From the NCBI GenBank assembly GCA_902386255.1, contig CABMII010000007.1, forward strand, positions 1 to 34,543: 34,543 nucleotides of DNA, given 5' to 3'. Positions within the stretch are counted from its first letter, which is position 1. Every line of letters begins with the position of its first letter. The position numbers were made by a program, and so were the translations under genes. The notes beneath the pieces are model-generated. The model was not told where the DNA came from. It ran no database searches and saw only the letters and a program-made list of their open reading frames with translations. Positions 1 through 34,543 of this stretch are shown in pieces. The DNA comes from an uncultured archaeon (GTDB lineage Archaea > Halobacteriota > Methanosarcinia > Methanosarcinales > Methanoperedenaceae).

Positions 1-259
1 ATGATACTGATTCGTCCAGAGGTACCATTTCAAGCTGTGTCATCAGTATTGTCCTATACTGCTCAACAAGATCGAATCGTTCCTCACGGATAGGTTTTAC
101 AAGCAATTCAAGAAGCGTCACATATGAAGTTATACCGGTTGCTTTACCCTCAACTATTTTATCGACCAGAGGTTCAACTTTTTTTAGAAAAACAGGATGC
201 TCTTCGATATAGTATATCAGCACATTAGTATCCAGGCCGATCCTCCTGTAGTTTACCAA
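1..259 (-). CDS. PIN-domain toxin, VapC-like (partial, runs off the window edge)
   Basis: The minus strand reads through without a stop from about position 259 to the window edge. The first residues contain GLDTNVLIYYIEEHP, the PIN-domain opening with its first catalytic Asp, followed about 35 residues later by SYVTLLELLVKP with the conserved Glu. PIN proteins of VapBC systems are Mg-dependent ribonucleases that cleave tRNA or rRNA. No ATG is present near the beginning; a TTG at 257-259 overlaps the stop of the AbrB-type gene upstream, so translation is probably coupled to the antitoxin. The C-terminal part, including the last acidic residues, is outside the window. PIN family is firm, target unknown. 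Confidence 0.8.
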   Translation of the reverse strand, partial: MVNYRRIGLDTNVLIYYIEEHPVFLKKVEPLVDKIVEGKATGITSYVTLLELLVKPIREERFDLVEQYRTILMTQLEMVPLDESVS

Positions 260-492
260 CTCTCTCTCTCCGTTTTGATATACTCTTCCACATCGATATC
301 TTTCCAGATCTCCTTACCCAGACCCTTCAAATTCTTAAGGGATAAAGGCTTTTTTATATCCGATTTTTTCATCACGATCTCATGGTTTTTTCCATAAACC
401 TGTAATGTATCACCTTTTGAGATACCGAGAAGCTCCCTGACTTCCTTGGGAATCACAACCTGGAATTTATGGCTGACTTTTGTTAAAGGCAT
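253..492 (-). CDS. AbrB/SpoVT-type antitoxin (VapB-like)
   Basis: 79-aa protein. Residues 1-45 form a swapped-hairpin AbrB DNA-binding domain: KVSHKFQVVIPKEVRELLG is the classical signature, followed by GDTLQVYG. The C-terminal half is charged (DIDVEEYIKTERESW) and is where such antitoxins bind their toxin. The gene lies immediately upstream of, and overlaps by a few bases, a PIN-domain toxin on the same strand, the usual VapBC order. Antitoxins of this type repress their own promoter. No Shine-Dalgarno site precedes the ATG; the upstream CATATAGTAC may be part of a TATA element giving a near-leaderless transcript (inference). Confidence 0.85.
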   Translation of the reverse strand: MPLTKVSHKFQVVIPKEVRELLGISKGDTLQVYGKNHEIVMKKSDIKKPLSLKNLKGLGKEIWKDIDVEEYIKTERESW

Positions 493-636
493 AGTTGTAC
501 TATATGGTTGTACTGGTATTTCAATTTTCTTCCAGAAGCTTGCGCTACGGTTCGGCGCAACCTTTACCCTTCGACAGGATTTGCGGCAGGCTTGACCATA
601 AAGTCGTGATTTTTTAGTATTTTCTGGTTTGAAAAA

Positions 637-701
637 CCACAGAGGGCACAGAGGACACAGAGAAAAGCGGCAAAGCTCTGTGCTCTCTGTGTGCTCTGTG
701 G
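637..701. repeat. Interspersed hairpin repeat, CACAGAG type
   Basis: Left arm 637-662 and right arm 676-701 are imperfect reverse complements (22 of 26 positions by eye). Each arm is built from the unit CACAGAG repeated three times. The spacer is about 13 nt. The short open frames running through this stretch are low-complexity consequences of the repeat, not genes. Similar CACAGAG palindromes occur between genes in many unrelated environmental genomes (recollection). The rest of the 493-890 interval shows no convincing gene. Confidence 0.75.
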
Positions 702-890
702 TCGATTATCGTTACCCGGATTCATTTACCCAGAAGAAATTAAAAAGTCTCATAAATCCTTATCGCGGAAAAAACCCGCGCCTTCGTATATTGAAAAAGG
801 ATGGCGTCTCGATTGAAATCATTGAAAGTAAAAAACGATATGTATTGCCTTCTGAAGATATTATGTTCCTCCCCACGAAATTGGTGAGCA

Positions 891-1019
891 CTGTGCAAGT
901 ATTTCACAACCGAAATGGCAAAAGCCCTGAAATCAAATGGCGCGGATAACATTAAAAAGCTCCATGTCAGGGTGGATGAGGGGATAGGGCAGGGCGCAGG
1001 TTGCGAGCACGAGATGTAA
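891..1019 (+). pseudogene. C-terminal remnant of a gene resembling 6-pyruvoyl-tetrahydropterin synthase/QueD (copy 1)
   Basis: From 891 the frame reads LCKYFTTEMAKALKSNGAD and then NIKKLHVRVDEGIGQGAGCE before a TAA. This is nearly identical in DNA and protein to a second copy at 2384-2512. The sequence resembles the C-terminal part of the 6-pyruvoyl-tetrahydropterin synthase/QueD fold, where an (S/T)AE(N/D)L helix is followed by a V-x-V strand. Upstream in the same frame a TGA appears almost at once, so the rest of the gene is missing. Family assignment is from general resemblance only. Confidence 0.45.
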
Positions 1020-1141
1020 ATTTCATGATTTTTTATGCAAAAATGGCAATATTTTTTATGTACAGCCTTTACTGAAAAAGTATATACTCATTCAACCATG
1101 TAATACCTTATAAGGCCCGATTAAAATTACTGAGGTCTAAA

Positions 1142-1363
1142 ATGCCTACACTAACAGCATATATCGAAAAAGATCCTGAAACAGGCTTATACGTAGCGAT
1201 TGTCCCGGGAATTCCCGGTGCCCATACACAAGCAGAGACTCTTGATGAGCTTCATGAGAACCTTAAAGAGGTACTGGAATTGTGCCTGGAAGAAATGGGG
1301 TCTGAGAACAAGCGATATTTACCTCAATTTGTGGGAATTCAGCAAGTTGAGGTGAGTGGGTGA
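1142..1363 (+). CDS. HicB-like antitoxin
   Basis: 73-aa protein with the HicB fold signature: a first strand TAYIEKDPETGLYVAIVPGI, then PGAHTQAETLDELHENLKEV, which is the typical turn and helix. HicB proteins neutralise the HicA mRNA interferase and often repress the operon. GAGGT about 5 nt before the ATG gives a reasonable ribosome binding site, and GTATATACTC upstream is a plausible TATA region. No HicA-like ORF (a short double-stranded-RNA-binding fold with a catalytic His) is seen directly up- or downstream, so it is either an orphan or partners with something else. Confidence 0.75.
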   Translation: MPTLTAYIEKDPETGLYVAIVPGIPGAHTQAETLDELHENLKEVLELCLEEMGSENKRYLPQFVGIQQVEVSG

Positions 1364-1441
1364 GCAATAAGGTTCCACCTCTGTTATCTCCCTAAAAGAT
1401 AATTAGTCTGCCGTTAATTGCTGGATGTTGAATTAAAAATT

Positions 1442-1708
1442 ATGTATGATCAGGGTAAACTTAAACGTAGGGTGAATGAAAGGAAATTTGGTACATGGGA
1501 AAAGTTAATTGGAGGTGGACGCCGCTATTCTTATAAAATAGAAGGCCATAATGGCTGGACAGCTCGCTATGTTAAAGAAGTAGATGACAAGGAACAAACT
1601 TTAAGGTTTTATCAGGAAATTTATGATAATAATGGCATGCTGGTTGAAATCCATGAAAAATATCCCCAAGATAAGGGGCATAAAATAGTAAAAGGAGATA
1701 ATCTATGA
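1442..1708 (+). CDS. Conserved hypothetical protein, possible member of a toxin-antitoxin-like pair
   Basis: 88 aa from the ATG at 1442; a TTG at 1418 would add eight residues. I do not recognise a named family. The protein is rich in strand-forming, charged segments (GGGRRYSYKIEGHNGWTARY) and ends with LVEIHEKYPQDKGH, a His-rich motif I associate only loosely with small uncharacterised archaeal and cyanobacterial proteins. Its stop overlaps the next ATG by four bases (ATGA), so the two are translated together. Small size, coupling and a neighbourhood of VapBC and HicB genes suggest a toxin-antitoxin or similar accessory module; this is inference. Confidence 0.6.
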   Translation: MYDQGKLKRRVNERKFGTWEKLIGGGRRYSYKIEGHNGWTARYVKEVDDKEQTLRFYQEIYDNNGMLVEIHEKYPQDKGHKIVKGDNL

Positions 1709-1989
1709 AACTCACGCGTAAAGATGTTGCCCAGAGAATTATCGATTACCTGCATCACCGCATCACACTGGCAGAGCTTGTTGACTGGGCAGAAAATATT
1801 ATGATGGAAGCAGATTTTGAAAATCATGACTTTGAAACCCTGCGCGATATAGTGAGCAGGCTTGGTCTGGCTGATGTAAAAGCCTTCGGGATGTCTTGGG
1901 AAGACTGCGAATACTTTTTGTCACGTCTTGGATATCAAGCGCAAGTAATAGTTAGAGATAGTGCCACAATGGCTTCGGCAGAGAATTAG
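1705..1989 (+). CDS. Small helical protein coupled to the preceding gene
   Basis: 94-aa protein with a very good ribosome binding site (AAAGGAGATAATCT before ATG). It looks mainly alpha-helical: LTRKDVAQRIIDYLHHRITL, then LAELVDWAENIMMEADFEN, then LRDIVSRLGLADVKAFG. The last 15 residues look unstructured. Such all-helical partners are typical of antitoxins, but no DNA-binding motif is obvious. It overlaps the upstream gene by four bases. Function unknown; the two genes together are best treated as one module. Confidence 0.6.
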   Translation: MKLTRKDVAQRIIDYLHHRITLAELVDWAENIMMEADFENHDFETLRDIVSRLGLADVKAFGMSWEDCEYFLSRLGYQAQVIVRDSATMASAEN

Positions 1990-2030
1990 ATTTCTGCTTT
2001 TCTATAATTGCGTTCAGGATAGATTAATAG

Positions 2031-2116
2031 AACACAGATGATACGGATTAGACGGATTTTCACGGATTTATTTTCGTATCCGTGCGCATCTGTGTCATCC
2101 GTGCAATCCGTGTTCT
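2031..2116. repeat. Interspersed hairpin repeat, ACGGAT/ATCCGT type
   Basis: The left half contains repeated ACGGAT units (ATACGGATTAGACGGATTTT, CACGGATT), and the right half contains the complementary ATCCGTG units ending in CCGTGTT. The halves can fold into an imperfect long hairpin. It separates the end of the helical small gene from the convergent HicB-like gene. Similar intergenic repeats are widespread in environmental prokaryotes (recollection); no coding content. Confidence 0.7.
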
Positions 2117-2131
2117 ATCACAATATTACTC

Positions 2132-2305
2132 TTAACCGATGACACATCGGATATCTTCTATATGCAGACGGATAGCGTCTTTTATATTTTCAAGGGCTTC
2201 CTCATAAGTATCCCCCTGCGAGTAGCAGCCCTGCAAAGCCGGGCGCATTGCAAAATAGCCGTATTCGTCTTTTTCTATTACTACCGGAAGGGTATAGTTT
2301 TCCAT
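2132..2305 (-). CDS. HicB-like antitoxin (57 aa)
   Basis: Translation begins MENYTLPVVIEKDEYGYFAM, then RPALQGCYSQGDTYEEALEN and IKDAIRLHIEDI, a complete short HicB fold with the usual CYSQGDTYEEAL turn. The ribosome binding site AAAGGAGATACC is six bases before the ATG. It is the second HicB-like gene within 1 kb and again no HicA is adjacent: downstream lies only the hairpin repeat. The two HicB proteins are not close copies of each other, so this is not a recent duplication. Confidence 0.75.
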   Translation of the reverse strand: MENYTLPVVIEKDEYGYFAMRPALQGCYSQGDTYEEALENIKDAIRLHIEDIRCVIG

Positions 2306-2371
2306 CTCTGGTATCTCCTTTGAAGTCTAATTAGTCCGCAGGTATTTAAAGTTATATTTTACAAGTAATCG

Positions 2372-2512
2372 AGTGCCGAAGATCTGTGCAAGTATTTCTC
2401 AACTGAAATGGCAAAGGCGCTGAAATCAAATGGCGCGGATAATATTAAGAAGCTCCATGTCAGGGTGGATGAAGAGATAGGGCAGGGCGCTGGATGCGAA
2501 TATGAGTTATAA
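2372..2512 (+). pseudogene. C-terminal remnant of a gene resembling 6-pyruvoyl-tetrahydropterin synthase/QueD (copy 2)
   Basis: After an in-frame stop the frame reads SSAEDLCKYFSTEMAKAL and then KSNGADNIKKLHVRVDEEIG to a TAA. It matches copy 1 at 891-1019 almost throughout and extends it by four residues at the front. SAEDLCKYF resembles the (P/S)(T/S)AEN(L/I) helix that starts the C-terminal part of QueD-like enzymes. The catalytic and zinc-binding N-terminal half is absent. The two copies form direct repeats flanking the HicB and small-gene module. Confidence 0.5.
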
Positions 2513-2577
2513 AAATTTTATATTTGTGAGAGGACGTTTTAATTCGTGTTTGGTAATGTTGTCTGGATATAATAGTT

Positions 2578-3153
2578 TTAAAATTGACAGCAGAGCAATT
2601 CTTCGGTCATGTAATCTAATACATCCCACTTTTCTGATATGTTCATCAAATCATCTTTCGATGCACCATCAGGAAATTTACTATTTGCTTCAAATAATGC
2701 TCCTAATAATTTAATTTGTACTTCTGTATTTTCTGAAGTAGATTTCAATAGTTCTCTGCATAAAAGTGCCGATTTTTCTTGGTGTTCTGCATCTGTAAGA
2801 ATCTTTTTATATAAAAAAACGGCATCTGTTATTTCTTTATCAGTTGGTGTATATTTTATGAAATTGGATTTTCTATTTGCATAGCTCATCAATATTTCAT
2901 TTGTTTCATCTTCAAAATCACACCATTTCCCTTCATCTAAAATGTTTTTTATAGTTTTCAGAATATTATCTATATTGACGTTATGTTCTGTAAAATCGGT
3001 ATATTCATCTGATGAACCTTCATTTTCCCAAATTTTAAATTCAGAATAATCCTCACAAAATTTTGAATCATTTTTAAAAACAGCTTCAACATTAAGATTG
3101 TATAATCCTAATTTGTTCAATTGGTTTTTTGTTATTGTAAATTTTAAACTCAT
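2578..3153 (-). CDS. Hypothetical protein (191 aa), AT-rich
   Basis: I do not recognise a family. The protein is acidic and largely helical after residue 60, with a Cys pair near the C-terminus (ELLCCQF). The start MSLKFTITKNQLNKLGLYNL has AGAGAGG about nine bases upstream as ribosome binding site. Base composition is clearly more AT-rich than the adjacent purL gene, and the gene stands alone between a decayed remnant and an AT-rich intergenic region, so recent acquisition is likely. The following 225 bases up to purL contain no gene. Confidence 0.6.
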   Translation of the reverse strand: MSLKFTITKNQLNKLGLYNLNVEAVFKNDSKFCEDYSEFKIWENEGSSDEYTDFTEHNVNIDNILKTIKNILDEGKWCDFEDETNEILMSYANRKSNFIKYTPTDKEITDAVFLYKKILTDAEHQEKSALLCRELLKSTSENTEVQIKLLGALFEANSKFPDGASKDDLMNISEKWDVLDYMTEELLCCQF

Positions 3154-3314
3154 AATTAAGCCTCTCTTGAATATGGAAGTAATTTGTAGTTATTGTTTTA
3201 GTATGTTATGGTTTGTCATAATATAGCTGCATATAATTTTTTGTTATATTCATTTTTTTATTATCGTTTCAATTTTCCAACCCGAATTGAATCAGCTCCT
3301 CTAATTACATATTA

Positions 3315-3322
3315 TTTTATAT
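3315..3322 (+). promoter_or_regulatory. Probable TATA box for purL
   Basis: TTTTATAT lies 57 bases before the purL ATG in an AT-rich intergenic region. With archaeal spacing transcription would start near 3345 and leave a short leader containing AAAAGGAATAAATA before the ATG. Weak support: the whole interval is AT-rich. Confidence 0.35.
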
Positions 3323-3378
3323 CATCATCTTCGTAATATAACTCGTTTTATGAACCCATCACCAAAAAGGAATAAATA

Positions 3379-6309
3379 ATGACCAGCAGGATTGAAGTCG
3401 GTTTTAAAAAAGGAATGAAAGACGCATTGGGCGAAGGTGTCAAAAAAAGGATAGTCGAAGACCTGCATATTAACGTGGACTCGGTCAGGACTATCGAAGT
3501 TTACACCTTTGACGCAGACTTTTCAGGAAAGGAACTGGCTCAGCTCGGAGAAAAATTATTTGCCGACCCGGTAATCCAGGTCTTCTCCTCAAAGCCGCTT
3601 GCAGAGGATTTTTCATGGCTGATAGAAGTGGGATTCAAGCCTGGCGTGACCGACAATGTCGGAGCAACCGCAAAAAAAGCTTCCGAGGACATACTGGGCG
3701 TCGCATTGCGCGGGGTCTATTTTTCAAGACAGTATCTTATCTCAGGCAACATTACAAAACAGGATGTCGATAAAATCGCAGGCGGGCTTCTTGCCAACTC
3801 TCTCATAGAAAAGTGGGAAATTATAAGCATCAAGGAATGGGACAAGGAAAAAGGAGTGCATCTCCCGCTTCCTGTTGTAAAGGGAAAGCATAAGCCATCA
3901 GTACTTGAAATAGCTCTGGATGTCAGCGACAAACAATTAAAAGAAATAAGCGTTCAGAGGCTTCTTGCCCTGAACCTTGCGGAGATGAAAACAATCCGGA
4001 AATATTTCACCGATGCCGGTGTCAGAAAAGTTCGGGAAGATATCGGGCTTTCCCTTCCCACCGATGTGGAAATCGAGGTGCTCGCACAGACATGGTCTGA
4101 GCACTGCAAACACAAGATTTTCAACAGCCAGATAACTTATACTGACGAAAAGGGAACTAAGACCATAAATTCTCTTTTTGATACTTTCATAAAGCGCTCA
4201 ACCAGGGAAATCAACAAACCGTGGCTGGTCTCGGTTTTTACAGATAACGCCGGCGTTATCAAATTCAATGACGATTACAACCTCGTGATGAAGGTGGAAA
4301 CGCACAATACGCCTTCTGCGCTTGACCCTTACGGCGGCGCAATCACGGGTATCGTGGGCGTGAACCGCGACCCTCTGGGCACGGGCATGGGTGCGCGGTT
4401 GATTTTCAATACCGATGTTTTCTGTTTTGCTTCGCCCTTCTATGAAAAAGAATTACCGCCGCGGCTTCTGCACCCGAAAAGGATTTTCGAAGGGGTAAGA
4501 CGCGGCGTGGAGCACGGCGGGAACAAGAGCGGTATCCCGACGGTGAACGGCTGCATCGTTTTTGATGAGCGGTATCTCGGAAAACCCCTTGTGTACTGCG
4601 GGACTGGCGGCATCATGCCCTCTGTAATAAACGGCAGGCCATCCCACATTAAAGAGATTAATCCCGGTGACCTGATAGTGATGACCGGCGGGCGCATCGG
4701 GAAAGACGGCATACACGGCGCCACGTTTTCATCGCTTGAGCTTGATGAGAATTCGCCTGTAACAGCAGTCCAGATAGGCGACCCCATAACCCAGAAAAAG
4801 ATGCTCGATTTCCTGCTTGAGGCGCGGGATTTAGGGCTGTATAACGCCATCACGGATGACGGCGCGGGCGGCTTGTCTTCATCGGTAGGCGAGATGGCGC
4901 AGCTTAGCGGCGGGTGCCTTATCGAACTTGAGAAATGCCCCCTGAAATATCCTGGCCTTGACCCGTGGGAAATACTGCTTTCAGAATCGCAAGAAAGAAT
5001 GACGCTTGCCGTATCTCCTGATAAAATAAATGAATTCCTGGCTCTTGCAAAAATAAGGGATGTTGAGGCAACGGTCATTGGTACTTTCACTGACACAGGA
5101 GAATTCCATGCAAAGTACGGTGACAAAAACGTTGCTTATCTTGATATGGAATTCCTGCATAAAGGCCTTCCAACGATGAAGCTGAATGCCAGGTGGGAAC
5201 CCAGGAAGTTCGAAGAACCCGTGCTCGGGGCTGTGGACCTGACAGCGGCGCTAAAAAACCTCCTCTCGCGTCTTAATATCTGCTCGAAAGAATATGTAAT
5301 CAGGCAGTATGACCATGAAGTGCAGGCCGGTTCTGTCGTCAAACCGCTTACCGGCGATGGACCCAGCGACGCTGCAGTCATCCGCCCTCTCCTTGACAGC
5401 ATGGAAGGCGTTGTGGTTGCAAACGGCATCTGTCCGAGATACGGTGACATCGATACATATCATATGACAGCTTGCGCCATCGATGAAGCAGTGCGGAACC
5501 ATATTTGCGTGGGAGGTTCGTTTGACCACCTTGCAGGTCTTGATAATTTCTGCTGGTGCGACCCAGTGAAATCCGAGAAAAATCCCGATGGCGAGTTCAA
5601 ACTGGCGCAGCTTGTGAGGGCGAACAGGGCGCTATATGATTACACGAAAGCCTACGGTGTGCCCTGCATTTCTGGAAAGGACAGCATGAAGAACGATTAT
5701 ATCATTGGTAACAGGAAAATCTCAATCCCGCCCACAGTGCTTTTCTCAACTATTGGCAAGATAGAGGATGTGAGGAAAGCTGTGACAATGGACGTGAAGA
5801 GACCGGAAGACAGGGTTTACGTCCTCGGCATGACGAAGGATGAACTCGGAGCGTCTGAGTATTTTGCTTCTCTTGGTTTTACAGGCAACGACGTGCCGAG
5901 AGTCGATGCGGCGTCAGCAAGGCGGTTGTATATCGCGCTTGAAAAAGCCATTAACGAAGGCACAATCGCCTCATGCCATGATTGCTCAGACGGCGGTCTT
6001 GGCGTGGCGCTTGCCGAGAGCACATTTTCAGGCGGGCTTGGCATGACCATTGAACTGACAAAAGTGCCTGTTGAGAACATCAGGCGCGCGGATACGATTC
6101 TGTTCTCGGAGTCGCAGAGCAGGTTCGTGGTGACTGTGGCGCAGGATAAGGTTGTGAGGTTTGAGGAGATTATGAAAGGAAATGTGTTTGCAGATGTCGG
6201 CGTTGTTACGGCGCAGCAGGATTTCACGGTGATGGATGGGGAGAAAGTGGTGCTGAGCGCGGGGATAGATGAGCTGAAAGAGGCGTGGCAGAGGACGCTG
6301 CGATGGTAG
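3379..6309 (+). CDS. purL: Phosphoribosylformylglycinamidine synthase, PurS-PurL fusion
   Basis: 976-aa cytoplasmic enzyme of de novo purine synthesis, converting FGAR, ATP and glutamine-derived ammonia to FGAM. Residues 1-155 hold two PurS-like repeats, starting RIEVGFKKGMKDALGEGV and LIEVGFKPGVTDNVGATA. The PurL part follows: TWSEHCKHK (around residue 239) and DDGAGGLSSSVGEMA (around 493) are diagnostic, and SCHDCSDGGLG (H867) marks the second AIRS-like half. The glutaminase domain (PurQ) is absent and must be encoded elsewhere. The length matches the fused archaeal/Geobacter type rather than small PurL (about 720 aa) or the 1300-aa bacterial form. It starts with ATG preceded by AAAAGG. No operon partner lies in the window. 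Confidence 0.95.
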   Translation: MTSRIEVGFKKGMKDALGEGVKKRIVEDLHINVDSVRTIEVYTFDADFSGKELAQLGEKLFADPVIQVFSSKPLAEDFSWLIEVGFKPGVTDNVGATAKKASEDILGVALRGVYFSRQYLISGNITKQDVDKIAGGLLANSLIEKWEIISIKEWDKEKGVHLPLPVVKGKHKPSVLEIALDVSDKQLKEISVQRLLALNLAEMKTIRKYFTDAGVRKVREDIGLSLPTDVEIEVLAQTWSEHCKHKIFNSQITYTDEKGTKTINSLFDTFIKRSTREINKPWLVSVFTDNAGVIKFNDDYNLVMKVETHNTPSALDPYGGAITGIVGVNRDPLGTGMGARLIFNTDVFCFASPFYEKELPPRLLHPKRIFEGVRRGVEHGGNKSGIPTVNGCIVFDERYLGKPLVYCGTGGIMPSVINGRPSHIKEINPGDLIVMTGGRIGKDGIHGATFSSLELDENSPVTAVQIGDPITQKKMLDFLLEARDLGLYNAITDDGAGGLSSSVGEMAQLSGGCLIELEKCPLKYPGLDPWEILLSESQERMTLAVSPDKINEFLALAKIRDVEATVIGTFTDTGEFHAKYGDKNVAYLDMEFLHKGLPTMKLNARWEPRKFEEPVLGAVDLTAALKNLLSRLNICSKEYVIRQYDHEVQAGSVVKPLTGDGPSDAAVIRPLLDSMEGVVVANGICPRYGDIDTYHMTACAIDEAVRNHICVGGSFDHLAGLDNFCWCDPVKSEKNPDGEFKLAQLVRANRALYDYTKAYGVPCISGKDSMKNDYIIGNRKISIPPTVLFSTIGKIEDVRKAVTMDVKRPEDRVYVLGMTKDELGASEYFASLGFTGNDVPRVDAASARRLYIALEKAINEGTIASCHDCSDGGLGVALAESTFSGGLGMTIELTKVPVENIRRADTILFSESQSRFVVTVAQDKVVRFEEIMKGNVFADVGVVTAQQDFTVMDGEKVVLSAGIDELKEAWQRTLRW

Positions 6310-6364
6310 GGTAATTATTACAGGTGACTTACAGTAATCATTTCAACTTGGTTCTCATAACTCC

Positions 6365-6416
6365 ATCTATAGTCTTATCGACGATAGCTTTATCTATAGT
6401 CTAACCGAAGAGACTA
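6365..6416 (+). promoter_or_regulatory. Direct repeat plus hairpin upstream of the FilR1-type regulator
   Basis: ATCTATAGTCT occurs at 6365-6375 and again at 6392-6402, 27 bases apart (about 2.5 helical turns). The second copy ends in TAGTCT, which pairs with AGACTA at 6411-6416 across an 8-nt loop. The site lies 40-90 bases before the regulator's ATG, a natural place for an autoregulatory operator. No experimental counterpart known to me. Confidence 0.4.
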
Positions 6417-6456
6417 AATTGAGTGGTATCAAAAATCTCCAAGGAAGTTTATTTCG

Positions 6457-7245
6457 ATGAAATCGAGAGGGCTATTAAGTGTTCTAGCATTTTCAGAGAA
6501 GCGAGAAAATATTCTCTTTTTGCTACTCGAAGAACCAAGGACTTTAGCTGAAATTAAAGACCATTTCAATATATCTTCTCCAGAGATTCTCCCCCGCATC
6601 AAGGAAATGGAAACCAAGAATTTAATTTACAAAGATAATAAACACTATGTTCTAACCCCAATTGGAAAAGTTGTAGCCAAGTTTTTTCAGCCATTAATCA
6701 ATACTTTGCATGTAATCGAGGAAAATGAAGAATTCTGGGAAAAACATATGGTCGAAGCTATTCCACAACACTTTTTGGAAAGAATTGGTGAATTAGGAAG
6801 TTGCGGATTGGTTGAAAATAGATTGGAAAATATGTACGAACCACATACAGAATTTTTTGAAAATATAGCAAAATCAGAATTTGTAATGGGAGTCGCCCCG
6901 ATATTTAATCCAGCCTATCCATCGTTCTTTTTACAGTTGGCTCAGCGAAAAGTTAGCATAGCTCTGATCTTAACTAAAAATGTTTTTGAGAAAGTTAAGA
7001 ATGAGCATGGGAATAACCTTCAAAGATTTTCCGATTACAATAATACAAGCGTACACATTTTAGATGAGGACATTAAACTTGCTTTTGTAGTAACCAGCAA
7101 ATTTCTCTCCCTTTCTCTCTTCTTTAAAAATGGCACTTTCGATGCCCAGAGAGATTTGATAAGTTTTGATAAATCTGCTTTAAAATGGGGAGAAGAACTT
7201 TTCAAATATTATAAAGAGCGCTCCGAAGAAATAAAGCGTTTATAA
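6457..7245 (+). CDS. Winged-helix transcriptional regulator, FilR1/DUF1724 type
   Basis: 262-aa protein. Residues 10-75 are a winged helix: FSEKRENILFLLLEEPRTLA, EIKDHFNISSPEILPRIKEM as the helix-turn-helix, then a wing ending in YVLTPIGKVVAKF. Residues 110-255 match the FilR1/DUF1724 effector domain of methanogen regulators (PHTEFFENIAKSEFVMGVAP and the NTSVHILDEDIKLAFVVTSK region). This group is expanded in Methanosarcinales; a few members regulate methane-metabolism or filamentation genes. The gene converges on the UbiA-like gene, and the two coding regions overlap by 44 bases tail to tail. A repeat upstream may be its operator. It could control the neighbouring peptide operon, but nothing shows this directly. 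Confidence 0.85.
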   Translation: MKSRGLLSVLAFSEKRENILFLLLEEPRTLAEIKDHFNISSPEILPRIKEMETKNLIYKDNKHYVLTPIGKVVAKFFQPLINTLHVIEENEEFWEKHMVEAIPQHFLERIGELGSCGLVENRLENMYEPHTEFFENIAKSEFVMGVAPIFNPAYPSFFLQLAQRKVSIALILTKNVFEKVKNEHGNNLQRFSDYNNTSVHILDEDIKLAFVVTSKFLSLSLFFKNGTFDAQRDLISFDKSALKWGEELFKYYKERSEEIKRL

Positions 7246-8074
7246 GTAGCCGCAGGCTAACTTCAGTAGTAGATTCACCATCGACCAAGAACTCACGTAT
7301 AAGTTTCCTGGCTCTTGGTTCGGTTTCGGTAGCTACGGAATAATAATTAATGCAGATTATGCCAGCAGTGAAACTATACAAAAGTATTATTGGCTCAAAC
7401 ACAATGAATCTCATAATGATCGCAATGAGCATGCCTAAATGTATCATTATATGCATAATCGAAAGAAAAGCCTTGGTCTTCTTTTCACCTAACTGTACAG
7501 GTAAAGTTCTGATACCAGCCAGCGAATCGCCCTTTACATCTTTAAAATCATATATTATCGAATTTATGAAAACCTTGCTACTGAAAAAAGAGAAAACAAA
7601 AATTAACGGAATAATATTGTTTACGGATTTTCCAGCAATCCCGGTGATAAAGGATCCCCACGTCAAAGCAACAACAAGATTCTTAACTCCAAGGCCGCCC
7701 TTAAGCTTCAAATTTGATCCACAGATTTTTATGCCTTTGCTATACAAATAACCAACTACAAGTGGCAGAAAAGGCAAAATGTATAATCCCTCTTCGAATA
7801 AAATGTAGGTTCCAATGATAAAGGCTGAGATGGACACAAGAAAAGCAATATCTCTTCTTGAGCCCATTAATTCGCTTCTGTTTACTATATCTTCTTTGCA
7901 TTCAAGTGTCCTGTCCAGAGTATATATTGTATATATCACAAAACCACCTGCTATACAAGCTAAAACTCTGGATTCTGTTCCAAGGAAAAGAGTTGCTATG
8001 AAGAGCCTGAAAGCTCCTGAAATCGCCACCAATGTTGAAGCATTCAGAAGATGTACTGTTGCTTTGAATCCCAT
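7202..8074 (-). CDS. UbiA-family membrane prenyltransferase
   Basis: 290-aa integral membrane protein with about eight hydrophobic segments. UbiA enzymes transfer isoprenyl chains from a diphosphate to an acceptor, using two Asp-rich motifs on the cytoplasmic face. Here the first is YTLDRTLECKEDIVNR (about residues 52-67), and the second is IYDFKDVKGDSLAGIRTLPV (about 165-185), which is typical. The first motif lacks the usual Asn-Asp opening, so substrate cannot be guessed. The gene lies 99 bases after the FAD oxidase on the same strand and may end the peptide operon or have its own promoter (TATAAT-like sequences sit in the gap). Acceptors in this family include quinones, haem, chlorophyll and archaeal lipids. 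Confidence 0.85.
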   Translation of the reverse strand: MGFKATVHLLNASTLVAISGAFRLFIATLFLGTESRVLACIAGGFVIYTIYTLDRTLECKEDIVNRSELMGSRRDIAFLVSISAFIIGTYILFEEGLYILPFLPLVVGYLYSKGIKICGSNLKLKGGLGVKNLVVALTWGSFITGIAGKSVNNIIPLIFVFSFFSSKVFINSIIYDFKDVKGDSLAGIRTLPVQLGEKKTKAFLSIMHIMIHLGMLIAIIMRFIVFEPIILLYSFTAGIICINYYSVATETEPRARKLIREFLVDGESTTEVSLRLLINALFLRSALYNI

Positions 8075-8126
8075 GCCCCAATAAATTTAGGATCCCTTAA
8101 TATTAGTAAAGTCATGTAAGATTATA

Positions 8127-8146
8127 CGATTCAACTAATGGAATCG
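8127..8146. promoter_or_regulatory. Perfect inverted repeat upstream of the UbiA-like gene
   Basis: CGATTC at 8127-8132 is the reverse complement of GAATCG at 8141-8146, with an 8-nt spacer. It lies in the 99-bp gap between the FAD oxidase gene and the UbiA-like gene, between two TATAAT-like sequences on the minus strand. It could be an operator for a separate UbiA promoter or a small RNA hairpin; the stem is too short to decide. Confidence 0.3.
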
Positions 8147-8173
8147 ATTAAGTATTATACAAGATGGCCCAAT

Positions 8174-9394
8174 TTAAAGCAAATGTTGTACTTGCTCCGC
8201 TGCTTTTTTTCCAGAGGATATGGCGGCTGACATCCCATATGGCATGAGATGGTGACTATCCACATGAGTATAGTCACCTGCTAAAAAAACGCGCGGTGAC
8301 GGATGTATTTTTTCTTCAGCCCAGGCACCATAACATACCTTCGAAATAATAGGGCTGATCATGTCCCAGTGATGATGGTCGGCGAATTTTATTTGTTCCT
8401 CCCTAATGCTAAAACCCAAGGCATCAAGAGTTTGCAACGCCATTTTCACCATTTCTTTTGCATGCAATTTACGCACTGGCACGGATTTAATTCCCATGAA
8501 GTAAAAGTATAATAATATAAGGCCATCAACAGCGGTTTTCTGCCGCACAACGGTACTGGTAGCAAGGTCCGGGGTAGCAATGTACGAAAACTCAGGAATC
8601 AGGTTTTCCGGTATTGCTAAAACGCACAGACTTCCTGTGCCGTAACGAATTCCATCCAAAAAAAGTCTGCTGGGGCTTTCTGCACGGACGATAACCTGAG
8701 ATGCTTCATGGGCTGGTATCGAGCAGATAACGGCCTTTGCAGAAAGGTGCGTAATTTGGCCCCCCTCATCGACAGTAACAACAACATTTTGTCCCTGATC
8801 ACTGATACTGAGTACCTGAACCCCGCAACGAAGCCGCGATGATATACTCTCAATCAAGCCGGCAATCAACGCTCTATTGCCGGTTTCATAATGTCCCATC
8901 TGAAATACTTGAAAGGCATCAAGCCTCCTTTGAGGAATATATTCACATATCTCACCTGGGTGAATCAACTGAAAAAAAGCATTTAACAACTCGTACGATG
9001 GCGGGGAAAGGTCAGATATATCCTGTGCGCCTCCTTTGACAAAAGCAGTAATCTCTTCGATCTCATTGTTGTGAAACTCAATTTGTTCAAGACAATCCAC
9101 AACACTTTTGCCAAACCAGGTGCGTCCATTCGAACAAACTCCTATATTGCCATATTCTTCGATCAGTGATGGCGGAGCGATCCCGGCCGGGAAGAATGTC
9201 GGTTCAGTAGCAAAAACTGCTCCGATTTCATAGCTTACTCCCATTTTTTCACGGGTAAGCACGCGCCCTCCGGCATTCGTTTTTTGTTCAAGCACCAAAA
9301 TGTCTTTATCACGCAATGCGTTTGCTGCGTAAAGCCCGGCCAATCCGGCGCCGACAACTATTACATCCTTACATTCGTCTTGAAATCTTTCCAT
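8174..9394 (-). CDS. FAD-dependent amine oxidase/desaturase-like oxidoreductase
   Basis: 406 aa from ATG 9394, chosen because AAGGGATCAA precedes it and the FAD motif then begins near residue 10; an in-frame ATG at 9436 would overlap the upstream gene by 31 bases. The N-terminus VIVVGAGLAGLYAANAL is the dinucleotide-binding fold, followed by LEQKTNAGGRVLTREK, the GG-R signature of flavin amine oxidases, protoporphyrinogen oxidases and phytoene desaturases. The C-terminus RVFLAGDYTHVDSHHLMPYG closes the FAD site. It starts 11 bases after the prenyltransferase-like gene, so it is in the same transcript. A role oxidising the modified peptide or an isoprenoid is inference. Confidence 0.85.
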   Translation of the reverse strand: MERFQDECKDVIVVGAGLAGLYAANALRDKDILVLEQKTNAGGRVLTREKMGVSYEIGAVFATEPTFFPAGIAPPSLIEEYGNIGVCSNGRTWFGKSVVDCLEQIEFHNNEIEEITAFVKGGAQDISDLSPPSYELLNAFFQLIHPGEICEYIPQRRLDAFQVFQMGHYETGNRALIAGLIESISSRLRCGVQVLSISDQGQNVVVTVDEGGQITHLSAKAVICSIPAHEASQVIVRAESPSRLFLDGIRYGTGSLCVLAIPENLIPEFSYIATPDLATSTVVRQKTAVDGLILLYFYFMGIKSVPVRKLHAKEMVKMALQTLDALGFSIREEQIKFADHHHWDMISPIISKVCYGAWAEEKIHPSPRVFLAGDYTHVDSHHLMPYGMSAAISSGKKAAEQVQHLL

Positions 9395-9405
9395 TTGATC
9401 CCTTG

Positions 9406-10224
9406 CTAATAATACAGATTGAAGCTGGAACAACAACCGCTTTCGACCTCTGCTTGATCCAGTGAGATGATCACCTTTTGCGCGCCGGAAAGGCGGTAAG
9501 CGTCAGAGAGAACCGGATGGTGGAGATTATCAATGAACATCTTAGGATTCCGGGGAAACAAATGAAGTGAAAGTCCTGCTTCTTTCGTAGTGAAGCCGAA
9601 GTTTACCCATTTGCATTGTTCGAGCAACGCCAGAGTACGTGCCCCAAATAGGATGTTCAGTAGGCTACGAGATTGTTGGATATGGGATGTGTGCAACACG
9701 GGATAAACTTTTACCGCAGTTCCACCGTCTAGTCCAAAATCAAAGCCAAACAGCAAACCTGGCTGAATCTTCAAAATCCGTGCAATTGGAGATATTTCTG
9801 GGAAGTTAAGAACCATTGCTTCTTTCTCAGGATAGTGTTCGATAATATGCCACAGTTTCACACGCGATGCGCTTGATTGTGTCCGGACATCTATCCCTAA
9901 AGATGTGCACTTCACTTTGTCATATTGAAAATCCGTACCGACAAGTTGCTGATAAAGGGAAAAGTTCAATGGGAAGGCTTGTGCATAATTTTTCAGGAAA
10001 GTAACTATTTTGGGATTAAGACTGAATTCTCCACTATTCTTGTACCAGAGGTTAAACCGCAATGGATGCACGGCCTCGCCACATACTTTACAGGAGCATT
10101 CCAGATGAGCTTCGGGCGAAGCCCTCAATAAATCCAGAAATGGAACACAAAGCGGTGTTGCTCTGGATGCAAAGGATGTCAAATGCCTGCGGTATTTTTC
10201 TATTTGCACATTTGCTGATTGCAT
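9406..10224 (-). CDS. Probable LynF/TruF/PatF-like peptide prenyltransferase (ABBA fold)
   Basis: 272-aa soluble protein. Laid beside my memory of cyanobactin PatF, several blocks line up in the same order: an N-terminal H-x3-F...P-x5-F segment with a later SC(K/Q)V (ECSCKVCGEAVHPLRF); SLGIDV next to S-x-V-(K/M)-L; FGFDFGLDGGTAVKVYP next to IGFELFFDGRSRVDLGP; a basic ILFGARTL block; and the C-terminal EVESGCCSSFNLYY next to ELEKSRLENFCFYY. Cyanobactin enzymes add dimethylallyl or geranyl groups to Tyr, Ser, Thr or Trp of ribosomal peptides. Length (usual about 300) fits. It lies 20 bases after the radical SAM gene and 11 before the FAD oxidase. The position in a peptide-modification operon supports the call, but similarity is weak and needs structural confirmation. 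Confidence 0.6.
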   Translation of the reverse strand: MQSANVQIEKYRRHLTSFASRATPLCVPFLDLLRASPEAHLECSCKVCGEAVHPLRFNLWYKNSGEFSLNPKIVTFLKNYAQAFPLNFSLYQQLVGTDFQYDKVKCTSLGIDVRTQSSASRVKLWHIIEHYPEKEAMVLNFPEISPIARILKIQPGLLFGFDFGLDGGTAVKVYPVLHTSHIQQSRSLLNILFGARTLALLEQCKWVNFGFTTKEAGLSLHLFPRNPKMFIDNLHHPVLSDAYRLSGAQKVIISLDQAEVESGCCSSFNLYY

Positions 10225-10244
10225 ACTTAAGAATTATCCTTTTA

Positions 10245-11678
10245 TTAGATGGCGCGAGGTGGCATTTTGGTTTGATGCGGACAGTCCGGCGGGGCTTCGT
10301 ATATAGTACCGTAACAGGCAAGAGAATCCCTGAAACACCATCCTTTCACATATATACATCTTGCAAAATCGGTACAATTGTAACATGCAGAATTTTGAAA
10401 AAGTTCGCGTGAGGGATTATTGAATCGGTGTATAGCATCGGAATTCCATACGCCCATAACTCCGTCTTCGAAAACATTCCCTACCGTATAAGCTGGTTCA
10501 TTTGGCGTTTGTTCGCATAAGGTAACTGCGCCATCCGGCTTTACTAACATTTTGGTGCGCCCTCCTGAACAATTCGGTCGTTTTGCCCAAACCTCGGGTG
10601 CAAGATTCCTGGGTCCGCCAGTTGAAACATCCTTTTGCATGAATACAAAAATATCAGGAAATTCTTCCTTGATCTGGCTCTCCATAGATATAAGGCGTTT
10701 TTTCTGTTCTAGGTTCAGGAAAAGCCTGTCGTTGTGCCGGTAAAAGCCCCGGCTGTACTGAACAAAATGAAACTCGTTTATCCCCATCGGCGCAAGACGC
10801 CTAACCAGTTCCAATGGAGCATCAGCATTATGTGAAGTAAGCACCGCTTTTACTCTTGGACTGATTCCGGCTTCGATCAGGTTTCGAAGAGTATCTTGCG
10901 CTTTGGAAAAATAGTTCTCGTGCCGTGTCAAAAAAGAAGCGAGCCTGCCATCAGTGCTGTCCAGGGATACCTGCATGGGACGCAGCGCCCAGTGGGACAC
11001 GTCTTTATTACCTATGTTCAAGTCAGCCATCCTTTGAGCCTGCTCCGGTGAAATATGGCTTTTTGTGGAAACAAAGAATGAAAAATTCCGTTTGTCTAAC
11101 TCTTCCATAATTTCCAGGGCATCATGGCGGCAAAAAATATCAGCGCCGCCAATATCGACCAATGTAATTTCATTTTCTGCGATTTCATCCAGAATAGGGA
11201 TCCATTCATCCAGACTACGCTCAGCACATTGCTCACGTTCAGCATAACAGTAAATACAGTCGCACTGGCATCGGTTGGTAAAGCTGATGGCGATGGTGAT
11301 AGGACGCAGCATCCTGTGCGGTGTCATCGTGTAGTTGGCAAAGTCCGGGATCAGGTTTTCCATGGGCTTGTCAAAGGAAGGGGACCGTGGTCCTTCCAGT
11401 GAAAAAAAGCCATCCAGATGGGCAAGTTCAGTAGTAATCTGCTCAATTTCCCCGGCACTTTGCCCGTCGGTAGAATTTATTATTTCCTGTGCCGCTGTTT
11501 TTATCTCTGCCCATGTATTATTCCCATCAAAAAGAAGAATAAATATCGATTCAAAAGGTGAAAGCACACGTGCAACTTGCTTTTTCAAGGAATGCAAATA
11601 TATCACCGTGCAATTGCCATCATTCCTGAAACGCCAATTTTCCGATATCATCGGCCTATCCGTATCTGAAAATATCAT
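10245..11678 (-). CDS. Radical SAM/SPASM peptide-modifying enzyme with PqqD-like N-terminal domain
   Basis: 477 aa. Residues 10-95 look like a PqqD-type RiPP recognition element (LSPFESIFILLFDGNNTWAE is the typical central helix). The radical SAM core carries FTNRCQCDCIYCYAEREQC, i.e. CX3CX2C for the SAM-binding 4Fe-4S cluster. The C-terminal SPASM region has RPNCSGGRTKMLVKPDGAVT, LCEQTP, and then the cysteines of SACYNCTDFARCIYVKGWC, enough for two auxiliary clusters. Such enzymes install thioether or carbon-carbon crosslinks, or epimerise residues, in ribosomal peptides. The start has CAGGAG before ATG. The precursor-like gene lies 150 bases upstream and the prenyltransferase-like gene follows at 20 bases. 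The chemistry on this peptide is not predictable. Confidence 0.92.
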   Translation of the reverse strand: MIFSDTDRPMISENWRFRNDGNCTVIYLHSLKKQVARVLSPFESIFILLFDGNNTWAEIKTAAQEIINSTDGQSAGEIEQITTELAHLDGFFSLEGPRSPSFDKPMENLIPDFANYTMTPHRMLRPITIAISFTNRCQCDCIYCYAEREQCAERSLDEWIPILDEIAENEITLVDIGGADIFCRHDALEIMEELDKRNFSFFVSTKSHISPEQAQRMADLNIGNKDVSHWALRPMQVSLDSTDGRLASFLTRHENYFSKAQDTLRNLIEAGISPRVKAVLTSHNADAPLELVRRLAPMGINEFHFVQYSRGFYRHNDRLFLNLEQKKRLISMESQIKEEFPDIFVFMQKDVSTGGPRNLAPEVWAKRPNCSGGRTKMLVKPDGAVTLCEQTPNEPAYTVGNVFEDGVMGVWNSDAIHRFNNPSRELFQNSACYNCTDFARCIYVKGWCFRDSLACYGTIYEAPPDCPHQTKMPPRAI

Positions 11679-11700
11679 TTTTCTCCTGATTACTTGTCCC

Positions 11701-11769
11701 CTATCCTTCCACCATTCCTAAAATTACTCCCCCAAGCTGTCCCAAAATGAATGTAAACAAATCTTTCAC
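11701..11769 (-). CDS. Possible leader-type mini-ORF (19-22 aa) inside the hairpin region
   Basis: Between the precursor and the radical SAM gene a short frame reads VKDLFTFILGQLGGVILGMV and ends EG-stop. A TTG at 11758-11760 has GAGGTG six bases upstream, mirroring the strong site before the precursor; a GTG at 11767-11769 is the alternative. The peptide is hydrophobic with Gly-Gly and could be a translated leader coupling ribosomes to the hairpin, a second tiny precursor, or the remnant of a longer gene (the frame stays open seven codons further back). No family known; chance cannot be excluded. Confidence 0.3.
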   Translation of the reverse strand: MKDLFTFILGQLGGVILGMVEG

Positions 11770-11786
11770 CTCTTTTGGGACAGCTT
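11734..11786 (-). terminator. Perfect 14-bp inverted repeat between precursor and radical SAM genes
   Basis: AAGCTGTCCCAAAA (11734-11747) and TTTTGGGACAGCTT (11773-11786) are exact reverse complements separated by 25 nt. In the leftward transcript the hairpin forms 43 bases after the precursor stop and 55 before the radical SAM start. No long U tract follows, so complete termination is unlikely; partial termination or RNA processing that leaves much more precursor than enzyme mRNA is the common arrangement in RiPP operons. A transposon-end palindrome is the other reading. Confidence 0.6.
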
Positions 11787-11828
11787 ATCTCCCGGTGCTA
11801 ATTTGACACGGGAAGGGAAGTATGCTGC

Positions 11829-11993
11829 TTACCAATGCCAGCCGTTTGCACATGAATCACAGCCTACTATAGCTGCCTTATGGGCTTCTGTTACGGCTTC
11901 CTTCAAAACCTTCGCATCGACATTCACATTTTTTGCCTTCAGTGCTTTCTGAAGGGCGGAAATTCCCTTTTCCTTATTGGTCGCGTCACTCAT
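11829..11993 (-). CDS. RiPP precursor-like peptide (54 aa) with C-terminal GCDSCANGWHW
   Basis: The start at 11993 is set by AAGGAGGTGAAAACT, a near-perfect ribosome binding site; an upstream in-frame ATG (12023) lacks one. Residues 1-42 are a charged amphipathic leader, beginning MSDATNKEKGISALQKALKA and ending in TEAHKAAIV. The last 11 residues, GCDSCANGWHW, hold all the Cys and Trp of the protein: a CxxC pair and a WxW end. That composition suits radical SAM crosslinking and Trp prenylation. The gene heads the operon with radical SAM, prenyltransferase-like and FAD genes, and is opposed by a divergent Ntn hydrolase. No double-Gly cleavage site is visible; cleavage before or near Gly44 is a guess. 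I know no described family with this core. Confidence 0.75.
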   Translation of the reverse strand: MSDATNKEKGISALQKALKAKNVNVDAKVLKEAVTEAHKAAIVGCDSCANGWHW

Positions 11994-12053
11994 AGTTTTC
12001 ACCTCCTTAACCATTGAATGCAATGTTCTAAAGTCCTCTTATTTATTAGTAAT

Positions 12054-12062
12054 TATTTATAA
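12054..12062 (-). promoter_or_regulatory. Probable TATA box of the peptide operon
   Basis: On the minus strand the sequence reads TTATAAATA, centred about 65 bases before the precursor ATG. Archaeal spacing would place the transcript start near 12033, leaving a 40-nt leader that contains the strong ribosome binding site. It lies in the 284-bp AT-rich divergent region 12024-12307, which otherwise holds no gene. Confidence 0.45.
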
Positions 12063-12267
12063 TCTTAGATGAATCAAATAATATTATACTATTAAACTAT
12101 ACACAGGTTCATAAGTAATTTCACATAAATACGTCACAGTAGTGTTGATTATGCATATTTATTCAGGTTGCTGTGTATAAAAAACATTTATGGATTGCTG
12201 TTGTGAATCCTATTTTATAACAATATTAGATTATATATCGTACAAGTGAAATAATTCCTTAAAAGAC

Positions 12268-12275
12268 TTTATATA
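12268..12275 (+). promoter_or_regulatory. Probable TATA box of the C45 hydrolase gene
   Basis: TTTATATA lies about 37 bases upstream of the ATG at 12308, preceded by AAAAGAC as a possible BRE. A start near 12296 would leave a short leader with GGGTGGT before the ATG. Confidence 0.5.
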
Positions 12276-12307
12276 TTGGCAATGATTACTCAAATCAGGG
12301 TGGTATT

Positions 12308-13723
12308 ATGAGACAAGATGAAATACTTAAAAAAGCACGGTTTAAAGAACAAAATGGCGTAAAGATTCTGCACATTAAAGGCAAACCATATGAGATGGGA
12401 TTTCAGCATGGCTATTTATTGGCTGATAAAATTGCCCTTATGATAAACAGGACGCTTCTGGCTACTGCCGCTTATGTTGCCAAACAGACCGACTCGGATC
12501 TTAAAAAAGCGCAGGAGATGTTGTGGAGCGGACAGAAAAAGGCGGAACCCTTTATTCCGGTGGAGTTTAAAGAAGAAATGAGGGGGATCGCTGACGGCGT
12601 AAAAGCCGCCGGGGTTGGCGTGACATTGGAGCAGATATTGCTCTGGAATACCAACTATGACCAGTGGTGTATCTATGCCCATCCCCACTGGCAGGGCGAC
12701 AGCGGGGAAAATCCGGATACTCAAGGCTTAACCCAACCTGCTGGCGGCGGATGCAGCAGCTTTTGCGCCTGGGATGAATGGGCAGGCGGCGATGGCAAAT
12801 TGATTTTCGGCAAGAATGAAGATAATTTCAACATGCCGGAGCAACTGGATAACCGGATGATGGTCATAGCCGACCCGGATAACGGGTTTGGTCATGCCTT
12901 CCTGTCTTATCCCGGGATGATCGGGCTGGACGGGGGCTTAAATGAGAATGGTTTTGAGATGATGACCCAACTGAATTCCATGCAATACGAAAGCATGGCA
13001 GGATGTGGTATTGCCATATTCACACGCCTGTTGCTGACCCATGCAAGTACGGTGGATGATGCCATCAAAATATTCCAGGAGCACCCCCGTTGCGCAGGCA
13101 TTGCATACCATGTTGCAGATGCCAAAGCCAAAAAGGCGGCGGTTGTTGAAACGTCTTCCAGAATGGTTTCTGTTCGTTATCCTATGCCCAACGTCAAGGC
13201 GATGTGGCAGACAAACCATTCAAACTGCTATCCGGGCTGGACGGGTTATTCGGGATACAATATGGTTGCAGACCAGGTCCTTGTGAACGAACTAAAGGAT
13301 ATTTCCACTATTGAAAAATGGCAGAACAGCCTCAAAGAGCCGTATAATTTTTATGTCCAGGCGCCCAGCCGTTTTGAACGGTACAGGCAGTTGATCTACG
13401 ACGAATATCGCGGCAAAATCACTCCGGAAAATGCCATAAAAATATTAAGCGACCGCTACGACCCATATACGAAAATGACCCGTCCGGCGGATTTTCCCTC
13501 GTATACTAATAATATCCTCTGCACCATATGCGCCATGTATCCTGATTATACTTATCAGGCACAAGAGCCTGTTGGAACGTTTAAAGCCCATGTCGCCAAT
13601 ATGTGGAGCCTTGTGGCTTATCCCGGAACCGGAGATATCTGGCTTGCAATAAATAACTTCCCGGCGCAGTATGGCGGGTATGAACATTTCAATCTAAAGG
13701 ATTTGCTGGGTCGCATGCGTTAA
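12308..13723 (+). CDS. C45-family Ntn hydrolase/acyltransferase-like protein
   Basis: 471 aa. Residues 20-45 (ILHIKGKPYEMGFQHGYLLA) are the usual opening of the C45/acyl-CoA:6-aminopenicillanate acyltransferase-like and phospholipase-B-like group. The likely nucleophile is C149 in PAGGGCSSFCAWDEWAG; in this family self-cleavage exposes the Cys as an N-terminal nucleophile. FGKNEDNF after it and ALNLNENGFEMM-like GGLNENGFEMMTQLNS further on are family features. No signal peptide is seen, so the enzyme is probably cytoplasmic. Such enzymes hydrolyse or transfer amides. It is divergent from the peptide operon over a shared 284-bp region; leader removal or acylation of the peptide is possible but inferred only from position. 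Confidence 0.8.
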   Translation: MRQDEILKKARFKEQNGVKILHIKGKPYEMGFQHGYLLADKIALMINRTLLATAAYVAKQTDSDLKKAQEMLWSGQKKAEPFIPVEFKEEMRGIADGVKAAGVGVTLEQILLWNTNYDQWCIYAHPHWQGDSGENPDTQGLTQPAGGGCSSFCAWDEWAGGDGKLIFGKNEDNFNMPEQLDNRMMVIADPDNGFGHAFLSYPGMIGLDGGLNENGFEMMTQLNSMQYESMAGCGIAIFTRLLLTHASTVDDAIKIFQEHPRCAGIAYHVADAKAKKAAVVETSSRMVSVRYPMPNVKAMWQTNHSNCYPGWTGYSGYNMVADQVLVNELKDISTIEKWQNSLKEPYNFYVQAPSRFERYRQLIYDEYRGKITPENAIKILSDRYDPYTKMTRPADFPSYTNNILCTICAMYPDYTYQAQEPVGTFKAHVANMWSLVAYPGTGDIWLAINNFPAQYGGYEHFNLKDLLGRMR

Positions 13724-13741
13724 TATGGATGTTATGCTCCG

Positions 13742-13767
13742 CTTTGCGTTCTCAGCGCCTTTGCGGT
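13742..13767. repeat. Interspersed repeat fragment, CTTTGCG type
   Basis: The 26 bases from CTTTGCG to TTTGCGGT are the reverse complement of 16566-16591 with three mismatches. One arm of the same hairpin repeat lies here, between the C45 gene and a convergent gene. Confidence 0.65.
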
Positions 13768-13791
13768 GATTTATCCAATCCATCTCAAGAA

Positions 13792-14271
13792 TTAAATATA
13801 CGCTCTTCTCAGCCTGTCCTTATGCTCATTATATTTTTTTCTGAAAGACGGGTCATCCATCATCTTATTGACCTGGAATTTAAGTTTTTGTTCCAGCGCC
13901 GCCTGTTTGTTTGAAAGAAGCTCCTTGCATAAAAGATTTGATGAATCCGAAGAATACGTCTGTATCCCTCCCATAACAATCGAAATTCCCCTGTTCTGTG
14001 GCGTCATTGTCCCGAATGGCACAGGTGAGCCGTCTTTCATTATTTTTTCAAGGTCATTGTCATAGCGCGATACTTCCGCGCCGACTGCGACAAATTCACC
14101 TGGCTTGACTTCCTCGGATTTAATCTGCCATAACTTGCTCTCGCCGCCGATAAAAGTATCATGATACTCGCGGTTCATGCCTGCAAGTACCCGCCATCTT
14201 GATTTATCCCTGCTTTTATCGTATGATTTTTTCATTGTTCCCATGAGGGAGCTGACGTTCTTGATTGCCAT
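13792..14271 (-). CDS. Hypothetical protein translationally coupled to the AAA ATPase
   Basis: 159-aa basic protein; no family recognised. Its ATG shares a base with the stop of the AAA ATPase gene (TAATG), so it is co-translated with it. The N-terminal third is Lys/Arg/Ser-rich (MKKSYDKSRDKSRWRVLAGM), the middle has a compact Gly-rich, probably beta segment (KPGEFVAVGAEVSRY; PFGTMTPQNRGISIVMGGIQ), and the last 55 residues are helical and charged. It may be a substrate adaptor, partner or regulated subunit of the ATPase. Mentioned as a pair because the overlap implies a fixed ratio. Confidence 0.7.
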   Translation of the reverse strand: MAIKNVSSLMGTMKKSYDKSRDKSRWRVLAGMNREYHDTFIGGESKLWQIKSEEVKPGEFVAVGAEVSRYDNDLEKIMKDGSPVPFGTMTPQNRGISIVMGGIQTYSSDSSNLLCKELLSNKQAALEQKLKFQVNKMMDDPSFRKKYNEHKDRLRRAYI

Positions 14272-15380
14272 TATGCAAACATTCCCCTCGGAGGTTCGGA
14301 TTTCTTCCCGATTGCATCTTCAAGCGCAGCCTCAAATTGGGCTTTTGTTACCTTGCCGCCTGAAAGTATGGCTTTATGTAGCGCATTCTTGAGCACTTTT
14401 TCAACAAGGTCTCGCCCCGAAAAGCCCGCTGTAGCCTTCGCTATGGCTTCAAGATTCACGTCTTTTCCGAGTTTCCTTGGGAAAGTGGCTGAATAAAGTT
14501 TGAGGATTTCGTACCGTTCTTTGAGTGTCGGGATGGTGAATTCAATCTCTTCCTCAAAACGACTGCGTATTGCAGGGTCAAGCGTATTGAGCATATTTGT
14601 GGCTGCAATGGTGCAAATCCCTTCACGCTCATCTATTCCGTCCATCTCGGTGAGCAGGGCATTTACAATCTCGGCCACATCGCCCCGAATTTCCTGATAG
14701 CTGCGGTTAAGCGCGATTGCGTCGAATTCATCTATGAAAATTATGCAGGGCATGAGTTCCTCTGCTTTCTCATATAACTGGTGTATCTGGCGCGCCCCGT
14801 CGCCCACGAACTCGCCTATGAGCTTGGTTGCCCGCACGGGCAAAAACGGGACGTCCGATGCATTTGAAAGCGCTTTTGCCATCATGGTTTTTCCGGTGCC
14901 CGCAGGCCCGTGGAATAAAATGTTCTTTGGCAGCCATTTCCCGAATTTCTCAGGGTTTTTAAGAAAACTTTCAATAAGTTTGCATTTCTGCTTTGCTTTT
15001 TCCTGTCCTATGATATTCTTGAATGTGATTTCACTTTTAGTTTCAGGAACGAAAAAATCCGAATCATAATCCTCGACCACGAATTTTGTATTCTTGCCGA
15101 TTTCCGAGTTATCAGGTTCAACGTTCACGACCTTGAAAGCAAAATCAGGGAACATTCTCCTGTCAAACAGGAAGTCTCCTTTTTTCACTACAAATCCATT
15201 CCACTGCTCTCTTGCATAGAACTCAAAAACATCCAGTTCGCAGGGTTCAGGATATTCGTGGAACATACCTTTTAACGGGTAACCTGCCGGCTTTACAACC
15301 ACCGTTTTCGCTCCAAACCCTTTCAGGTTTGATTTGAATTTATTGCTTTTTTTATTGTTTACCCGTTGTTTTGCTCGCAT
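14271..15380 (-). CDS. AAA-family ATPase, Cdc48/PAN-like single-ring type
   Basis: 369 aa. Residues 1-115 form a beta-rich N-domain (PAGYPLKGMFHEYPEPCELD, FVVKKGDFLFDRRMFPDFAF). The AAA core follows: FKNIIGQEKAK, Walker A GPAGTGKTMMAKAL, pore region near ATKLIGEFVGDGARQIHQL, Walker B CIIFIDEFDAIA, sensor ATNMLNTLDPAIRSRFEEEI with the arginine finger, and a lid with AGFSGRDLVEKVL. The C-terminal LEDAIGKKSEPPRGMFA is a short tail. One AAA domain and 369 aa is smaller than Cdc48 or PAN. It probably remodels or unfolds protein complexes in the cytoplasm; the coupled unknown protein is a candidate partner. Proteasome activation cannot be claimed: no clear HbYX end. Confidence 0.88.
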   Translation of the reverse strand: MRAKQRVNNKKSNKFKSNLKGFGAKTVVVKPAGYPLKGMFHEYPEPCELDVFEFYAREQWNGFVVKKGDFLFDRRMFPDFAFKVVNVEPDNSEIGKNTKFVVEDYDSDFFVPETKSEITFKNIIGQEKAKQKCKLIESFLKNPEKFGKWLPKNILFHGPAGTGKTMMAKALSNASDVPFLPVRATKLIGEFVGDGARQIHQLYEKAEELMPCIIFIDEFDAIALNRSYQEIRGDVAEIVNALLTEMDGIDEREGICTIAATNMLNTLDPAIRSRFEEEIEFTIPTLKERYEILKLYSATFPRKLGKDVNLEAIAKATAGFSGRDLVEKVLKNALHKAILSGGKVTKAQFEAALEDAIGKKSEPPRGMFA

Positions 15381-15405
15381 AAAAGCAAATAATGTCGGTT
15401 ACCTA

Positions 15406-16446
15406 TTAAATGGTTGCCCCAGATTTAGCGCTCTTTAGAAATTCCTTTATTCCAAGGCCCGTATTTTGTAAAAGTTTGAACGCCAGTTCCTGCGATGGCC
15501 ATGAACCAAGCCCGCAGTCAGGACCCGCATATTTTATCCTGTCGCCGAACATGCCATACGCTTTTTCAAGCCGCTTCCTTATGATTCCCGGGGTTTCCAT
15601 TTGCGTTGTTATCTCTTCGAGTTTTGCAGGTTCTTTCCAGACGTTCGTTCCATATTTCTCGTTGAGCGCCGCAGCCATGCCGAAAATATCGGTGCGCGCC
15701 ACACCGATTCTCAGGAATTTATCATAATCCGCAAGGTCTTTCTTATCTACAAGGTCAAGATACGAGGGGGTTGCGGCTGATTCAACACCGATTATGCCGA
15801 TGGATGGCACATTGCATATAAGCTTGTAATGAAGCGGGGAATGTAGATGGATTTCCGTATCTATCTTATGCGAGGCAGAGGTTCTTGCGGCTTTTTCAAG
15901 GGCTCCTGCCAGGTCGCTTTCACTGAACATTATCTGCGGATTTATCCCGATGCTTGGCTCGTCTATGGAAACTGTCGCTATGCGTATCTGTTTTGCATTA
16001 TCGATGGAATTGGCTATGAACCTGTCGATGCTGGCTGCAAATGCGTCCAGTACATCCTTGTACGCCGTTCCTCCGAACTGTTTTAAATATAATTCAACAG
16101 GACCTGTTACGCATATCCTCACATCCAATTTTTTGCCATTTTTCTTGTAATATTCCGCGCCGGTTTCTTCAATCGCAGAAAGTTCCATTATCCTTGCTTT
16201 TTCTTTGCGGACGATGAGAGGTTCCTCCTGTGCTGATTCATCATTGATTATCCCGAGGAACTGCTGGTTCATATCCTGGAACTGGGGATATGTGGGGATA
16301 TCCACGCCAGCATCTATTTTCTGGCGCATCGCATCGCGTATAATAGCGATTAATTTGGGGTCATTGTTTTTTACGCCATAAGCTATCCATTCCCTGCTTA
16401 TCCCTTGCGGCAGCGGATAGCTTCCGATATCATCAAAAAGTATCAT
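15406..16446 (-). CDS. MetE C-terminal-like methyltransferase (core methionine synthase-like)
   Basis: 346 aa from ATG 16446; a TTG at 16503 would add 19 residues, but MILFDDIGSYPLPQG is the natural opening of this family. The protein is a single TIM barrel like archaeal core-MetE enzymes, which transfer a methyl group from a corrinoid protein to homocysteine. Zinc ligands in MetE are His, Cys, Glu, Cys. Here EIHLHSPLH offers H200/H202, but the Cys two residues after the His appears to be Pro; a Glu in GVESAATPS and C311 in GPDCGLGSWPS remain. It could be a functional variant or act on another thiol or corrinoid. TATAAA-like sequence just upstream suggests a short-leader transcript. Confidence 0.75.
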   Translation of the reverse strand: MILFDDIGSYPLPQGISREWIAYGVKNNDPKLIAIIRDAMRQKIDAGVDIPTYPQFQDMNQQFLGIINDESAQEEPLIVRKEKARIMELSAIEETGAEYYKKNGKKLDVRICVTGPVELYLKQFGGTAYKDVLDAFAASIDRFIANSIDNAKQIRIATVSIDEPSIGINPQIMFSESDLAGALEKAARTSASHKIDTEIHLHSPLHYKLICNVPSIGIIGVESAATPSYLDLVDKKDLADYDKFLRIGVARTDIFGMAAALNEKYGTNVWKEPAKLEEITTQMETPGIIRKRLEKAYGMFGDRIKYAGPDCGLGSWPSQELAFKLLQNTGLGIKEFLKSAKSGATI

Positions 16447-16524
16447 GGGATATTTATTGTATTTTGCGGGTTTATAGTTATTGAACGACCTGGTTTTGGT
16501 CAAAAACCAGGAAATTTAAACTAT

Positions 16525-16591
16525 CTTTGCGACCTTTTGCGGCTCTGTGGTGAATAAAAACGCACACCGCAAAGGCGCAAAGAACGCGAAG
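16525..16591. repeat. Interspersed hairpin repeat, CTTTGCG/CGCAAAG type
   Basis: CTTTGCGACCTTTTGCGG (from 16525) can pair with CCGCAAAGGCGCAAAG (16568-16583) with one bulge. The right arm recurs in inverted orientation at 13742-13767. Between genes, non-coding. Confidence 0.7.
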
Positions 16592-16657
16592 GGCCGGATG
16601 ATATTTTTAGAAAATCAGGTTCTTAACCATATTTAAATGAAATCCGGACTGGAAAAC

Positions 16658-16903
16658 TCAGGCTTTTGCTTTCTCGCAAGCGGCGATATGTTCAGCCATT
16701 TGAATCTTTAGCGAAGCAAGTTCTTCCTTAAACTCAAGCCTTTCTAAAATGTGCTGGCCATCAATGAGCTTGAGCATGTTTGCTTGCATTTCTTCCTGAT
16801 TTCTTTTAAGTTCGCTGATTGCTTCGGTATTTTCTCTTACTTTATCTACGACTATAATCAATTCTTTAAGTTTCTCGTAAATGTCGCCGAGTCCTATTGC
16901 CAT
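16658..16903 (-). CDS. Small coiled-coil protein
   Basis: 81 aa from the ATG at 16903. The protein is heptad-rich almost throughout (LKELIIVVDKVRENTEAISE, then LKRNQEEMQANMLKLIDGQH, then LEFKEELASLKIQMAEHIAA) and is expected to form a parallel or antiparallel coiled coil. No membrane segment. A second, damaged copy of its C-terminal half lies at 18052-18181. Function unknown; neighbours are two small membrane proteins on the same strand. Confidence 0.65.
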   Translation of the reverse strand: MAIGLGDIYEKLKELIIVVDKVRENTEAISELKRNQEEMQANMLKLIDGQHILERLEFKEELASLKIQMAEHIAACEKAKA

Positions 16904-17014
16904 ATACAATTCAAATCCCGTTAAAACTACTTAAAACTTTGCCGCCGCTTTTTCCGATAGCTGCGCCGGGAAAGCCGATGATTAAAAACAAAAAAAAGGA
17001 AACTATCCTATAAG

Positions 17015-17233
17015 CTATTTGTTTTTCTCAGCTATGCCAGCTAAAGCCACCATTAAGCCTATGATTGCTACTATACCGCCTATGCTTTCCATGGTTTTAT
17101 CAAGCTGGTAGTTTTCAGGAGAAAATGGTACGAATTTTGAACTTGTTTCCTGGATACCCTGATAGCCTGTCATGAAAACAAGACCTGCAATAGCGAAAAT
17201 TATTATCCCTGAAATAAACATTATTTTGTTCAT
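17015..17233 (-). CDS. Small membrane protein, two transmembrane segments
   Basis: 72 aa from ATG 17233, chosen over an in-frame GTG at 17242 because AGGTGG precedes it. IMFISGIIIFAIAGLVFMTG and IGGIVAIIGLMVALAGIA are two clear membrane helices joined by a polar loop of about 25 residues. No family recognised. It follows the YqhA homologue by about 60 bases on the same strand, so the two are probably cotranscribed. Confidence 0.7.
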   Translation of the reverse strand: MNKIMFISGIIIFAIAGLVFMTGYQGIQETSSKFVPFSPENYQLDKTMESIGGIVAIIGLMVALAGIAEKNK

Positions 17234-17293
17234 ATTTTCCACCTATCTGTTCTATGCATCCTGGCACATAAATATGTTTGCCTAGTGGGCTAC

Positions 17294-17788
17294 TCAATCT
17301 TTTTGCCAGAAATGGCTGAATGCTATAAGGGCACCTGAAACCACTGCCACTGAAATACCAAAGAAAAGCGTCCCCAACGGGTCTTTCCATTCCACCAGGT
17401 GTTCTAGAAATATGATACCCATTACGAGGATCATAACACTGCTCATCTTTATTTTGAGGTCATGAAGGTCCCTGATTATAAGCCATTCAGGCAAAGCGAT
17501 AGTATCGATAAAAAGCTCATACATACCCATTGCAAAGATGAAAAGCACTGTGGCTATGAGGAATATATCCATGAGTTCGAGAAGCGCTATGACGCCTAAC
17601 GGGTCTTTGCCGTAGCTTATTACAAAGTTCAGTATAACCGTAAAGGTCTTTATCATCCCGTACACAAATGCGGCGGTAGAGGCAAGAAGTGAGGATGTTA
17701 CTGCTATCAGGATTAGACTTTTGCTTTTTTCAATGAATTTCTTGGTTAATTCATCAAAGTATGAAATGGATATGAGTTTTTTATTCAT
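17294..17788 (-). CDS. YqhA/UPF0114-family membrane protein
   Basis: 164 aa from ATG 17788, which has AAAGGGAAAG upstream and gives the length typical of the family; an ATG at 17848 would add 20 polar residues. Three or four membrane helices are visible (SLILIAVTSSLLASTAAFVY; a second around LELMDIFLIATVLFIFAMGM; a third around VMILVMGIIFLEHLVEW; and a C-terminal one). The DIFLIATVLFIF...YELFI and P-x-WL-x-I-x-DL-x2-LK pattern is the UPF0114 signature. Function of the family is not established. Confidence 0.85.
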   Translation of the reverse strand: MNKKLISISYFDELTKKFIEKSKSLILIAVTSSLLASTAAFVYGMIKTFTVILNFVISYGKDPLGVIALLELMDIFLIATVLFIFAMGMYELFIDTIALPEWLIIRDLHDLKIKMSSVMILVMGIIFLEHLVEWKDPLGTLFFGISVAVVSGALIAFSHFWQKD

Positions 17789-18051
17789 GTCAAACTTTCC
17801 CTTTGGCCACTCTATTGCATTGGAATGTTGCCAGCCATCGGATTTCATACATGGACTCGATCAATATAATATGTTTGATAGTTTGTGAGTTTTATTTTGG
17901 TTTTAACGGTTTTTTATGACCTGTTATGGTTTTATATCGTTTATTAATTGCTTTTCAGGATTTATATGGTTTATAAATATTTTTTTATATCCTGAAGCTT
18001 TTCCATGATTGCCACAGATAGTGGATTTCATGAGGTAAAATAAGGCTCTTC

Positions 18052-18181
18052 TCAGGCATTTGCTTTCTCGCAGGTCCGCCATATGTTCAGCCAGCTGAAT
18101 CTTAAGGGCAGACATTTCTTCCTTCACATCAAGCGTATTTAAGATTGCCTTATTGCCTGAAGACGAAGTTATTTTGAGCAA
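18052..18181 (-). pseudogene. Frameshifted partial copy of the coiled-coil gene
   Basis: The minus strand encodes LDVKEEMSALKIQLAEHMAD, closely matching LEFKEELASLKIQMAEHIAA of the gene at 16658-16903. After HMAD one additional C shifts the frame; correcting it gives CEKANA-stop, against CEKAKA-stop in the intact copy. The first half of the gene is missing. The interval 17849-18051 is AT-rich and holds nothing else recognisable. Confidence 0.7.
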
Positions 18182-18262
18182 AAGTGCCTATCTAATGTTT
18201 TTGTCCCAAAGAGACAGAAATTTATTTGAATAAGTAGCATAATATACTTATATTGCATATCA

Positions 18263-18364
18263 ATGGGGACAATCCGTATTCGTGTATCTGATGATATTGG
18301 ATTCAGGGAGGCAATTGAGAAAGGTTCTTTAAAGAAGCTTGAAATGGAAATTCCGGCTTTTTGA
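18263..18364 (+). pseudogene. Remnant of a ribbon-helix-helix antitoxin-like gene (33 codons)
   Basis: MGTIRIRVSDDIGFREAIEK then GSLKKLEMEIPAF. The first 11 residues resemble the strand of archaeal ribbon-helix-helix antitoxins (x-TVxIRVSDEVEKEFRE), but the following part looks like an internal deletion that joins FREAIEKGSLKKLE directly. No ribosome binding site and no toxin gene follow. It may be a chance short ORF. Confidence 0.35.
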
Positions 18365-18391
18365 AATAAGCGTCGTTGTGGGGAAGGAAAC

Positions 18392-18541
18392 ATGGTGAGG
18401 GAGAAAGAAGAGTCAAAAGGGGCGCTCATAAATGAATTGGCAGAGCTGCGCCGGCAAATGGCAGTTCATGAGTCAATTTTATTTTCAAATGCAAACTCGA
18501 ATATAATCGCAGCCAGCCGAAACCAGGAAGTGGGTCTATGA
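18392..18541 (+). CDS. 49-aa protein coupled to CheW
   Basis: Reads MVREKEESKGALINELAELR then RQMAVHESILFSNANSNIIA. GGGGAAGGAAAC gives a good ribosome binding site, and its stop overlaps the CheW start by four bases (ATGA). The LINELAELRRQMA helix resembles the short coiled coil that precedes PAS domains in archaeal sensor kinases, so this may be the severed N-terminus of a kinase now serving as a separate small protein or translational leader. Too short for ordinary gene finders. Confidence 0.6.
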   Translation: MVREKEESKGALINELAELRRQMAVHESILFSNANSNIIAASRNQEVGL

Positions 18542-19023
18542 ATAGTTTGGATCAGGTCGTTGTTTTTTCAATAGATGAGCAGCGATACGCATTGCCTCTC
18601 TCAGTCGTCGAAAGGATTGTCCGTATAGTTGAGATAACATCCCTGCCAAAAGCACCGGATATCGTCCTCGGTGTGGTCAATGTGCAGGGACGGATAATCC
18701 CTGTTGTAAATCTCCGCAGGCGCTTTGGCAAACCTTCCCGGGAAATTAACCTGAGCGACCAGTTAGTCATTGCACGCACTTCAAAGCGAATTATTGCGTT
18801 TGTGTCTGATAGTGTCAGCGGTGTGGCTGGAATCCCGGAAAAAGAAGTGGTCACAGCAGAAGAAATCCTTCCTGGCCTTGAATATATCAAAGGCATAGTA
18901 AAACGGGATGACGGAATGATTCACCCTCTCGATATCGATACGATTCTATCTTTTGAAGAGGCAAAATCTGGGTTGAGAGTAAGTTCAGGGAGGGAAGTAC
19001 TTTTACTTTTACATTGCCGATAG
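18538..19023 (+). CDS. cheW: CheW-like chemotaxis coupling protein
   Basis: 161 aa. The CheW fold begins QVVVFSIDEQRYALPLSVVE, with VVERIVRIVEITSLPKAPDI and GVVNVQGRIIPVVNLRRRFG as the family hallmark. About 20 residues after the domain (KSGLRVSSGREVLLLLHCR) are unusual and short. CheW normally bridges receptors and the kinase CheA; here the next gene, six bases on, encodes a PAS histidine kinase and not CheA. A direct CheW-kinase interaction in a local pathway is inferred from the operon. Confidence 0.88.
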   Translation: MNSLDQVVVFSIDEQRYALPLSVVERIVRIVEITSLPKAPDIVLGVVNVQGRIIPVVNLRRRFGKPSREINLSDQLVIARTSKRIIAFVSDSVSGVAGIPEKEVVTAEEILPGLEYIKGIVKRDDGMIHPLDIDTILSFEEAKSGLRVSSGREVLLLLHCR

Positions 19024-19029
19024 AGGCGA

Positions 19030-21405
19030 ATGAGAAGGGAGAACCTTAAAATGGGAGAAATATACATCAGAGATATCAAAAAGCGCAAGCAGGCGGAAGT
19101 AGAACGGGAACAGTTCTACAAATTCTTCCAGATATCTTCGGATATAATGGTAATCGCCGATCCAAATGGCGCTTTCAAGAAAGTTAATCCTGCAACCTTT
19201 GATGTTCTTGGATATTCTGAAACAGAACTTATATCAAAACCGTTCGTGGAGTTCGTCCATCCGGATGATAAACAGTCAACACTTGACGAAATGGCAAGGC
19301 AAATTAAGATAGGTTCTTCGCTCAACTTCGAAAATCGTTATGTATGCAAAGATGGCACATTGAGGTGGTTATCATGGCGTGCCAGATATGATAAAAAAGA
19401 AGGAATTACGTACGCCACAGCTCGTGACATCACAGATCACAAGCATGCTGAGAAATCCCTGTCGCGTATGGCTTCTATCCTTGAAAATACGCCAGATTTC
19501 GTCTCCACTGCAGACGTAAACGGGAATGTGCTTTACATGAATAGCGGAGCACGGAAAATGCTCGGTATCGAAGAGAAAGGGGATATTTCACAATTTCGTA
19601 TTTCCGACGCGCATCCCGAGTGGGCTTCAGCGCTGGTTAAAAACGTGGGATTCCCGACGGCTATCCGTGACGGGTTCTGGAGTGGAGAAACTGCACTAGT
19701 GAACCGCGATGGAAGGGAAATTCCGGTTTTGCAGATGATTCTTGCGCACAAAGCGAATGACGGAAGCGTGGAGTTCTATTCCACCATCATGCGTGACATC
19801 ACAGAGCGCAAGCGTGCAGAAGAAGCGTTACAGGAGTCCGAAATTCGTTATCGGCGGCTCTTTGAAGCTGCTCATGATGGAATATTGATATTAGATATAG
19901 ATACCGGACAGATAACAGACGTTAACCCTTTCATGATAGATATTCTGGGATATTCTCATGAGGAGTTTTTGGGGAAGAAACTCTGGGAAATCGGCCTATC
20001 CAAAGACATTGAGACAAGCAAAGCTGCGTTTTTTGAATTACAGACTAAAGGCTATGTCCGCTATGAAGACTTGCCGCTTGAAACAAAGGATGGGCGGAGT
20101 ATTGACTTTGAGATTGTCAGCAACGTCTATCTGGTTAACCATGAAAAAGTTATCCAGTGCAACATCCGCGACATCACAGAGCGCAAGCAGGTGGAGAAGG
20201 AACTGAAAAAATATCGCGAAAACCTTGAGGATCTGGTTAAGGGACGCACTGCGGAACTTCAACTGGAAATTGATCGACGCAAGCGGGTTGAAGAAGAAAT
20301 CCTGATCGAGAAAGCATTCACCGACACGACTGTTGACAGCGTACCGGGCATATTCTATGTACTTGACAATCTGGGACGATTTATCCGATGGAACAAAGCA
20401 TTTGAAGAGATTACCGGGCATTCTGCTGAAGAGATGCGAGGTATGAACGCTCTTCAGGTTATTCACGAAGATGACCGTGAGCTTATAGCGAAAAAGATCC
20501 AGGAGGTATTCCAGGAAGGATTCTCAGAGGTCGAATCCTTGTTTATTACCCGAAATGAGGTTCGGAATTACCTCTTGACCGGCAGAAGGATGGTTATCGG
20601 TAAAAAAATGTATCTCGTGGGATGCGGGGTCGATATCACCGAGCGCATACTCGCCGAAGAATCGCTCAAACTCGCAAAGGAAGAGGCTGAAAATGCCAAC
20701 ATGGTAAAAACCAATTTCCTGCATACAATGAGCCACGAACTTCGTACTCCCTTGAATGCAATACTCGGATTCTCTGGATTACTGAAGCTGAAAACGACAG
20801 GTGAATTGAATGAAAAACAGGAGCGCTTCATAGACAATATTATTACAGGTGGCAATAAATTGCTCAATATTATCAGCCAGATACTTGACGTGGTCAAGAT
20901 GGATGAAGGAACATTAGGACTATGCATTGAGAAAATTTCTGTACCTGAAACCGTGGACGAGGTCATCGGCGTTATTAAGGAAAAGGCCGCAGCAAAGAAT
21001 GTGGTTTTGGAAAAAATCCTTGACCCTCAACTTAAGCAAATTGAGGGGGATAAACAGAAATTAAAGCAGGTGTTCATCAATCTTCTGGATAACGCCGTGA
21101 AATTCAGCAAAGAGGGAGGGGGAACCGTTACAATAACCGCGAAAAAAGAAGGAGACATGGCTAAGTTTTCCATCACGGATACAGGTATAGGTATCAGAAA
21201 AGAAGATGTGAGCAAACTCTTCCAGAAATTTACCCAGTTGGACTCGGGAACAACCCGCAAATACGGAGGTTCGGGTATAGGACTTGCGATTTCAAAGCAG
21301 TTTGTTGAAGCCCATGGCGGCAAAATCCGGGCTGAGAGCGAATATGGTGTGGGGAGTACTTTCACTTTTATGCTGCCGCTCGTGGCAAAAAATGAAGAAA
21401 AATAA
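19030..21405 (+). CDS. PAS-domain sensor histidine kinase (four PAS)
   Basis: 791 aa, no membrane segment, so a cytoplasmic sensor. Four PAS domains occupy roughly residues 27-140, 145-265, 272-390 and 428-545 (e.g. ADPNGAFKKVNPATFDVLGY; LDNLGRFIRWNKAFEEITG), the second to fourth followed by DITERK linkers; a coiled coil lies near 390-425. The HisKA motif FLHTMSHELRTPLNAILGF has the phospho-accepting H569. The ATPase domain shows NLLDNAVKFS, DTGIGIRKED and KYGGSGIGLAIS. No receiver domain. Start at 19030; ATG 19051 with GGGAGAACC upstream is possible. It is cotranscribed with CheW. The ligand is unknown; PAS domains could bind haem, flavin or small molecules. Confidence 0.93.
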   Translation: MRRENLKMGEIYIRDIKKRKQAEVEREQFYKFFQISSDIMVIADPNGAFKKVNPATFDVLGYSETELISKPFVEFVHPDDKQSTLDEMARQIKIGSSLNFENRYVCKDGTLRWLSWRARYDKKEGITYATARDITDHKHAEKSLSRMASILENTPDFVSTADVNGNVLYMNSGARKMLGIEEKGDISQFRISDAHPEWASALVKNVGFPTAIRDGFWSGETALVNRDGREIPVLQMILAHKANDGSVEFYSTIMRDITERKRAEEALQESEIRYRRLFEAAHDGILILDIDTGQITDVNPFMIDILGYSHEEFLGKKLWEIGLSKDIETSKAAFFELQTKGYVRYEDLPLETKDGRSIDFEIVSNVYLVNHEKVIQCNIRDITERKQVEKELKKYRENLEDLVKGRTAELQLEIDRRKRVEEEILIEKAFTDTTVDSVPGIFYVLDNLGRFIRWNKAFEEITGHSAEEMRGMNALQVIHEDDRELIAKKIQEVFQEGFSEVESLFITRNEVRNYLLTGRRMVIGKKMYLVGCGVDITERILAEESLKLAKEEAENANMVKTNFLHTMSHELRTPLNAILGFSGLLKLKTTGELNEKQERFIDNIITGGNKLLNIISQILDVVKMDEGTLGLCIEKISVPETVDEVIGVIKEKAAAKNVVLEKILDPQLKQIEGDKQKLKQVFINLLDNAVKFSKEGGGTVTITAKKEGDMAKFSITDTGIGIRKEDVSKLFQKFTQLDSGTTRKYGGSGIGLAISKQFVEAHGGKIRAESEYGVGSTFTFMLPLVAKNEEK

Positions 21406-21414
21406 AAAAATTAA

Positions 21415-21487
21415 TAGTCCCGGGCGGATTCGAACCGTCGTCTCCGGCTCCAAAGGCCAGAAGGATTGACCACTACCCTACGGGACT
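21415..21487 (-). tRNA. tRNA-Gln (anticodon TTG)
   Basis: 73 nt on the minus strand. AGTCCCG pairs with CGGGACT as the acceptor stem, followed by discriminator A and no encoded CCA, as in archaea. Anticodon stem CTGGC/GCCGG encloses CTTTGGA, anticodon TTG. The T arm has TTCGAAT in the loop; one stem pair (A50-C64) is a mismatch. Archaea charge this tRNA with Glu and amidate it. The kinase gene ends 10 bases away, tail to tail. Confidence 0.95.
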
Positions 21488-21582
21488 GGAGGCTAAATCG
21501 TAACGAAACTACTTAATTCTTTATGTTGGTTAAATCAGCATCATACGAAAAATGCAAATATCATAAGAGCCAATTTGACCCC

Positions 21583-22623
21583 ATGGAACAAACCCTCAAG
21601 GGGACAATAATTCTTGGCGATGAGTTTGAGCCTGTTGATGGTTATATCACTATAGAAAACGGCATAATAAAAAACATCGAAGAATGCAAAGTTTCAACCG
21701 ATACAATAATCGCTCCCTGTTTTGTGAATGCGCATACACATATAGGCGATTCTGTCATAAAAGACCCACCCCGGATGCCTTTAGCCGAGCTTGTGCAGCC
21801 TCCCGATGGGTTAAAACACAGGATTCTAAAAGAGACCTCGCATGACGACCTTGTCTGCTCAATGAAGGCAACTATTCACGATATGATAAAAACGGGTACG
21901 TGCGTATTTACCGATTTTCGCGAAGGCGGTCTTGCGGGGGTCCTGGCGCTTAAAGAGGCATTGAATAACAGCAAAATCGCAGCGAAGATTTTCGGAAGAC
22001 CGCTTGATAAGGACATGGAATATCTTGGTTCCTGCGATGGAACAGGAATAAGCAGCACGAATGACCTTGAAATTGATTTTATGAAAGATATTGTCAGGCA
22101 GACGAGGAAAAAAGGGAAAAAATTTGCAATACACGCAGGTGAAAGAGACTCATCCGACATTTCTTCGGCAATAGAACTTGAACCTGATCTCCTTATCCAT
22201 ATGACCCATGCGGCTGATAATGATATTAAGGCGATTTCGGAGGCAGGTATTCCTGTTTCGGTCTGCATGCGCTCAAATCTCATAACCGGGTCTGGGTTCC
22301 CGCCAGTTAAAAAAATGCTGGATGAAGGAATCCTCGTTGCCGCAGGCACTGATAACGTAATGCTTAATTCCGTAAATATGTTCTCTGAGATGGAGTTTCT
22401 TTCAAAAACAAATGTTTTTGATGACAGACAAGTATTTAAGCTGTGCACGCTAAATTGTGCAAAAATACTCGGATTAGACAAAGAATTAGGCTCTATCAAA
22501 AAAGGGAAAAAAGCTAAACTGATGATATTAACAAAAGAATCAAATAATATGCAAGGTATAAGGAACCCATTAAGCAGTTTAGTGAGGCGGGCTAGACCTG
22601 ATGACATTATCGGCATAATCTAA
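21583..22623 (+). CDS. Metal-dependent amidohydrolase (cytosine deaminase/TRZ-ATZ-like)
   Basis: 346 aa from ATG 21583; an upstream in-frame ATG (21523) adds 20 polar residues that do not fit the family opening. GYITIENGIIKNIEE is the small beta sandwich, then APCFVNAHTHIGDS is the HxH metal site. Further ligands: FAIHAGERD, HMTHAADND and the Asp in AAGTDNVML. The C-terminal GSIKKGKKAKLMIL closes the sandwich. These enzymes hydrolyse C-N bonds of nucleobases or similar rings; the substrate is open. It is shorter than typical 420-aa members. Downstream genes follow on the same strand at 19 bases. Confidence 0.85.
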   Translation: MEQTLKGTIILGDEFEPVDGYITIENGIIKNIEECKVSTDTIIAPCFVNAHTHIGDSVIKDPPRMPLAELVQPPDGLKHRILKETSHDDLVCSMKATIHDMIKTGTCVFTDFREGGLAGVLALKEALNNSKIAAKIFGRPLDKDMEYLGSCDGTGISSTNDLEIDFMKDIVRQTRKKGKKFAIHAGERDSSDISSAIELEPDLLIHMTHAADNDIKAISEAGIPVSVCMRSNLITGSGFPPVKKMLDEGILVAAGTDNVMLNSVNMFSEMEFLSKTNVFDDRQVFKLCTLNCAKILGLDKELGSIKKGKKAKLMILTKESNNMQGIRNPLSSLVRRARPDDIIGII

Positions 22624-22642
22624 AATCGGAAGGAGTGAATCT

Positions 22643-23089
22643 ATGGCAAGTAAATTATTTAAGAAAATATTGATTGCGACGGACGGCTCGGAATATACAA
22701 AAAACTCAGTTGATTACGGGATAGACCTGGCAAAGAATACGGGAGCGGAATTGCACGCTATTTATGTGGTCGATACCGCAGCATTTGCCTCGATTCCAAT
22801 GGATGCGGCATGGGAAAGCATGTACGAACTATTAAGGCAGGAAGGAGACGAGGCAACAAAGTACGTGGCAGATAAAGCAAAATCTCTGGGCCTGGAAGTG
22901 GACAGGAATACCATCGAAGGACATCCTGCTGATGAAATAATAAAATACGCCGAAAAGAACTCAATGTCTGTCATCGTTATGGGGACGCTGGGAAAAAGCG
23001 GTCTCGATAGATTCCTTCTGGGCAGTGTTGCTGAAAAAGTAGTCAGGAACTCAAAAATTCCTGTGCTTGTAGTACGCGGAAAAAAATAA
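22643..23089 (+). CDS. Universal stress protein A family
   Basis: 148 aa. KKILIATDGSEYTKNSVDYG is the opening, and GTLGKSGLDRFLLGSVAEKV fits the G-x2-G-x9-G-S ATP-binding motif, ending in the usual PVLVVR strand, so this is an ATP-binding Usp. Ribosome binding site AAGGAGTGAATCT. Probably homodimeric and cytoplasmic. It precedes a CBS protein by about 30 bases, a common pairing of adenylate-sensing proteins. Confidence 0.93.
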   Translation: MASKLFKKILIATDGSEYTKNSVDYGIDLAKNTGAELHAIYVVDTAAFASIPMDAAWESMYELLRQEGDEATKYVADKAKSLGLEVDRNTIEGHPADEIIKYAEKNSMSVIVMGTLGKSGLDRFLLGSVAEKVVRNSKIPVLVVRGKK

Positions 23090-23122
23090 AAAATAAAAAA
23101 AATGAAAAAAAGGAGAGAAATA

Positions 23123-23983
23123 ATGGCAGATACTCCGGAAAGCATTACGGTTGAAGAGGTAATGGTAAGGGATGTCGCAAAAGCTGAATTGCCTGGTTCA
23201 AGAGATGAAGTTCTTGAGATATTAAAAACAAAGCATATTTCCGGTGTCCCGGTTGTGAAAGGCGGTGAACTGCTCGGGATAGTGACCAGAACTGACTTAC
23301 TAAAGCACCCTGAAGAAGAACAAATTGCAATATTGATGACACGGAACCCGCTTACAATAGGGCCTGATAATTCAATAGTGGAAGCTGCCCGCATAATCCT
23401 GGAAAATAATATCAGGCGACTGCCTGTGGTCGAGGACCACAATCTTTCCGGTCTTATAACCATAGCGGACATAGTTGGCGCTATAGGGCGGCTGAACATC
23501 AATACCCCGGTCAGTGAATTTATCGGTAATCACGTTGTTTCCGTCTGGAGCGAGACACCTCTTTCAGTAGCAGGCGCTATTATGGAACTTGCCGATGTAA
23601 AAGCAGTCCCCATTCTGGACTCGAACCTGACGCTGGTGGGCGTGGCTTCGGATAAGGACCTTATCAGCGCAAGCATAATTGAGGACAAAACCGAAATGTC
23701 AGACATGTCAGCGGGATCGGATGACGATGCATGGACATGGGAATCAATGCGCGATACCATGAGCCTATATTACAGCGTTTCTAAAATACAGCTTCCCAAT
23801 TCGCCTGTAAAGGAAGTCATGAAACTTAAAGGGGAGCCGGAAACAGCCGCCTTAAGCTCGTCTGCGAGTGATTGCGCAAGGAAAATGAGGCGTAACAGGA
23901 TTGACCAGTTGCCGGTGATAAACAGCACAAGAAAACTTCTGGGTCTCTTGCGCGATAAGGATTTGCTGAAGGCTATAATTTAA
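23123..23983 (+). CDS. Protein with four CBS domains
   Basis: 286 aa from ATG 23123, which has AGGAGAG 5 bases upstream (23111-23117); an upstream ATG at 23102 would include the binding site in the coding region. Four CBS motifs: VEEVMVRDVAKAELPGSRDE, IAILMTRNPLTIGPDNSIVE, a third around VSEFIGNHVVSVWSETPLSV, and a fourth from VKEVMKLKGEPETAALSSSA, each closed by a strand such as RRLPVVEDHNLSGLITIADI. CBS pairs bind AMP, ATP or SAM. No fused enzyme domain is present, so it is likely a regulator; the partner is unknown. It follows the Usp gene. Confidence 0.9.
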   Translation: MADTPESITVEEVMVRDVAKAELPGSRDEVLEILKTKHISGVPVVKGGELLGIVTRTDLLKHPEEEQIAILMTRNPLTIGPDNSIVEAARIILENNIRRLPVVEDHNLSGLITIADIVGAIGRLNINTPVSEFIGNHVVSVWSETPLSVAGAIMELADVKAVPILDSNLTLVGVASDKDLISASIIEDKTEMSDMSAGSDDDAWTWESMRDTMSLYYSVSKIQLPNSPVKEVMKLKGEPETAALSSSASDCARKMRRNRIDQLPVINSTRKLLGLLRDKDLLKAII

Positions 23984-24032
23984 TATTCCAGCAGTAATCA
24001 ATTTTTTGTACGAAGCGATTAAATCAAGAAAG

Positions 24033-24040
24033 TTTTAATA
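24033..24040 (+). promoter_or_regulatory. Probable TATA box of argB
   Basis: TTTTAATA is centred about 27 bases before the argB ATG, which lacks a ribosome binding site. This spacing suggests a leaderless transcript. Confidence 0.45.
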
Positions 24041-24064
24041 TCCATCTCCCCATTTTACCCCTCT

Positions 24065-24949
24065 ATGCAGAAACGCGAGAATATCCTTATCGAAGCACTA
24101 CCATATATCCGCGAGTTTTATGACTCCATGATGGTAATCAAGATGGGGGGTCATGCCATTGTCGACCCCGAAATTATGGAGATGATCGTGCAGGATATCG
24201 TACTCCTGAAATTCGTGGGAATCCATCCGGTGATAGTGCACGGCGGAGGTCCCGAGATTACGGAAAAAATGGAACGCATGGGGAAAAAACCGGAATTCGT
24301 GGCGGGTTTGCGGGTTACGGATGATGAAACTCTTGAGATTGCGCGAATGGTGCTCGTTGGAAATGTAAACAGCAAGATAGTTTCGTTAATCAGCAAGCAT
24401 GGCGGCAAAGGCATAGGTCTTTCAGGGAGCGATGGCAGGCTCATTGTAGCAAAGAAGTTAGCCCCCCAGCGCGTGACCGTTGGCGGCGTGGAGAAAGAAA
24501 TCGACCTTGGCTGGGTTGGCGAGACCGAGGTTATCAATCCTGAAATAATCATGATTCTTGCAGGCAAAGGATACATTCCGGTCATTTCGCCAATAGCGAC
24601 TGATGAAAAAGGGAATGACCTTAACGTAAATGCAGATACGGTAGCTGGAGATATCGCATCGGCTCTCGGCGCAAAAAAACTGATTGCGCTTACGGATGTA
24701 CCCGGAATCCTGCGCGACCCGAAAGACAAAAAAACACGTATTTCCAAAATAGCTTTCGATGAGATTGATAGGCTTATTGCAGATAACATCATAAGCGGCG
24801 GGATGATACCGAAGGTTAAATCAAGCGCAGCTGCGCTCGGTGGAGGAGTTGAGCAGGTTCATATTATCGATGGCAGCTCTCCGCATTCGCTGCTGCTTGA
24901 ACTGTTCACCCATGAAGGTATCGGGACTATGATATACAGGAATAAGTGA
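24065..24949 (+). CDS. argB: Acetylglutamate kinase
   Basis: 294 aa. Catalyses ATP-dependent phosphorylation of N-acetylglutamate, the second step of arginine synthesis. VIKMGGHAIVDPE holds the catalytic Lys and Gly-rich loop, VIVHGGGPEI binds substrate, GLSGSDG and LNVNADTVAGDIASALGAKK are typical, and IISGGMIPKVKSSAAAL contains the second catalytic Lys. The length and sequence fit the archaeal enzyme; residues that give arginine feedback inhibition cannot be judged by eye. It overlaps the next gene (GTGA) by four bases. No other arginine gene lies in the window. Confidence 0.96.
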   Translation: MQKRENILIEALPYIREFYDSMMVIKMGGHAIVDPEIMEMIVQDIVLLKFVGIHPVIVHGGGPEITEKMERMGKKPEFVAGLRVTDDETLEIARMVLVGNVNSKIVSLISKHGGKGIGLSGSDGRLIVAKKLAPQRVTVGGVEKEIDLGWVGETEVINPEIIMILAGKGYIPVISPIATDEKGNDLNVNADTVAGDIASALGAKKLIALTDVPGILRDPKDKKTRISKIAFDEIDRLIADNIISGGMIPKVKSSAAALGGGVEQVHIIDGSSPHSLLLELFTHEGIGTMIYRNK

Positions 24950-25299
24950 TAGTGGTGACCGAAAAAGAAACGAAAATTGAAAAAGTACCGGTTGTGAAAA
25001 GCACGACCCCTGAAGAGCGGAAACAGAAATTCATCGAGGGAATCAAAAAAACAGTATTACCGGCATTTATCAGCGCGGCTTTTGCCATATTGTTTTTTGT
25101 AAAATTCGGCGATGCGAAGGACGTTTCCTGGTTTTCGGTCATCCTGTTGGTTCTTCTTCTCTCATATTATATCCAGAGAGGGATTTATCCTTTAATCGGG
25201 GTGAAGGTAAAGGAATTTGAAACTAAAGACTGGCTGTATGTGGAATTTCTGGTCATAGTATATTTTTGGATTATCTGGATACTCTTGTTGAATCAATGA
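24946..25299 (+). CDS. EMC6-like small membrane protein
   Basis: 117 aa with three hydrophobic segments (ILPAFISAAFAIL-like TVLPAFISAAFAILFFVKFG; WFSVILLVLLLSYYIQRGIY; and VEFLVIVYFWIIWILLL). GVKVKEFETKDWLYVEFLVI is close to the C-terminal pattern I remember from archaeal EMC6-like proteins, which relate to a subunit of the membrane insertase EMC. The start is GTG at 24946 overlapping argB; GTG codons at 24952 and 24955 are alternatives. It stands 10 bases before rli1, so translation-related roles (membrane insertion, ribosome recycling) are neighbours. Confidence 0.6.
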   Translation: MIVVTEKETKIEKVPVVKSTTPEERKQKFIEGIKKTVLPAFISAAFAILFFVKFGDAKDVSWFSVILLVLLLSYYIQRGIYPLIGVKVKEFETKDWLYVEFLVIVYFWIIWILLLNQ

Positions 25300-25309
25300 A
25301 GGGTGTTTA

Positions 25310-27079
25310 ATGCGACTTGCTGTTTTAGACCGTGACAGGTGCCAGCCCAAGATGTGCGGGCTCCAGTGCATCAAATTCTGCCCCAGGGTGAGGACGGGCG
25401 ATGAGACAATAATTATAGGCGAGGATGAAAAACCGGTCATTTCTGAAGAATTATGCGTGGGATGCGGCATCTGTGTCAACCGCTGCCCGTTTGGTTCTAT
25501 CATGATTATCAGCCTGCCTGAGAAACTCGAAGAAGCGACGCACAGGTACGGCAAGAACGGGTTTGCATTATACGGGCTCCCGGTCCCGACTGTCGGGAAA
25601 GTGACAGGCATCCTCGGCCCGAACGGGATAGGAAAAAGCACGGCGATAAACATACTATCAGGAACTTTGAAGCCCAACCTTGGGCGCGGCAGGATAGGAT
25701 GGGAAGAGATACTGGAATATTATGCAGGAACAGCGCTTGCCGATTACCTTGAAGGCGTATCGAAAGGAAAGGTAAAGACATCTCAAAAGCCGCAATACGT
25801 GGACATGATACCCAGGAAATTCAAAGGCAAGGTCTCGCAGCTTTTATCAAAAACGGATGAAAGAGGAGTACTTAAGGAACTCGTAACAAGGCTCGATATC
25901 GCCGATATCACTGACCGCAAAATCGATGAATTAAGCGGCGGTGAACTCCAGAGAGTGGCGCTGGCAGCATGCGTTGCAAGGGATGCGGATTTCTATTTCA
26001 TTGACGAGATAAGTCCTTATCTTGATATTTACCAGAGGATAAAAGCAGCCCAGATTATCAGGGAACTTGCAGAGAAAAAAGCCGTAATGGTGGTAGAACA
26101 TGACCTTGCAATCCTGGATTTGCTTGCTGATGTGGTTCATATCGCATACGGCACGCCCGGAGGTTTCGGTGTCATTACCCATCCGAAAGGAGTGAGAATT
26201 GGTATTAACGAATACCTGAAAGGTTTCCTGCGTGAGGAGAATGTCCGAATCCGCACGGAAGCCATAAAGTTCGATATTCATGCGCCGCAGGCAGCAAAGG
26301 ATGTACCTTCCCTTTTGAAGTTTGAGCAATTCTCCAAAAAATATGAAGAGGGATTTGAACTCATAGCGCAGGGCGGCGAGATAAACAAGGGCGAAGTCAC
26401 CGGTATTGTAGGTCCGAACGGGATTGGTAAATCCACTTTCGTAAAGATACTGGCTGGCGAAATAGAACCGACGAGCGGGAAGATAGATATGGATATCAAG
26501 GTGTCTTACAAACCCCAGTATATCAAAGCCGAGGAGCCGGTTCTTGTCTCTGATTATCTTCGCTCTTTAAGCAAAGAGGTCGATACAAGCTATTACCAGA
26601 CTGAGATATTACGACCGCTTCAGCTTGAGCGGCTCATGAAACAGAAGCTTGATGATTTAAGCGGGGGGGAACTGCAGAGGGTTGCGATAGCTGCGTGTTT
26701 ATCGCGAACTGCTGACCTTTATCTTCTGGATGAGCCATCGGCGCATCTTGATGTTGAGCAGAGGGTGCTGGCCACGAAGGTCATCAGGCGCTTTGCAGAG
26801 AACAATAAGGTAACTGCAATGGTGGTTGACCATGATATTTACATGATAGACATGCTGAGCGACAGGCTTCTTGTTTTTGAGGGTGAGCCGATGAAGAAGG
26901 GTGAGGTTCACGGGCCTTTTGACATGCGACAGGGCATGAACAGGTTCCTTAAAGGGATTGGAATCACATTCAGGCGGGATGAGGAGACAAAGAGACCGAG
27001 GGTGAATAAGCTTGGCTCGCAGCTTGACAGGACGCAGAAGGCTGAGGGGGAGTATTATTACAGCGTGGAGGGGAGTTGA
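25310..27079 (+). CDS. Ribosome recycling ATPase ABCE1/Rli1
   Basis: 589 aa, the expected length. The N-terminus has two 4Fe-4S motifs: DRCQPKMCGLQCIKFCPR and LCVGCGICVNRCPFGSI. Two ABC domains follow, each with GPNGIGKST (near residues 103 and 367), Q-loops and the signature LSGGELQRVA(L/I)A, joined by the family hinge. It splits 70S ribosomes after termination together with aRF1/Pelota in archaea and is essential. The start ATG follows GGGTG. It appears cotranscribed with argB and the EMC6-like gene. Marker of archaeal (or eukaryal) origin for the window. Confidence 0.97.
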   Translation: MRLAVLDRDRCQPKMCGLQCIKFCPRVRTGDETIIIGEDEKPVISEELCVGCGICVNRCPFGSIMIISLPEKLEEATHRYGKNGFALYGLPVPTVGKVTGILGPNGIGKSTAINILSGTLKPNLGRGRIGWEEILEYYAGTALADYLEGVSKGKVKTSQKPQYVDMIPRKFKGKVSQLLSKTDERGVLKELVTRLDIADITDRKIDELSGGELQRVALAACVARDADFYFIDEISPYLDIYQRIKAAQIIRELAEKKAVMVVEHDLAILDLLADVVHIAYGTPGGFGVITHPKGVRIGINEYLKGFLREENVRIRTEAIKFDIHAPQAAKDVPSLLKFEQFSKKYEEGFELIAQGGEINKGEVTGIVGPNGIGKSTFVKILAGEIEPTSGKIDMDIKVSYKPQYIKAEEPVLVSDYLRSLSKEVDTSYYQTEILRPLQLERLMKQKLDDLSGGELQRVAIAACLSRTADLYLLDEPSAHLDVEQRVLATKVIRRFAENNKVTAMVVDHDIYMIDMLSDRLLVFEGEPMKKGEVHGPFDMRQGMNRFLKGIGITFRRDEETKRPRVNKLGSQLDRTQKAEGEYYYSVEGS

Positions 27080-27110
27080 GATTGAGTGGAATATTCCATT
27101 GGAGACAGCT

Positions 27111-27806
27111 ATGGTCAACTTTAAGCTAATTGCAACAAAGCTTGGTGAAGGTTTGAAAAACGATTCATCCATCAATGAAATCAATAGAATCGCAAAGGCT
27201 GTTTTTAACTTTGATATGACATCTCATCCTCAGGAGAGTATTACTTCATCACGCTCGCAACTTATTTATGACTGGGTGATGACCGTCTCTGAACAGAGGA
27301 TTGATGAGAGAACGAAATTGCTTTTGCTTGATGAATTCATCCGAAACCTAACCACTGTAGATAGCCCACTTCGTAGCCTTACTCGTTTTTCAGATGTAGA
27401 AGAGTCTGCTAACTTTTGGTCAATTGTTCACCCTGCAATAGTAAGTATAGCAAGAAGCAAATTTGAAGACGGTTATTTTGCAGATGCAGTTGAATCGGCG
27501 CTAAAAGAAGTTAATGGGCGTGTTAAGGTTTATGTCAAAGCCAAAATTGGGCAAGAACTTGATGGAGCCCCCTTGATGAACCGTGCCTTCTCCGTAGACA
27601 GACCCATCATTATTTTAGATAATTTAGGGACAGATACGGGACGAAATATTCAGATAGGATATATGCAAATTTTTGCTGGCTCTATGACAGGAATTCGTAA
27701 TCCCAAAGCACATGCAAACCTGACTATAGAAGAAGCTCGTGCGATTCATTTTATATTCCTTGCAAGTTTGTTGATGCACAAGTTGGACGAGGCAAATGTT
27801 TCATAA
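27111..27806 (+). CDS. TIGR02391/Ymh-type HEPN-like protein
   Basis: 231 aa from ATG 27111, chosen for GGAG nine bases upstream; earlier codons overlap rli1. The C-terminal half matches the TIGR02391 pattern: F-x-DGYFADAVESALKEV, then GIRNPKAHANLTIEEA. RNPKAH (R196 to H201) fits the HEPN ribonuclease motif R-x4-6-H. HEPN proteins often act in abortive infection or toxin-antitoxin systems, so a defence role is likely but unproven. The N-terminal 100 residues are helical, function unknown. The neighbour downstream is also uncharacterised. Base composition is lower in GC than rli1, suggesting acquisition. Confidence 0.7.
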   Translation: MVNFKLIATKLGEGLKNDSSINEINRIAKAVFNFDMTSHPQESITSSRSQLIYDWVMTVSEQRIDERTKLLLLDEFIRNLTTVDSPLRSLTRFSDVEESANFWSIVHPAIVSIARSKFEDGYFADAVESALKEVNGRVKVYVKAKIGQELDGAPLMNRAFSVDRPIIILDNLGTDTGRNIQIGYMQIFAGSMTGIRNPKAHANLTIEEARAIHFIFLASLLMHKLDEANVS

Positions 27807-27920
27807 TTGCGCCACCATTTCCTATAGTACGGGCTTTGCAGTTAATCCCTTTCGTCCAAATCCCTTAAGAACTTCCAAAGCCCAAAATATTATCCAATAT
27901 AATCCTAACTGAGGGCTGAG

Positions 27921-28532
27921 ATGGGAAATTACATTACCTTATATACCGAGCTTGAGGTTATCAAGGATTTTTTAAATAAGACACTTGAGGTAGTTGATTC
28001 TGAAATGGCAAATATTTGTAAGCGCGAGGAATCTGGCGAATTTCTTAATCCAGACGAATTCTCAGATGAATTGTTTGCCCCAATGGAACGAGAGGCAATC
28101 GCTATAAGGGCTGTGTTCTATGAAATCAATTCTCTTATTGAATGGGAGCTTCGTTATCTTGCAGTTGAACCTTTCCAGTTGTCTGCTCAAAAAACTTCTA
28201 TTCCACGACCCATTAGAGATGCCCCAAAAGACAAATCTAAAAGTAGCAAGTTTGTTTATGATTTGCCGATAAAAAAAGTCTATGAGCTAATAGAACAACA
28301 TTATAAAATTAACTTTTCCAATCTGCCAGGTTTTACCGAAGTCCATCATATACGAGACACAGTAAACGCTTTCAAGCATCGAAAAGGATTAAAGGACTTT
28401 CGCCGAGATAATGTGTCAAAAATACCAGAAAAGTATCAACCGACCAGAGAGAATGCTTATCAAGCTATCGATAATGCAAGTATTTTTCTGAAAGCATTGT
28501 GGAAGGAATCTAATCTCGGTAAAAATGATTGA
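27921..28532 (+). CDS. Hypothetical protein (203 aa), possibly HEPN-related
   Basis: No family recognised. Mostly helical and charged; near residue 145 it has EVHHIRDTVNAFKHRKGLKD, reminiscent of the R-x-N-x-KH helix of HEPN-like proteins, but the spacing (R-x7-H) is outside the usual range. The start ATG follows GAGGGCTGAG. It lies 115 bases after the TIGR02391-like gene on the same strand and may form a module with it. No membrane or signal sequence. Confidence 0.55.
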   Translation: MGNYITLYTELEVIKDFLNKTLEVVDSEMANICKREESGEFLNPDEFSDELFAPMEREAIAIRAVFYEINSLIEWELRYLAVEPFQLSAQKTSIPRPIRDAPKDKSKSSKFVYDLPIKKVYELIEQHYKINFSNLPGFTEVHHIRDTVNAFKHRKGLKDFRRDNVSKIPEKYQPTRENAYQAIDNASIFLKALWKESNLGKND

Positions 28533-28843
28533 CTTACTCAACTTTACTAAAACATCATACCTGCGCTCAAGAATACGGTTTATTGCTTGTAACTCAAATT
28601 CTCTCTCGGAATTTTTCGGCTCTACCAAACATGTGTAGAACGGCTCTTGTCTTGCTTTTTCATTATTACTCCTTTTACTTCAAGGATTAAGTTTTATGCT
28701 TTTTGTACATCGTCAACAAACCTAAAAGAAGTAACTTTTGTTTCATGCGCCCCTTCCCATTCTTCAGGTTTGATTAATGCCTCTTCTATTTCTATTATCG
28801 CCTTTTCCCTCTCATCCTGCGTATATTTTTTCATTGTTATCAT
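28530..28843 (-). pseudogene. Decayed coding region
   Basis: From ATG 28843 a frame reads MITMKKYTQDEREKAIIEIE, EALIKPEEWEGAHETKVTSF and RFVDDVQKA before a stop at 28694. The same frame then continues NLILEVKGVIMKKQDKSR to another stop. In a shifted frame VEPKNSEREFELQAINRILE then RRYDVLVKLSKS follows down to about 28530. The sequence looks coding, but the frame is broken at least twice. Family unknown; the strand LILEVKG could come from a nuclease-like domain. Its end overlaps the upstream plus-strand gene. Confidence 0.4.
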
Positions 28844-28888
28844 GTGTTACATCTTTTTCTATATAACTTCAGATGGTAATAACAAGTA

Positions 28889-28896
28889 TTATATAA
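28889..28896 (+). promoter_or_regulatory. Probable TATA box of the PIN toxin-antitoxin pair
   Basis: TTATATAA is centred 27 bases before ATG 28920, and no ribosome binding site lies between. A leaderless transcript is therefore expected. Confidence 0.5.
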
Positions 28897-28919
28897 ACAG
28901 GACACAAAATTTAGTAACT

Positions 28920-29135
28920 ATGGAATCAACAATCGATTTAGAAGACAGGTTGGTCAAACTTGACAAAGCCATCCACGACATTATACAGTCAGTAAAGCAC
29001 CATAAAGTAGAAAATGCAGAAGTCGAAATAAAGAGCCTCAGAGCACTAGTCCAAAAAATTGGCTCACATCGAGTTGATGAAAGGGATACTACCTCAATAA
29101 TCAGAGAGATGCGGGATAAATCCTATGACCTTTAG
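28920..29135 (+). CDS. Probable antitoxin of a PIN-toxin pair
   Basis: 71 aa, entirely helical and charged: MESTIDLEDRLVKLDKAIHD, then SVKHHKVENAEVEIKSLRAL. No AbrB or ribbon-helix-helix DNA-binding fold is visible. The gene overlaps the PIN-domain gene by 11 bases and precedes it, the usual antitoxin-toxin order. The role is inferred from position. The start at 28920 fits the TATA box; a longer upstream frame has no sensible start. Confidence 0.7.
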   Translation: MESTIDLEDRLVKLDKAIHDIIQSVKHHKVENAEVEIKSLRALVQKIGSHRVDERDTTSIIREMRDKSYDL

Positions 29136-29595
29136 ACTTCCTGCAACGCTCACAATAGACTCCAGTGTACTTGTAAAAGCTCTTGTTCCGCCTTTAAGAC
29201 GAAAAGAAGATGATATATATAAACAGCAGATGCAACTACATGCTAAAGCGCTGCAAATTTTTGAAGATGTAGTTCGCAAAAATATAGCGATGTGCATACC
29301 GTCTGTGGTTTTAATTGAAGTCGGCGCAGTAGTTTCTCGGATGACAAACGATGAATGGCTTGCAAAAGAGGCAGTTGAAAAAGTCAGGACGCATGCCATT
29401 CAGATTTTATATGATTACGACCTTTTAGAACCCACGATTTTAACTGCCATACAAACAAAAGCAAGTGGATTTGATAATCTCATACTATCGTGCGCCATAT
29501 CAACGGGTTGTGCGGTAATCTCGGATGACTCAAGACTGCATGAAATAGCAACGGAATACGGACAGGAGAGCTATTTGTTAAGAGAACTTGCATGA
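29125..29595 (+). CDS. PIN-domain protein, probable VapC-type toxin
   Basis: 156 aa. PIN acidic residues are in place: D12 in LTIDSSVLVKALV, E in VVLIEVGAVVSRM, D in SGFDNLILSCAIS and D in AVISDDSRLHEIA, giving a metal-dependent ribonuclease site. The length is at the upper end for VapC, with a helical insert after the first strand (PPLRRKEDDIYKQQMQLHAK). It is coupled to a helical antitoxin-like gene. Distinct from the VapC-like toxin at the window start. Cleavage target not predictable. Confidence 0.85.
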   Translation: MTFRLPATLTIDSSVLVKALVPPLRRKEDDIYKQQMQLHAKALQIFEDVVRKNIAMCIPSVVLIEVGAVVSRMTNDEWLAKEAVEKVRTHAIQILYDYDLLEPTILTAIQTKASGFDNLILSCAISTGCAVISDDSRLHEIATEYGQESYLLRELA

Positions 29596-29616
29596 GTAGA
29601 AGGAATTATTAAAAAA

Positions 29617-30786
29617 ATGCCAATCGACCCTATCTGCAAAAAAACCGTTGACGAAACAACACCCTTCAAATCCATTTACAAAAACAAAGAGTACTATTTC
29701 TGTTCCGAAGAATGCAAGAAAAAATTCGATGAGCTTGACAAAAGCGTAATCCGCGTCAGGCGCTCCCTGAAGGACAAGGAAAGAATCTCATTCGGCAAGC
29801 TCAAGCGCGAAATCATCGAACCCGGCATCTGCACCCTCTGCGGGGCATGCGTGGCAAGCTGCGAAGCGCTGGCTGTGGTAAACGGCAAGCCAACTCTCAA
29901 AGGGCCTTGCACCGCATGCGGCGTGTGCTATAACCAGTGCCCGCGCACCATAACCACGGAATCAAGCCTCATCGGGAGCGTACGCGATGTCTTTACTGCA
30001 AAAACATTGCTTCCGGAAGTAAAAGGGCAGGATGGCGGCGTGGTCACTTCAATGCTGTTGTATGCATTGGAAGAAGGCTTGATGGACAGCGCCGTGGTGA
30101 CCGTGAAAAGCGATGAAGAGCCATGGAAACCCGTGCCCATCGTGGCGCAGACGAGAGAGGATATACTTCGTTCCGCAGGCTCGATATACGTGCACTCATT
30201 GACCATGGAATCGCTGATGAGCGCAATAAAAAGAGGCTCGCGCTCCATAGGTTTCGTTGGTCCGTCGTGCAACATCGACGCTGTTTATAAGATGCAAACA
30301 TCCCCGTATGGGCTATTGCATATGTTCATGAGGGCAAATATTCTGAAACTGGGTCTCTTTTGCATGGACACTTTTCATTACGATGGACTCAAATCCTTCC
30401 TCGAATCAAAAAATATCCCACTTTCCGCAGTAACGGAAATGAAGATCCGGAAAGGAAAACTTGTGGTGAAAACAGATTCGGAACACATCTTCCCTCTCAG
30501 CGACATCGATGCAATCCGGAGCGGCTCATGTACGGTATGCACCGATTTAACGGCTGAGAAATCAGACATTTCTTTCGGGGGCGTCGGGTCAAACGAAGGT
30601 TACACGACAGTACTTGCGCGGACGGGTCTTGGGCTTGAGCTTTTCAAGGACGCAGCGGACAGGGGATATATTAAAATCGAGCCGCTTGAACGGAATGGTC
30701 TTGAGCGGGTTCTGCGCCAGGCAAAAGCCAAGAAAGTCCAGATGTATATGATAAAGAAGAGAATTGAAACGGGGAAAGGTATATGA
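29617..30786 (+). CDS. F420-hydrogenase/dehydrogenase beta-subunit-like protein with N-terminal YHS domain
   Basis: 389 aa. Residues 1-45 (MPIDPICKKTVDETTPFKSI, EYYFCSEECKKKFDEL) are a YHS metal-binding domain. Residues 65-115 contain two 4Fe-4S motifs, CTLCGACVASCEAL and CTACGVCYNQCP. The remainder is an FrhB/FdhB-like domain (GQDGGVVTSMLLYALEEGLM; FVGPSCNIDAVYKMQ; GSCTVCTDLTAEKSDISFGG), which binds flavin and exchanges electrons with coenzyme F420 in methanogens. The partner enzyme is not in the window. It likely passes electrons between F420H2 and another Fe-S protein. YHS on the N-terminus is unusual. The start ATG follows AAGGAATT; DUF5350-like gene downstream. Confidence 0.9.
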   Translation: MPIDPICKKTVDETTPFKSIYKNKEYYFCSEECKKKFDELDKSVIRVRRSLKDKERISFGKLKREIIEPGICTLCGACVASCEALAVVNGKPTLKGPCTACGVCYNQCPRTITTESSLIGSVRDVFTAKTLLPEVKGQDGGVVTSMLLYALEEGLMDSAVVTVKSDEEPWKPVPIVAQTREDILRSAGSIYVHSLTMESLMSAIKRGSRSIGFVGPSCNIDAVYKMQTSPYGLLHMFMRANILKLGLFCMDTFHYDGLKSFLESKNIPLSAVTEMKIRKGKLVVKTDSEHIFPLSDIDAIRSGSCTVCTDLTAEKSDISFGGVGSNEGYTTVLARTGLGLELFKDAADRGYIKIEPLERNGLERVLRQAKAKKVQMYMIKKRIETGKGI

Positions 30787-30838
30787 ATAAACGGAATTAT
30801 TGTGGAGTCAAACAAATACTTTGGAGGATATAGATTAC

Positions 30839-31015
30839 ATGGGAAAAACAGGTACAACAAAATGGGGCAGAGTTAAAGGCAGGAAAGGAAATGTAATAAT
30901 GGTTCCCGAATCCGAACTCGCATACAAGCGCCCCGGCCCTGCGCAGCGATACACATCAGCAGGCGCAAAGCGCAAAAAGATAGCACGCTCACCAAAAGCG
31001 GTCGTTAAAGCATAA
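30839..31015 (+). CDS. DUF5350-like small basic protein
   Basis: 58 aa from ATG 30839, after GGAGG eleven bases upstream; a longer frame from 30800 lacks a good start. Very basic: MGKTGTTKWGRVKGRKGNVI, then MVPESELAYKRPGPAQRYTS and AGAKRKKIARSPKAV. I recall such proteins as the archaeal DUF5350 family, common in methanogens. The composition suggests RNA or ribosome binding (inference). Strong conservation pattern for so short a gene. Confidence 0.75.
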   Translation: MGKTGTTKWGRVKGRKGNVIMVPESELAYKRPGPAQRYTSAGAKRKKIARSPKAVVKA

Positions 31016-31069
31016 CTTTTTGATATTAGATAGACTGCTGTGGGCGTCTATCTATTTTCGGTTTCTGAC

Positions 31070-31945
31070 ATGATGTTAGAACCATCCCGATTCTTTTTCA
31101 GCGAAAACATTATCATACATCTCCAGAACTTCGGAAGTCCTTTTCTTGATAAAATATTCAAAGCCATTACAACTGCGGGCAGCCAGCCCGGGTATATCCT
31201 TATAGCATTGCTCATATTCTGGTGCTTCAGTAAAAAAACAGGCATAAGAGCAATGTATGTTATTCTTTTTTCAGCATTTTCCGCAATTTTATTAAAAAAC
31301 CTCTTCAGTATGACAAGACCACCCGGATATCTTCATAAGATAGAGGAGAATGGATTCGGGTTCCCCAGCGGCCATGCGCAGATCTCATCAGGATTCTGGG
31401 GATACCTGGGGTGCAAAATCCAAAATAAGTGGATAATATTTACTGGCATCGTGGCTATTTTGTTGATTTCTTTATCAAGAGTTTATCTGGGTATCCACTA
31501 TGCTGGGGATGTTATAGGCGGAATCATATTCGGTTTAATTTTGGCATTAATAGCCTTTAAAGCAGAACCCGAAATAACGAATAAATTAGGAAAACTGGAT
31601 AACAGTTCAAAATATTTTGCTGCTGTGGCACTGCCCGTAATACTGGTTGCAATAGGATACCTTCAGCACGGTCTTTTAATTGACCAGCTTGAGATAGGGC
31701 TGGTAATGGGAAGTATCGGTGTTGGTTACATTCTCGAAGAAGAATTTGTAAAACTTCCTGAAGCAGAAAATAATGGGCAGCGGACTAGAAGAGCTGTTGT
31801 AGGGATTGCGATGGTGGGAATTATTTATTTCATCGCAGGTAAATTGCTATTAATAGATCAGAATTTTATTTTTTTTAACTATCCAGCACTTGGAATTGCT
31901 TCAACATTCCTTGTCCCGTGGATATTTAAAAAGATGGAAGCTTAA
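31070..31945 (+). CDS. PAP2-family membrane phosphatase
   Basis: 291 aa from ATG 31070; an upstream GTG at 31040 is possible. Multi-pass membrane protein. PAP2 motifs are complete: KNLFSMTRPPGYL (K-x6-RP), FPSGHAQ and SRVYLGIHYAGD with the nucleophilic His. Such enzymes dephosphorylate lipid phosphates such as undecaprenyl or dolichyl pyrophosphate and phosphatidate. About six helices follow in the C-terminal half, more than in the minimal family. It converges on proline dehydrogenase; the two stop codons overlap in the same bases. Confidence 0.9.
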   Translation: MMLEPSRFFFSENIIIHLQNFGSPFLDKIFKAITTAGSQPGYILIALLIFWCFSKKTGIRAMYVILFSAFSAILLKNLFSMTRPPGYLHKIEENGFGFPSGHAQISSGFWGYLGCKIQNKWIIFTGIVAILLISLSRVYLGIHYAGDVIGGIIFGLILALIAFKAEPEITNKLGKLDNSSKYFAAVALPVILVAIGYLQHGLLIDQLEIGLVMGSIGVGYILEEEFVKLPEAENNGQRTRRAVVGIAMVGIIYFIAGKLLLIDQNFIFFNYPALGIASTFLVPWIFKKMEA

Positions 31946-32781
31946 AAATCAAAAATTGACCTGAAAATCAGAAGAATATTTCGTTTTCTTTCCCTAATCC
32001 GCCGTGAGGAATAAGGAAACCAGTTCTTTCCATAAGGTATATAATCGATAACGGTGAGACCTTTCTTCACAAGCTCTTTTTTAAGTTCTTCCCTTACACC
32101 CAGAAGCATCTGGAATTCAATCTTCCTGCGATGTGCCTCGTTAGCAACAAGCGCCTCATTTATCAAAAGATCATCGTGTGTTGCGATCGCAAAGAACGGG
32201 CTCTTAAAGAAAAGGTATCCCATGAGCTTTGAGTAATTGATTGTTATATCTTTCCGGCTTGTGTACGCAATGTCTGTTTTTTCACTGTAAGCGCCTTTCA
32301 CAAGGCGGATTATACCGCCTGATGCCGCTATTCTCCTGACATCGCTATCGCTTCGTTTCAGGTTGGATTGTATTGCCACTCCAACGTTTTTGAATTTTTT
32401 GAAAACTTCAAGGTAAATGTAAATTGTATCTTCAGTGTAAGGCGAATTTTCCATATCAATCCAAACAAAGATATTTTTTGAAGCCGCGCTGCTTACAATC
32501 TGTTCCACATTTGATAAACAAAAGCTTTTTTCAATCTCAAGCCCGAGCTGCGTGAGTTTTATGGATAGGGATGCATTGAGCTTTGAGTTTCCGATGGCTT
32601 CCAGGATTCTCTGGTTTTCTTCTATATTCTTTTTTGCTTCTTCTTCATCCCTGACATGTTCCCCGAGGAAATTGATGACGGCGCCTACCCCGGAATTGTT
32701 TGTTTTTTGGGTGCGTGAAATGGCGTCATCTAAGGTCTCTCCTGCAATCCACTGACGTGCGAACCTGATTAAGAAGCTCAT
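31942..32781 (-). CDS. Proline dehydrogenase
   Basis: 279 aa, a TIM barrel near the length of monofunctional bacterial PRODH (about 300). It oxidises proline to pyrroline-5-carboxylate with FAD. Signatures: IFVWIDMENSPYTEDT, GVAIQSNLKRSD, IIRLVKGAYSEKTDIAYTSR (FAD and substrate binding), FFAIATHDD, FQMLLGVREEL and the C-terminal YIPYGKNWFPYSSRRIRERK, which contains the conserved Arg pair. No P5C dehydrogenase is adjacent. The ATG has no clear ribosome binding site. Confidence 0.92.
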   Translation of the reverse strand: MSFLIRFARQWIAGETLDDAISRTQKTNNSGVGAVINFLGEHVRDEEEAKKNIEENQRILEAIGNSKLNASLSIKLTQLGLEIEKSFCLSNVEQIVSSAASKNIFVWIDMENSPYTEDTIYIYLEVFKKFKNVGVAIQSNLKRSDSDVRRIAASGGIIRLVKGAYSEKTDIAYTSRKDITINYSKLMGYLFFKSPFFAIATHDDLLINEALVANEAHRRKIEFQMLLGVREELKKELVKKGLTVIDYIPYGKNWFPYSSRRIRERKRNILLIFRSIFDF

Positions 32782-32850
32782 TTCCCCGTCATGAGAATGA
32801 ATCTGGTTCTACTTAATAGCTGCGATTGGGATTTAAATGCTTATTTCTCT

Positions 32851-33366
32851 TTAGTGACCCCCCTCGCCCATTCTGACTTCCTGCACACTGACAGCAGCAG
32901 CTTTACGCTTCGGTTCGCTTCCTGGGCTTGTATCTTTCTTTTTCAGTTTAACGGCAATATCTTTTCCAAGCCTCTTACATTCGTCAAGATCTTTTTCAAC
33001 AGGCTGATATTGAATACGTAATACCGGATCTATTACCTCTATGCCGAGTTTTCGCATTTTTTCTGCTATCATTACAGGTGCCTCACCGCTCCAACCATAC
33101 GAACCGAAGGCTGCTCCAAATTTTGCTTTTATTTTTGCTTTTTCCAGGCTTTCGATAAATTTCTCCATGGGAGGCAGCATTTTATAGTAAAACGTGGAAG
33201 ATCCTATTGCAATTGCATCTGCATATTTCAATTCTTCTATCCTGGCCTCATTGAAATTCATGGCTTTTGCTTCAATATTTCTTGATTGAGCCCCTTCTAC
33301 GATAGCATCTGCCATCGCTTTTGTATTACCTGATGTACTGAGATATACGACTACTAATTTTGGCAT
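32851..33366 (-). CDS. Flavodoxin-like protein
   Basis: 171 aa. VVVYLSTSGNTKAMADAIVE is the FMN phosphate loop, AIAIGSSTFYYKMLPPMEKF the first isoalloxazine loop, and FGSYGWSGEAPVMIAEKM the second. It resembles the flavodoxin half of FprA/flavo-diiron proteins but has no metallo-beta-lactamase part. The last 35 residues are a basic tail after the domain. Electron carrier or oxygen/NO detoxification partner. AGGGAGAG precedes the ATG. Monocistronic by eye; no gene lies in the 162 bases before the small gene's end. Confidence 0.9.
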   Translation of the reverse strand: MPKLVVVYLSTSGNTKAMADAIVEGAQSRNIEAKAMNFNEARIEELKYADAIAIGSSTFYYKMLPPMEKFIESLEKAKIKAKFGAAFGSYGWSGEAPVMIAEKMRKLGIEVIDPVLRIQYQPVEKDLDECKRLGKDIAVKLKKKDTSPGSEPKRKAAAVSVQEVRMGEGGH

Positions 33367-33454
33367 ATTTTTCTCTCCCTTCTCTTATTGAATGATGATT
33401 TTATCGTCCCCCCACAAACATTAATTTCATAAGTTTCTTATTAATGAAATAAAA

Positions 33455-33504
33455 CCAATAGAATATGGAAAATGATAGGGTTATATCCTCTTCCTTTCTA
33501 TTGG
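33455..33504 (-). terminator. Hairpin after the 51-aa gene
   Basis: CCAATAGAA (33455-33463) and TTCTATTGG (33496-33504) pair perfectly across 32 nt. In the leftward transcript it lies 25 bases after the stop codon of the 51-aa gene and is followed by TTTTATTTCATT, giving a terminator-like U-rich end. A smaller ATTTCAT/ATGAAAT hairpin follows. Confidence 0.5.
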
Positions 33505-33528
33505 CTTCTTCTTTGAATTGACCTCTTT

Positions 33529-33684
33529 TTAGTCATACTGTGCACCTGTTGGCTGTTCTGCCGTGCGTGCTCTCAGCTTTGCATAGAACTCTTTTTGTCT
33601 CTGTTTCTCTGCTGGATCTTCTTTTGCAACTTTGACTTTCTGTGCTTTTTCTGCATTTTCCATTGAGCTTTCAAGTCCAACCAT
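33529..33684 (-). CDS. Small charged protein (51 aa) with very strong ribosome binding site
   Basis: Reads MVGLESSMENAEKAQKVKVA, then KEDPAEKQRQKEFYAKLRAR and TAEQPTGAQYD. The site AGGAGGTGAAGA before the ATG is a full anti-16S match and strong evidence that this short gene is translated well. The protein is highly charged and helical in the middle with no Cys or Trp. No family recognised. The gene stands between a flavodoxin and a divergent DUF2551-like gene, and a hairpin follows it. Confidence 0.75.
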   Translation of the reverse strand: MVGLESSMENAEKAQKVKVAKEDPAEKQRQKEFYAKLRARTAEQPTGAQYD

Positions 33685-34017
33685 ATTCTTCACCTCCTGT
33701 TTTTTTAATTACAAATAAATTTTGATTTTTTGTTTCCATTTTCCGAGTGGCAAAGGAAACTAAAGAATCATTAACTGCCCTTGATTCAATAAGAATTCAG
33801 AAGGCTTATTACCTCCATTCGATTGTAATTATTATTCATTATGTACCTGTATTTATACTTATCCCAATACATGTTATTATATTTTAAAAGAACTTTTTCC
33901 GTAAAAGACAAGGTCAACCGTACCATATTTGGATTGGGATTAATTTGGGTATAATACTGGCAAATCAATTTAAATAACATACAAAAAATTATGTTTGCAG
34001 GTCGAAAAGGTGATTCA

Positions 34018-34344
34018 ATGAAGAAAATAGATGAAAGTGCAAAAAACAGACTGTTAAAATTTCTCATGAATGACAAGAAGGGTATCAGGAAATCTCTTCT
34101 TAATCTCTTTTTACAGGCGAAGAGTTGTACTACTGTTGAAATTTATGATTTCCTCATTAAGCAGGGTTTTAATGTCAATTATAGGGCAGTCTCTGCGATG
34201 GTTGGACAGATGCACAGCAGACTTGGGATTCTAAGATTTTACTTGACTAACGAACATAATGTCTATACCCTTAAGGAAGACTATTTTGACATTGTGAAGA
34301 CAGTTACGACTCCTTTTTCGACCTGGGATTCAATATCTCAGTGA
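34018..34344 (+). CDS. DUF2551-like winged-helix protein
   Basis: 108 aa from ATG 34018, which has AAAAGGTGATTCA upstream; an earlier in-frame ATG (33991) adds nine residues and would include that site. It looks like a winged helix: SLLNLFLQAKSCTTVEIYDF, then LIKQGFNVNYRAVSAMVGQM, and a wing HSRLGILRFYLTNEHNVYTL. The pattern recalls the archaeal DUF2551 family (Methanosarcina). It may bind DNA as a small regulator; the divergent 51-aa gene shares the 333-bp region upstream, which has no other gene. Confidence 0.75.
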   Translation: MKKIDESAKNRLLKFLMNDKKGIRKSLLNLFLQAKSCTTVEIYDFLIKQGFNVNYRAVSAMVGQMHSRLGILRFYLTNEHNVYTLKEDYFDIVKTVTTPFSTWDSISQ

Positions 34345-34543
34345 TAATGCCCAAAAAATACCACGGGCTGAAAAATACCTTGTTAGAAATAAATAATATA
34401 AAAAAATGATATATGGAGGCACAATCCAAAAATTCAGTGATTCTGTAATTTTTCACGACGAGAACCAAAACAATCTGGTAACAAATCAACCGCCATAAAT
34501 CGCTTCCACATAAAACCAAGTCATTTATCAAGTAAAAAGGCAA
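34345..34543. other. Non-coding end of window
   Basis: AT-rich stretch after the DUF2551-like gene. A minus-strand frame open to the window edge translates into a hydrophobic, low-quality sequence and overlaps the gene end, so it is not accepted. Nothing else is visible. Confidence 0.4.

Follow-up and report, generated by a model that had tools for sequence, protein, structure and literature searches.

A four-gene, apparently mobile RiPP-type cassette of Methanosarcinales archaea predicted to combine radical crosslinking with peptide prenylation

Archaea of the order Methanosarcinales carry a four-gene cassette that consists of a precursor, an RRE-radical SAM/SPASM enzyme, a PatF-type prenyltransferase, and an FAD enzyme, and we consider it probable that this is a mobile RiPP pathway in which the precursor core is both radically crosslinked and prenylated, with tailoring by the FAD enzyme to follow. 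The DNA analyzed here (the window, 34,543 nucleotides) is the entire contig of an archaeal MAG (G000) of 2.6 Mb and 96% completeness.

Results

The four genes lie on one strand in the order precursor, radical SAM, prenyltransferase, FAD (Table 1), both in the window and in five other genomes: three Candidatus Methanoperedens MAGs, nzgw24 (G050), MnB_21 (G047), and LC 1 (G052); Methanosarcinaceae archaeon STD2_68 (G078), which has two tandem precursor copies; and Methanosarcinales archaeon SMBSF02 (G023), which carries the complete cassette, its binning being uncertain because the contig is only 5.4 kb long. A search of all 186 genomes of the order found the prenyltransferase gene in seven, the seventh being G059, where the contig starts inside the prenyltransferase and the cassette is incomplete; most of the cassette genomes are MAGs. 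Protein identity among the cassettes is 86 to 94% for the radical SAM enzyme and 83 to 95% for the FAD enzyme, which is conserved in all seven. Recurrence in five further genomes, together with a precursor dN/dS of 0.05 to 0.31, indicative of purifying selection, argues that the cassette is more than a chance arrangement.

The original prediction had described a five-gene RiPP pathway running from the precursor to a UbiA-like protein, with a C45 hydrolase diverging from it. Every open reading frame that it used is present, and its family calls are borne out by Pfam and NCBIfam scores; its proposed check for conserved synteny yielded the same order for four of the genes, so that the precursor, radical SAM, PatF-like, and FAD components stand, while the synteny comparison removes UbiA and C45. 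Its central element, an archaeal RiPP-type cassette pairing an RRE-radical SAM enzyme with an F-family (PatF/LynF/KgpF) prenyltransferase, is upheld by the conserved order, the families, and the predicted ABBA fold. The cassette contains no protease, YcaO, or exporter, and no Pfam family corresponding to the PatA/PatG subtilisin-like proteases, to PatD/YcaO, or to an equivalent was found among the 27 window proteins scanned.

Table 1. Positions of the cassette genes, sequence elements, and flanking genes in the window.
Feature	Position	Strand	Basis
UbiA	8074-7202	-	PRK13591, 402 bits
FAD-dependent amine-oxidase/HpnE/phytoene-desaturase superfamily enzyme, 406 aa	8174..9394	-	Amino_oxidase 6e-20
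PatF/LynF/KgpF-type (F-family, ABBA) peptide prenyltransferase, predicted, 272 aa	9406..10224	-	PF19156, fold
Exchanged block, prenyltransferase codons about 80-272	9411..9990	-	DNA identity drop, conflicting trees
Radical SAM/SPASM enzyme with CxxxCxxC, predicted peptide maturase, 477 aa	10245..11678	-	Radical_SAM 2e-13, SPASM 2e-10
Putative RRE/PqqD-like leader-binding domain, residues about 31-88	11415..11588	-	hhalign
Hairpin, 14-bp stem, between precursor and radical SAM gene	11734..11786	-	Folding of intergenic region
Precursor, 54 aa, leader and C-terminal core CANGWHW	11829..11993	-	Orthologues in 5 other genomes
Shine-Dalgarno-like AAGGAGGTG	12000..12008	-	6-7 nt upstream of precursor ATG
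C45 hydrolase	12308-13723	divergent from cassette	AAT/C45 6e-44

The precursor of the window ends in GCDSCANGWHW, and its last seven residues are identical in all seven precursor copies compared, with an additional cysteine three positions ahead of the first cysteine of the motif (CDSC, CEQC, CAQC, or CEGC). Overall identity between precursors is 59 to 93%, the leader being the variable part, and a GGAGGTG or GAGGTG similar to that of the window precedes the start in the relatives. A fixed core combined with a drifting leader, unlike the situation in most antimicrobial RiPPs, suggests one fixed target or role. The core contains an invariant W, H, and W and lacks Tyr and Thr. Between the precursor and the radical SAM gene, the whole intergenic region folds with a free energy of -47.2 kcal/mol (z -2.87), and a hairpin is found at the same place in every relative locus examined, its sequence differing by lineage; covariation is weak, amounting to one double compensatory change (G-C/C-G), and an Rfam search gave no match. 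The hairpin was also considered as a genomic repeat, which was rejected when no exact copy was found elsewhere. It is probably an attenuation or processing element whose effect is a higher level of precursor than of enzymes.

The radical SAM enzyme lies beside a short precursor and contains a SPASM domain and, as had been proposed, a PqqD-like region, which profile-profile comparison by hhalign matches to archaeal PqqD domains over residues 31 to 88 (92.4%, P 5e-7) and which is invisible to Pfam even at E = 10. The AlphaFold model of this enzyme was discarded (pLDDT 41), and the RRE assignment comes from profile comparison. Its closest solved relatives include the RiPP or PQQ maturases SuiB, SkfB, and PqqE, and its best curated NCBIfam profiles are MftC, AlbA, and WgkB, all scoring far below cut-off. 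More distant relatives in other archaea (about 30 to 43% identity) were read at six loci, five of which (L039, L040, L041, L054, and L055) have a small Cys-containing open reading frame beside the radical SAM gene; at the sixth (L038) none was seen, in a list that leaves out short reading frames. A reasonable guess is that the enzyme acts on Cys residues.

A different reading, with which the top MftC match would agree, is that cleavage at the C-terminal WHW releases a small redox cofactor or pheromone of a conserved kind, comparable to mycofactocin, PQQ, or ComX, and that the product is no diversifying bacteriocin. An invariant core with a variable leader, the opposite of most antibiotic RiPPs, would fit this, as would the FAD oxidase, which is also present in cofactor pathways, and the C-terminal Trp prenylation known in PalQ-type peptides (PMC13290415). 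However, the MftC score of 58.6 bits is far under its cut-off of 265, neither the mycofactocin neighbors mftB/D/E/F nor an MftE-like peptidase or dependent dehydrogenase was seen near the cassette, and presence in only 7 of the 186 genomes of the order implies that nothing essential depends on it, so that we regard a cofactor or pheromone as possible though unlikely.

The prenyltransferase scores 69.3 bits with PF19156 (cut-off 28.8) and 82 bits (4.6e-23) with TIGR04445, which is below that model's cut-off of 140, and phmmer searches with PRENYLTRANSFERASE (9406..10224) matched F-family prenyltransferases only, SmiF being first at 4e-29. An AlphaFold2 model (pLDDT 84.4) has the alternating alpha-beta-beta-alpha order, and the first 19 Foldseek matches are all F-family enzymes (KgpF, LimF, DciF, PagF, PirF, PatF), with KgpF at 8.6e-19 and LimF at a TM of about 0.8; the ABBA fold that the original prediction would have this protein adopt is therefore the predicted one, with KgpF and LimF as best matches. 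In a sample of 394 genomes of the phylum, PF19156 was found in no genome other than the two sampled Methanoperedens that carry the cassette, and PatF-like homologues were found neither in viral contigs nor in plasmids. KgpF prenylates Trp and LimF prenylates His (PMC13290415), and since the core has both residues and no Tyr, prenylation is likely to fall on Trp or His.

The conserved residues are E42, K46, R56, D112, R114, and K123, of which R56, D112, R114, and K123 are equivalent to Arg66, Asp125, Arg127, and Lys136, the residues that bind diphosphate in active family members and that are partly lost in PatF (PMC3668578). PatF is itself a non-prenylating member, and this loss has been proposed as the cause of its inactivity (PMC3668578), which raises the question of whether the archaeal ABBA protein is likewise inactive or acts on a small molecule. 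We consider this improbable, because the residues altered in PatF are intact here, with matching spacing, and invariant in both alleles of the gene (see below), because dN/dS is 0.26 to 0.36 within alleles, and because the gene always adjoins the precursor and radical SAM genes. The cassette product of the FAD gene is encoded by the sole such gene found in the genome; its longest reading frame opens at TTG 9436, but the start used in the relatives is the ATG that corresponds to 9394.

Two alleles, with about 50% DNA identity to each other, occur for the catalytic two-thirds of the prenyltransferase inside cassettes that are otherwise about 90% identical, allele 1 being found in the window, SMBSF02, and STD2_68, and allele 2 in nzgw24, MnB_21, LC 1, and G059. 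When the window is compared with nzgw24, about 90% of DNA positions agree over the radical SAM gene and over the initial 75 to 80 prenyltransferase codons, about 50% agree between window positions 9990 (approximately) and 9411, and agreement is back at about 90% in the FAD gene. The window groups with nzgw24 in the radical SAM and FAD trees and is not separated from other Methanoperedens in the tree of the prenyltransferase N-terminus, whereas in the C-terminal tree it falls into a fully supported group, on a long internal branch, together with STD2_68 and SMBSF02. The catalytic residues are kept in both alleles. The simplest reading of these sequence comparisons would be that this one enzyme had its catalytic part replaced by homologous exchange, possibly with a change of prenyl donor or site. 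The cassette as a whole also appears to be horizontally mobile among Methanosarcinales archaea: the STD2_68 radical SAM enzyme is 86% identical to that of the window but only 43% identical to the enzyme of G148, a relative of STD2_68 within its family, which indicates that the cassette crossed family boundaries. Mis-binning of the STD2_68 contig is argued against by its cupin, MarR, and MATE block, which resembles the flank of a related locus in G148. A comparison of PurL was set aside because its cross-family matches (36%) may be paralogues.

The genes flanking the cassette do not travel with it. UbiA, FilR, and C45 accompany it only in the window and G050, where UbiA and FilR form a convergent pair whose orientation relative to the cassette is opposite in the two; the pair is present in G041 and G060 with no cassette, 19 of 31 genomes of the genus have UbiA, mostly without the cassette, and the genes adjoining the cassettes of G047 and G052 are unrelated. 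UbiA is thus a neighbor and not a member, and the full five-gene pathway with UbiA (and C45), which drew on UbiA being codirectional with the FAD gene and 99 bp downstream of it in the window, and to which the recurrence of both flanking genes in G050 might be added, is contradicted by synteny, largely refuted, and in our estimation very improbable.

Discussion

In the pathway that we propose, the radical SAM/SPASM enzyme would capture the precursor leader through its RRE domain and crosslink the CxxC...NGWHW core, most likely through a Cys thioether or a Trp-centered C-C bond, while the intergenic hairpin would hold the precursor above the enzymes in abundance. The PatF-type ABBA enzyme would then prenylate the core, with the C-terminal Trp the most likely site and His or the other Trp as alternatives, the FAD enzyme would oxidize or dehydrogenate either the peptide or the prenyl group, and host proteases and exporters encoded elsewhere would release the product. 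The putative product is most likely a radical-crosslinked, prenylated peptide with a C-terminal Trp/His segment.

Each enzyme has well-known comparators. Like SuiB, AlbA, SkfB, MftC, WgkB, and PqqE, the maturase has a CxxxCxxC motif, a SPASM domain, an RRE-like N-terminus, and a small adjacent precursor, but it belongs to a distinct subfamily far below every NCBIfam equivalog cut-off and has a prenyltransferase partner. The cassette prenyltransferase is homologous over 245 to 267 residues to the group of KgpF, LimF, SmiF, and LynF/TruF/PatF (TIGR04445, PF19156), with which it shares the ABBA fold, the catalytic Arg/Asp/Arg/Lys set, and a C-terminal (N)LYY, yet in contrast to the cyanobactin enzymes it has an archaeal host, an RRE-radical SAM partner in place of the PatA/PatD/PatG machinery, an exchangeable catalytic block, and no cyanobactin precursor. 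For the PDB-named prenyltransferases FjoF, Fl3F, DciF, and OcyF, nothing relevant was found in the open-licence papers searched.

Archaeal lanthipeptides have been characterized (PMC10105419, PMC12144867), and predictions already exist for radical SAM RiPP clusters of Archaea as a class, in the form of ranthipeptide and sactipeptide clusters (PMC12144867), which, like the cassette, are archaeal radical SAM RiPP clusters. The main text of neither study mentions prenylation, and that of the survey (PMC12144867) names no prenyltransferase, unlike the cassette described here. In the open-licence papers searched we found neither F-family prenyltransferases or prenylated RiPPs in Archaea nor a link between an F-family prenyltransferase and a radical SAM maturase, and the combination appears to be new. 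If the proposal is correct, this would be the first archaeal pathway for a prenylated ribosomal peptide to be described, it would join radical SAM crosslinking and peptide prenylation in one pathway, it would show that the F-family has moved across domains as well as across families of archaea, and it would give anaerobic methane oxidizers a conserved specialized metabolite. The naturally swapped halves of the prenyltransferase would also provide a ready test bed for donor and acceptor specificity.

A related locus is found in G148, a single contig of 5,751,492 bp, which is the size of M. acetivorans C2A. Its precursor ends in VGCDQCSNGMRW (CSNGMRW), which has the CxxC...NG..W pattern in common with the cassette core, its radical SAM enzyme is 42% identical to that of the window, and it adjoins the cupin, MarR, and MATE block; it also encodes a 281-aa protein (L039, 8100-8945) and a 412-aa squalene-hopene-cyclase-like, and thus class-II-terpene-cyclase-like, protein with a DADST motif. 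Searches of Pfam, NCBIfam, and the PDB gave nothing convincing to connect the 281-aa protein with PatF, and hhalign gave a weak match (P about 0.009; a shuffle test ranked it 18th among about 2001), while ExSxK and an R at +14 are spaced as in PatF enzymes and ExSxK, R, and GYEF...KxY occur in the PatF order with partly the PatF spacing, all of which is only suggestive of an ABBA-like, PatF-related protein.

In NctPC, an ABBA prenyltransferase is paired with a terpene cyclase and acts on Trp (PMC13290415), a pairing that the G148 locus may share, and this precedent makes a Trp meroterpenoid a natural hypothesis for that locus. Trp prenylation within a peptide, as in NctPC and ChrPC (PMC13290415), is likewise what we propose for the cassette, with the differences that the Methanoperedens genes are separate, that a radical SAM enzyme is added, and that the second isoprenoid-tailoring slot is occupied by an FAD enzyme and not by a cyclase. 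It is conceivable, though we hold it to be doubtful, that the two loci represent one Methanosarcinales family of conserved C-terminal-Trp meroterpenoid RiPPs, in which a CxxC-x-NG-x-x-W core would be the substrate of an ABBA prenyltransferase as well as of a radical SAM enzyme, the second isoprenoid tailoring would fall to the FAD enzyme in Methanoperedens or to the class II terpene cyclase in Methanosarcina, the product would be an invariant signal or cofactor, and exchange of the catalytic prenyltransferase block between lineages would change the type of product. A locus of the G148 type would open the question to genetics in a tractable archaeon.

Related loci in other archaeal genomes

A related locus in a Methanosarcina genome of 5,751,492 bp (G148) encodes a precursor ending C-terminally in CSNGMRW, a radical SAM protein 42% identical to the cassette enzyme, a 281-aa protein that is possibly ABBA-like, and a squalene-hopene-cyclase-like protein of 412 aa containing a DADST motif. 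In its sister locus (G149), a frameshift interrupts the homologue of the 281-aa protein, and a cyclase-like ORF, with a DLDD motif, is present in split form. The loci of four more distant radical SAM/SPASM relatives are without a prenyltransferase. Other small Cys-rich ORFs adjoin these four genes, for example ...VGCGFCEVCITACTDCVAYS, and CRISPR-type repeats and Cmr-like genes adjoin those in L040 and L041. The two tandem precursor genes of L017 are almost the same in sequence, differing as CEQC versus CAQC.

Genomic context of the cassette

The amino-acid-kinase, EMC6-like, and ABCE1-like trio is common to the window and LC 1. Its distance from the cassette is about 14 kb in the window and 3.4 kb in LC 1, which places the cassette in the same region at different sites. 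The convergent FilR1-like/UbiA pair is kept in several Methanoperedens genomes independently of the cassette. The C45 hydrolase gene adjoining the nzgw24 cassette appears to be frameshifted, as judged from two overlapping tblastn pieces.

Coordinates of the related loci and neighboring features
Feature	Location
Related locus, G148	L039 6905-10734 (G148:C1, near 3,943,900-3,947,700)
Sister locus, another Methanosarcina genome	L038 7941-10315 and 12552-13486 (G149:C13)
Distant radical SAM/SPASM relatives	L040 9196-11017; L041 9388-11210; L054 8457-10253; L055 963-2731
Tandem precursor genes	L017 3772-4214
Amino-acid-kinase/EMC6-like/ABCE1-like trio	window 24065-27079; L018 32-2970 (LC 1)
FilR1-like regulator and UbiA gene	window 6457-8074
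C45 hydrolase, nzgw24	L019 12223-13624

Follow-up and report, generated by a model that had tools for sequence, protein, structure and literature searches.

Analysis of the window (the whole stretch of 34,543 nucleotides, which is contig C7 in an archaeal genome of 2.6 Mb, related to Candidatus Methanoperedens on the evidence of homologous loci) reveals a compact minus-strand operon of four genes that encodes, in this order, a precursor peptide, a radical SAM/SPASM maturase, a prenyltransferase and an FAD amine-oxidase-like enzyme (Table 1), and that probably constitutes a RiPP pathway of Methanosarcinales making a terpene-modified peptide. Comparison of the loci shows that the predicted precursor, maturase, prenyltransferase and FAD oxidase genes travel as one unit. 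The complete unit is present in six genomes (the window and loci L002–L006), and no further close copies were found in 34 genomes of the family and 186 genomes of the order.

Table 1. Features of the predicted operon in the window.
Feature	Position	Strand	Basis
FAD-dependent amine-oxidase/phytoene-desaturase-like enzyme	8174..9394	-	PF01593; likely start ATG 9394
Allele-swapped C-terminal two-thirds of the prenyltransferase	9400..10000	-	breakpoints within ~75 bp; nucleotide identity, trees
ABBA peptide prenyltransferase, LynF/TruF/PatF (cyanobactin F) family, 272 aa	9406..10224	-	PF19156; fold match KgpF 8ye0
Radical SAM/SPASM peptide maturase, 477 aa	10245..11678	-	PF04055, PF13186 above cut-off
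Possible PqqD-like RiPP recognition domain, maturase N-terminus	11343..11678	-	top PDB match of profile PqqD 5sxy, E 0.11 (marginal)
RiPP precursor gene, 54 aa	11829..11993	-	ORF, conserved homologues, purifying selection
Predicted core GCDSCANGWHW, residues 44–54	11832..11864	-	invariance in seven precursors; GCDQCSNGMRW in the M. acetivorans-type copy; cut site only presumed
Shine-Dalgarno sequence TAAGGAGGTG of the precursor gene	12000..12009	-	sequence; similar sites in L002, L004, L005

The precursor ORF runs from an ATG at 11993 to a stop codon at 11829, and its product, MSDATNKEKGISALQKALKAKNVNVDAKVLKEAVTEAHKAAIVGCDSCANGWHW, carries Cys 45 and 48 and Trp 52 and 54 all within its last 11 residues, exactly as the first-pass annotation had observed; the chance that four random residues would all fall in the last 11 of 54 positions is 0.001 (330/316251). 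The near-perfect ribosome binding site described there is likewise present, the minus strand ahead of the gene reading TAAGGAGGTGAAAACTATG with a strong Shine-Dalgarno sequence. Besides the chance figure, it is homology that settles the matter: homologues with 57–93% identity adjoin the same maturase in six genomes, the closest pair has a dN/dS ratio of about 0.17 (0.040/0.238), and positions are conserved, so that by these comparisons the ORF is a real gene. No protein family match was found for the peptide in Pfam or NCBIfam.

Alignment of the seven intact precursors from the six genomes (window, L002–L006), which is gap-free, shows 8 invariant positions out of 11 in the tail versus 17 out of 43 in the leader; the expectation of a conservation confined to the tail was thus borne out in that the tail is the most conserved part, but the leader is conserved as well. 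The reading as a RiPP precursor would have sat badly with freely varying C-termini or with precursors lacking a maturation enzyme. Instead, C45, C48 and A49-N50-G51-W52-H53-W54 are identical in all seven sequences, giving the constant ending C..CANGWHW, all seven adjoin a maturase gene, and the only precursor found without one is a leader cut by a contig end in the Methanoperedens genome G027. Residues 46–47 are variable (DS, EG, EQ or AQ), and a tandem pair of precursors (L005; L040:3775-4184) is identical except for an E to A change in the core (DCEQCANGWHW and DCAQCANGWHW). The precursor has a single C-terminal core, with no recognition sequence behind it.

The maturase contains the radical SAM motif C137xxxC141xxC144 and seven invariant cysteines in the SPASM region (370, 388, 432, 435, 441, 448 and 466), these Cys being constant across eight sequences, Methanosarcina relatives included, down to 34% identity. 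The C441–C448 spacing is X6, unlike the X3 usual at this position of SPASM domains. Its top NCBIfam match is the mycofactocin maturase TIGR03962 (58.6 bits versus a cut-off of 265), and all curated NCBIfam RiPP-maturase (equivalog) cut-offs are missed by a wide margin. Concerning the N-terminal domain, the Pfam search was empty; the profile of the first 110 residues has PqqD (5sxy) as its top match in the PDB with an E-value of only 0.11, which is suggestive of a PqqD-like recognition domain, and the AlphaFold model, which is poor (pLDDT 41), gives no proof of one. One Methanoperedens genome also encodes a further, paralogous radical SAM protein whose N-terminus is weakly PqqD-like (L050:6592-8010, contig G007:C86); it is preceded by an ORF of 46 aa (6336-6476) ending YVCGKARFSWA, possibly another RiPP unit.

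The assignment of the prenyltransferase to the cyanobactin-type ABBA peptide prenyltransferases is close to certain, from profile matches and predicted fold alike. The protein passes the gathering threshold of PF19156 (69.3 bits versus 28.8), a family that only two genomes in a sample of 394 from the phylum contained, both of them Methanoperedens; with 82 bits (E 4.6e-23) it lies below the curated cut-off of 140 of NCBIfam TIGR04445 and would stand outside the core of that family as a divergent relative. The best sequences in the PDB are SmiF (9vt8, 4e-29) and KgpF (8ye0, 2e-26). Searching with the AlphaFold model (pLDDT 75), Foldseek ranks KgpF 8ye0 first (E 2e-17, TM up to 0.81), followed by LimF, DciF, PagF, PirF and PatF, all ABBA barrels of cyanobactin type. 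KgpF, which prenylates Trp (PMC5331326), is 24% identical to the window enzyme. Two positions of LimF that bear on donor size, H239 and W273 (mutated in PDB 8je4), align to F223 and I252 of the window enzyme, and to I223 and I252 of a second allele described below, for which the same relatives are ranked first. Besides Trp, prenyltransferases of the cyanobactin type can have Tyr, Ser, Thr, His and Arg residues or termini as targets, and His53 is available in the core, so that Trp is a probable and not a certain target.

The first-pass annotation gave two leads for such a tail, radical SAM chemistry and Trp prenylation of the KgpF type; genes for both lie directly downstream of the peptide and are co-conserved with it, and the reading of the peptide as a RiPP precursor is well supported. 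The FAD enzyme gene is found in all six loci and also beside a prenyltransferase fragment in a further Methanoperedens genome (G019), where the end of the prenyltransferase gene and the FAD gene lie at a contig end. A full-length maturase occurs in 4 of the 34 genomes of the family. No additional gene family is common to most of the six loci, and they have no conserved gene for a protease, exporter or receptor dedicated to the pathway. A UbiA prenyltransferase (7202-8074) was discarded as a pathway part: the two-gene block that it forms with a FilR1 regulator (6457-7245) is turned round with respect to the RiPP operon in L002 and is missing around L003–L006. A C45/AAT autoproteolytic hydrolase (12308-13723), transcribed divergently from the precursor with a common intergenic region, was discarded as leader peptidase, occurring in only two loci (window and L002) and being split in L002. 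Plasmid, viral-contig and viral-fold searches yielded nothing useful.

More distant homologues of the maturase are found at 42% identity in G414 and G488 (Methanosarcina group) and at 33% in G196 and G323. The first of these genomes we tentatively take to resemble Methanosarcina acetivorans C2A, hence the label M. acetivorans-type. Here (locus L035; the genome is a single contig of 5,751,492 bp) the precursor ends in VGCDQCSNGMRW, with the tail GCDQCSNGMRW, and precursor and maturase are followed downstream by genes for a 281-aa protein and for a 412-aa terpene-cyclase-like protein. The latter matches single-domain class II terpene cyclases (8paj, 1e-57; MstE, 3e-24) and carries the acid motif DADSTA; the window cluster has no such MstE-like cyclase and carries the FAD enzyme instead. 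The 281-aa protein has no match in Pfam or NCBIfam and none to an ABBA enzyme in the PDB, but a short ABBA-like stretch, G-[FY]-[DE]-F...G...K.Y, lies at the right place; this one short motif, with weak values (P 0.01 by hhalign; 9.8 bits by hmmsearch for the L036 homologue), is suggestive of an ABBA enzyme. In G488 both the precursor and the 281-aa gene contain frameshifts. In G196 and G323 (L037 and L038) the precursor ends in VGCGFCEVCITACTDCVAYS; VGCxxC is kept, Trp is absent and no prenyltransferase gene lies close by, and the maturase of G323 is split. This RiPP-like precursor-maturase pair of the Methanosarcina group (L037:7196-9017, L038:7888-9710) has a Cmr-like type III CRISPR operon on one side and an apparent CRISPR array on the other. 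The M. acetivorans-type cluster has its insertion site between two related MATE efflux genes (L035:4281-5807 and 12873-14309), which are retained in genomes without it. The MATE transporter, MarR and Cache-cupin genes are regarded as context and not as cluster parts, since they are kept in relatives lacking the cluster.

Copies with a prenyltransferase or an ABBA-like protein end in Trp. Across the three architectures, VGCxxC goes with the maturase and Trp with the prenylation genes, which suggests that the radical SAM enzyme acts on Cys and the prenyltransferase on the last Trp. The CxxC...WxW tail singled out at the outset is upheld for its Cys pair, whereas WxW is not a constant of the family at large, the M. 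acetivorans-type copy having MRW; as far as these alignments go, what endures is the Cys pair, joined by a C-terminal Trp in copies that have prenylation genes.

Evidence for the mobility of the unit comes from copies in other families. The maturase and prenyltransferase of the window are 86–87% identical to those of G441 and G463, whereas the methionine-synthase-like protein shares only 58% and 56%, respectively, with its counterparts in these genomes; on this comparison the four-gene cassette has moved between families. The G463 copy lies left of Cache-cupin, MarR, MATE and further genes, as at the G414 cluster, which argues against mis-binning of its contig, an argument that covers G463 alone, the G441 contig being only 5.4 kb long. 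In G372 and G501 the insertion site is present and the cluster absent. PurL was abandoned as a divergence yardstick, other families carrying a shorter, apparently non-orthologous form.

Within the cassette, the nucleotide identity between the window and its nearest relative L002 (maturase 93%, FAD gene 90%) is mostly 82–97% and drops to 37–62% in one sharply bounded stretch from about 10,000 to 9,400. Inside this segment the window is 33–65% identical to L002, L003 and L004, with mostly 82–97% on both sides, and 84–96% identical to L005 and L006, which belong to other families. In the trees, window and L002 are joined by the maturase (97/94) and by the FAD enzyme (91/91), whereas the C-terminus of the prenyltransferase places the window with L005 and L006 (100/100). 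By identity and phylogeny, recombination has exchanged about two-thirds of the prenyltransferase (about 600 bp), and two alleles exist. The second allele always occurs with EG between the two Cys, the first with DS, EQ or AQ; the number of events is small, and the pairing is suggestive of a matched specificity between core residues 46–47 and the prenyltransferase allele.

Taken together, we propose that the maturase would bind the leader, possibly via its PqqD-like N-terminal domain, and act on C45 and C48, most likely by thioether crosslinking, although for thioether formation on this Cys pair we see about even chances. The prenyltransferase would attach an isoprenoid to the indole ring of Trp54, Trp52 or both, archaea having all donors from DMAPP to GGPP; prenylation on Trp is probable. 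The FAD enzyme would then oxidise the product, and a housekeeping protease would remove the leader. For the M. acetivorans-type cluster we envisage prenylation by the product of the third gene and folding of the chain into rings by the MstE-like cyclase. The product would most likely be released as a lipopeptide signal or antagonist and not be retained as a cofactor. We regard the former as the likelier role, because sporadic presence, transfer from family to family and allele swapping speak more for a variable product that is exported than for a core cofactor; the clean swap of prenyltransferase alleles is itself a hint that selection acts on the identity of the product, which would be expected of a signal or weapon. 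A bolder version, conceivable but to our mind more probably wrong than right, is that of an archaeal RiPP class in which a CxxC...W precursor and a single radical SAM maturase would be paired with exchangeable modules for terpenylation, in one case a prenyltransferase of cyanobactin type with the FAD enzyme, in the other a divergent ABBA prenyltransferase with a terpene cyclase. The products would be peptides with cyclised terpenes that serve as strain-typed signals, the swapped alleles amounting to a pherotype switch.

The top NCBIfam match of the maturase and the FAD oxidase within the operon, together with the almost invariant tail of the Methanoperedens-type copies, could also be read as the signs of a redox cofactor like PQQ or mycofactocin, in which the radical SAM enzyme would decarboxylate or crosslink the C-terminal residues, the FAD enzyme would oxidise them and a small prenylated cofactor would be released. 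We consider this improbable: the maturase score lies far under the family cut-off, the precursor ends in NGWHW where the mycofactocin precursor MftA ends in CGVY, and the tail becomes GMRW in the M. acetivorans-type copy. Moreover, no cofactor-dependent dehydrogenase or other consistently common gene was found around the loci, and this lack of partner enzymes, with the patchy presence and the swapping of alleles, makes a cofactor less likely.

Radical SAM/SPASM enzymes are also known to make W-x-W-type bridges, and since WHW is invariant in the Methanoperedens-type copies, a darobactin- or triceptide-type product bridged between Trp52 and Trp54 can be envisaged, with His53 or another residue left to the prenyltransferase, among whose structural matches LimF figures. 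The wider family, however, keeps the maturase while losing WxW (MRW in the M. acetivorans-type copy, no Trp in L037 and L038), and no darobactin-type NCBIfam model is among the 25 maturase matches listed, which leaves this reading unlikely. As CxxC pairs often bind metals and the peptide has no family match, the tail might finally serve to bind a metal or an iron-sulfur cluster in a small protein that is left unmodified, with incidental neighbours; this is highly improbable, every intact copy adjoining the maturase and the unit having moved between families as a block.

The terpene-modified RiPP remains our preferred reading. The window cluster would then direct radical SAM chemistry, peptide prenylation and flavin oxidation to one 11-residue tail, with terpene cyclisation as an additional predicted chemistry in the M. 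acetivorans-type relative. If G414 is M. acetivorans C2A, a tractable methanogen, the sister cluster would be accessible without cultivating an anaerobic methane oxidiser. Of the open-licence papers searched, none describes an archaeal RiPP that is prenylated or terpene-modified; the archaeal RiPPs characterised in that literature are lanthipeptides, with sactipeptides and ranthipeptides listed there from genome mining.

Compared with known systems, the window maturase has the domain architecture and the seven SPASM-region cysteines in common with MftC, AlbA and StsB, but falls below all curated equivalog cut-offs. Kawaguchipeptin KgpF, the nearest characterised prenyltransferase, belongs to the same family by sequence and predicted fold; the window system differs in its archaeal host, its radical SAM partner and the lack, among the four co-conserved genes, of PatA/PatG-type proteases and macrocyclisation enzymes. 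MppC, the prenyltransferase of a cyanobacterial lanthipeptide, is an ABBA enzyme acting on a core Trp of a leader-bearing, crosslinked RiPP (PMC12715784), as predicted here, but its lanthionine rings are made by a LanM enzyme and not by a radical SAM enzyme. In what a 2026 review (PMC13290415) states on NctPC, this ABBA enzyme fused to an MstE-like cyclase, of low similarity to the cyanobactin ABBA enzymes, geranylgeranylates Trp (C20) and then cyclises the chain. As far as that account goes, this chemistry resembles the M. acetivorans-type gene pair, G414 having as two genes an apparently unfused version of the single fusion. The closest biological analogy is ComX of Bacillus, a pheromone with mosaic alleles. 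Its precursor has 53–58 aa and a prenylated Trp within four residues of the C-terminus, and its prenyltransferase ComQ is FPP-synthase-like, of a family different from ABBA (PMC5331326). The ComX system differs from the window cluster in this unrelated ComQ-type enzyme, in having no radical SAM step and in the receptor gene in its operon, of which none is seen in the window cluster. The predicted window peptide is like ComX in the size of its precursor and in the position of its Trp near the end.
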